A stretch of 41,804 nt of DNA, taken from the NCBI GenBank assembly GCA_013043825.1, contig JABDNM010000028.1, positions 1 through 41,804 on the forward strand. Reading direction: 5' to 3'. A program made the position numbers and the translations under genes. The notes below the pieces were generated by a model. That model did not search any database, was not told the origin of the DNA, and saw only the letters and a list, made by a program, of their open reading frames with translations. Of this stretch, positions 1 through 41,804 are shown in pieces (position 1 is the first letter of the stretch; each line of letters begins with the position of its first letter). The stretch comes from Flavobacteriaceae bacterium (lineage in GTDB: Bacteria; Bacteroidota; Bacteroidia; Flavobacteriales; Flavobacteriaceae).

Positions 1-915
1 GTATTGTTTCCCTTCAGAATGCAATTTTTTTAAAACCAGGAAGGCATCACCAGCGATCACATAGTGCTCTCCAGTATGCGAATTCAATTTGGCGTTGCTC
101 TTTGCCAATTTGAGGGCATGTTCACTCACATCCACACTCGTTACTTCCTTGGCTCCATTGGCCAATGCATATACGGAAAAGCCTCCCGTATAGGAAAATA
201 CATCCAGCACCCGTTTATCTGGCGCTAACTCCCCTACTCGCTTTCTGTTCGCCCTATGATCCAGAAAATATCCGGTCTTATGACCTTTAACAACATTTGC
301 CATGAATTGAATTCCATGTTCTTTGAATCGAACCATTTCATCATCGAGGCTTCCATACAAAAGCATTCCGTCTTTTAGGGAATGAGTCTCCGTTTTCTGA
401 AGATTTCTGCTCAGTCTAATGACTATAGCCGTACATCCTGTCAATTCAAGTAACGATCTGAGGATACTATCCAGGTAGGGAAACCAGATCTCAGAATACA
501 GCTTTACAACCAGTACCTGGGCATACATGTCTGCGATGAGTCCCGGGAAACCGTCATTCTCACCAAATACGATTCGATAACTGTTCGTATCTGTTTTGAG
601 CAACTCGTTCCGAAGAACGAATGCTTCCTGTATTTTCCGATGAAAGAATTGGTAGTCTATGGTAGCACCAGACCCATAATGCAGCATCTTGACGCGAATG
701 GGAGAGCCAGGGTCATACAGGCCCACGCCAATGGGCTTATTCTTAGTATGGCTAAAGATTATACAAAGGTCCCCGGCCTTTCCTTTCTTATTGATCTTTT
801 CAATGCTGTCGCTGAAGATCCAGGGATGTTTGGCACGCACCGAACGTTCTCCTTTCACACTTAGTTTTACGGCCAGATTTTGAGGAGTAATTTCCTCGAT
901 AGAAAAATTATACAT
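1..915 (-). CDS. Class I SAM-dependent rRNA methyltransferase, RlmI-like (PUA + methyltransferase), 3' end truncated by window edge
   Basis: Not in the ORF track because it is open at the window edge. Reverse-strand reading from ATG at 913-915 gives MYNFSIEEITPQNLAVKLSVKGERSVRAKHPWIFSDSIEKI...GFPGLIADMYAQVLVVKLYSE...NVVKGHKTGYFLDHRANRKRV...VLDVFSYTGGFSVYALANGAKEVTSVDVS, typical of the RlmI/YccW family. Confidence 0.88.
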   Translation of the reverse strand, partial: MYNFSIEEITPQNLAVKLSVKGERSVRAKHPWIFSDSIEKINKKGKAGDLCIIFSHTKNKPIGVGLYDPGSPIRVKMLHYGSGATIDYQFFHRKIQEAFVLRNELLKTDTNSYRIVFGENDGFPGLIADMYAQVLVVKLYSEIWFPYLDSILRSLLELTGCTAIVIRLSRNLQKTETHSLKDGMLLYGSLDDEMVRFKEHGIQFMANVVKGHKTGYFLDHRANRKRVGELAPDKRVLDVFSYTGGFSVYALANGAKEVTSVDVSEHALKLAKSNAKLNSHTGEHYVIAGDAFLVLKKLHSEGKQY

Positions 916-1702
916 CGTTGTCTGTGATCTCCCTGTCGATCTCCAGGCTTAGTTTCCGTTGATAGCGACTCTGAACAATATCTATGATCACCAGCACAGC
1001 GATCACAAAGTAAAATGTGGTCTTGCTCATTGCAGTCACTTCATTATCGAAGATCTTCAAATGTGCCAAATGGCCTCCTTCCGATAATAACATGATACCT
1101 ACGATCAACAATATGAACAATCCTAACACCTCGTACATTCTATTCTTTTTAAGGAATGCCGTTACCCTTCCGCTCAACCAGATCATCATGAGACCACCAA
1201 TAATGATGGCTGTGGCCATCACCCAGAAAACATCGGTGAGTGCGATGGCTCCCAGGATAGAATCGAAGGAAAAGACCAAATTCATTAGGACGATCGATAT
1301 AATAATGGCGGTTATGGACTTAGGCTTCGCATCCTTGTCAGGTCCTTCATGGATCACCATCATATGCCATATCTCCTTCATCGCTGTGTACATAATAAAA
1401 ACTCCTCCAAACAGGATGATGATACTATGGAGGTTGAATGAACCGTCGAAAATGCCAGTGTCCTTGATTTCAAACCAGGGATCCTGGAACAGGTCGATCA
1501 ATTTCAGCAGTACAAAGAGCAATACAATTCGAAGTACGATCGCCAGTCCAATTCCCAAACGTCTTACTCGAGCTTGCCGCTCAATGGGAGCTCGTTTCGA
1601 TTCGATGGATATGTAAAGCAAATTGTCCAATCCCAATACTGCCTGAAGCAAAATTAGTAAGGCTAGAGAAACAAAATTTTCAATGGCGAAGACAGATTCC
1701 AT
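908..1702 (-). CDS. TerC family integral membrane protein (putative metal ion exporter)
   Basis: Multi-TM protein with LGLDNLLYISI and FSFDSILGAIALT motifs typical of TerC; overlaps the downstream gene by 8 nt. Confidence 0.9.
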   Translation of the reverse strand: MESVFAIENFVSLALLILLQAVLGLDNLLYISIESKRAPIERQARVRRLGIGLAIVLRIVLLFVLLKLIDLFQDPWFEIKDTGIFDGSFNLHSIIILFGGVFIMYTAMKEIWHMMVIHEGPDKDAKPKSITAIIISIVLMNLVFSFDSILGAIALTDVFWVMATAIIIGGLMMIWLSGRVTAFLKKNRMYEVLGLFILLIVGIMLLSEGGHLAHLKIFDNEVTAMSKTTFYFVIAVLVIIDIVQSRYQRKLSLEIDREITDNDV

Positions 1703-1715
1703 AAGAAAGATTTGA

Positions 1716-1967
1716 TTATTGGTTGATTTTATTCTGAATTATTTCCACGGCACTGGAGACAGTATCCATCGCTTCCAACTCAGTGTCTTTGATCTCGATA
1801 TCGAAGGCGTCCTCCACATCCAGGACTATATCAACCAAATGAGAAGAATTTATATTTAACTCTTTTACAAGATGACTTTCGGGGGTAATATTTTCTTCGG
1901 AAACATCTTCGGGAAGGTAGATCTTTATTATGTTCCTTAGCTGATCGTAGATTTCGTCCTGGGTCAT
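1716..1967 (-). CDS. Acyl carrier protein
   Basis: 83 aa; ELNINSSHLVDIVLDVEDAFDIEIKDTELEAMDTVSSAVEII aligns with the ACP helix II-III region; Ser present in a non-canonical NSS motif in place of DSL. Confidence 0.88.
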   Translation of the reverse strand: MTQDEIYDQLRNIIKIYLPEDVSEENITPESHLVKELNINSSHLVDIVLDVEDAFDIEIKDTELEAMDTVSSAVEIIQNKINQ

Positions 1968-1970
1968 TCT

Positions 1971-3287
1971 TTAAATTTTTCTAAAGATAACACACGCGTT
2001 GACATCTCCAAAGCCAAAGCTGGCTTTAACGATTGTTCTAAGATCGACGTCGATTTTTTCCAGAGGAATGCATCGTGGATCGATCCGGTTTGAGATCTCC
2101 GGATGCAGGTCATCACAATTGATATTGGGAAAGACAAAACCATGATGCAGTTGAAGCACCGCCGAAACTGCCTCCATACTCCCGCTGGCTGCCAACCCAT
2201 GACCTACCATGGATTTCAACGAGTTCACGTAGGGAAAATTGGAGCCATCCCGACCCAAAGCTACACACCAGTTTTCGATCTCCACCGGGTCTTTGATCGT
2301 AGCCGTTAAATGACCATTGATATAATCGATCTCCTGGGGTTTTACTTCGGAATGGCTTAAGGCCTTTTTAATGCATCTTTGCACGGCCACACTGTTCGGT
2401 GCGGTCATGGATCCTCCCAATCGCTGCCCCCCGCTGTTTACATGTCCTCCTAATACTTCAGCATAAATGGTGGCGCCGCGCTCTGAAGCACTCTCCATGG
2501 ACTCCAGCATTAACGCTCCTGCTCCACTCCCGGGAACAAAGCCACTAGCGGTTGCGCTTAATGGCCTGGACCCCGATTCGGGTTGGTCATTGTGCTTAAA
2601 GGTGGTGACCTTCATAGCATCGAATCCACCCCACACATAGGGTCCGTCATCACTACAACTACCACATAAGATCTTCCTGGCCGTTCCGGAGGCGATCTGC
2701 TCGTAGGCCATGAATATGGCTTCGGTGCCGGTGGCACAAGCCGATGAATTGGTGGTCACCCGGTTCCCTGCACCAATCTTTCCTCCCAAGTAAGCACTAA
2801 TTCCACTAGCCATGGTCTGGCCCACCGTAGTAGATCCTAGTCGGCGTACTTTCCCCGCATCCAATTTATAAATGGCTTCCCTGAATTTCTCTACTCCGCT
2901 GGTCCCGGTCCCGAAGATCACTCCCAGATCCCAATCTGGCAGCTCAGAAATTTCCTTTTTCTGAATTCCGGCATCCTCGAGGGCGTCCAAACCGGCCATC
3001 ACACCGTATAAAATTCCGTTGCTATTGAAGTTTTTGAGTTCTAAATTTGTGAAGTAGTTGGTTTTCTCGACTTCTGAAACCTTGGGTTTAGCGCCTATCT
3101 GACACGAAAAATTGAGTTTCTGCAGTTCGGGGAAGAATCGTACTCCCGATACTCCATTCTTGATAGAATTTAGGAATTTCGGAACACCTACTCCGTTGGG
3201 AGATACTATTCCTAATCCTGTGATCACCACTCGGTTCTTCAAATCCTTTACTATTTTTTGAGCATTCCGGAAATCGTTCCCCTGCAA
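1971..3287 (-). CDS. Beta-ketoacyl-ACP synthase (FabF-like)
   Basis: RVVITGLGIVSPNG N-terminus; Cys active site region TNSSACATGTEAI; His motifs INGHLTATIKDP and SLKSMVGHGLAASG. The 3287 start is a TTG; no ATG is available near the N-terminus, so the true start may be the TTG at about 3242. Confidence 0.92.
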   Translation of the reverse strand: MQGNDFRNAQKIVKDLKNRVVITGLGIVSPNGVGVPKFLNSIKNGVSGVRFFPELQKLNFSCQIGAKPKVSEVEKTNYFTNLELKNFNSNGILYGVMAGLDALEDAGIQKKEISELPDWDLGVIFGTGTSGVEKFREAIYKLDAGKVRRLGSTTVGQTMASGISAYLGGKIGAGNRVTTNSSACATGTEAIFMAYEQIASGTARKILCGSCSDDGPYVWGGFDAMKVTTFKHNDQPESGSRPLSATASGFVPGSGAGALMLESMESASERGATIYAEVLGGHVNSGGQRLGGSMTAPNSVAVQRCIKKALSHSEVKPQEIDYINGHLTATIKDPVEIENWCVALGRDGSNFPYVNSLKSMVGHGLAASGSMEAVSAVLQLHHGFVFPNINCDDLHPEISNRIDPRCIPLEKIDVDLRTIVKASFGFGDVNACVIFRKI

Positions 3288-3691
3288 ATCAATTCGTCAT
3301 TTTCATTCAGCATTTTAACCTTGCATTTCAGTTTACCAAATCGAAAGTATTCCTTTTCGGAATGTACCCATACTGTCTCGCCGGGGAGCACTGGCAGCTG
3401 AAAATCGACTTCACTACTTACCAAAGCGATCTTCGATTGGGCAGAAAGTCCGTCGATCAATCGAATCCCCAGGCATACAACACCAATTTGGGCCATACAT
3501 TCAGTTAGGATTACTCCTGGTGTGACAGGGCGACCTGTGAAATGTCCTTTGTAAAAGTACTCATCCTTTTTAAACGTATAAGAACCCACAATATGGTCGT
3601 CACTGATCTCCTGTAACGTATCGACGAATAAAAACGGTTTGCCGTAGGGCAATTGTGCTATGATCTCTGGAAAAGTCATGGCTCTCTTCAT
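3251..3691 (-). CDS. 3-hydroxyacyl-ACP dehydratase, FabZ/hotdog-like
   Basis: LPYGKPFLFVDTLQEI and KGHFTGRPVTPGVILTECMAQIG match the FabZ/FabA hotdog signature with the catalytic His and Glu retained. Confidence 0.9.
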   Translation of the reverse strand: MKRAMTFPEIIAQLPYGKPFLFVDTLQEISDDHIVGSYTFKKDEYFYKGHFTGRPVTPGVILTECMAQIGVVCLGIRLIDGLSAQSKIALVSSEVDFQLPVLPGETVWVHSEKEYFRFGKLKCKVKMLNENDELICRGTISGMLKK

Positions 3692-4467
3692 TAACGAATG
3701 CTTTCACCTCCATCTACCGGGATCACTGCGCCATTGATCCATGCGGCTTCCTCTTTAGTGAGTAAATAAACCGCATTGGCCACGTCTTCGGGCCGCGTTA
3801 ACCGATGAAAAGGGTTTCTTTTTTCAGTGAATTGGGCAACTTGTTCGCTCCCAGGTATGCGATTGAAAGAAATAGTTCGCGTCACACCTGCCTGAATGCA
3901 GTTTGAGCGAATGCCCAATGGTGCCAATTCCAATGCCATTTGTCGCATAAGAGATTCCAAAGTTGCTTTGGCTGCCGAGACTGCCCCATAGTACTTCAGC
4001 GCTTTCTTATTGCCTTCACTTGTAAAAGCGAGGTTACGAGCATCTTTAGCAAACAGTCCGGCCTTTATGAAAGCCTGGGTCCATTCCAACCAGGAAGTGC
4101 CCATAGCACGGATGGTGAGCAAAAAATCTTCCTGATCAAGTGCTTCATCATTTTCGGCATATAACGGTTTTACACTTCCCTTGGCTATGCTGTGTAATAA
4201 TAAACTAACCGATCCCTGCGGTATTGCAGCGATCACTTCCTTTTGTGTTTCAATCTTGAGAAGGTCCATATTGAAGGTCTTCAATTCTACACCAAGATCA
4301 CGCAGGTCATTAAATGCATTTTCAAGCTTTGAAACATCCGATTTTCGATCACGATGTACGATGCAGATATTCATCCCATGGGAAGCTAATTTCCTTGCGC
4401 TCGCAAAGCCCAATCCCTGGCTGCCTCCCAAAATAACGGCCCAACTATTTTTAAATTCGTCCTTCAT
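3691..4467 (-). CDS. SDR oxidoreductase, FabI-like enoyl-ACP reductase
   Basis: Rossmann motif ILGGSQGLGFASARKLA; LLLHSIAKGS; Yx6K spacing (YGAVSAAKATLESLMRQMALELAPLGIRSNCI) characteristic of FabI rather than FabG. Confidence 0.82.
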   Translation of the reverse strand: MKDEFKNSWAVILGGSQGLGFASARKLASHGMNICIVHRDRKSDVSKLENAFNDLRDLGVELKTFNMDLLKIETQKEVIAAIPQGSVSLLLHSIAKGSVKPLYAENDEALDQEDFLLTIRAMGTSWLEWTQAFIKAGLFAKDARNLAFTSEGNKKALKYYGAVSAAKATLESLMRQMALELAPLGIRSNCIQAGVTRTISFNRIPGSEQVAQFTEKRNPFHRLTRPEDVANAVYLLTKEEAAWINGAVIPVDGGESIR

Positions 4468-5519
4468 TAAAATTCAATTAAAACACGCTGAGCAGAAAAA
4501 CCGGGCCCGAAACTCAGCATCAGGCCTAGCTCACCGCTAGGAATATTCTTATCCATAAATTGCTCCAATACATAGAGAATGGTAGCACTACTCATATTAC
4601 CATACAATTTAAGCACTTCTTTGGTATCATCGATATTCTTGCCAAGATCACCAAAAAGGTCTTCTACCGTTTGTACGATCTTTTTTCCCCCTGGATGGAA
4701 GATAAGATGGTCCACTTCTTCGATCGATAAATTATTTCTTGCGAGGAACGGATGAACGATCTCCGGAAAATGATGTGCGATCTTCTCTGGAACCTCTTTA
4801 TCCAGGATCATTTGCAAACCGGTATTGACCAGCTTAAAGCCCATCATGGAAGTGGAATCATAAAAATGATACATGGCTTCGTCCAGGATCTTCGGCCCCG
4901 GGGCATCCTCTTCCGAAGATAGTAAAACACAGGCTGCGCCATCTCCGAAAATCGCCGCGCTGACTATATTTACCATGGAAAAATCGTTCAATTGAAAGGT
5001 TGCTGTGGGAGATTCCAAGGCGATCACCGCAGCTCGTTTTCCGGGATTGGCCTTTAAAAAATTCCGAGCATAAATAACTCCCGACACCCCGGCGGCACAA
5101 CCCATTTCAGTTACGGGAAGACGCACTACATCTTGGCGCATTTTCAGTTCGTTGATGAGATAGGCATCAACGGAAGGGATCATGATCCCTGTACAGCTAA
5201 CGGTTATGAGAAAGTCAATATCGCTTGGTTGCCAATTCACTTTATCCAGCGCTTTTTCCAGACATTTTTGCCCCAGCACCGTCATCTCTTTCACGTATAC
5301 GTCATTTCTTTCCTCAAAAGTAGAATTCAAAAAAACATCCTGTGCATCCATAATCGAATACCTGCGATCCACCCCGGCTCCCTCAAATATCTTGATCACT
5401 TTTCGCCTGAAACGGTCCTCCTGCCCACTCAACCAGGTATCTACATAGGGAATGATCTCACTAATATCACGAGTATAGGGAGGTAATTGCTTGGCCGTTG
5501 CTGTAATATGTACGTTCAT
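4467..5519 (-). CDS. Type III polyketide synthase (chalcone/stilbene synthase superfamily)
   Basis: Catalytic Cys in VTEMGCAAGVSG, His in LIFHPGGKKIV, Asn in YGNMSSATILY, C-terminal LSFGPGFSAQRVLIEF. ATG at 5517-5519 (MNVHITATAKQLPPYTRD), overlapping the upstream stop as ATGA; the longer ORF start at 5558 is probably not used. Confidence 0.93.
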   Translation of the reverse strand: MNVHITATAKQLPPYTRDISEIIPYVDTWLSGQEDRFRRKVIKIFEGAGVDRRYSIMDAQDVFLNSTFEERNDVYVKEMTVLGQKCLEKALDKVNWQPSDIDFLITVSCTGIMIPSVDAYLINELKMRQDVVRLPVTEMGCAAGVSGVIYARNFLKANPGKRAAVIALESPTATFQLNDFSMVNIVSAAIFGDGAACVLLSSEEDAPGPKILDEAMYHFYDSTSMMGFKLVNTGLQMILDKEVPEKIAHHFPEIVHPFLARNNLSIEEVDHLIFHPGGKKIVQTVEDLFGDLGKNIDDTKEVLKLYGNMSSATILYVLEQFMDKNIPSGELGLMLSFGPGFSAQRVLIEF

Positions 5520-6226
5520 TTTTTGATGATCCATTGATACCTGAAGGCCCATTTCCATTTAATACGATGACTACCTTCCAACCCGGAAGCTAATTTTTCC
5601 AGTTCATGCCTTCTGAAGCCCCGTGCCACAGAGACCAGGCCGTCGTGTCGAGCCGTTTTGGTCTTCACGAAAAAAGCACTGAAAATTCGGAATAAATTGA
5701 ACGCCCAAACGCTTCTATGCAGGTCGTTAATGATTATCCCGGTACTACATTGAGCCCAGACCCTGCTTAAAATTTGCTCTATTTCTTTCTCAGGAAAATG
5801 ATGCAAAAAAAGTGAAAACACTGCGATGTCATGCTTGGGGATAGGTTCTTTTTCATCTAGCACATTAACCGCTTTAAAGTTAATGTTTTTAATTCCTTCG
5901 GAACGCTCTTCGGCTTCCTTTATGATGTGGATATTGGCATCAAGTCCCATAAGATTAAACTCGTAGTTGTTCCGTTTACCCCAAAAATAACATCGCCGAA
6001 GGGTCTCTCCATCTCCGCATCCCACATCCACTATCGAGGTAGTCGGTTTTCCCATTCGTTCTTTCATTAAATAGCCTAAGCCATTGAGAGTGATCCGGTT
6101 TCCGCCCAGGAAACGATTTACTTTTGAAAGGTCAACAAGGAGTTGCTCCATTTCAGGGCCGTGGAACGTGAGATCATCCATGATCTCCTTCTCTTCGGAA
6201 CGATATGTTGAAGAAAATTGGATCAT
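5516..6226 (-). CDS. Class I SAM-dependent methyltransferase
   Basis: SIVDVGCGDGETLRRCYFWGKRNN...LMGLDANIHII...DIAVFSLFLHHFPEKEIEQIL: SAM-binding motifs I-III. Confidence 0.9.
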   Translation of the reverse strand: MIQFSSTYRSEEKEIMDDLTFHGPEMEQLLVDLSKVNRFLGGNRITLNGLGYLMKERMGKPTTSIVDVGCGDGETLRRCYFWGKRNNYEFNLMGLDANIHIIKEAEERSEGIKNINFKAVNVLDEKEPIPKHDIAVFSLFLHHFPEKEIEQILSRVWAQCSTGIIINDLHRSVWAFNLFRIFSAFFVKTKTARHDGLVSVARGFRRHELEKLASGLEGSHRIKWKWAFRYQWIIKK

Positions 6227-7350
6227 ATCACAACATCTCCGTGCGTTTTACTAATTATTTTAGGAATCACAGACGGGAAGATCCGGGCAATCTTCATACC
6301 CATATTTGCCGTGGCCGGATTTAAAAATAATCGCTGGATCATCCTCCCGGTCTGTATTCTCCTGGAAAAAGTCGCTTCCCATTTCAGGCGGTAATTCCGC
6401 TCAAGATCGACTCGCCGAAAATTGGGTTTATCTACGCTTTCGAGGAATAGATCACAAAACAGTTTTGCTGCGTGAATAGCCATGGCCATCCCATTTCCGC
6501 AAAGCGGATGAATGAGACCTGCGCTGTCTCCAATCATATAAATATGGCCCTCTACGGCTTGCTTCCGCTCGAAGGAGATCTGTGCAATTGTGAGAGGTTT
6601 TGGAAATACCGATACTGCCTTTGAAAAGAATTGTCGCAAATGCGGATTCTGGATTAGAACCTTTTCCTTGAAGGCTTTAGGACTTCCAGCCTTCCTAAAC
6701 GAGCTGTAGGTAGCAAGATAGCATGCGTTTATCAATCCTGTTTCTACTTGAGATAGACCGCAGTAGCCACCGCGAAAATTATGCAGTGCCACAAGATCAC
6801 CGGGAAACTCATATTCGTAATGGGCCTTCACTCCCAGCCAGGGAGATTTTTGGCGAATAAATTTTCGTTTTAAAGTAACGTCCAACAAGGATCGTTTTCC
6901 AAAAGCACCGACGACAAACTTACTTCGGTATTTATTTTTTTCCACGGTACTTACAGTAAACTCGTTCTGTAAAAAATTAAGGTCCTCAACCGTCTCGAAA
7001 TGTACCTTGGCTCGTTCACTCAACTTCTCGTATAACAAGTTGTCCAAGGCATAACGTGATATGCCGAAGCCTCCCAGGGGCAACTTCGAACGTATAGTTT
7101 TTCCCTCGATGGAACTCACTTCGAAACGATCGATCGAAACGGCTCCTCTTTCGAATGGATCAATACCTAAACTATTTAAATATGGCAAAATCTCATTGGA
7201 AACATATTCGCCGCATACCTTATGATGGGGATAAGGGTTTTTTTCCAATAGCAATACCCGACATCCAACCTTAGAAAGTCGCAAGGCACAGGCTAAGCCG
7301 GCAAGGCCGCCACCAATCACAATGAGATCATAGCTATTTTTAGAATCCAC
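6223..7350 (-). CDS. NAD(P)/FAD-dependent oxidoreductase (geranylgeranyl reductase/flavin monooxygenase-like)
   Basis: N-terminal GxGxxG (VIGGGLAGLACALRLSKVGCRVLLLEK), HHKVCGEYVS, and GDSAGLIHPLCGNGMAMAI second FAD motif. GTG start at 7348-7350. Confidence 0.9.
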   Translation of the reverse strand: MDSKNSYDLIVIGGGLAGLACALRLSKVGCRVLLLEKNPYPHHKVCGEYVSNEILPYLNSLGIDPFERGAVSIDRFEVSSIEGKTIRSKLPLGGFGISRYALDNLLYEKLSERAKVHFETVEDLNFLQNEFTVSTVEKNKYRSKFVVGAFGKRSLLDVTLKRKFIRQKSPWLGVKAHYEYEFPGDLVALHNFRGGYCGLSQVETGLINACYLATYSSFRKAGSPKAFKEKVLIQNPHLRQFFSKAVSVFPKPLTIAQISFERKQAVEGHIYMIGDSAGLIHPLCGNGMAMAIHAAKLFCDLFLESVDKPNFRRVDLERNYRLKWEATFSRRIQTGRMIQRLFLNPATANMGMKIARIFPSVIPKIISKTHGDVVI

Positions 7351-7372
7351 TACTTAAAGTACCGACGATTTT

Positions 7373-7407
7373 TTCAGAAAAAAAAATCCCGGACCAATTG
7401 GCCCGGG
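7373..7407 (-). terminator. Rho-independent terminator downstream of the OmpA-family gene
   Basis: Minus strand reads CCCGGGCCAATTGGTCCGGG (7407-7388, near-perfect hairpin) followed by ATTTTTTTTT. Confidence 0.8.
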
Positions 7408-7430
7408 AATTTATCTAAGATCTGCTCTGT

Positions 7431-8144
7431 TTAATTCTTTTCTGCCTGTTTTTCGGCTTCGGCTTTCATTTTATCGTTAGGCACGATCACTATGTTTACA
7501 CGTCTGTTTTGAGCTCTTCCCTCGGCTGTATCGTTGGTTGCGATGGGGCTGGATTCACCAAACCAATTGGTATTGAATCTACCCGGGCTCAATCCTTTGG
7601 GACCGGTAAAATAGTTCGTAACCGATTGGGCCCTGTTCTTGGAAAGAGTCATATTATATTCCTCGGCACCCACACTATCTGTGTGCCCAACCACGAGAAC
7701 ATCCGTATCTGGAAATTCAACAAGCACGGCGGCTAACCTGTCCAGGGTGACCTGAGAATCCGCATTTATGTTATACTTGTTAGTGTCAAAATACACCCCG
7801 CTATTCTCGCCGTCGAAAGTAATGACAATTCCATCATCTACACGTTCTACTTTGGCTCCCGGAACTTCTTCTTCAATTTTCTGTGCATTTTTGTCCATTT
7901 TGGCCCCAATCAGGACACCAGCGGCGCCACCTACGACACCTCCAACAACGGCTCCAATTTCACCATTTCCTCCTTTGCCAACATTGTTGCCCAATATCGC
8001 ACCAATGACCGCTCCTCCAGCAGCACCAATAACGGCACCCTTCTGTTTATTATTCGCATTCCTTGTAGCCTCACAGCTCATAAGTCCAACTATCATAATC
8101 GCGGACATTGCAAGCATCGCTATTTTTTTAATTATATTTTTCAT
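7431..8144 (-). CDS. OmpA family lipoprotein with glycine-zipper domain
   Basis: Lipobox LMSC; Gly-zipper GAVIGAAGGAVIGAILGNNVGKGGNGEIGAVVGGVVGGAAG; OmpA C-terminal VLVVGHTDSVGAEEYNMTLSKNRAQSVTNYF...AEGRAQNRRVNIVI. Confidence 0.95.
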   Translation of the reverse strand: MKNIIKKIAMLAMSAIMIVGLMSCEATRNANNKQKGAVIGAAGGAVIGAILGNNVGKGGNGEIGAVVGGVVGGAAGVLIGAKMDKNAQKIEEEVPGAKVERVDDGIVITFDGENSGVYFDTNKYNINADSQVTLDRLAAVLVEFPDTDVLVVGHTDSVGAEEYNMTLSKNRAQSVTNYFTGPKGLSPGRFNTNWFGESSPIATNDTAEGRAQNRRVNIVIVPNDKMKAEAEKQAEKN

Positions 8145-8147
8145 GTT

Positions 8148-8624
8148 TTATTCAATTTTTGAGAAATTCATACTTATTGTAAAAGGCTTACCTTCCAGGC
8201 TTACTGTTTGCTCCCATTGGATGGACGATTCGCTCAATTGTGCCAAACGTAGCCGGAAGCCTATGTTGTCCTCAGATTTTTTCTTTTCATTGGTTGGTTT
8301 AAGCAGAAAATCATACAATCCAGTCGACTGGTCGATCTCCTGTATGGTAAAAATAAAGAATCGCTCTCCCGATGGACAATTCGAATTGGCAATGGTATAA
8401 TTCCCTGTATTGTTATTAGGAATGAATCGCCAGGTGCTTCCTTCAAAACATTCTCGGGATGTATCATTCAATAATTGAACCGTAAATGTTCCTGGTTCAC
8501 TATATGAAATTTTGTCCAGGCTCCAGAAACCCTTGATCACCTTCCGTGATTCAATAACAGTTTTCGGGGTTCCGCATGAGGCCGCAATCCCCATGAGAAC
8601 CACTAAAATCAATATTTTTTTCAT
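8148..8624 (-). CDS. Lipocalin-like domain lipoprotein
   Basis: Lipobox (GIAASCG) and KGFWSLDKISYSE...STWRFIPNNNTGNYTI typical of flavobacterial lipocalin-like lipoproteins. Confidence 0.75.
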   Translation of the reverse strand: MKKILILVVLMGIAASCGTPKTVIESRKVIKGFWSLDKISYSEPGTFTVQLLNDTSRECFEGSTWRFIPNNNTGNYTIANSNCPSGERFFIFTIQEIDQSTGLYDFLLKPTNEKKKSEDNIGFRLRLAQLSESSIQWEQTVSLEGKPFTISMNFSKIE

Positions 8625-8671
8625 AAATAGATGGTTTTAAAATTCAGCAATAATGTTCGTTTAGTGTTACT

Positions 8672-8699
8672 TAAAGATAGTATAAAAATTACTATCCAA
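8672..8699 (-). promoter_or_regulatory. Putative Bacteroidota promoter for the lipocalin/OmpA operon
   Basis: Minus strand TTG (8699-8697), 17-nt spacer, TATCTTTA (8679-8672; 7/8 of TAnnTTTG), about 48 nt upstream of the ATG at 8624. Confidence 0.45.
8676..8696. repeat. 21-bp inverted repeat in the promoter spacer
   Basis: GATAGTA-TAAAAAT-TACTATC: perfect 7-bp arms around a 7-nt centre. Confidence 0.7.
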
Positions 8700-8744
8700 T
8701 TATGCAAGAATTTTCTTTCAGAACAGAGAATCTATTTTGCGTCA

Positions 8745-10748
8745 CTAGTATTCCAACAACTGTAATAGGGTTTCCTTAAAGCGTTTCCGAGGCAAGTAAT
8801 TGTCCTCTAAGGAGGATGCAAACGGAATGGGTGTTTCGAGGCTCGCCACCCTGCGAACGGGAGCATCGAGAAATTCGAAGCAATGTTCAGAGATCAATGC
8901 AGATATATCACTTGCAATTCCCCCAAAAAGAGAATCCTCCTGCAAGATGATCACTTTTCCTGTTTTCTTTACCGATTCGAAAATGGCTTCTGTGTCCAAC
9001 GGTGATAAGGTGCGTAAATCGAGTAAATCCACCGATGTATCTATATCTTCCAATGTCTCCAAGGCCCAGTGAACCCCTGCTCCATAAGTAATCACTGAAA
9101 TATCTTCACCTTCTCTCAACCTGGCCGCTTTTCCAAAAGGCAACGTATAATATTCGGTAGGGACATCTTGCCTGATCGAGCGGTACAATGCCTTGTGTTC
9201 AAAAAACAAGACCGGATTGGGATCTTCAATCGCAGTAGCAAGCAATCCTTTCGCATCGAATGGAAAAGCCGGGTAAACGACTTTTAACCCAGGAGTGTGC
9301 GTAAACCAGGCTTCGTTTGTCTGACTATGAAACGGACCGGCGCCTACCCCGGCCCCACAGGGCATTCTAATTACCACGTCGGCCGCCTGGCCCCAGCGAT
9401 AACTTGATTTCGCAAGGTGATTAATGATGGGATTAAAACCTGAAGTCACAAAATCGGCAAACTGCATCTCCACGATAGACTTCATTCCGTTGATGGATAA
9501 TCCCATAGCGGCAGATACGATCGCGCTCTCACAAATAGGTGTATTTCTTACTCGCGCCTGACCGAATTTCTCCAGGAATCCTTCGGTGATCTTGAAAACT
9601 CCGCCATATTCGGCTATATCCTGTCCCAAGATCACGCTATTCTCATGGCGCTCCATCGATTGCATCAAACCTTGAGAAATTGCATCGACGAACCGAATAT
9701 TTTCTATCTCAGTATTTGGTTTAACTTCTTGATATACAAACTCTTGATATACATTATCTAATTCATTAATAGAATCTGAAGTTGTGTCTTCTTCACCAAA
9801 TGCCAGTTCGAGATTTGTATCGATCTCTTTTTTTATTTCCTCCTTGATTTTATTGATCTCCTGTTCGGTGATCCAATTTTTTTCCAGCAGATAAGCCTCG
9901 TAGTTGGCAATAGGGTCCTTTTGAGCCCAGGCTTCCATCAATTCTTCCGGCACATATTTGGTTCCACTAGCCTCTTCATGGCCTCTCATTCGAAACGTTT
10001 TGAATTCAAGCAACACAGGGCGTGGGTTGGAGCGCATGCTGTTTGCAATATCATTCACTTTGGTGAATACCTCTAGAATATTATTTCCGTCGATCATGTG
10101 TGCCTCCATACCGTAACCTACACCACGATCCACCAGATTTTCACAATTGTATTGCTCATTGGTAGGTGTTGAAAGTCCGTAGCCGTTATTTTCAATGCAA
10201 AAAAGGACAGGAAGTTTCCACACCGACGCGATATTCAGGGCCTCGTGGATATCTCCTTCACTGGTTCCTCCCTCTCCGGTAAAGACAGCACAGACCTGGT
10301 TATTTCCTTTCAAAAGATTTCCCAGAGCGATCCCGTCGGCTACTCCAAATTGAGGCCCTAAATGGGAGATCATCCCTACGATCTTGTATTCCTGCGTACC
10401 AAAATGAAAACTTCGATCACGCCCTTTGGTAAAACCGCTCGCTTTTCCCTGCCACTGCGCGAATAAACGGTTCAATGGAATTCCCCGAGTAGTAAATACG
10501 CCTAAATTGCGATGCATGGGTAAAATGTATTCCTCGCTTTGAAGTGCGGAAGTCACCCCTATCGAAATCGCCTCCTGCCCTATCCCGCTGAACCATTTGG
10601 AAATCTTACCTTGACGCAATAGAATGAGCATCTTTTCCTCGATGAGTCGAGGCCTCAACATATTAATGTAAAGCTGGCGCAGTGTTTCGGCATCCAATCC
10701 GTCTGGATCATAATTGAAGTGGATAGAAGAACTGGTTTGGGAATCCAT
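8745..10748 (-). CDS. 2-oxoacid dehydrogenase E1 component, fused alpha and beta subunits
   Basis: TPP motif GEGGTSEGDIHEALNIASVWKLPVLFCIENNGYGLSTP followed by E1-beta region RFVDAISQGLMQSMERHENSVILGQDIAEYGGVFKITEGF. Likely start at 10746-10748 (MDSQTSSS). Confidence 0.92.
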   Translation of the reverse strand: MDSQTSSSIHFNYDPDGLDAETLRQLYINMLRPRLIEEKMLILLRQGKISKWFSGIGQEAISIGVTSALQSEEYILPMHRNLGVFTTRGIPLNRLFAQWQGKASGFTKGRDRSFHFGTQEYKIVGMISHLGPQFGVADGIALGNLLKGNNQVCAVFTGEGGTSEGDIHEALNIASVWKLPVLFCIENNGYGLSTPTNEQYNCENLVDRGVGYGMEAHMIDGNNILEVFTKVNDIANSMRSNPRPVLLEFKTFRMRGHEEASGTKYVPEELMEAWAQKDPIANYEAYLLEKNWITEQEINKIKEEIKKEIDTNLELAFGEEDTTSDSINELDNVYQEFVYQEVKPNTEIENIRFVDAISQGLMQSMERHENSVILGQDIAEYGGVFKITEGFLEKFGQARVRNTPICESAIVSAAMGLSINGMKSIVEMQFADFVTSGFNPIINHLAKSSYRWGQAADVVIRMPCGAGVGAGPFHSQTNEAWFTHTPGLKVVYPAFPFDAKGLLATAIEDPNPVLFFEHKALYRSIRQDVPTEYYTLPFGKAARLREGEDISVITYGAGVHWALETLEDIDTSVDLLDLRTLSPLDTEAIFESVKKTGKVIILQEDSLFGGIASDISALISEHCFEFLDAPVRRVASLETPIPFASSLEDNYLPRKRFKETLLQLLEY

Positions 10749-10818
10749 GGGCTTGATTTGACGAATCAAATGTAGAAAAATTCCCATAGCCACCCCACGA
10801 TTTACTGGAATTTTTAGC

Positions 10819-10849
10819 TTCCTAATCCACCGTATAATTGGTATATTTG
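10819..10849 (+). promoter_or_regulatory. Putative Bacteroidota promoter for the 2OG-oxygenase operon
   Basis: Perfect TATATTTG (TAnnTTTG) at 10842-10849; imperfect -33 TTC at 10819-10821 with 20-nt spacing; ATG at 10872. Confidence 0.45.
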
Positions 10850-10871
10850 TATAGCTTTAAAGACGAACGTT

Positions 10872-11822
10872 ATGAACAATATACCCAGTGTGGACCTTTC
10901 CGATTTCCTTTCGGATAACCATGAGAAAAAACAGAAATTCGTTGATGAGATTGGAAAGGCATATGAAGAAATCGGATTTGTGTCCTTAAAGAATCATTTT
11001 TTAAGTGATGAACTCGTAGCAGACCTATACAAAGAGGTAAAGGCTTTTTTCGCTTTAGATTTAGAAACCAAAAGAAAATATGAGATCGAAGGCCTTGGTG
11101 GTCAGCGTGGCTATGTTTCCTTCGGAAAAGAGCATGCGAAAGGAAAAAAAGAAGGAGACTTGAAGGAATTCTGGCATTTTGGGCAAGAACCTGAGGCGAA
11201 TGCAAATCTTCCTGAGGAATATCCCGATAATGTTCAGGTTTCCGAATTACCCAAATTCAATAAGGTAGGTATGCAGGCCTATCGACAACTGGAAAAGACC
11301 GGCATTTATGTGTTAAGGGCCTTGGCCTTATATATCGGGGTTGATGAATTCTACTTCGACCATTGGGCGAAAAACGGGAATTCAATTTTGAGACCTATCC
11401 ACTACCCTCCCATTACGGAGGAACCCAAAGGAGCGGTACGTGCCGGCGCCCATGGTGATATCAATTTGATCACTTTGCTCATGGGTGCTTCCAGCGGTGG
11501 TTTGCAGGTACTTCGGAAAGATGGAGAATGGATGGATGCCATTCCCGAAGAAGACGAGCTTGTTATAAACGTTGGTGATATGCTGGAGCGGCACACTAAC
11601 AATAAGTTGCGTTCTACGATTCACCGTGTAGTAAACCCACCCAGGGAACAATGGGGAAAACCTCGCTACTCCATTCCATTCTTTATGCATCCTCGTGGAG
11701 ACATGGACCTAAGTTGTATGCCGGAGTGTGTGGATGCCGAACACCCCAAAGCATTCGACGATATTACTGCCGGCGAATTCTTACACCAGCGTCTGGTTGA
11801 CATCGGACTTATAAAAAAGTAA
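10872..11822 (+). CDS. Isopenicillin N synthase-like 2-oxoglutarate/Fe(II) oxygenase
   Basis: AGAHGDINLITLL HxD motif, distal His in LRSTIHRVVNPP, RYSIPFFMHP (RxS). Confidence 0.92.
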   Translation: MNNIPSVDLSDFLSDNHEKKQKFVDEIGKAYEEIGFVSLKNHFLSDELVADLYKEVKAFFALDLETKRKYEIEGLGGQRGYVSFGKEHAKGKKEGDLKEFWHFGQEPEANANLPEEYPDNVQVSELPKFNKVGMQAYRQLEKTGIYVLRALALYIGVDEFYFDHWAKNGNSILRPIHYPPITEEPKGAVRAGAHGDINLITLLMGASSGGLQVLRKDGEWMDAIPEEDELVINVGDMLERHTNNKLRSTIHRVVNPPREQWGKPRYSIPFFMHPRGDMDLSCMPECVDAEHPKAFDDITAGEFLHQRLVDIGLIKK

Positions 11823-12160
11823 TGGATATACAGGACCAGTTAAAAAAATTATTCCCGGAGCATATTTCAGAAGAATCTCCTTCCGAAGAAAAAAAAGCGC
11901 CCCAGGGACCTCCTCTCTGGTTGCAGGACGACCCGCTAATATGTAAGTACGAAAAACGCAAGGGTAAACCTATTACCATTATTGAAGGGTATACAGGTGC
12001 CCGAAGCGATTTCAAGCAATTGGCCAAAGAATTGAAACAACTGCTGGGTGTGGGTGGAAGTTTTAAAAATGAGCAGATCATCATTCAGGGCGATTACCGG
12101 GACAAGATCATGCGATTTTTACAAGAGAAAGGTTTCAAAACCAAACGAGTTGGTGGATGA
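11822..12160 (+). CDS. SUI1/eIF1-family translation factor (YciH-like)
   Basis: KRKGKPITIIEGYTGARSDFKQLAKELKQLLGVGGSFKNEQIIIQGDYRDKIMRFLQEKGFKTKRVGG is the SUI1 domain signature. Confidence 0.9.
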   Translation: MDIQDQLKKLFPEHISEESPSEEKKAPQGPPLWLQDDPLICKYEKRKGKPITIIEGYTGARSDFKQLAKELKQLLGVGGSFKNEQIIIQGDYRDKIMRFLQEKGFKTKRVGG

Positions 12161-13026
12161 AACTATCTGAATCTGAACTCATACTCAACCCAGATGGCAG
12201 CATCTACCACCTTCATTTAAAGCCTGGGCAAGTTGCTACCACGATCCTAACGGTAGGTGATCCCGGCCGTGTAAGTGAAATCACCCGGCATTTTGATCGA
12301 ATTGAAAACAGCGTTCAGAAACGTGAATTCAAGTCGGAGACAGGGTATTACAAAGGAAAACATTTAACTGTCATTTCTACAGGCATTGGCACCGACAATA
12401 TAGATATTGTCATAAACGAATTGGATGCCCTCTTCAACATAGATTTTAGCACTCGTACGATCCGGAAGGAATTCACACAGCTTGAATTCATACGGGTGGG
12501 AACCAGTGGGGCTGTTCAGGAGGACATTCCTGTAGATAGCCTGGTTGTCTCCGAAAAGGCCATTGGATTGGATAATTTGTTCCAGTTTTATGAGCAGGTG
12601 GAGCGTTCAGATAAGGCGCTTGCTGAAGCCTTTATGAAACATACCGAATGGGATCAAAGGTGGTCTCGGCCTTATGCTGTTCATGCAGATAAGGAGTTAT
12701 TAAAACGATTTGAGAGCGACCGGTTTCAACGAGGAATAACGGTCACCAGCGTTGGTTTTTATGGGCCTCAAGGGAGAGCTTTGAGATTGCGGTTGAAGGA
12801 CGATCGACTGAACGAAAAAATTGCCAGTTTCGAGCATGAGGGAAGTCGAATCGCCAATTTCGAGATGGAAACTTCGGCAATCTATAAAATGGCTCACCTA
12901 CTGGGACACCGGGCGATATCCCTCAATACTATATTAGCGAACAGGGCTACCAAAGCCTTCAGCAGAGATACGGCTGCATCGGTCGAACACCTTATCACCT
13001 CCACTTTAAACCTGCTTGTGCAATGA
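12157..13026 (+). CDS. Nucleoside phosphorylase (uridine phosphorylase-like)
   Basis: TVGDPGRVSEITRHFD, STGIGTDNIDIVINELDALF, IRVGTSGAVQ, IANFEMETSAIYKMAHLLGHRAISLN. Confidence 0.9.
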   Translation: MKLSESELILNPDGSIYHLHLKPGQVATTILTVGDPGRVSEITRHFDRIENSVQKREFKSETGYYKGKHLTVISTGIGTDNIDIVINELDALFNIDFSTRTIRKEFTQLEFIRVGTSGAVQEDIPVDSLVVSEKAIGLDNLFQFYEQVERSDKALAEAFMKHTEWDQRWSRPYAVHADKELLKRFESDRFQRGITVTSVGFYGPQGRALRLRLKDDRLNEKIASFEHEGSRIANFEMETSAIYKMAHLLGHRAISLNTILANRATKAFSRDTAASVEHLITSTLNLLVQ

Positions 13027-13883
13027 AAAAAATGCTCATAGGTGGCGTACCAGAACATTTCAACCTGCCTTGGTATCTAACCCTCCGGGACAAAAAGTAC
13101 CAGGAAGTGGGGATAAACCTGAGATGGACCGATTTTTATGGCGGTACCGGTCAGATGTGTAAAGCACTTCGGAATAAAGAAATCGATATGGCGGTCATTC
13201 TTACCGAGGGAATTGTTCGCGACATTATCAAAGGAAATGAATGCAAGATCGTCCAGGTTTTCGTTAAATCACCTTTGATTTGGGGCATTCATGTGGCCGA
13301 TAATTCATCCTATCAAGAGCTAGAGGATCTAAAAGGTACAGCGGCAGCGATTAGCAGATACGGGAGCGGCTCACATCTCATGGCATTTGTCAATGCCGAA
13401 CGACAAGGGTGGAATGTTGAAACTGATCTCGAGTTTGAAGTGATCAAGAATTTGGATGGCGCCCTGGAAAATCTTCCCTTGGGAAATGGTGATTATTTCA
13501 TGTGGGAAAAATTCACCACCAAACCGTATGTGGATCAGGGTATTTTTCGCCTGCTGGGAGAATGTCCTACCCCCTGGCCCTGTTTTGTGATCGCGGTGAG
13601 AGACGATGTGCTCGAAGAAGATCGGGAATCTGTACAAAAGATCCTGAATATAATAAATGACAACACCCGCACTTTCAAGGACCTGCCGGGAATCGATTCG
13701 ATGATATCGAAAAGGTACGATCAAAAGATCGAAGATGTTCGCTTGTGGCTTTCGTTAACACGATGGTCGCAAAGCAATATTGCAGAGGAAGAACTAACTA
13801 AAATACAGGAGAAATTAGTTCAGTTAGACCTGATCGATGAAGTTTGGCCGTCCAACAGAATTCTGTATAATTTCGAGTCATAA
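13023..13883 (+). CDS. Periplasmic-binding-protein-fold substrate-binding protein lacking an obvious signal peptide
   Basis: GGVPEHFNLPWYLTLRDKKYQEVGINLRWTDFYGGTGQMCKALRNKEIDMAVILTEG resembles NMT1/THI5-like SBP domains; no hydrophobic N-terminal signal. Confidence 0.75.
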   Translation: MKKMLIGGVPEHFNLPWYLTLRDKKYQEVGINLRWTDFYGGTGQMCKALRNKEIDMAVILTEGIVRDIIKGNECKIVQVFVKSPLIWGIHVADNSSYQELEDLKGTAAAISRYGSGSHLMAFVNAERQGWNVETDLEFEVIKNLDGALENLPLGNGDYFMWEKFTTKPYVDQGIFRLLGECPTPWPCFVIAVRDDVLEEDRESVQKILNIINDNTRTFKDLPGIDSMISKRYDQKIEDVRLWLSLTRWSQSNIAEEELTKIQEKLVQLDLIDEVWPSNRILYNFES

Positions 13884-13950
13884 ATTTTTTTTATGAATCT
13901 TACGCAACCCTTTTCAATGGTCATCCTCTTATTACCAAACAATCGATATA

Positions 13951-14058
13951 ATGACCACATTTTTAATAGTTTTGGGGGCACTGCTGGTCACTAACTTCCT
14001 GTTACTTCAATTCAGTTGTAACGATACTACCGAGCCGGACTTCCCGGAGGAGGAATAG
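13951..14058 (+). CDS. Small (35 aa) single-pass membrane protein, hypothetical
   Basis: Below ORF-track cutoff; ATG...TAG encodes MTTFLIVLGALLVTNFLLLQFSCNDTTEPDFPEEE: hydrophobic helix, Cys, acidic tail. Confidence 0.5.
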   Translation: MTTFLIVLGALLVTNFLLLQFSCNDTTEPDFPEEE

Positions 14059-14070
14059 ACCACGCTCCTT

Positions 14071-14736
14071 TTACCAATCAATCGCATTTTTCCCTTGATT
14101 CTGCAGGTATTTATTTGCCTTGCTGAAATGTTTATTTCCAAACCAATAGCCTCGGTTAGCGCTAAGTGGTGATGGATGGCCACTGGAAAGCACCAGGTGT
14201 TTTGAGGTATCGATCTTGGAGCCCTTGCGTTTGGCGTAGCCTCCCCATAGCATGAATACGAGTCCTTCCCTTTTCTGAGATAGTTTTTTAATAACTGCAT
14301 CTGTGAAAAGTTCCCATCCTTTATTTTGATGACTTCCCGCCTGCTGTGCCCGCACTGTTAAAGTAGCATTCAGTAATAAAACTCCCTGATCTGCCCATTG
14401 TTCCAGGTTCCCTGTCTTCGAGGACTTCCTTCCCAGATCATCTTCAATTTCTTTGAACATATTTTGCAAGGATGGTGGAACAGCAACACCATCGGCAACC
14501 GAAAAACAAAGACCATTAGCCTGCCCTGGGCCGTGATAGGGATCCTGTCCAAGTACTATTACTTTTACCTCCTCGAAGGGAGTATGATCGAAGGCCGCGA
14601 AGATTTTCTTCCCAGGAGGATAACAGGTATTTTTGTTATACTCATCACGTACAAATTGGATGAGCTCCATGAAGTACGGTTTTTCAAATTCTCCGTTGAG
14701 TTCCTCCTGCCAGGAAGGATGAATATTTACAGGCAT
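14071..14736 (-). CDS. ung: Uracil-DNA glycosylase
   Basis: VIVLGQDPYHGPGQANGLCFSV and LSSGHPSPLSANRGYWFGNKHFSKAN: family 1 UDG motifs. Likely start at MPVNIHPSW (14736). Confidence 0.95.
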   Translation of the reverse strand: MPVNIHPSWQEELNGEFEKPYFMELIQFVRDEYNKNTCYPPGKKIFAAFDHTPFEEVKVIVLGQDPYHGPGQANGLCFSVADGVAVPPSLQNMFKEIEDDLGRKSSKTGNLEQWADQGVLLLNATLTVRAQQAGSHQNKGWELFTDAVIKKLSQKREGLVFMLWGGYAKRKGSKIDTSKHLVLSSGHPSPLSANRGYWFGNKHFSKANKYLQNQGKNAIDW

Positions 14737-14779
14737 TATTCGTATTTTTGCTTCTGTAAAAATAGTTTTTTTCACCCAG

Positions 14780-14811
14780 TTGTAGGCGTAGGTTTTCTGA
14801 AACTACTTTTA
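14780..14811 (+). promoter_or_regulatory. Putative Bacteroidota promoter for the MutS2-like gene
   Basis: TTG (14780-14782), 21-nt spacer, TACTTTTA (14804-14811; 7/8 of TAnnTTTG), ATG at 14830. Confidence 0.4.
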
Positions 14812-14829
14812 CATTTTCTGAAATGATCC

Positions 14830-16998
14830 ATGGTTCGAATTGACAAGAAAACGCTAGGCGACCTAGAATTTCCCGCCGTACTTCAACAAATTGCAGGTGC
14901 CTGCATTACAGAGGTGGGTAGGGAGGCTGTACGTAGGATCTCTCCTCTTTCCGAGCACGCTGATGTCCTGCCCGAATTGCAGCGAACACGGGAATTCCTG
15001 GCATCATTCGAAAACGATAACGGCATACCCAATCACGGTTTCGATGCCATACATTCTGAATTAAAACTTCTTGAAATTGAGAATAGCAGCCTCGAAATGA
15101 TCGGTTTCCGACGTATACTGTCGGTTACGGAAACCACCAAAGATTTGCTGAAATTCTTCAACAAGTACAAGGAATTCTACGTGTATTTAGAGGAAATGGC
15201 AGCTACAATCGAGTACACCGCAGTCATATCTGATGAGATCCAAAAAAAGATCGATCGTTATGGACAGATAAAAGACGATGCATCCCCGGATTTGGCGGCG
15301 ATCAGAAAACGGTTGCAGGTAGTCAAAACCAGTATTAATTCTTCCTTTACAAAGGCACTAACAAGCTATACCAAGGCCGACTATCTTGATGAGATACGGG
15401 AAACCATCGTCGAGAACAGGAGAGTATTGGCCGTGAAGGCAATGCACCGGAAAAAGATAAGAGGAACTGTTCTGGGGCAGTCGAAAACGGGCATTATTGT
15501 TTACATGGAACCGCAGGAGACCCTGGAATATGCCAATGAACTGAGTAATTTGCAATACGAAGAGCTCGAAGAAGTAAAAAAGATCATCAAAGAGCTCACC
15601 GACGCGCTTCGCCCCTTTCGAGGTTTACTTCGATCCTACCAGGACTATTTGATAGCGATAGACATGCTTCATGCCAAGGCAAAGTATGCAAAGAAAATCA
15701 AGGGCACTCTTCCTATTATTTCTGAAGTACGAAGGACTTTTCTGAAAAAGGCATTCCACCCATTGCTGTTAGTCGCCAACAAAGCCAGAAAGGAGAAAAC
15801 GTATCCGCAAACGATCGAATTGAGTTCGCAGAATCGAATCATCGTCATCTCAGGCCCGAATGCAGGCGGAAAGAGTATTACGCTTAAAACTGTTGGGCTG
15901 CTTCAGGCCATGCTTCAAAGCGGAATTCTCATTCCGGTAGATCCCATGAGCGAGCTGTGCCTTTTTGACAGGATTCTAACCGATATTGGAGATAATCAAT
16001 CCATAGAAAATCACTTAAGTACCTACAGTTACAGGCTAAAGAAGATGAATCAGTTCCTGAAAAAGTGCAATAAAAATACACTGTTCCTTATCGATGAGTT
16101 TGGAACCGGAAGTGATCCTGAATTAGGAGGAGCGCTTGCCGAAACTTTTTTGGAAGTTTTTTATGAACGGGAAGCCTTCGGGATAATCACCACCCATTAC
16201 GCGAATTTAAAATTGCTGGCAAACGAATTGCCACATGCCATGAATGCCAATATGCAATTCGATAGCAGAAGTCTGGAACCTATCTTTCACCTTCAATTAG
16301 GAGAAGCCGGAAGCTCTTTTACCTTTGAAGTGGCTCAAAAGAACGGGATCCCATACAGCCTTATCAATCGAGCTAAGAAGAAGATCGAAAGTGGAAAAGT
16401 GCGATTCGATAAAACCATTGCCAATCTGCAAAAGGAGCGCAGTAAGCTGCGTAAGACCTCCGAATCATTGAAAACCGAAGAAGAGAAAGCGAGACTCGAA
16501 AGCAGGCAAATGGAGGAGATCAATCAGCGAATACAGCAGAAATTGGAGAGCTACCAGGAACTTTTCGATTCGAATATCCGCCTTATTTCTTTGGGAAAGA
16601 AATTCGATGTGCTTTCAGAAAAGTACTTCAACAACAAACAGAAGCGACAATTGATCGATGAAATAATGAAACTGGTGATGATTGAGAATAGCAAAAGGAA
16701 GAAGCCTGTTCCGAAGTCCAGGGAGAAAAAGAAAAAAGAGAAAGCCAGGGCCCATGAATTAAAACAGGAAGTGGAACAAAAAGTGGCTGTCATTCGGAAA
16801 AAGAAAAAGAAAGCAAAGGCTGAGGCCGCGAAATCTCCCCCTCCCAAACCAAAAGTGGAATTGAAAGTGGGTGATACGGTTCGTATGATAGACGGACGAG
16901 CGGTAGGAACCATCGATAGCATTGAAAAGAAAAACGCCAAAGTGAATTATGGCCTGTTTATGGCCGATGTAGGACTGGAAGAATTGGAAAAAGCCTGA
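14830..16998 (+). CDS. MutS2-like ATPase lacking a C-terminal Smr domain
   Basis: Walker A GPNAGGKSITLKTVGL, LFLIDEFGTGSDPELGGALAE, ITTHYANLK; Lys-rich linker then a KOW/SH3-like end (VGDTVRMIDGRAVGTIDSIEKKNAKVNYG); terminates without a Smr region. Confidence 0.92.
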   Translation: MVRIDKKTLGDLEFPAVLQQIAGACITEVGREAVRRISPLSEHADVLPELQRTREFLASFENDNGIPNHGFDAIHSELKLLEIENSSLEMIGFRRILSVTETTKDLLKFFNKYKEFYVYLEEMAATIEYTAVISDEIQKKIDRYGQIKDDASPDLAAIRKRLQVVKTSINSSFTKALTSYTKADYLDEIRETIVENRRVLAVKAMHRKKIRGTVLGQSKTGIIVYMEPQETLEYANELSNLQYEELEEVKKIIKELTDALRPFRGLLRSYQDYLIAIDMLHAKAKYAKKIKGTLPIISEVRRTFLKKAFHPLLLVANKARKEKTYPQTIELSSQNRIIVISGPNAGGKSITLKTVGLLQAMLQSGILIPVDPMSELCLFDRILTDIGDNQSIENHLSTYSYRLKKMNQFLKKCNKNTLFLIDEFGTGSDPELGGALAETFLEVFYEREAFGIITTHYANLKLLANELPHAMNANMQFDSRSLEPIFHLQLGEAGSSFTFEVAQKNGIPYSLINRAKKKIESGKVRFDKTIANLQKERSKLRKTSESLKTEEEKARLESRQMEEINQRIQQKLESYQELFDSNIRLISLGKKFDVLSEKYFNNKQKRQLIDEIMKLVMIENSKRKKPVPKSREKKKKEKARAHELKQEVEQKVAVIRKKKKKAKAEAAKSPPPKPKVELKVGDTVRMIDGRAVGTIDSIEKKNAKVNYGLFMADVGLEELEKA

Positions 16999-17396
16999 TG
17001 GAAAACTCGAAGATCATACTTTTTGACGGTGTTTGTAATTTGTGCAACAATTCGGTCACTTTTGTGATAAAGAGAGACAAGAAAAACCGTTTTAAGTTTG
17101 CTGCTTTGCAATCAGAAGCCGGACAGGAGCTCGTGGAAAGATATCGTATTGACCCTGCCAAAACAGATTCCATCATTCTCATTGACAACAATAAAGCATT
17201 TATTAAATCAACTGCCGCTTTAAAGATCACCAAGTATTTAGGCGGGGCATATCCATTATTTTATGGATTAATCATCTTACCGGTATTTCTTCGGAATTGG
17301 GTGTACGACTGGATTGCCAAAAATCGCTATAATTGGTACGGCAAGCGTGAAAGCTGTATGGTCCCTACGCCAGAGCTCCGCTCAAAATTTCTATAG
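16998..17396 (+). CDS. DCC (DUF393) family thiol-disulfide oxidoreductase-like protein
   Basis: FDGVCNLCNNSVTFVIKRD DxxCxxC motif. Confidence 0.92.
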   Translation: MENSKIILFDGVCNLCNNSVTFVIKRDKKNRFKFAALQSEAGQELVERYRIDPAKTDSIILIDNNKAFIKSTAALKITKYLGGAYPLFYGLIILPVFLRNWVYDWIAKNRYNWYGKRESCMVPTPELRSKFL

Positions 17397-17397
17397 A

Positions 17398-18579
17398 TTA
17401 TTTTAGATTCTGAAGGATAAAATCAAGTTTCGGATTGACATTATCATTGTTATCGAATGCAAGGTTGCGATACTTAAGGGCATGGGTGAGCCCCATGTCC
17501 TGCCAACGATTCACCAAATCTAGATGTTCGAGTGAAACCTTTCCGAGCTGGAGGAGACTTAGGTCCTCATTGGTTTGGTATCGATCATAGATGCGCTTTA
17601 ACCCGGTTAGATAGAGAAAATCTTTCGTAAAACCCCCTCCCCGGTGAGCACGTAAGGAGATGGAGTATGCTTCTTCCCTGTTCAATTTATATTGGTTATG
17701 CAACAGGTCGAAGGTGTCGCTGAAATCGAAACCTTTCCGAAGACTATCTGCCGCCAACACCCGGTATGAAAGCTCTTTGAGCCGGAATAACGTTAAACAG
17801 CCGCTCATATATTCACTGAAAACAGCAAGTCCTTCCTGGGTCTCCAGGTTATTGGGGAATCCATTATGAAATATTTTCAAGGACTGGTCCATTCCGTTGA
17901 AGGTGGTTACCATATGTACCCCAATTTCGTGATTGGCAAGTACCTTCAACTGGTTTGGGCTAAATCTGTGGTTCTTTTTAAGAATTAGAGTTTGTGTATT
18001 ATTCTGAACCATGGCCGCAGCCGAGATCTTTGTAGAGAACTTTATCGAATAGTTAAAATCGTATTGTTTGGAATATTCTGTAAAATATTCAGCGGCTTGA
18101 TCTACGTTGAAAACAGGAAAGAGTTCCGGATCGTCTTCATCTTCAAAATGGAGAATGAACTGGGCATTTTCCACATCTTTTTCGGTGGGTGTTCCAAAGG
18201 ATTTTAATGCGTTAAAATAGAATTTAGATCCTTTACCAATCGTTTCAATGCACTGAATTAGTCCCGAATAATCGTAGATCACATCGCGGTAAAATGCACG
18301 TGTCTCTTCATCCAAAATACTATCGATATCCTGAGAAAACAAGTCCTGTTGTAGTTTATGAGCATCGAAGTCGATGCGACGGTATTTGAAGTTTGGGTTT
18401 ATGTTGTATTTGGAGCTGAAGAAACTTCGTTTTTCCTGCTCAATATTGACTGGGTTAATATAATTGAGCAGTTCGATTCGCTTGACCAATTTATTCAAAT
18501 TAGAATCAATTCTAAATAAATTTGGATGTTCCACTACAATACTTTCGGGATAGGTCATATTATTTCTTATGGGATGCAT
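17398..18579 (-). CDS. DUF1704 / MATCAP-like metallopeptidase (flavohemoglobin expression-modulating QEGLA motif protein)
   Basis: HExxxH motif NHEIGVHMVTTFNG and downstream ETQEGLAVFSEYMSG. Confidence 0.9.
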   Translation of the reverse strand: MHPIRNNMTYPESIVVEHPNLFRIDSNLNKLVKRIELLNYINPVNIEQEKRSFFSSKYNINPNFKYRRIDFDAHKLQQDLFSQDIDSILDEETRAFYRDVIYDYSGLIQCIETIGKGSKFYFNALKSFGTPTEKDVENAQFILHFEDEDDPELFPVFNVDQAAEYFTEYSKQYDFNYSIKFSTKISAAAMVQNNTQTLILKKNHRFSPNQLKVLANHEIGVHMVTTFNGMDQSLKIFHNGFPNNLETQEGLAVFSEYMSGCLTLFRLKELSYRVLAADSLRKGFDFSDTFDLLHNQYKLNREEAYSISLRAHRGGGFTKDFLYLTGLKRIYDRYQTNEDLSLLQLGKVSLEHLDLVNRWQDMGLTHALKYRNLAFDNNDNVNPKLDFILQNLK

Positions 18580-19402
18580 GAAAGGACTTGGCGTGTTCTT
18601 TCAACTTGGATCGTAGTTGAGTTTCGATGGCTGAAACCACTTCGGGATAAATTATCTGTCCAAGCTCGTCACAATAGATTTTTTTAAACTCGGTGGCCAA
18701 AACTAATGTATTTCGGAAGTTTTTCGTAATAAATTTCAAGAAATAACCATTCCCGTGGAACGTGTTGTTGATCTTGGAGGTACTTTCAATACCGTGCGGC
18801 AGATCCAGTTGCGATAATGAGATTCGCCAGGACTCAACTTCCTTACCAAATCGTTCATTGTCAATATTGGCGGTCCCCAAATTTATCACCGGTACTTCCC
18901 GGTCCCAGCGGCGCCAGTTATAACTATGGATATCGTAAACGACGGCTGCACCATATTTCCCCTCTACCTTTGCAACGAGCGCATGCACAACTTCATAGAA
19001 GCGTGAATGTTTAGCCAGGCTCTCGTTGTGTTGTTTCCTGGTGAGTGGTTTCTTCCAAAGTCGCTTACCCCATGCGTCTTCATAGATGGCGTTTTCCGGA
19101 TCCCGGTTCAAGTCGTATTCGAACCTGCTGTCACATCCGGCGATCACAATAGGATGTGATTTCACAAATTCTTTGGTGGCCGGATCTTCTTCATACCAGC
19201 GATCGTATGCAGAGTGCAGACAATTTTCCCAAAGTTCTTTGCGAAACTGATGCCCATCGTGGACAGCCCCACAGATGTAGGGTACATAATCATCTATCTT
19301 CAGTGTAAATGAATAATCTTGGGAGACGGCTTCAAAGCGTTCCTCATTTTCGATCTTTCGAATGATCTCCAAGTGAGATAATCGCTGCATACTAGGCGTC
19401 AC
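18560..19402 (-). CDS. N-formylglutamate amidohydrolase family protein
   Basis: CGAVHDGHQF, SRFEYDLNRDPENAIYEDAWGKRLW, VVYDIHSYNWRRW..VPVINLGTAN. Confidence 0.88.
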   Translation of the reverse strand: MTPSMQRLSHLEIIRKIENEERFEAVSQDYSFTLKIDDYVPYICGAVHDGHQFRKELWENCLHSAYDRWYEEDPATKEFVKSHPIVIAGCDSRFEYDLNRDPENAIYEDAWGKRLWKKPLTRKQHNESLAKHSRFYEVVHALVAKVEGKYGAAVVYDIHSYNWRRWDREVPVINLGTANIDNERFGKEVESWRISLSQLDLPHGIESTSKINNTFHGNGYFLKFITKNFRNTLVLATEFKKIYCDELGQIIYPEVVSAIETQLRSKLKEHAKSFHASHKK

Positions 19403-20420
19403 TTACAGTTTTTCTCATTTTTTGCCGGCGCTCGAATGCATTGACCTTTTCCTGGACCTTGTCCTCCACAAAGTCGATCACTTGTTCTTGTATTTTGTGC
19501 TTGTAGACCTTATTGATGTAAGTGATCCCACCCGGCGACATCACGTTTACTTCCACCAGCATACCTCCTATTACATCGATCCCTACAAAGTATAATCCGT
19601 CTTTGACTAATTTGGGCCCTATACGCCGGCATAATTCCTTTTCATGCTTGCTTAAAGAATGTTTTTGAACAGATCCCCCTGCACTCACATTGGAGCGATG
19701 ATCTTCATCACCTGGGACGCGTTTCATAGCACCTATGGGCAGTCCGTTCAGCATTAAGATGCGCACATCACCCTGATCGGCTCCCTCAATATAATCCTGA
19801 AGAATCACATAATTGGAAGTACCGTCCTTATTATCGATGTAAAAATCGAGCAAGGAATTAATACTTTTCATGGCTCGTTTTTCAATAAGGATAACCCCGG
19901 ATCCTCCAAATCCGTTCAAGGGTTTCAGGATCATTTTATCCGGGCCTTCCTTGATCACTTTCTTTAGGTAGGACTTGTTCTTGGTAACATGGGTTTTGGG
20001 GATAATCTCATTCTTATCATCTTCAAAAACCGCCGTATACAATTTGTTGTTCGCTCTGCGAATCCCATCCAGATCATTCATAATAAATACATCGTCCTTG
20101 ACGCTGTCCAGGAAATTGAGCATGATCATATCCAGGGGCGGGTTTGAACGTAGAATTATAGCGTCAAATCCTGCCAGGGGTAACATTTCATCGTAGAATT
20201 CGGCTCGGTTATGAAACGACTTGAGATTGTTCGATATCTTATCGGCTCGCTTCAGGCACTTACAAAAGGCAAATGCAACACTATCCCGAATCGTAAGATT
20301 AGCCGGGGTTGTTGTTGCCAAGCCATGCCCTCGACGGGCAAACTCCTGGATGAGAGCAAGGGTAGAGTCGTTTTCCGGATCCATTTCTTCCCATGGATAC
20401 ATGATAAAACAAACATTCAT
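19392..20420 (-). CDS. Glutathione synthetase-like ATP-grasp protein
   Basis: ILRSNPPLDM, KPLNGFGGSGVILIEK, VEVNVMSPGGITYIN: GshB-family ATP-grasp motifs. Confidence 0.88.
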   Translation of the reverse strand: MNVCFIMYPWEEMDPENDSTLALIQEFARRGHGLATTTPANLTIRDSVAFAFCKCLKRADKISNNLKSFHNRAEFYDEMLPLAGFDAIILRSNPPLDMIMLNFLDSVKDDVFIMNDLDGIRRANNKLYTAVFEDDKNEIIPKTHVTKNKSYLKKVIKEGPDKMILKPLNGFGGSGVILIEKRAMKSINSLLDFYIDNKDGTSNYVILQDYIEGADQGDVRILMLNGLPIGAMKRVPGDEDHRSNVSAGGSVQKHSLSKHEKELCRRIGPKLVKDGLYFVGIDVIGGMLVEVNVMSPGGITYINKVYKHKIQEQVIDFVEDKVQEKVNAFERRQKMRKTVSDA

Positions 20421-20554
20421 GACGGTAGTTTTTATTTAGGGTATAAAAGTAATAATTCTAGATTTCTTTATGGCATTCAAGTTTGAACGTTGAACCAGCA
20501 CACGATTCTACAGCTTTGATTATATTTATTCTTCCAAAAAACAAACCTCACATC

Positions 20555-21370
20555 ATGGAAGATTATCAAAAGTACCTGGATAAAGGAAAAGATCTATTTG
20601 TTGAATACGGTCCAAAATTATTGGCTGCAATAGGATTACTGGTCATTGGATTATGGGTGATCAAAAGGATCATTCGTATTGTGCGTAAACGATCTGAAGG
20701 TGGTCGCCTGGACGGTACTTTACTTAAATTTATACTGAACTTACTGGGATGGGCCCTGAAGATCTTCCTAATCATTGCAGTACTTGGGCAATTAGGAATA
20801 GAAACCACTGCTCTTATGGGTATTCTGGCCGCACTGGGCCTGGGTATTGGCCTAGCGCTACAGGGATCACTGGCCAATCTTGCTGGTGGATTTCTCATTA
20901 TGGCGTTCAGACCGTACAAATTGGGCGACCTTATCCAGGCACAAGGTGAGATAGGGCATGTAATAGAGATCGATATCTTCACCACCAAAATAAAAACGCC
21001 CGATAATAAACTGGTGATCATCCCCAATGGGGCCATGTCCAATGGAAATATTACAAATTTAAGCAGCCATGGTGTGCTGAAGGTTTTTCATACGATTGGT
21101 GTGAGCTACGACGCCGATATCCGGCAAACGAAGGAAGTTCTTATGAATGTACTTACCTCGCAGGAAAAGGTACTTAAAGACCCTCCACCCATGGTTGAAG
21201 TATCTGAATTGGCCGATAGTTCGGTAAATTTTGCTGTTCGGCCTGCAGTAAAAACCGAAGATTATTGGGACGTCTATTTCACCACGCTGGAACGCGCCAA
21301 GAAAGCGTTGGATCAAGCAGGTATCGAGATCCCTTACCCACATACAGTTGAAATTCGGAAGCAAGGCTAA
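20555..21370 (+). CDS. Small-conductance mechanosensitive channel (MscS family)
   Basis: LGIGLALQGSLANLAGGFLIMAFRPYKLGDLI and VIIPNGAMSNGNITNLS. Start at MEDYQKYLDKG. Confidence 0.94.
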   Translation: MEDYQKYLDKGKDLFVEYGPKLLAAIGLLVIGLWVIKRIIRIVRKRSEGGRLDGTLLKFILNLLGWALKIFLIIAVLGQLGIETTALMGILAALGLGIGLALQGSLANLAGGFLIMAFRPYKLGDLIQAQGEIGHVIEIDIFTTKIKTPDNKLVIIPNGAMSNGNITNLSSHGVLKVFHTIGVSYDADIRQTKEVLMNVLTSQEKVLKDPPPMVEVSELADSSVNFAVRPAVKTEDYWDVYFTTLERAKKALDQAGIEIPYPHTVEIRKQG

Positions 21371-21407
21371 TCCTAAAAAACAAGGATTTAATCAGCCTTT
21401 TAAATGG

Positions 21408-22730
21408 CTATTTCACTTCGTCATAGTGATCGTCCCAATCTTTCACTTTGGGAGTTCCCAATTTACCTACTGATTTGGCAACGAGCATAGAAACGGTGGC
21501 GTCACCCGTAACGTTGATCACGGTGCGACACATGTCCAGCGGTCTGTCCACGGCAAAGATCAGCGCCAGGGCAATGGGTAGTTTTGCTGCCGGGAAGCCA
21601 ATAGCTTCCAAGACAATTACCAGCATAACCATTCCGGCGCCTGGAACTGCTGCAGAGCCTATAGATGCCAAAAGTGCCGTAAGGATAATGGTAAGTTGAT
21701 TACTCATGGTCAAGCCTTCAGGCCAAAGAACCTGCATGATAAATACGGCTGCCACTGCCTGATACAAACTAGTTCCATCCATATTGATCGTAGCTCCTAC
21801 CGGTAGCACGAAACTTGAAACTTCTTTATCAACACCAATATGTTCTTCAACACGCTCCATGGTAACTGGAAGCGTTGCGGCACTAGAACTTGTGGAAAAT
21901 GCAAGTAATTGGGCCGGACTTATCTCCTTCAAAAACCACCAAGGATTTTTGCGGGTGTAGAATGTCACGATGAGCAAATAAAAACCGATCATGATTAAAA
22001 GCCCTGCTACTACTACTCCTGAATATGCCAAGAGTTTGGTCAGGATTTCCGGATCTCCTGCCGTGACCACTACCTGTGCCAATAAAGCAAATACAGCATA
22101 AGGAGCAGAAAGCATGATCACATCTACCATCTTCAATACCACGTCATTGAGTGAATCGAAGAAACGCTTGAGAGGTTGGGCGTTTTTCTCACCAATCAAC
22201 AGCATTGAAATTCCGAATAAAATAGTGAAGAATATCACCTGCAACATCAATTTATTATCACTGAAGGCGCTGAATGCATTGTCCGGAACCATCTCTACGA
22301 TAAACTGCAATGGTCCCCTATCTTTACCAGCCTCCACAATTTTGGATTGCACTGCCCCATCTTCCGCGTAGGTTGCCGATAATTTCGCCACAGTTTCTTC
22401 GGAAATCCCCGATCCCGGCTCCACCAAATTAACCAGCACCAGGCCGATTGTAATGGCGACGATGGTGGTTACAATGTAGGTAGCAATAGTACGGAGTCCA
22501 ATATTACTGAATTTGGAAATGTCCTTGAGATCTGAAATTCCTTTGATCAGGGAAGCAAGAATCAATGGAATTGCAATGAGTTTCAAAAGCTTCACAAAAA
22601 TAGTCCCAAAAGGATTGATCCAATCGTCGACGAACTCCTGACCTCCGTTTACTCCGGTCATGATAAAACCGAAGACGATCCCCAGTACCATTCCAATAAG
22701 TATTTTCCAGTGTAGCGCTAATTTCTTCAT
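21408..22730 (-). CDS. Dicarboxylate/amino acid:cation symporter (GltP/DctA family)
   Basis: AFSTSSSAATLPVTMERVEEHIGV, LPVGATINMDGTSLYQAVAAVFI, DRPLDMCRTVINVTGDATVS. Likely start MKKLALHWKI. Confidence 0.95.
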   Translation of the reverse strand: MKKLALHWKILIGMVLGIVFGFIMTGVNGGQEFVDDWINPFGTIFVKLLKLIAIPLILASLIKGISDLKDISKFSNIGLRTIATYIVTTIVAITIGLVLVNLVEPGSGISEETVAKLSATYAEDGAVQSKIVEAGKDRGPLQFIVEMVPDNAFSAFSDNKLMLQVIFFTILFGISMLLIGEKNAQPLKRFFDSLNDVVLKMVDVIMLSAPYAVFALLAQVVVTAGDPEILTKLLAYSGVVVAGLLIMIGFYLLIVTFYTRKNPWWFLKEISPAQLLAFSTSSSAATLPVTMERVEEHIGVDKEVSSFVLPVGATINMDGTSLYQAVAAVFIMQVLWPEGLTMSNQLTIILTALLASIGSAAVPGAGMVMLVIVLEAIGFPAAKLPIALALIFAVDRPLDMCRTVINVTGDATVSMLVAKSVGKLGTPKVKDWDDHYDEVK

Positions 22731-22738
22731 ATTCAGAA

Positions 22739-23803
22739 TTAAAGTTTCGAAAGTTTGTTGAGCAGCCAGAAATCGGCTAGTACCAGAGCAGTCATGGCCT
22801 CTACGATAGGAACGGCCCTGGGAACCACGCAAGGGTCATGTCTGCCTTTACCCTGCATTTCAACTTGCTCCCCTTTACTATTTATGGTTTGCTGCTTTTG
22901 CATAATTGTGGCTACAGGTTTAAACGCCACCGAAAAGTAAATATCTTGTCCGTTGCTTATTCCTCCCTGGATCCCACCGCTGTTATTTGTTTGAGTACTG
23001 CCATCTTCGTTGAACAGGTCATTGTGTTCACTGCCTCTCTGCCGGGTTCCGGCAAAACCGCTGCCTAGTTCAAAACCCTTTACGGCATTAATCGATAACA
23101 TGGCCTTACCCAGTTGGGCATTTAATTTGTCGAAGACAGGTTCTCCAAGCCCCACCGGGACATTTTGAGCAACACATGTAATCGTGCCGCCAACCGTATC
23201 GCCCAATTTTTTTATTTCCTTTATATAGGCCTCCATCTTCACTGCCATTTGGGCATCGGCAGTACGTACCGGGTTCTGCTCGATCTGGTCGAAATCCAAT
23301 TCTTTATAATGCGTTTCAAGATTTAATTCACCTACGCTGGAAACATAGGCCGTGATTTGTAAGCCTTTGAGCAGTTGTTTCGCTATGGCGCCTGCGACTA
23401 CCCTGCATGCCGTCTCCCGGGCAGACGATCTGCCGCCGCCTCGATAGTCTCGTATCCCATACTTTTTATCGTAGGTATAATCGGCGTGAGAGGGTCTGTA
23501 GGTGTCTTTTATATGCGAATAATCCTTTGATTTCTGATCTGTATTTTCGATCACAAATCCAATGGGAGTACCTGTTGTAGTTCCTTCAAAGATACCGGAT
23601 AAAAATCGTACGCTGTCGGCTTCTTTACGTTGCGTTACGATCTTGGATTGGCCTGGCTTTCGGCGTTGCATTTCCTGTTCGATCGCTTCCAGGTCTAGTT
23701 GCAGTCCTGCCGGACATCCATCGATAATTCCACCTATCGCAACACCGTGAGATTCCCCAAATGTAGTTAGTTTGAAATGTGTTCCGAAGGTATTACCCGC
23801 CAT
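22739..23803 (-). CDS. aroC: Chorismate synthase
   Basis: [74 protein letters not shown]. Confidence 0.97.
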
Positions 23804-24088
23804 AGAAACCGTTTTAACAAATGTATTGATTCCTTCCGAATATAGAAACAGCAGCTTGCTTTATCTTTCAGAAACACGACAGGTTCACATCTGTAATGGT
23901 AGCCGTAAGCGCCGCTTCTTCCAAATGAAGGGATCGTGGCGAACCAGTTAGCTTTACAGCTGGTAAATGAGTGCATCGAAAAAATTTTTCTATCAGAATA
24001 AATTTTTATAATATTCGTTAGACTGAAATGCGACAATTTTCGTTATTTGTTACATTCAAACATCAATTGCTAAACTTCAAACCTAATT

Positions 24089-24574
24089 ATGAACAGAACT
24101 TTTTTAGTACTTATCGCGGTCTTGGGATGCTCATTAACCGCATTTTCTCAAGGAATCTCCGACAACGCCATTGGTATTCGTGTTGGTGACAACGATGGCC
24201 TGGGAACAGAGATCAATTATCAACGTGCCTTATCGGAAAATAACCGGCTGGAATTTGGCCTGGGTTGGAACGATGGCAATAAGAATGCGGCCTACAAGCT
24301 TACGGCACTCTATCAATGGGTATTCGTCTTAGACGGTAATTTCAACTGGTATGTGGGTGCCGGAGGTGGAATTGGCCAGGTTGTATTCGACAATGATTTT
24401 CCAGGTAATCCAGATGATGAGACTTTTTTCTTTGGAGCAGGAGATATAGGGATTGAATACGATTTTGAAATTCCATTGCTCATTTCATTGGACTTCCGGC
24501 CCGAAATTGGATTCGGGGATTTTAAGAGCGACCTTGATTTTGATATTGCGCTCGGACTTCGATACCAATTCTAA
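24089..24574 (+). CDS. Small outer-membrane beta-barrel-like protein
   Basis: Signal peptide (MNRTFLVLIAVLGCSLTAFSQ), alternating Gly/aromatic strands, C-terminal LGLRYQF. Confidence 0.75.
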   Translation: MNRTFLVLIAVLGCSLTAFSQGISDNAIGIRVGDNDGLGTEINYQRALSENNRLEFGLGWNDGNKNAAYKLTALYQWVFVLDGNFNWYVGAGGGIGQVVFDNDFPGNPDDETFFFGAGDIGIEYDFEIPLLISLDFRPEIGFGDFKSDLDFDIALGLRYQF

Positions 24575-24593
24575 GAGTGTCGGCAAACTTCCA

Positions 24594-24620
24594 AACCCTC
24601 GATATTTCGGGGGTTTTTTT
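24594..24620 (+). terminator. Rho-independent terminator
   Basis: AACCCTCGA-TATT-TCGGGGGTT stem followed by TTTTT, 20 nt after the OMP stop codon. Confidence 0.75.
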
Positions 24621-24699
24621 ATTTTAAAAACAGGCATTTTCCTATTTTAATTCCGAAAAATTAATCGCAACTTTGTGATAATCAATACCCTAAGATACT

Positions 24700-26154
24700 A
24701 TGGAAACCCATTATGTCGATCTTCACTGCCATCCCTCCCTAAAACCCTATAGTAAAAGTTTCAAGTATCCCCCTACGAAGATCAACGCGCTGGATACCAA
24801 CAGGAAGAATTCCATTTGGCACTACAGTCCACCAAATTTTCTCGAGCGATTCGTGAATCGCCTGGTCACCTTGACCAAATTCACTCAAACCGATATGACC
24901 GCCCTGGCCCGATCTGGGTCCAAAGTAACTGTGATTAGTCTCTATCCCTTTGAAAAGCATTTTCTAAGCAAGCGCATCTTGGGATGGAAAGGCCTCACGG
25001 ATGTCCTGGTAAACCTGGCAGCTAGTATTTCGCAGAAACGGATCGATTATGTAATGCGTCATAACGATTACTTCGAAGATCTTATTTCAGAATATGATTT
25101 CTATAAACAATTGCATAATCAAGTTCAGCGAATAGACGGAATATGGTATACCTATCGACTTATTAAAGAATGGGATGAGATTGACGCAAACCTGAAACAG
25201 GAGACTGCAACCAAAAAAGTGATCAATTTAATTGTGACTATTGAAGGAGGTCACGCATTTAATACCGGCCTCGATATGGACCACGACACCGGAAATCGAG
25301 AGGAAGTACTGCGAAATATCCTGAAGGTTAAAGAATGGGAACACAGGCCCATGTTCATCACCTTTGCTCATCATTTTTACAATGAACTTTGCGGACACGC
25401 ACGAAGCATTAGTATTGGTGCACTAAAGAAAAATCAGGACCGGGGTTTGAACAGCGGACTTACCCCGTTGGGGCTTGAGGCGATAGAGCTCTTATTGAAT
25501 AATCAGGATGGCAAACGAATTCCCCTTGATATAAAACATATGAGCCCTAGTTCCAGGAAGCAGTACTACCAATTATTGGACACAGACTTCCTGGGAGAAA
25601 GTATTCCTATTATTGCCAGTCACGGTGCGGCCAACGCTCATAGATCTATAGATAATCCCGATGTCTCCGATTATCCCGAACGTGCAGAATATTTCAACAA
25701 TATCGATATAAATTTTTACGACGATGAATTGATTCGAATCGCACGATCCAACGGTTTATTTGGTATTCAATTGGATGCAAGACGGATTGGAAGTAAAAAG
25801 GCGATTCGGAAATCGAAAATGTTGTTTGTTCGTAAAAGCAGGCATATGCGGAAGAAAGCGATGCTGGTTTGGCGCCAGATTGAGCATGCTGCCGAGGTAC
25901 TCGACAACGAAGGCATGTTCTGCTGGGGTATTCAGAGTATTGGAAGTGACTTCGATGGGATTGTGGACCCCATTAATGGTATTTGGACCGCAGAGAATAT
26001 AGGTGATATGGGAAATGCGTTGGTAAAACACGCACAGGCTTATATGGAAGATCATAGAGAGAACTTGAATCATTTCAACAGAATCACTCCCGAAGCCATT
26101 GTAGAACGGGTTTTAAGACTTAATGCGATGGAATTTGTTAAGAGGAATTATTAG
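24700..26154 (+). CDS. Membrane dipeptidase (peptidase M19)-like metallohydrolase
   Basis: YVDLHCHPSLKPY, VTIEGGHAFNTG, MFITFAHHFYNELCGHA, IIASHGAANAHR, SIGSDFDGIVDPI. Confidence 0.85.
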   Translation: METHYVDLHCHPSLKPYSKSFKYPPTKINALDTNRKNSIWHYSPPNFLERFVNRLVTLTKFTQTDMTALARSGSKVTVISLYPFEKHFLSKRILGWKGLTDVLVNLAASISQKRIDYVMRHNDYFEDLISEYDFYKQLHNQVQRIDGIWYTYRLIKEWDEIDANLKQETATKKVINLIVTIEGGHAFNTGLDMDHDTGNREEVLRNILKVKEWEHRPMFITFAHHFYNELCGHARSISIGALKKNQDRGLNSGLTPLGLEAIELLLNNQDGKRIPLDIKHMSPSSRKQYYQLLDTDFLGESIPIIASHGAANAHRSIDNPDVSDYPERAEYFNNIDINFYDDELIRIARSNGLFGIQLDARRIGSKKAIRKSKMLFVRKSRHMRKKAMLVWRQIEHAAEVLDNEGMFCWGIQSIGSDFDGIVDPINGIWTAENIGDMGNALVKHAQAYMEDHRENLNHFNRITPEAIVERVLRLNAMEFVKRNY

Positions 26155-26240
26155 TGTCACAATACCACCCATTTTCCTAAGGCAACTATTTAATATCCAA
26201 GACTGAATTGTAATAAAGCCAAACAAACAATTAAAGAGTG

Positions 26241-27371
26241 TCAATATACTTTCCTGGTTGCTTTCTCATAGGTAGCTTCGTACAGCGGAACAATATTCTG
26301 TGTTGAGAATTTGGAGGCTACTTCCCGTGCTTGTTTTTTGAATTTCTGAAGGGTGTCTGGATCGGTAAGTATTTTCAAGGCATTCGATGCCATATCTTCA
26401 ACATCACCTATGGCGCTCAAGAAACCACTAACGCCATGCTTATTCACCTCCGGAAGTCCACCCGTATTCGATGAGATGACAGGAACACCACTGGCCATTG
26501 CCTCCAGGGCAGCCAAACCGAAGCTTTCCTTTTCGGAAGTAAGCAGAAAGAGATCACTGAAACATAATATTTTATCGATCTCACTACTGTTCCCCAGGAA
26601 GATCACTTTTTCTTCCAATCCTTTTTCACGGGCCATTTTTTCGGCCGAGACCTTCTCCGGACCGTCTCCCACCAGGATAAGTTTTGCAGGGATCTTCGAA
26701 TGGATTCGATCAAATACTTCCATGATATCCGGAATTCGCTTGACCGGACGCATATTACTGATGTGTGTAATTATTTTTTCTTCGGGCTCTGCCATCATCT
26801 CCCGCTGACAGTCGGTAAAAGTATGGTTGAACTTTTCAAGGTCGATGAAATTGGGAACTACGTCGATCTCGTTTGTGATATCAAATAATCGCAGTGTATC
26901 ATCCTTCAAGCTCTGAGAAACCGCCGTGACAACGTCACTTTTGTTGATGCTGAAGGTAACGGCTGGTTTGTAGAAGGGATGATTTCCAACCAGGGTGATG
27001 TCTGTACCGTGCAATGTAGTTACCATAGGTAGAAAAATACCCTCTGTTTCCAGCATCTTCTTGGCCATGTACCCTGCATAAGCGTGTGGAATGGCATAGT
27101 GCACGTGAAGTATTTCAATCTTATAAAGTTTGACCATATCCACCAGTTTACTCGATAATGCCAATTCGTAGGGTTGGTACTGGAATAACGGGTACTGCGG
27201 AATGGAAACTTCATGGAAATGAATGTTCCGGGACAATAATTCCAATCGTACCGGTTGCTTGTAAGTTATAAAATGGACCTCATGACCTCGTTCAGCTAGT
27301 TCGATGCCTAATTCGGTGGCAACTACTCCACTTCCGCCCCAGGTGGGATAACAAACGATTCCTATTCTCAT
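26241..27371 (-). CDS. bshA: N-acetyl-alpha-D-glucosaminyl L-malate synthase BshA
   Basis: MRIGIVCYPTWGGSGVVATELGIELAERGHEVHFITYKQPVRL...HVHYAIPHAYAGYMAKKML...TLHGTDITLVG...SEKESFGLAALEAMASGVPVISSNTGGLPE. Confidence 0.95.
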   Translation of the reverse strand: MRIGIVCYPTWGGSGVVATELGIELAERGHEVHFITYKQPVRLELLSRNIHFHEVSIPQYPLFQYQPYELALSSKLVDMVKLYKIEILHVHYAIPHAYAGYMAKKMLETEGIFLPMVTTLHGTDITLVGNHPFYKPAVTFSINKSDVVTAVSQSLKDDTLRLFDITNEIDVVPNFIDLEKFNHTFTDCQREMMAEPEEKIITHISNMRPVKRIPDIMEVFDRIHSKIPAKLILVGDGPEKVSAEKMAREKGLEEKVIFLGNSSEIDKILCFSDLFLLTSEKESFGLAALEAMASGVPVISSNTGGLPEVNKHGVSGFLSAIGDVEDMASNALKILTDPDTLQKFKKQAREVASKFSTQNIVPLYEATYEKATRKVY

Positions 27372-27397
27372 TTTTAAATTTCTGTTTTACTCAGGTT

Positions 27398-30355
27398 TTA
27401 CTCTTCCAGTCCTACTTTTACCACTTCTCGCCTAGGTTCTCTTATTATGGCGCTATAGATGGCTTCCTGGATGTTGCTCCTCAAATTACTGCCTATCAAC
27501 TTTCGATTGTCGGCAGTTGGGTAAGTCCTGTTCGAAAGAAATACATATACAATCTCTTCTTCAGGGTCGGCCCAGGTAAAGGTTCCTGTAAATCCACTGT
27601 GCCCAAAACTGGTCATGGAAACACATCCACAGGTAGGTCCCGAATCACCCAATTGAGGCTTATCAAATCCTACACCCCTGCGAACATCCTCCTCACAGTA
27701 ATAACAAGTATTAAACGCGTCCAGGACTTCCGGTTTAAAATATCGATGTCCGCCATAAAAGCCCTTCCATAGGTACATCTGCATCACCTTGGCCACATCA
27801 TTGGCGTTACTGAACAGCCCTGCATGACCGCAAACTCCACCTAGCATTGCAGCTCCTTGGTCGTGAACATAACCATGAACTTTCTGCATTCTAAAATAAT
27901 TATCATTCTCGGTGGGTGTAATATCATCTTTGCTGAAACGCTCCAAAGGTTTATAGGTCGTGTAATTTGCTCCTAATTTTTGATAAAGGTTTCGCTGTAC
28001 CAGTTTATCGAGCGAAGTACCATAAAATTCTTCCAGGTACTTCATTAACAGGTAATAAGGTAAGTCGCTGTATTTATATCCTTTGCGTTCTCTAAGGTCA
28101 CTTTCTTTTATAAGTTCGAAGATACTGTCCTTATAGTCCTTCCTCATATACATGTCTTTGGCCACCTGGATGGGATATTTCTCATCTTTTGTGGAAGCAT
28201 AGTACTTCGAATCGGGAAGCATGGTAATGGTATCCATGGTATTACCGTAAAAGGGGATCCAGGATTTTAACCGGGCAGTGTGCGTAAGCATCTCTTGCAG
28301 CGTAATATTTGCCTTGTTCGAATTTTTATATTCCGGAAGTATTTCTGAAACCTTGGTATCCATATTGATAATACCACGATCGAATAATTCCATAACCATA
28401 GGCAATGTAGCCAGTATCTTTGTTAGGGAGGCCACATCATAGATGTCATTGTCCTTCACCGAATTTTTCTTTTCAGGCGTATGATATCCAAAGTTCCTGC
28501 TGTACACCACTTTGCCTTTCCGAGCAACCAGAATTTGAACACCCGGCATCATTCCTGCCCAGACTCCTATTCGTGCCAGGGAGTCGACCTTTTTGAGTCG
28601 TTCGCTATCCAATCCAACACTTTCGGGAACGCCATATTGTAATCGGTTGAGACTGTCTGTCTTTATTGAAGTTCCAACTGGATACTCCTCCCCTATGGAA
28701 ACAGGCAGCTTACCCGATGCCTCTCGGGCTCCAAATATAAGTTGAGCCGATAATTGCTGAGCCACCTTACTGTTCTGATAGGAAACAATGATCCCTTCGA
28801 AATTCGCCGTCGTTTTCAGATCTAGCATAGCATAAGGTCTGGCAAAGACATCCAGTATTACTTTATTGGTTCGGGCAATCTCATATAACCATACCAATTC
28901 CTTTTCTTTGAATCTATAATCCTTCCATGGGTTGTCGTTCGACTTGTGAAATCCTATGATCACATAATCGTACTTTTTAAGTTTTCTAACATAGACATCC
29001 AGACTTTTTGCCTTCACCCAATCGATCCGATCATACTTTCGAAGGTATTTCAGGAATTCACTCCCGCTGTCATCACCAAAATTAACGTAGGCGATTCTAC
29101 TGTCCTGCAAATTCTTGATGGGTAAAATTGCCGAATCATTCTTAATCACTGTAAGAGCCTTTTCCATGGCGAGTTCGTACAATACGTCATCTTCGGCAGT
29201 ATTTAGGTCGAAACTCAGTGATTCCAGCATGACCGGTTCGTACTCATGCAAGCCTACTTTGTATTTCGCATACAGTATTTTTTTTACAGAATGGGCCAAA
29301 CGTTCTTCACTAATGGCTCCCTCTCGATAGGCATGGACCAAAAGTTTATGGGCCTTCGGAATATTCTCCGAGATGAGCAAAACGTCATTCCCCGCCAGGA
29401 ACGCGGCAAGATCGATCTCACCCGGCTCCTTAAAGTTAGCAGCGCCTTTCATATTGAGCGCATCCGTAAAAATTAGTCCGTTAAAGCCCAATTCACGCTG
29501 GAGCATCTGCGTCACGACATTCTTAGAAATAGAAGAGGGATAACCGGCTTCAGGAACAATGGAGGGGATGTTCAAATGAGCTACCATAACACTGCTCAAC
29601 CCTTCCCCGATGATCCGCTTGTATGGATACAGTTCCAGAGAATCGATACGTTCTTTATCGAACAATAAGGTGGGTAAGGTTTTGTGCGAGTCGGCGTCGG
29701 TGTCACCATGTCCGGGAAAGTGCTTGGCGTTTGCAAGCACTCCAGCCCGCTGCATTCCATTCATGAATGCAATTGCTTTACGAGTAACCTCTTCTCTGTC
29801 TTCGCCAAAAGATCGATTACCAATGATCGGGTTTTTAGGATTGGTATTAATATCTACAACCGGAGCGAAGTTGAAGTGTACTCCCAACCTCTTGGAGTGT
29901 AGCCCAATCCTATACCCCACTTCGTCAACAATGCGATCGTCTTTTATGGCACCTAGCGTCATGTTCCATGGATAGGCAAAGGTAGAATCGAGGCGCATGG
30001 CAAGGCCCCATTCGGCATCCATCCCAATAAGCAACTTGGTCTTTGCCATTTCCTGGAATTGATTATTCAACCTAGCCTGGCGATAGGGACCTCCCTTTGA
30101 AAAGATGATACCACCAATAAAATAATCCTGGATCAGGTCCTTGATCTTATCGGTCTTGGTTTTGGGATCGCTGGAGAATACATCTGCCATAAATAGTTGA
30201 CCAACTTTCTCCTGAAGGCTCATGGTTCCATAGATACTGTCCACCCATTGTTGCTGACCCTCAAGGTCGTCAACTACGATCAACGGGTTGATTTGCTGCG
30301 AATAACTGTAGAAAATACTCCCAAGGAGCAATGAGGTTAATATCGTTCGCTTCAT
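27398..30355 (-). CDS. Glycoside hydrolase family 3 (NagZ-like) fused to a class C beta-lactamase-like serine hydrolase
   Basis: GH3: AKHFPGHGDTDADSHKTLPTL and IFTDALNMKGA; beta-lactamase domain: SLTK motif (VASLTKILATLPM), YSDLPYY, FGHSGFTGT. Signal peptide from MKRTILTSLLLGSIFYSYSQ. Confidence 0.93.
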   Translation of the reverse strand: MKRTILTSLLLGSIFYSYSQQINPLIVVDDLEGQQQWVDSIYGTMSLQEKVGQLFMADVFSSDPKTKTDKIKDLIQDYFIGGIIFSKGGPYRQARLNNQFQEMAKTKLLIGMDAEWGLAMRLDSTFAYPWNMTLGAIKDDRIVDEVGYRIGLHSKRLGVHFNFAPVVDINTNPKNPIIGNRSFGEDREEVTRKAIAFMNGMQRAGVLANAKHFPGHGDTDADSHKTLPTLLFDKERIDSLELYPYKRIIGEGLSSVMVAHLNIPSIVPEAGYPSSISKNVVTQMLQRELGFNGLIFTDALNMKGAANFKEPGEIDLAAFLAGNDVLLISENIPKAHKLLVHAYREGAISEERLAHSVKKILYAKYKVGLHEYEPVMLESLSFDLNTAEDDVLYELAMEKALTVIKNDSAILPIKNLQDSRIAYVNFGDDSGSEFLKYLRKYDRIDWVKAKSLDVYVRKLKKYDYVIIGFHKSNDNPWKDYRFKEKELVWLYEIARTNKVILDVFARPYAMLDLKTTANFEGIIVSYQNSKVAQQLSAQLIFGAREASGKLPVSIGEEYPVGTSIKTDSLNRLQYGVPESVGLDSERLKKVDSLARIGVWAGMMPGVQILVARKGKVVYSRNFGYHTPEKKNSVKDNDIYDVASLTKILATLPMVMELFDRGIINMDTKVSEILPEYKNSNKANITLQEMLTHTARLKSWIPFYGNTMDTITMLPDSKYYASTKDEKYPIQVAKDMYMRKDYKDSIFELIKESDLRERKGYKYSDLPYYLLMKYLEEFYGTSLDKLVQRNLYQKLGANYTTYKPLERFSKDDITPTENDNYFRMQKVHGYVHDQGAAMLGGVCGHAGLFSNANDVAKVMQMYLWKGFYGGHRYFKPEVLDAFNTCYYCEEDVRRGVGFDKPQLGDSGPTCGCVSMTSFGHSGFTGTFTWADPEEEIVYVFLSNRTYPTADNRKLIGSNLRSNIQEAIYSAIIREPRREVVKVGLEE

Positions 30356-30375
30356 GCATCTAAATGTAACAAAAA

Positions 30376-30861
30376 CTATGCTAAAAATCTGCTGTGCCAA
30401 CTATCTTTTGCGGGCACTTCCCAATGTTCTAAATACTCGGCTTTGGTATTGACAAGGTTATTGAAAACAATGGTATTTGGGGACACAGAACGACTTTTGG
30501 CCATCTTCTTAAAATCGGCCAGGCTTTTATGTGCTATAAAATCTCCGGTATAAAAAGTTACATTCATCTTATCCATGAGATCCACCTCGAATTCCTTTTC
30601 CAGGGACTGGATAAAATGCACCGAACTGTCAATGCTGCAACCGGATGCAGAGGCATTGGCCTGATTGAGTCCAAGTACGATAAAGCGGTTGTGCTTTATT
30701 TCGAATCCGGCTTCCAGATCCGATCCATGAGCAGTCCATTGTACAAGGAATTCTTCTGTTTTAAGGGCAATCGCGGTCAATTCTTCTTCCGATAATTTAC
30801 GATTGGATTGGTAGATCCATATTCGAGAATTGTTTGGAAGCCGTTTAAAATCTATTAACAT
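30376..30861 (-). CDS. Conserved Bacteroidota hypothetical protein (often mislabelled 'ABC transporter ATPase'); no Walker A motif seen
   Basis: 161 aa ORF in operon context; MLIDFKRLPNNSRIWIYQSNRKLSEEE...; no P-loop in the translation. Confidence 0.7.
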   Translation of the reverse strand: MLIDFKRLPNNSRIWIYQSNRKLSEEELTAIALKTEEFLVQWTAHGSDLEAGFEIKHNRFIVLGLNQANASASGCSIDSSVHFIQSLEKEFEVDLMDKMNVTFYTGDFIAHKSLADFKKMAKSRSVSPNTIVFNNLVNTKAEYLEHWEVPAKDSWHSRFLA

Positions 30862-30895
30862 TTTGTAAAATTAGTTTGTAGGGCTCTTAAAAACA

Positions 30896-31411
30896 TTATT
30901 GCACACATTTACCATCTCTAAACCAACAATCTTTTTCACACTGTTTAGTATCATTCCAAGCAAGAAGACAGTCTCCAATAATTTGATTCGCTAGGTTCGC
31001 CATACAATCTTTTCTTCTTTTCCCAGATTTTCGTTTACAGATTTTAAATCTATTCCTCGCCTCATCATGAGTCAACGTTACGGATTCAGTTGAGGTTAAT
31101 AAATTAGTTCCAAGATAAAAACCGCCAATGTTTCCATTTTCGTCTAAAATTGCGGCCCAACCATATTCAACAGCTTTTATCGAATCATTTTTAAAAGTTC
31201 CATTACCTTTTATTAACTCTACATTTTTACTCGTACTAAAATCAGTAGAATCAGGTATAATTACCGATCTATATTTCATGGATCCAAAATGCTCTTCAAT
31301 GTCATTGGAAAATTCGGATTGTGTTTCATTTTTACATTGAATAAAGCCAAGGCTTATCAATACAATAATAAATAAGAATCTAGAAATTCTGTACTTTTTA
31401 AAATTATTCAT
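30896..31411 (-). CDS. Hypothetical lipoprotein with Cys-rich C-terminus
   Basis: Lipobox-like LGFIQCKN after a hydrophobic segment; C-terminal six Cys (ICK, DCM, DCL, QCE, DCW, KCV); AT-rich DNA. Confidence 0.65.
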   Translation of the reverse strand: MNNFKKYRISRFLFIIVLISLGFIQCKNETQSEFSNDIEEHFGSMKYRSVIIPDSTDFSTSKNVELIKGNGTFKNDSIKAVEYGWAAILDENGNIGGFYLGTNLLTSTESVTLTHDEARNRFKICKRKSGKRRKDCMANLANQIIGDCLLAWNDTKQCEKDCWFRDGKCVQ

Positions 31412-31443
31412 AATTATAAATTAAGTTGATTGGAATATTTGTA

Positions 31444-32235
31444 CTATAATTCAGTTGCATTTGCAATCATTTCTGCTACATCCATTACTTCGATGGAATC
31501 TTCTTTGTGTTTCCCTTTTACTCCATCGGACATCATGGTATTGCAGAACGGACAACCCGCGGCTATGATTTCCGGTTGGGTTTCCATCGCTTCCTCGGTG
31601 CGCTCTATGTTGATATCCTTGTCACCTTTTTCCGGTTCTTTGAACATCTGAGCGCCTCCAGCACCGCAGCAAAGGCCACGAGATTTACAACGTTTCATCT
31701 CGACCAATTCAACTTCTAACTTCTGCAAAAGTTCGCGTGGTGCTTCGTATTCATTGTTTGCCCTTCCTAAATAACAGGGGTCATGGAAGGTGATTCGCTT
31801 GCCTTTGAATTTACCGCCTTCCACTTTAAGCCTGCCTTCATTTAGCAACGACTTCAAGAACTGGGTGTGATGCATGACCTGGTAATCGCCGCCCAATTCG
31901 GGATACTCGTTTTTAAGAGTGTTGAAGCAATGCGGACAGGTGGTTACGATCTTTTTGATGCCGTATCCATTTAAGACCTCAATGTTCATCATGGCCTGCA
32001 TTTGGAACAGAAATTCATTTCCGGCTCTTTTTGCTGGATCTCCGGTGCAACTTTCTTCCGTACCCAAAACAGCAAAATCAACTTTGGCGTTGTTCAGCAA
32101 TTTGGCGAAGGCTTTGGTGATCTTCTTGGCACGATCATCAAAACTACCGGCACAGCCTACCCAGAAAAGAACTTCCGGGCTCTTTCCTTGCGCCATATAC
32201 TCGGCCATAGTGGGTACTGTTATCTGTTCGCTCAT
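31444..32235 (-). CDS. CCG-domain (Fe-S)-binding protein, HdrD C-terminal/LutA-like
   Basis: Two CCG-type regions: TTCPHCFNTL..DPCYLGR..GLCCGAGGAQMF..AAGCPFCNTMMSDG. Confidence 0.9.
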   Translation of the reverse strand: MSEQITVPTMAEYMAQGKSPEVLFWVGCAGSFDDRAKKITKAFAKLLNNAKVDFAVLGTEESCTGDPAKRAGNEFLFQMQAMMNIEVLNGYGIKKIVTTCPHCFNTLKNEYPELGGDYQVMHHTQFLKSLLNEGRLKVEGGKFKGKRITFHDPCYLGRANNEYEAPRELLQKLEVELVEMKRCKSRGLCCGAGGAQMFKEPEKGDKDINIERTEEAMETQPEIIAAGCPFCNTMMSDGVKGKHKEDSIEVMDVAEMIANATEL

Positions 32236-32241
32236 TGTTGT

Positions 32242-32676
32242 TTAATCGTCGAATACCTGAATGGTCACCTTCTTGTCCACAAGATCGGTAAACTTTCCTT
32301 TGTATCGGGTTGCTTTCACCAGGTGATTATCTATCCAGTGATAGTTCCCTCCCCTAGGTTTACCCATAAGTAGCGAATGGTATTTAAAACCGAACTTCGC
32401 CAACCACTTCTCTGTAACATTACGATGATCTTCCGTACGGGACGTGAAGAAACAAATAATATGTCCTTCATCGTACCATTTATTCAATGTTCTGAGCGCA
32501 TCCGGATACACAGCAGCCGTCGCCATGCGATCCGGCTCTTCATTCGGAATATCGTCACAGATCGTTCCGTCGATATCGATCAGGTAATTTGTGATTCCTT
32601 TAGGCAGTATAGGGCTTACTGTTTCCCCTTTCTCTACCTTGTCATGTAATAGTTTCTCAACTTCTTCCTTCTTCAT
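32242..32676 (-). CDS. HAD-like phosphatase family protein (commonly annotated phosphoheptose isomerase in flavobacteria)
   Basis: YLIDIDGTICDD (HAD motif I), ICFFTSRTEDHR (motif II), C-terminal WIDN. Confidence 0.75.
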   Translation of the reverse strand: MKKEEVEKLLHDKVEKGETVSPILPKGITNYLIDIDGTICDDIPNEEPDRMATAAVYPDALRTLNKWYDEGHIICFFTSRTEDHRNVTEKWLAKFGFKYHSLLMGKPRGGNYHWIDNHLVKATRYKGKFTDLVDKKVTIQVFDD

Positions 32677-32705
32677 GGTATTTTATTTCGATTGGTTATT
32701 AAATC

Positions 32706-34025
32706 TTAATCTTTGATCCAGTTTGCGCGGTCCATTTGGTTGAAAGGCCAGGGAGCTGCATTATTTTCAATATTCGTCATGGTGACATTCAATTCATTAG
32801 GTGCTGCCGATTGCTCCATCACGAGATACTGTCTCATATCCATGATGATAGAAAGTGGATCGATACTCACCGGACAAGCTTCAACACAAGCGTTACAGGT
32901 GGTGCAGGCCCAAAGTTCCTCCCGGGTGATATAATCATCAAGCAACTGCTTCCCATCTGGCTGAAATTCTCCGTGCTTCTCTACATTCAGCGCCACTTCT
33001 TGCAATCGATCCCTCGTGTCCATCATGATCTTCCGTGGTGACAGTTTCTTGCCCGTTTGATTGGCTGGGCATTCACTGGTACAACGTCCACATTCGGTGC
33101 AAGTATAGGCATTTAATAGCTGAATTCGATTCAAATCCATTACATCACTTGCTCCAAACTTAGCAGGGGCTTCTTCTCCTTCAGGAGGTGAGGCATAGGG
33201 ATCGGCACTGGGATCCATCATTAATTTCACCTCTTTGGTTACCGATTCCAGGTTCCGGAACTTCCCTTTGGCGGTTAGATTTCCGAAGTAAACATTGGGA
33301 AATGCCAGTATAATATGCAAATGCTTGCTGAAATAAAGGTAATTGAGAAAGACCAAAATCCCAATGATATGAAGCCACCAGGCGGTACGTTCAATGAGGA
33401 TGAGAGTTTCTTCCGATAAGGATTCCAATAGGGGATACAAATGAATACTTATGGGAAACATCCCGGCTTCGGTATAATAATCGGAGCCCATGTGCTGAAG
33501 TACGTGATCTGCTCCATTCATCGTTAAGAAAAGTACCATGAGTACCACTTCAAAATAAAGGATGATATTTCCGTCATTCCGGGGCCATCCCTTCATTTCA
33601 GGACTCATGAATCGTCTTAATTTGTTGATATTCCTGCGAAACCAAAATACCACTACCGCTACTATTACCAAAAACGCCAATATTTCGAAGGAAGCAATAA
33701 GGTAATCATATATTACACCCAGGGATGCGAAAATGCGGTGAGTTCCAAAGAGTCCGTCGATAATGATCTCCAGCACTTCAATATTAATAATGATAAATCC
33801 TACATAGACAATGATATGCATGATCCCGGCTATAGGGCGGACAACCATCTTGGATTGCCCTAAGGCAATGCGCATTACATTCCCCCAACGTTCCTTTTTA
33901 TCACCTTTCACGTCAACCTCTTGCCCTAATTTGATGTTTCGAATGATCCTACGAATGTTCTTCGTAAAATATCCGATACCCACAACAAGGACGATGAGGA
34001 AGATAATGTTCGGGATGTATTGCAT
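32706..34025 (-). CDS. Membrane 4Fe-4S dicluster oxidoreductase subunit (NarI-like TM domain + HdrC/D-like ferredoxin domain)
   Basis: N-terminal TM helices with His residues; CTECGRCTSECPANQTGKKLSPR and CTTCNACVEACPVSIDPL. Confidence 0.9.
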   Translation of the reverse strand: MQYIPNIIFLIVLVVGIGYFTKNIRRIIRNIKLGQEVDVKGDKKERWGNVMRIALGQSKMVVRPIAGIMHIIVYVGFIIINIEVLEIIIDGLFGTHRIFASLGVIYDYLIASFEILAFLVIVAVVVFWFRRNINKLRRFMSPEMKGWPRNDGNIILYFEVVLMVLFLTMNGADHVLQHMGSDYYTEAGMFPISIHLYPLLESLSEETLILIERTAWWLHIIGILVFLNYLYFSKHLHIILAFPNVYFGNLTAKGKFRNLESVTKEVKLMMDPSADPYASPPEGEEAPAKFGASDVMDLNRIQLLNAYTCTECGRCTSECPANQTGKKLSPRKIMMDTRDRLQEVALNVEKHGEFQPDGKQLLDDYITREELWACTTCNACVEACPVSIDPLSIIMDMRQYLVMEQSAAPNELNVTMTNIENNAAPWPFNQMDRANWIKD

Positions 34026-34975
34026 TACTGAATAGTATCTTTGGGCGGTTCGTATTGTTTGGGGCGCTTTCCGAAGAGAGAAAAATGGACGTAGCGCTTA
34101 GGATTCAGTTTCATGTCCTGTAGCAACAGCTCCAGCTGCCTGGAGGCTCCACTCAAGTTATTGTATAACTTTTCATCTTTTAATAATTTGCCAACACTGC
34201 CTTTCCCCTGCTCAATATTCTCTGCGATGTTGTTTAACTTAGCAATGGTAGCTTCTGTGTTCCTCATTAGTTGAGCGATCTCGACTTCAGCCAGGGAATC
34301 GGAAAGCTGTGCAAAATTCTTACTTGCTGTATCAAGGTTGCTGAAGGTATTGTTCAACTTGTCTTGATTGTCGGCCAGCAAGCTATTCATTTTCCGGGAT
34401 GCCCCGTTAAAAGACGCCATGGTGGCATTGAGATTGGCAATACCTGCCCGCAGGTTTTCCTTGGTCTCGTCATCCATCACTTCGCTCACACTCACCAAAA
34501 CGGTATCCAACTTTGCCAAAGTTGACATCAAGCCTTTTTCCAATGGACCAAACTTGTCCATTAGGCCATCGATCATTCCTGCCTGGATCTCACCTGGCAA
34601 TGTATCTCCCGAAACCGCACGATTTGCCGGGTCATTAACCGGGATGATCCCCAGGTTGTTCCCGCTAATTAGTCCGCTACTATAAATTTGTACCACACTG
34701 CTCTTGGCGAATTCAAATTCCTTCTCCACCGTAAATTTGACCACCAGACCTCCCTGACGATCGGCAAAGTCGATACTCATCACCTTTCCTACTATAAGCC
34801 CGTTTATTGTAACCGGTGCTGAAGTGGCCAAGCCTGCAACATTGTCGTATTTCACAAAAAAGACACGGTCGTTTTCCAGTAAATTGGAGTTCTTCAGAAA
34901 GTTATACCCGAAGATGAACAACAGAATTCCTGCGATCACCAAAATGGCGGTTTTTACTTCTCTTGATAATTTCAA
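34025..34975 (-). CDS. MlaD/MCE family protein
   Basis: N-terminal TM helix then VFFVKYDNVAGLATSAPVTINGLIVGKVMSIDF...VQIYSSGLISGNNLGIIP, coiled-coil C-terminus. Confidence 0.92.
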   Translation of the reverse strand: MKLSREVKTAILVIAGILLFIFGYNFLKNSNLLENDRVFFVKYDNVAGLATSAPVTINGLIVGKVMSIDFADRQGGLVVKFTVEKEFEFAKSSVVQIYSSGLISGNNLGIIPVNDPANRAVSGDTLPGEIQAGMIDGLMDKFGPLEKGLMSTLAKLDTVLVSVSEVMDDETKENLRAGIANLNATMASFNGASRKMNSLLADNQDKLNNTFSNLDTASKNFAQLSDSLAEVEIAQLMRNTEATIAKLNNIAENIEQGKGSVGKLLKDEKLYNNLSGASRQLELLLQDMKLNPKRYVHFSLFGKRPKQYEPPKDTIQ

Positions 34976-34997
34976 AAGTGTGGTTTTAATGAAATAA

Positions 34998-35027
34998 CAA
35001 ATTTAGAAATAAATCTCGTTCTCGTAA
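34998..35027 (-). promoter_or_regulatory. Putative Bacteroidota promoter for the MlaD operon
   Basis: Minus strand perfect TAAATTTG (35005-34998), imperfect TTA about 19 nt upstream; ATG at 34975. Confidence 0.4.
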
Positions 35028-35139
35028 GCGATTACCCTAAAAGATTGTCAATTAGTTGTAAATATAAAAATGTCAGTAAATACAGGGAATTGAAGCCGTA
35101 TCGTTCAATTTAAGGATAATTGTAAAAAGTGATAGGGTT

Positions 35140-36261
35140 TCAACGATCTTCGGCTTTGAGAACATCGGCCAGGCGAACTTTTTTGTCGCCCTGGAAGGCG
35201 ACCACGTAAGCGGAGGAAAAGCCCTTTTCTCGCGCAAAGGCCTTCATTAGCTGGATCTTATTGTAATTGGAAGTGTCACCATAGTAGTATTTGAACAATC
35301 CATCCTCCTTATTTCTTGAAATCTCTTTCAAACCTTTGAAATTATAGGGCTCTGTCGTCAATTTTTTACTGCTGGCTGCCAGTTGTACCTTAAAGGTGAT
35401 CCCGTCATAAATCCTTTCCTCGGTGGTTTCTATGGCTTCCTCGATCTCTTCCTCGGTGATCTCCGGGTTTTGAAAATCGCTGGTGGCCAAGGCGATATTG
35501 TTTCGATATGCGATTATTCCTTTCGCGATCTGTTCTGCCATTTCTTTTCTCCCTTTTTTTGAATTCACATACTTGCCTTCAGACTTGTGGGTAAGAAAGC
35601 CCAATTCCACAAGTACACTGGGCATATACGAGCTATGGAGTACCCAAAATGGTCCCGATTTTACACTGCGGTCTTTCCGTTTGAGGTTATTCACCATATT
35701 ATTCTGGATCAACCCCGCCAGCATGATACTTTGATCCAGGTATTCCTCCTGCATCAGTGTGAGGCCAATGAGTGATTCCGGGGAATTGGGGTCGAAGCCC
35801 TCGTATTTCTCCAGATAGTTATCTTCGAGAAAAATCACTTCATTCTCCCGTTTGGCCGTTTCAAGGTTTTTACCCGATTTATCGACCCCCATAACAAAGG
35901 TTTCAGCCCCGTATGCCTGGGTATGGTGTGAATTGCAATGAATAGAAACAAAAATATCGGCGTCGGCTTCATTGGCTATGGGCCCCCTGGCCTTCAACTC
36001 AATAAAGACGTCAGATTTACGTGTATAGATCACTTTGAATCCCTCCTCCCGGCTCAGCAATTTGCCAACTTGCAAGGTGACGTCCAGCACAATGTCTTTT
36101 TCCAGGTAACCATTCCCCCGGTTGCCCGAGTCCTTTCCTCCATGACCTGCATCCAATACCACTATAAAGGGGTTTGTGGTATCGTTCTTGTGGCTAAGGA
36201 AACCATAGGAAACAAGGATTCCTAGGAACAAACAGAAAAATAGAATATATTTCGTTTTCAT
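35140..36261 (-). CDS. N-acetylmuramoyl-L-alanine amidase
   Basis: VVLDAGHGGKDSGNRGNGYLEKDIVLDV, DIFVSIHCNSHH, SVLVELGFLTHKSE; start MKTKYILFFCLFLG. Confidence 0.94.
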   Translation of the reverse strand: MKTKYILFFCLFLGILVSYGFLSHKNDTTNPFIVVLDAGHGGKDSGNRGNGYLEKDIVLDVTLQVGKLLSREEGFKVIYTRKSDVFIELKARGPIANEADADIFVSIHCNSHHTQAYGAETFVMGVDKSGKNLETAKRENEVIFLEDNYLEKYEGFDPNSPESLIGLTLMQEEYLDQSIMLAGLIQNNMVNNLKRKDRSVKSGPFWVLHSSYMPSVLVELGFLTHKSEGKYVNSKKGRKEMAEQIAKGIIAYRNNIALATSDFQNPEITEEEIEEAIETTEERIYDGITFKVQLAASSKKLTTEPYNFKGLKEISRNKEDGLFKYYYGDTSNYNKIQLMKAFAREKGFSSAYVVAFQGDKKVRLADVLKAEDR

Positions 36262-36445
36262 AATGTGGTAACGCGATAACAAAAAGGTTATTTTAAAATT
36301 TTTCATTATCAAATAGTGGCCCAAAAAAAAGACTTAATTTTGAGCATTCAAAAACTAAGCCAATATATCATACTCTGGGGCTGAATTCGTGATTTGAATT
36401 ATTTTTTATCACAAAAGATATCGACAAAAATATAGAACTGTAGCA

Positions 36446-39172
36446 TTGCAACCCAAAAGGCACTTCACTACTTTACCGCTTCTCCTACTGCTACTCTGCA
36501 GCGCCGTTACATATGCTCAGGACCCTCCCAAAAAAGGCAATGTGATCATTACGGCAAAAGCAGACACTACCTTAACAAGGACTTCCGATACCCTCATCAC
36601 GCAGGAGATCACTTTTTCTGAACGCATTAACGATACAGTGCGGGAAGACACCGTTCTTCCTCAACAAGAACCACTACTCACCGATATCGTTGAATATTAT
36701 GGCGAAGATTATGTGTACGTCGACAGGAAGGAGAACAAGGTCTATATGTACGACAAAGCCTTTATTATCTACGAAGATTATCGAATCGACGCCGGGCTTA
36801 TTATACTCGATTATAACAAAAATGAAGTTTATGCCAGGGGGATCGACAGTTCCGGAGTATATAACCAATCGCCCATATTCGTTCAGGCCGATAACAAAGT
36901 GGAACCCGATTCCATAAAGTTCAATTTCGATACCAAGAAGGCAATTGTCTACAATTCACGTACCAAACAAGGGGAACTGAATGCCATTGCAGAGGTCTCC
37001 CGGAAGGAAAACGACTCTGTATATTTTCTTCGGAATGTAAAATTCACGACTTCAGAAAACATCGATGATCCTGAATATTATTTCTATACCCGCAAGGCTA
37101 AATTTGTTCCTAAAAGTAAAGTAGTTACCGGATTAACCAATATGTACATTGCGAATGTACCCACGCCGCTGGGACTGCCTTTTGCATTCTTTCCCCTTAC
37201 CGAAGATCGTTCCTCTGGTTTTTTGCTGCCAAGTATAGGCGAGAACAACAACAGGGGGTTTTATTTTCAGAACGGGGGTTATTATTTTGCCATTAATGAC
37301 TACCTGGACCTCACGCTTTTGGGTGACTATTATACCAATGGTAGTTATGGTCTGCGCGGTGATAGTGACTATGTGGTTCGTTATAAATTTAAAGGAAATG
37401 TAAGTGTGCGTTATGAGAATTTGATAAACAGTGAACGAGGCTTCCCCGATTTTACCCAGAGTGCACTGTACAACATTCGCTGGACCCATACCCAGGATCA
37501 AAAGGCAAACCCAAGCTCTCGTTTCTCAGCTTCCGTGAATCTAGGAAGTAGTCGGTTCCTGCAACGATCCATCAACCAGACCAACAATGCAAGCCAGTTG
37601 GTAAATACACTTAGTTCATCCATATCCTATGCAAAGACCTTCGATGTAGAGCCTCAGGTAAATTTTACGGTTGCGGCCACCCATACTCAAAATACACAGA
37701 CCGAAGAAATTTCGATGTCCCTGCCGAATTTCAACGGAAGTGTCTCTCGTATTTTTCCATTTGCCCCTAAAAGTGGTAGTAAAAAAGGGATCATACAAAA
37801 TATAAACCTGCAATACGACATCACGGGTGAAAACCGAATTCAAACTACCGACTCTCTATTCTTTAAAAGTGAAATGTTCGACAATGCACAAATTGGGGCC
37901 AGACATACCATTCCACTAAGTACTAATTTCAAGGTGCTGAAGTACCTGAGTGTTACTGCCGGAACCAGCTTTCAGGAAACCTGGGTGGGAAAGACCATTC
38001 GAAGGGACTACGACCCTACACTTAATGATGGGGTTGGTGGGGTTGTAGAAGACACTATTTCAGGATTTGATGCATACCGCACGTATGGTTTCTCGACTGC
38101 GGTAGGTACTACTTTATATGGGACTTATACCTTCAGAAAGGACAAAAAGTTCCAGGCCATCAGACATACGCTTCGACCCAACATAAGCTATAGTGTTTCA
38201 CCGGGATTCGACCAATTCTATGACGATTATGTCATACCCTCTGCAGATCCTACCATCAACGACCAGGTAATTCAATATTCACGCTTTGAGCGATCGCTTT
38301 TCGGACAGCCGGGAAGGGAATATTCCAGCAGCATTTCATATTCATTGAGTAACAGCTTAGAAGCCAAAGTTCGGGATAAGGATACTACAGCGACCGAACC
38401 CAAAAAAGTGATCCTCTTGAACAACTTGAATTTCAGCGGAGGTTACAACATAACTGCCGATTCGCTGAAATGGAGTGCAGTACGGTTTTCTGCCGGGATC
38501 CCAATTGTGAAAAAGTTGGACCTTAACCTGAACGGATCCTTGGATCCCTATGCGCTTAATAGTAATAACCAAAAGATCGATAAATTCAATATCGACAACG
38601 GAGGGAGCTTGTTCAGGCTCACCGGAGCAAATTTAAGTTTGAATTACAGCTTCTCCAGCCGAGATTTTGCAGGAGACGCAGACGACGAGGGAGATGATTT
38701 CGACAGCGATACATTCCGGAATGGCGGCCGGCCTGACGACCTTTTTGGAGAAACCCGTGAGGTAGGAAGAGCAGGTTTATTCAAGGAGGATGAAAAGGAT
38801 AAGGACAAGCCCGAAGAAAAAACCTGGTATAGCTACGATCTACCCTGGGACTTGAGACTGGCGTATACCATCACCTACAGCAATGTAGCGCGTGAGAATA
38901 CCATATCATCACAATCGCTTATGTTTAGTTCGAACGTTGAACTTTCTCCTCGCTGGAAAGTTCGCATCTCATCGGGGTATGACTTTAAAAACAAAGGGGT
39001 GACACTCACACAACTGGGCTTCAGTCGAGATCTTGAAAGTTGGAAAATGGATTTCAGCTGGACTCCCATAGGTGCCCGAAACACCTCGTGGAATTTCTTC
39101 ATAGGAATACGAGGAAACATCCTAAGCGATATTAAATACGATAAGCGACGTGAGGCAGATCGCAATTTATAA
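36446..39172 (+). CDS. lptD: LptD-like LPS-assembly outer membrane protein
   Basis: Signal peptide, N-terminal LptA/OstA-like repeats (KVYMYDKAFIIYEDYRIDAGLIILDYNKNEVYARG), GLPFAFFPLTEDRSSGFLLPSIGENNNRGFYFQNGGYYFAINDYLDLTLLGDYYTNGSYGL. TTG start. Confidence 0.88.
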   Translation: MQPKRHFTTLPLLLLLLCSAVTYAQDPPKKGNVIITAKADTTLTRTSDTLITQEITFSERINDTVREDTVLPQQEPLLTDIVEYYGEDYVYVDRKENKVYMYDKAFIIYEDYRIDAGLIILDYNKNEVYARGIDSSGVYNQSPIFVQADNKVEPDSIKFNFDTKKAIVYNSRTKQGELNAIAEVSRKENDSVYFLRNVKFTTSENIDDPEYYFYTRKAKFVPKSKVVTGLTNMYIANVPTPLGLPFAFFPLTEDRSSGFLLPSIGENNNRGFYFQNGGYYFAINDYLDLTLLGDYYTNGSYGLRGDSDYVVRYKFKGNVSVRYENLINSERGFPDFTQSALYNIRWTHTQDQKANPSSRFSASVNLGSSRFLQRSINQTNNASQLVNTLSSSISYAKTFDVEPQVNFTVAATHTQNTQTEEISMSLPNFNGSVSRIFPFAPKSGSKKGIIQNINLQYDITGENRIQTTDSLFFKSEMFDNAQIGARHTIPLSTNFKVLKYLSVTAGTSFQETWVGKTIRRDYDPTLNDGVGGVVEDTISGFDAYRTYGFSTAVGTTLYGTYTFRKDKKFQAIRHTLRPNISYSVSPGFDQFYDDYVIPSADPTINDQVIQYSRFERSLFGQPGREYSSSISYSLSNSLEAKVRDKDTTATEPKKVILLNNLNFSGGYNITADSLKWSAVRFSAGIPIVKKLDLNLNGSLDPYALNSNNQKIDKFNIDNGGSLFRLTGANLSLNYSFSSRDFAGDADDEGDDFDSDTFRNGGRPDDLFGETREVGRAGLFKEDEKDKDKPEEKTWYSYDLPWDLRLAYTITYSNVARENTISSQSLMFSSNVELSPRWKVRISSGYDFKNKGVTLTQLGFSRDLESWKMDFSWTPIGARNTSWNFFIGIRGNILSDIKYDKRREADRNL

Positions 39173-39195
39173 TTCAATCGTTCAATGTAAATATC

Positions 39196-39576
39196 ATGAA
39201 AAAAATCATCAATACACCCAACGCCCCGGCACCCATAGGAGCTTACAGCCAGGCCATTTTAAATGGAAAGATGTTATTTACTTCGGGGCAGATTGCCATC
39301 GATCCTGTGACCAGTGAATTGGTATTGGATGATATTCAGCGCGAGACAGAGCAGGTTATGAATAACCTGAAAGCCGTCCTGGCCGCTGCCGGGATGGACT
39401 TCAGCCATGTGATCAAGACTTCAATTTTTATAAGCGACATGGAAAATTTCTCAAGTATAAATAGGGTTTATTCCAGGTATTTTGATGAGGAAACGGCTCC
39501 GGCAAGGGAAACCGTTGAAGTAGCGAACCTGCCTAAGTATGTGAATGTTGAGATCTCAATGATCGCCTCACTTTAA
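39196..39576 (+). CDS. ridA: RidA family reactive intermediate/imine deaminase
   Basis: NAPAPIGAYSQAILNGKMLFTSGQIAIDP...MNNLKAVLAAAGMDFSHVIKTSIFISDMENF...PARETVEVANLPKYVNVEISMIA. Confidence 0.96.
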   Translation: MKKIINTPNAPAPIGAYSQAILNGKMLFTSGQIAIDPVTSELVLDDIQRETEQVMNNLKAVLAAAGMDFSHVIKTSIFISDMENFSSINRVYSRYFDEETAPARETVEVANLPKYVNVEISMIASL

Positions 39577-39577
39577 A

Positions 39578-41804
39578 CTATTCGTCTTCTTGTTTGGTTC
39601 CGGAAGTATTCAGGTCTTCTCTGAAGTTGTTATCGTCGGGAATGATAGGTACTTCAAAATCGGGATCCAAAGTGACTTTTTTGTTGAACAATTTTTGCAT
39701 CAATTCTTTGAAGGTGTCAAAGTCGACTGAATAAGATACTCCTCCCCCTTGTTCAAAGATCTGATCCTCACCGAAGAATTGCAATTCTGCCTGACGGTTG
39801 AAGAAATTGATCCGGAGGCTTCCGTCATCATTTACCAGCCATTGTACCTCGATATCTCCTGCAACCGATGATTCGTTCGCTCCTCCAACTGGAACGGCCA
39901 CTTTTCCGTTGATCAAGACACGTTCGGAGAGCTTACTGGAAAACTGAAATCCATATTGATCTTCGTAGTCCTGGTCTATGGTACGCGATCCGGGGGTGAA
40001 ATAAGGTAAAACTTTGAACTTAGAATCGCTGTCGGAAAATATATCGGCCACTAATTTGTTTACACGTTCTGCCAACGTACTTGCGATCGCGTTTTGACCG
40101 GCTGAGGCGTCACTTTGGAAAGACCCGGTGGAAACCAGGAAAAGGGCCTGGGTTTGCCGTTGTTCTCTATCTTGCAGTTTGTATTCAAGTTCAGAGCGAA
40201 CGTTGGAGCTTACCCTGGGAAATTGTATTCTAAAGTCCAGCTCGGGTTGTAAAATTTCACCAGTAAGGTCTACCAATACTTCTACATCGATAGATCGATT
40301 GTAGGTTGGGTTATCCAGTAGGACCGATGGATTTGCCTGGGTTGTATATTTAGCGGTTAGATCCAGCCGGGCTTTGGTTGGATTCCCATCCCAGGTTATA
40401 TTTCCACCGGGCAGCACATCGATGGTCTTGTCGACCAAGCCTCCATATCTGAAATCGTATTTTCCTTCGATGACCAGGAAATCACCCCACATCCTGAATT
40501 TGCCCAAGGTGTTTATCTCCAGCAAGAGTATTCCCGCTCCTCGACCTTTTAGCGTGGAATTATTTACTTGATCCACCACAACCTCTACTTCGGCTTTCTC
40601 GTTAATATCCAATTCAAAATTGAGCGACAAGCCTTTCACTTCTTCCGCCACGATTGTCTCACCACTTATACGTGCCTTTTTCTCCTCCGGTGAGATGAAC
40701 CGAATGAACGAATCGTCACTAATACTGGCTGCATCGCTAATTGGGATCTTGAAGGTGGTTCCCTCCTCGGTGGTGGCTATCACATCGATCACCAGTTCAT
40801 CGAAAGGCCCTTTCATGGTCGATTCACCGTCAATAAAGGCCGTGCCGTAATACAGTGCATCCTCGTCGGGCGGTGTATCCAGCACAAGGAATCGATCGGT
40901 CTCAAGGCTTAGATCCATGGCCCACTGATCAAAGTTATCATGATTGATCGTTCCTGAAACAGTTGCAGTTGTGTTGAATTTGGTATCAGTAATTTGCGTG
41001 ATCGGCAGTGTAAGCTCATTTTTACGCACTGTGACTCGTGTATTGTCCTCGATGTCCATGTCTACATTGAGATAGGGTACTTTCAATCCGGCTTTGCCAA
41101 GCCGCAAGTTTCCTGTCACTTCAGGAAATTTATAGTCTCCAGCTACTTTCCCACTTCCGCTTAGAAATCCCCTTATGTCTGTTAGTACTTCTCCTCCCAA
41201 CGGACTCAATGCTTCCAGATTGAATTCATTGAACCTGTAATCTAGGTCTATATTCGCCGCTTCTTCTGCTACGTTTAGATTTCCTGAAGCGGTAAACGAT
41301 GCTACATTATCATTTATGAGGCTGGATCTGATGTCGTATTTGGTTAGATCGCTATTTCCCTTAATATTTAGCTCCAGATGCCCAAATTCAATATCATTCA
41401 TTTGCACATCACGCACTACGATCTGAGAATTAGGATAGTAAGCTCCTTTCTTTTGCCTAACATTCAACCGGCCATTGATACTTCCTTTCAAGTTTAAACT
41501 ATCTACCTGCGGCACCAGTTTACCGATATCCACGTTGGTAAAGTCCAGACGCATATCGGTGAAGGTACTATCACGTATCACACCGGCCATTTTTATCAAC
41601 TCATCTTCGTGCCGGAGTGTAAGCGAATCCAGGACTATATCACGAAAATTGTTATCGAAAGTGAGCTTGTTGTGTTTATTATTGTTTCTATTCAAATACC
41701 AATCGTAGCTTTGATAGGTGATCTTAGAGCGCTTTATACCAACCACCGATTTACCCTTCGGATTAATGGTGTGATACAATCGCATATTGAACAGGTCATT
41801 CATC
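39578..41804 (-). CDS. tamB: TamB-like translocation/assembly module protein, N-terminus beyond window
   Basis: DUF490/TamB C-terminal region: GKFRMWGDFLVIEGKYDFRYGGLVDKTIDVLPGGNITWDGNPTKARLDLTAKYTT...LDFRIQFPRVSSNVRSELEYKLQDREQRQTQALFLVSTGSF. ORF open at window end. Confidence 0.9.
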   Translation of the reverse strand, partial: MNDLFNMRLYHTINPKGKSVVGIKRSKITYQSYDWYLNRNNNKHNKLTFDNNFRDIVLDSLTLRHEDELIKMAGVIRDSTFTDMRLDFTNVDIGKLVPQVDSLNLKGSINGRLNVRQKKGAYYPNSQIVVRDVQMNDIEFGHLELNIKGNSDLTKYDIRSSLINDNVASFTASGNLNVAEEAANIDLDYRFNEFNLEALSPLGGEVLTDIRGFLSGSGKVAGDYKFPEVTGNLRLGKAGLKVPYLNVDMDIEDNTRVTVRKNELTLPITQITDTKFNTTATVSGTINHDNFDQWAMDLSLETDRFLVLDTPPDEDALYYGTAFIDGESTMKGPFDELVIDVIATTEEGTTFKIPISDAASISDDSFIRFISPEEKKARISGETIVAEEVKGLSLNFELDINEKAEVEVVVDQVNNSTLKGRGAGILLLEINTLGKFRMWGDFLVIEGKYDFRYGGLVDKTIDVLPGGNITWDGNPTKARLDLTAKYTTQANPSVLLDNPTYNRSIDVEVLVDLTGEILQPELDFRIQFPRVSSNVRSELEYKLQDREQRQTQALFLVSTGSFQSDASAGQNAIASTLAERVNKLVADIFSDSDSKFKVLPYFTPGSRTIDQDYEDQYGFQFSSKLSERVLINGKVAVPVGGANESSVAGDIEVQWLVNDDGSLRINFFNRQAELQFFGEDQIFEQGGGVSYSVDFDTFKELMQKLFNKKVTLDPDFEVPIIPDDNNFREDLNTSGTKQEDE

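Follow-up and report, generated by a model that had tools for sequence, protein, structure and literature searches.

Type III polyketide synthases (T3PKSs) share an operon with a methyltransferase (MT) and a flavin hydroxylase in srsABC of Streptomyces griseus and in the polyketide-quinone operons of Mycobacterium smegmatis and Streptomyces, where an alkylresorcinol is turned into a methylated alkyl quinone (PMC9927152). A T3PKS likewise stands with an MT and an FAD protein in the cyanobacterial hierridin operon hidABC and in the MT-FAD-T3PKS operon of a planctomycete, in which the T3PKS makes alkylresorcinols and addition of the MT and FAD proteins leads to C-methylation, the role of the flavoprotein not being established in that system (PMC10896814). 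Dedicated fatty-acid machinery is found beside the T3PKS in Azotobacter ars, where a type I multidomain fatty acid synthase (FAS; ArsA/D) hands acyl-ACP to ArsB/ArsC, and germicidin synthase of Streptomyces coelicolor is a T3PKS able to accept acyl groups from an acyl carrier protein (ACP); use of acyl-ACP is described for ArsB/C and Gcs (PMC6274091). The cylindrocyclophane enzyme CylI (structures 8yw7 and 8yst) is a T3PKS that is supplied by an upstream assembly line and forms a resorcinol. The feeder of CylI is a type I PKS; to our knowledge, CylI has no MT/FAD pair, ars has no MT/FAD trio, and germicidin synthase has no link to an operon-borne FAS set.

The window (the whole 41,804-nucleotide stretch of Flavobacteriaceae DNA analyzed here) contains an operon in which T3PKS, MT and FAD genes are joined by genes for a stand-alone type II ketosynthase (KS), dehydratase (DH), enoyl reductase (ER) and ACP. 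Unlike this operon, the srs and polyketide-quinone operons lack dedicated FAS genes; the likeness to them was assessed at the level of gene content. The planctomycete and hidABC operons are without KS, DH, ER and ACP, and the planctomycete T3PKS, 27% identical to that of the window, belongs to another clade. The original prediction had drawn a parallel to ars; this is only an analogy, the ars feeder being a type I FAS. In BpsAB-type alkylpyrone systems, an ICMT methyltransferase stands beside the T3PKS, whereas the MT of the window is of the Methyltransf_25 type. The plasmid operons of Sphingobium and Novosphingobium (L185, L189), with the order ACP-KS-T3PKS-MT-FAD, have all five of these components in common with the window; however, their KS is non-orthologous (26%), DH and ER are missing, and their T3PKS falls in the MT/FAD-linked clade.

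Layout and conservation of the operon

Seven minus-strand genes, overlapping or abutting and with intact catalytic motifs, run from 7350 to 1716 in the 5' to 3' order FAD oxidoreductase, MT, T3PKS, ER, DH, KS, ACP (Table 1). The genes, order and strand given in the original prediction were all verified, as were its junctions: ATGA at the FAD stop/MT start and at the MT stop/T3PKS start, TAATG between T3PKS and ER and between ER and DH, and a 3-nt gap between KS and ACP. For the T3PKS, ATG 5519 is the most likely start codon, because the reading frame, when extended to 5558, meets stops in relatives; for the KS it is TTG 3242, 8 nt past the DH stop, rather than position 3287, where the long ORF opens. 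The terminator at 7408-7387 ends an OmpA-like gene upstream and separates it from the operon; thus, the transcription unit probably begins just 5' of 7350. At the other end, the TerC gene, 13 nt past the ACP gene, may be co-transcribed with the operon.

Table 1. Genes of the operon and the terminator upstream of it (window coordinates)
Feature	Position	Strand	Evidence and remarks
Acyl carrier protein	1716..1967	-	PF00550, 26 bits; NS(A/S) replaces usual DSL around phosphopantetheine serine
FabF/FabB-type ketosynthase	1971..3242	-	PF00109/PF02801; Cys-His-Lys-His residues conserved
FabZ-like 3-hydroxyacyl-ACP dehydratase	3251..3691	-	PF07977, 51 bits
Enoyl-ACP-reductase-like SDR, FabL type	3691..4467	-	PF13561, 131 bits; Y-x6-K, HSxAxG
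Type III polyketide synthase, 350 aa	4467..5519	-	PF00195/PF02797; Cys-His-Asn triad; ORF open to 5558
SAM-dependent methyltransferase, 236 aa	5516..6226	-	PF13649, 35 bits; Methyltransf_25 type
FAD-dependent oxidoreductase, GTG start, 375 aa	6223..7350	-	PF01494, 47 bits; class A flavin monooxygenase fold
Intrinsic terminator	7387..7408	-	9-pair stem, 7 GC, T run; strongest in region

We compared 80 loci of this type. In 64 of them, all seven genes are present with their order unchanged, which is beyond chance and agrees with the claim that they form one unit; seven further loci lack the ER only, and most of the others are cut by contig ends. Median intergenic gaps along the order FAD-MT-T3-ER-DH-KS-ACP range from -4 to 7 nt. 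The ER is dispensable: these seven loci do without it, and so do three complete Flavobacterium genomes; linked DH, KS and ACP are missing in 2/80 loci. Of 41 sampled Flavobacteriaceae genomes, 30 have the T3PKS subfamily (64-85% identity), as opposed to only 3 of ~354 other Bacteroidota; the seven-gene set also occurs in members of two further families within the class. A phosphopantetheinyl transferase (PPTase) gene lies directly 3' of the ACP gene in 49 of 73 assessable loci, most relatives not belonging to the window's own clade carrying it, and a YceI lipid-binding gene stands just upstream of the operon in 24/74 loci.

The KS orthologue was absent from eight operon-less genomes, with a control genome positive, and was never found without the T3PKS among the genomes tested. 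This tracking, together with linkage across dozens of genera, fits the claim that the FAS-like enzymes are dedicated to the T3PKS. If the FAS-like genes instead made a separate specialized lipid and were merely co-transcribed with the T3PKS trio, separations would be the cases in its favor: in L123 the KS is displaced from the operon (although retained in the genome, 83%), and L124 has the trio and the ER with no orthologous KS in the genome. We consider such an arrangement highly improbable, given the confinement of the KS to T3PKS genomes among those tested, the persistence of linkage over dozens of genera and the two further families, and the unrelated KS (26%) and ACP joined to the same trio in sphingomonads.

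Fatty-acid and tailoring enzymes

The reductase had been predicted to be a FabI-like enoyl reductase. The enoyl-reductase type holds, the Y-x6-K spacing and the HSxAxG motif being present in 73/73 ER sequences; the FabI assignment does not, since FabL scores closest (best NCBIfam match, 130 bits, under the cut-off of 328). A polyene reading with this SDR as ketoreductase is ruled out by the same spacing, which is Y-x6-K and not Y-x3-K throughout. The His/Glu motif is found in 77/77 DH sequences, and NSA or NSS surrounds the phosphopantetheine serine in 75/75 ACPs. The KS is only 32-34% identical to the same genome's own FabF (contig C221), and the DarB-type ketosynthase III of the flexirubin/dialkylresorcinol DarAB system was not matched (DarB model, 21.7 bits versus a cut-off of 550). 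There is no ketoreductase gene in the operon; therefore, the FAS is partial, and FabG and malonyl transfer must come from the host.

The FAD protein matches GG-red-SF at 91 bits, under the cut-off, and the best PDB folds for its predicted model (pLDDT 87) are those of flavin monooxygenases and halogenases. The motif CGE[YF]xS is present in 75/75 FAD proteins, and a halogenase role is ruled out, WxWxIP occurring in 0/75. The MT matches NF004851 at 107.8 bits, under the cut-off of 243. An ICMT-family methyltransferase is absent from the operon; ICMT adjoins other T3PKSs only.

Homologues of the MT adjoin T3PKSs in many phyla. MT and FAD homologues together flank T3PKSs in Rhodobacterales and sphingomonads (Alphaproteobacteria), Deinococcus, Psychrobacter and one planctomycete, Paludisphaera, whose MT and FAD proteins are detectable homologues (28% and 25% identity). 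Both stand beside the T3PKS in 13/13 other Bacteroidia loci, where the trio usually adjoins a UbiA-type gene in place of the fatty-acid genes. The proposed srs-like logic of T3PKS, MT and flavoprotein thus recurs in several phyla, with one trio tested (PMC10896814). It should be noted that FAD homologues on Bernardetia and Hymenobacter plasmids (37-38% identity) have no T3PKS annotated alongside, so the FAD protein alone is no marker of the pathway.

Ring type and direction of flow

The nearest T3PKS in the PDB is PKS11, both by sequence (177 bits) and by fold (TM 0.86-0.88), and CylI is the second-nearest solved structure. PKS11 is an alkylpyrone synthase. Accordingly, the window T3PKS could be one as well: the FAS-made chain would be extended two or three times and lactonized, the MT would methylate the pyrone, and the flavoprotein would oxidize chain or ring. 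In a tree with alkylpyrone-type and MT/FAD-linked T3PKSs, the window subfamily forms its own deep clade; in the best tree it groups with the ICMT/PKS11 enzymes, at a non-significant support of 78, and overall its sequence is closer to those of ICMT-linked T3PKSs (25-35% identity) than to those of the MT/FAD-linked group (22-30%). Conversely, a grouping with the MT/FAD-linked enzymes is not rejected by the AU test (p 0.47), and the partner genes are the MT/FAD pair of alkylresorcinol-type systems, not the ICMT of PKS11-side enzymes. A quick tree in which 99% support separated the T3PKS from the MT/FAD group had suggested a swapped alkylpyrone-type enzyme; this reading was dropped on the same AU result.

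The active site also bears on this point. The triad and Cys122, Pro184, Phe241 and Met250 (363-aa numbering) are invariant in 81 sequences. Cys122 agrees with 13/13 and Met250 with 12/13 of the MT/FAD-linked T3PKSs, versus 0/18 of the ICMT-linked ones, which argues against an alkylpyrone synthase; we regard that product as rather unlikely. The ring-type rule of ArsB Trp/ArsC Gly, whose site would fall at Phe241 by its 9-residue spacing to Met in an alignment without ArsB/C, does not discriminate here, Trp occurring in both ICMT-linked and MT/FAD-linked relatives. Among the groups compared, Pro184 and Phe241 were seen in the window clade alone, so that inferring the product from relatives is unsafe. 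Alkylpyrone and alkylresorcinol-type formation follow the same feeder logic and differ in the ring.

The flow could also be reversed. The best NCBIfam match of the T3PKS is DpgA (169 bits, under the cut-off of 425), and its SCTG cysteine is common to THNS; such an enzyme would use malonyl-CoA to make a small aromatic acid or thioester, and this product, once on the ACP, would be lengthened by KS, DH and ER to an aryl-alkyl lipid. Aryl polyene systems, in which an aromatic starter on ACP is elongated likewise, provide the model, and the UbiA-type neighbor in other Bacteroidia would suit a small ring that gains its tail later. The operon, however, has no ligase, acyltransferase or thioesterase for ACP loading and no DpgBCD, and known T3PKS-ACP cooperation goes from acyl-ACP to the T3PKS (PMC6274091). 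A reversed flow therefore appears improbable.

Proposed pathway and its meaning

The enzyme families with intact active sites, the conservation of the genes as a unit, the co-retention of the KS and the MT/FAD-T3PKS linkage elsewhere point to a T3PKS/MT/FAD ring-making core to which a dedicated, partial type II FAS would supply the acyl chain; a methylated, oxidized alkyl-phenol or quinone lipid is its probable product. For the flow, the acyl-ACP transfer, the kind of ring and the sequence of tailoring steps, we propose the following: (i) a PPTase would prime the ACP, which would bear the growing acyl chain; (ii) the KS would lengthen this chain using malonyl-ACP, the ketone would be reduced by host FabG, dehydration would be carried out by the operon DH, and saturation by the operon ER or a host enoyl reductase; (iii) the T3PKS would receive the acyl chain, probably directly from the ACP, add about three malonyl units and close an alkylresorcinol-type ring; (iv) the MT would put a methyl group on carbon, and the flavoprotein would hydroxylate the ring, which could then oxidize to a quinone.

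The original prediction knew of no characterized product for this architecture in Bacteroidota, and our searches of open-access papers agree: no description of this FAS-linked T3PKS architecture or its product was found there, only cluster counts. When 2,680 genomes of Flavobacteriaceae and their relatives were surveyed, T3PKS regions accounted for ~11% of all biosynthetic clusters (PMC10734526). Judging by our genome sample, the operon appears to be a common form of these regions, and its family-wide occurrence, along with a dedicated fatty-acid module, points to a lipid with a physiological function more than to a sporadically distributed antibiotic.

Flavobacteriaceae are described as dependent on the menaquinone MK-6. 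Tentatively, Bacteroidota might make lipoquinone-like redox lipids by a polyketide route in which one T3PKS/MT/flavoprotein core forms the ring and the tails are exchangeable, made by type II FAS in Flavobacteriaceae or as UbiA prenyl tails in other Bacteroidia; such lipids, carried by YceI-type proteins, might serve as an additional electron carrier or a membrane antioxidant beside MK-6, and any such redox or membrane role is possible rather than probable. Culturable strains in which the product could be studied belong to Aequorivita, Psychroserpens, Gelidibacter and Flavobacterium. If the operon's product is a quinone, the polyketide-quinone idea, reported so far in Actinobacteria, would reach a major marine group.

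Operon layout and conservation

Profile searches and the open reading frames of the window bore out the positions and enzyme families of the seven consecutive minus-strand genes in the original prediction: FAD oxidoreductase (FAD), SAM methyltransferase (MT), type III PKS (T3PKS), enoyl reductase (ER; closest to FabL rather than, as predicted, FabI), FabZ-type dehydratase (DH), FabF/B-type ketosynthase (KS) and acyl carrier protein (ACP). The junctions are, in order, ATGA, ATGA, TAATG, TAATG, a gap of 8 nt (if the KS has its most likely start, a TTG) and 3 nt. The predicted T3PKS start at an ATGA junction is favoured as the most likely reading of the sequence, because the 13 extra codons of the longer reading frame contain stops in relatives. 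The upstream OmpA gene is closed by a terminator-like hairpin, the strongest one in the region, and promoter-like matches in the region showed no excess over shuffled sequence. TerC starts 13 nt past ACP and may be on the same transcript. The contig comes from a MAG of 2.59 Mb (82.5% complete, 4.3% contamination), and also carries a block encoding a MATCAP-type peptidase domain (PF08014), an N-formylglutamate amidohydrolase-like protein and glutathione synthetase.

Coordinates of the features discussed
Feature	Location	Remark
Seven-gene operon	window 1716-7350	minus strand
ACP	window 1716-1967	
KS start	window 3242	TTG, most likely
T3PKS start	window 5519	ATG, most likely
Terminator-like hairpin	window 7408-7387	after OmpA gene
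Three-gene block	window 17401-20420	minus strand
PPTase gene (example)	L127:12820-13392	directly after ACP
YceI gene (example)	L102:6656-7195	just upstream of FAD
ACP, KS, T3PKS, MT, FAD	L185:3076-8059	sphingomonad plasmid
ACP, KS, T3PKS, MT, FAD	L189:2719-7038	sphingomonad plasmid
FAD homologue and neighbours	L182:5131-10140	Hymenobacter plasmid

One scan yielded 80 named loci, in Aequorivita, Psychroserpens, Gelidibacter, Lacinutrix, Winogradskyella, Ulvibacter, Tenacibaculum, Flavobacterium and others, and the order FAD-MT-T3PKS-ER-DH-KS-ACP was held throughout. All seven genes are present in 64 of these loci and seven lack only ER; contig ends truncate most of the other nine. Across an evenly drawn sample of the phylum, counted from the hit table, the T3PKS subfamily (64-85% identity) occurred in 30 of the 41 other genomes of Flavobacteriaceae versus 3 of ~354 others, and every other T3PKS match had at most about 36% identity. 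The three outside carriers belong to two other families of the class and possess the set, including KS and ACP, which looks like transfer as a unit. Eight genomes that lack the operon T3PKS had no KS orthologue (their closest matches, at 31-35%, are at the FabF level), the control genome being positive. The KS of L123 (Subsaximicrobium) lies away from the operon yet is retained (83% identity); in L124, a MAG, no KS orthologue was found.

A phosphopantetheinyl transferase (PPTase, PF01648) gene follows ACP in 49/73 assessable loci, by a single change on the tree, and a YceI lipid-binding protein gene (PF04264) precedes FAD in 24/74. Both are absent from the operon in the window's own clade; elsewhere, its genome has one PPTase-family and three YceI matches. 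Gelidibacter operons L096, L112 and L118 have a gene inserted between ER and DH (DUF218/hemopexin domains in L112), and L107 has a PhyH-type dioxygenase gene.

Active sites and fatty-acid enzymes

Depending on the protein, 73-81 aligned sequences were compared, and these keep Cys154, His288 and Asn321 of T3PKS, Y-x6-K of ER (the enoyl-reductase spacing), the His/Glu pair of DH and Cys, His, Lys, His of KS. The ACP serine is kept, but NSA/NSS replaces the canonical DSL at the phosphopantetheine site, in the window and all 74 aligned relatives; such an ACP may depend on a special PPTase. The genome has its own FabF and ACP together on a different contig; the operon KS, only 32-34% identical to this FabF, is therefore a separate, specialised paralogue. 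The operon has no ketoreductase, and must therefore use host FabG and malonyl transfer. ER changes six times on the tree, and three complete Flavobacterium genomes lack an orthologue of it; ER is therefore dispensable, its loss probably being covered by a host enoyl reductase.

Relationships of the T3PKS and its partners

The operon T3PKSs group with strong support, on a long branch, as a clade of their own, in which Pro184 and Phe241 (363-residue numbering), unique to it among the groups compared, are invariant in 81 sequences. The nearest solved relatives by fold (predicted model, pLDDT 83) are the alkylpyrone synthase PKS11 and the cylindrocyclophane enzyme CylI. Overall, the operon T3PKS has more in common with enzymes of the ICMT-linked and PKS11 types, whereas two of its active-site residues agree with the MT/FAD-linked group (Cys122 in 13/13, Met250 in 12/13) and in no case (0/18) with the ICMT-linked one, and grouping with the MT/FAD-linked enzymes was not rejected by the AU test (p 0.47). 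The ring chemistry is therefore not readable from descent.

MT homologues and, more weakly, FAD homologues adjoin plasmid T3PKSs in Falsirhodobacter, Paracoccus, Roseomonas, Sphingobium, Novosphingobium, Deinococcus, Psychrobacter and the planctomycete Paludisphaera. A planctomycete T3PKS makes alkylresorcinols, which undergo single C-methylation when MT and FAD are added, the role of FAD being left open in that work (PMC10896814). Thirteen T3PKS loci from other Bacteroidia all contain the T3PKS, MT and FAD trio (several FADs 39-45% identical to that of the window), ten have a UbiA-family (PF01040) gene beside it (L159, L174, L205, L206, L208, L210, L211, L213, L214, L215), and no KS or ACP resembling those tested occurs in any of them. 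This UbiA-linked arrangement, which to our knowledge is not a described system, suggests a prenylated polyketide ring. In two sphingomonad plasmids, ACP and KS adjoin the T3PKS of the trio; this KS is only 26% identical to that of the window and closer to ordinary FabF, so that acyl-extending enzymes joined the trio at least twice, independently. That this happened more than once is the best indirect evidence for KS and ACP serving the T3PKS. In a Hymenobacter plasmid, a FAD homologue (38%) adjoins isonitrile synthase and TauD-type dioxygenase genes, with no T3PKS annotated nearby.

Proposed pathway and product

T3PKS regions make up 9-11% of clusters in Flavobacteriaceae surveys (PMC7440613, PMC10734526), and the T3PKS itself is therefore no discovery; in the open-access literature, we found no description of the linked fatty-acid synthase set, the conserved gene order, the added PPTase and YceI genes or the UbiA-linked version in sister groups. 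On the simplest reading, the acyl chain would be built first and the T3PKS would then form the ring, because T3PKSs elsewhere accept ACP-bound acyl groups (ArsB/ArsC from ArsA, Gcs and SCO7671 from acyl-ACP; PMC6274091), and because no operon enzyme could load an aromatic acid onto ACP. The predicted FAD structure (pLDDT 87) resembles flavin monooxygenases of class A, including 3-hydroxybenzoate 6-hydroxylase and UbiI, and flavin-dependent halogenases; the latter function was rejected, the halogenase motif being absent. By model and analogy, a ring hydroxylase is likeliest; the S. griseus operon has a hydroxylase for which this activity is reported (PMC9927152).

After methylation and oxidation of the ring, the product would be a methylated alkyl hydroxyquinol or quinone. 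Comparable alkyl quinones serve as alternative electron carriers in mycobacteria, and the same is proposed for Streptomyces (PMC9927152). By chemotaxonomy, MK-6 is the sole or major quinone of related Flavobacteriaceae (PMC10608841, PMC12843772); such assays, which target isoprenoid quinones in standard culture, could overlook another lipid.
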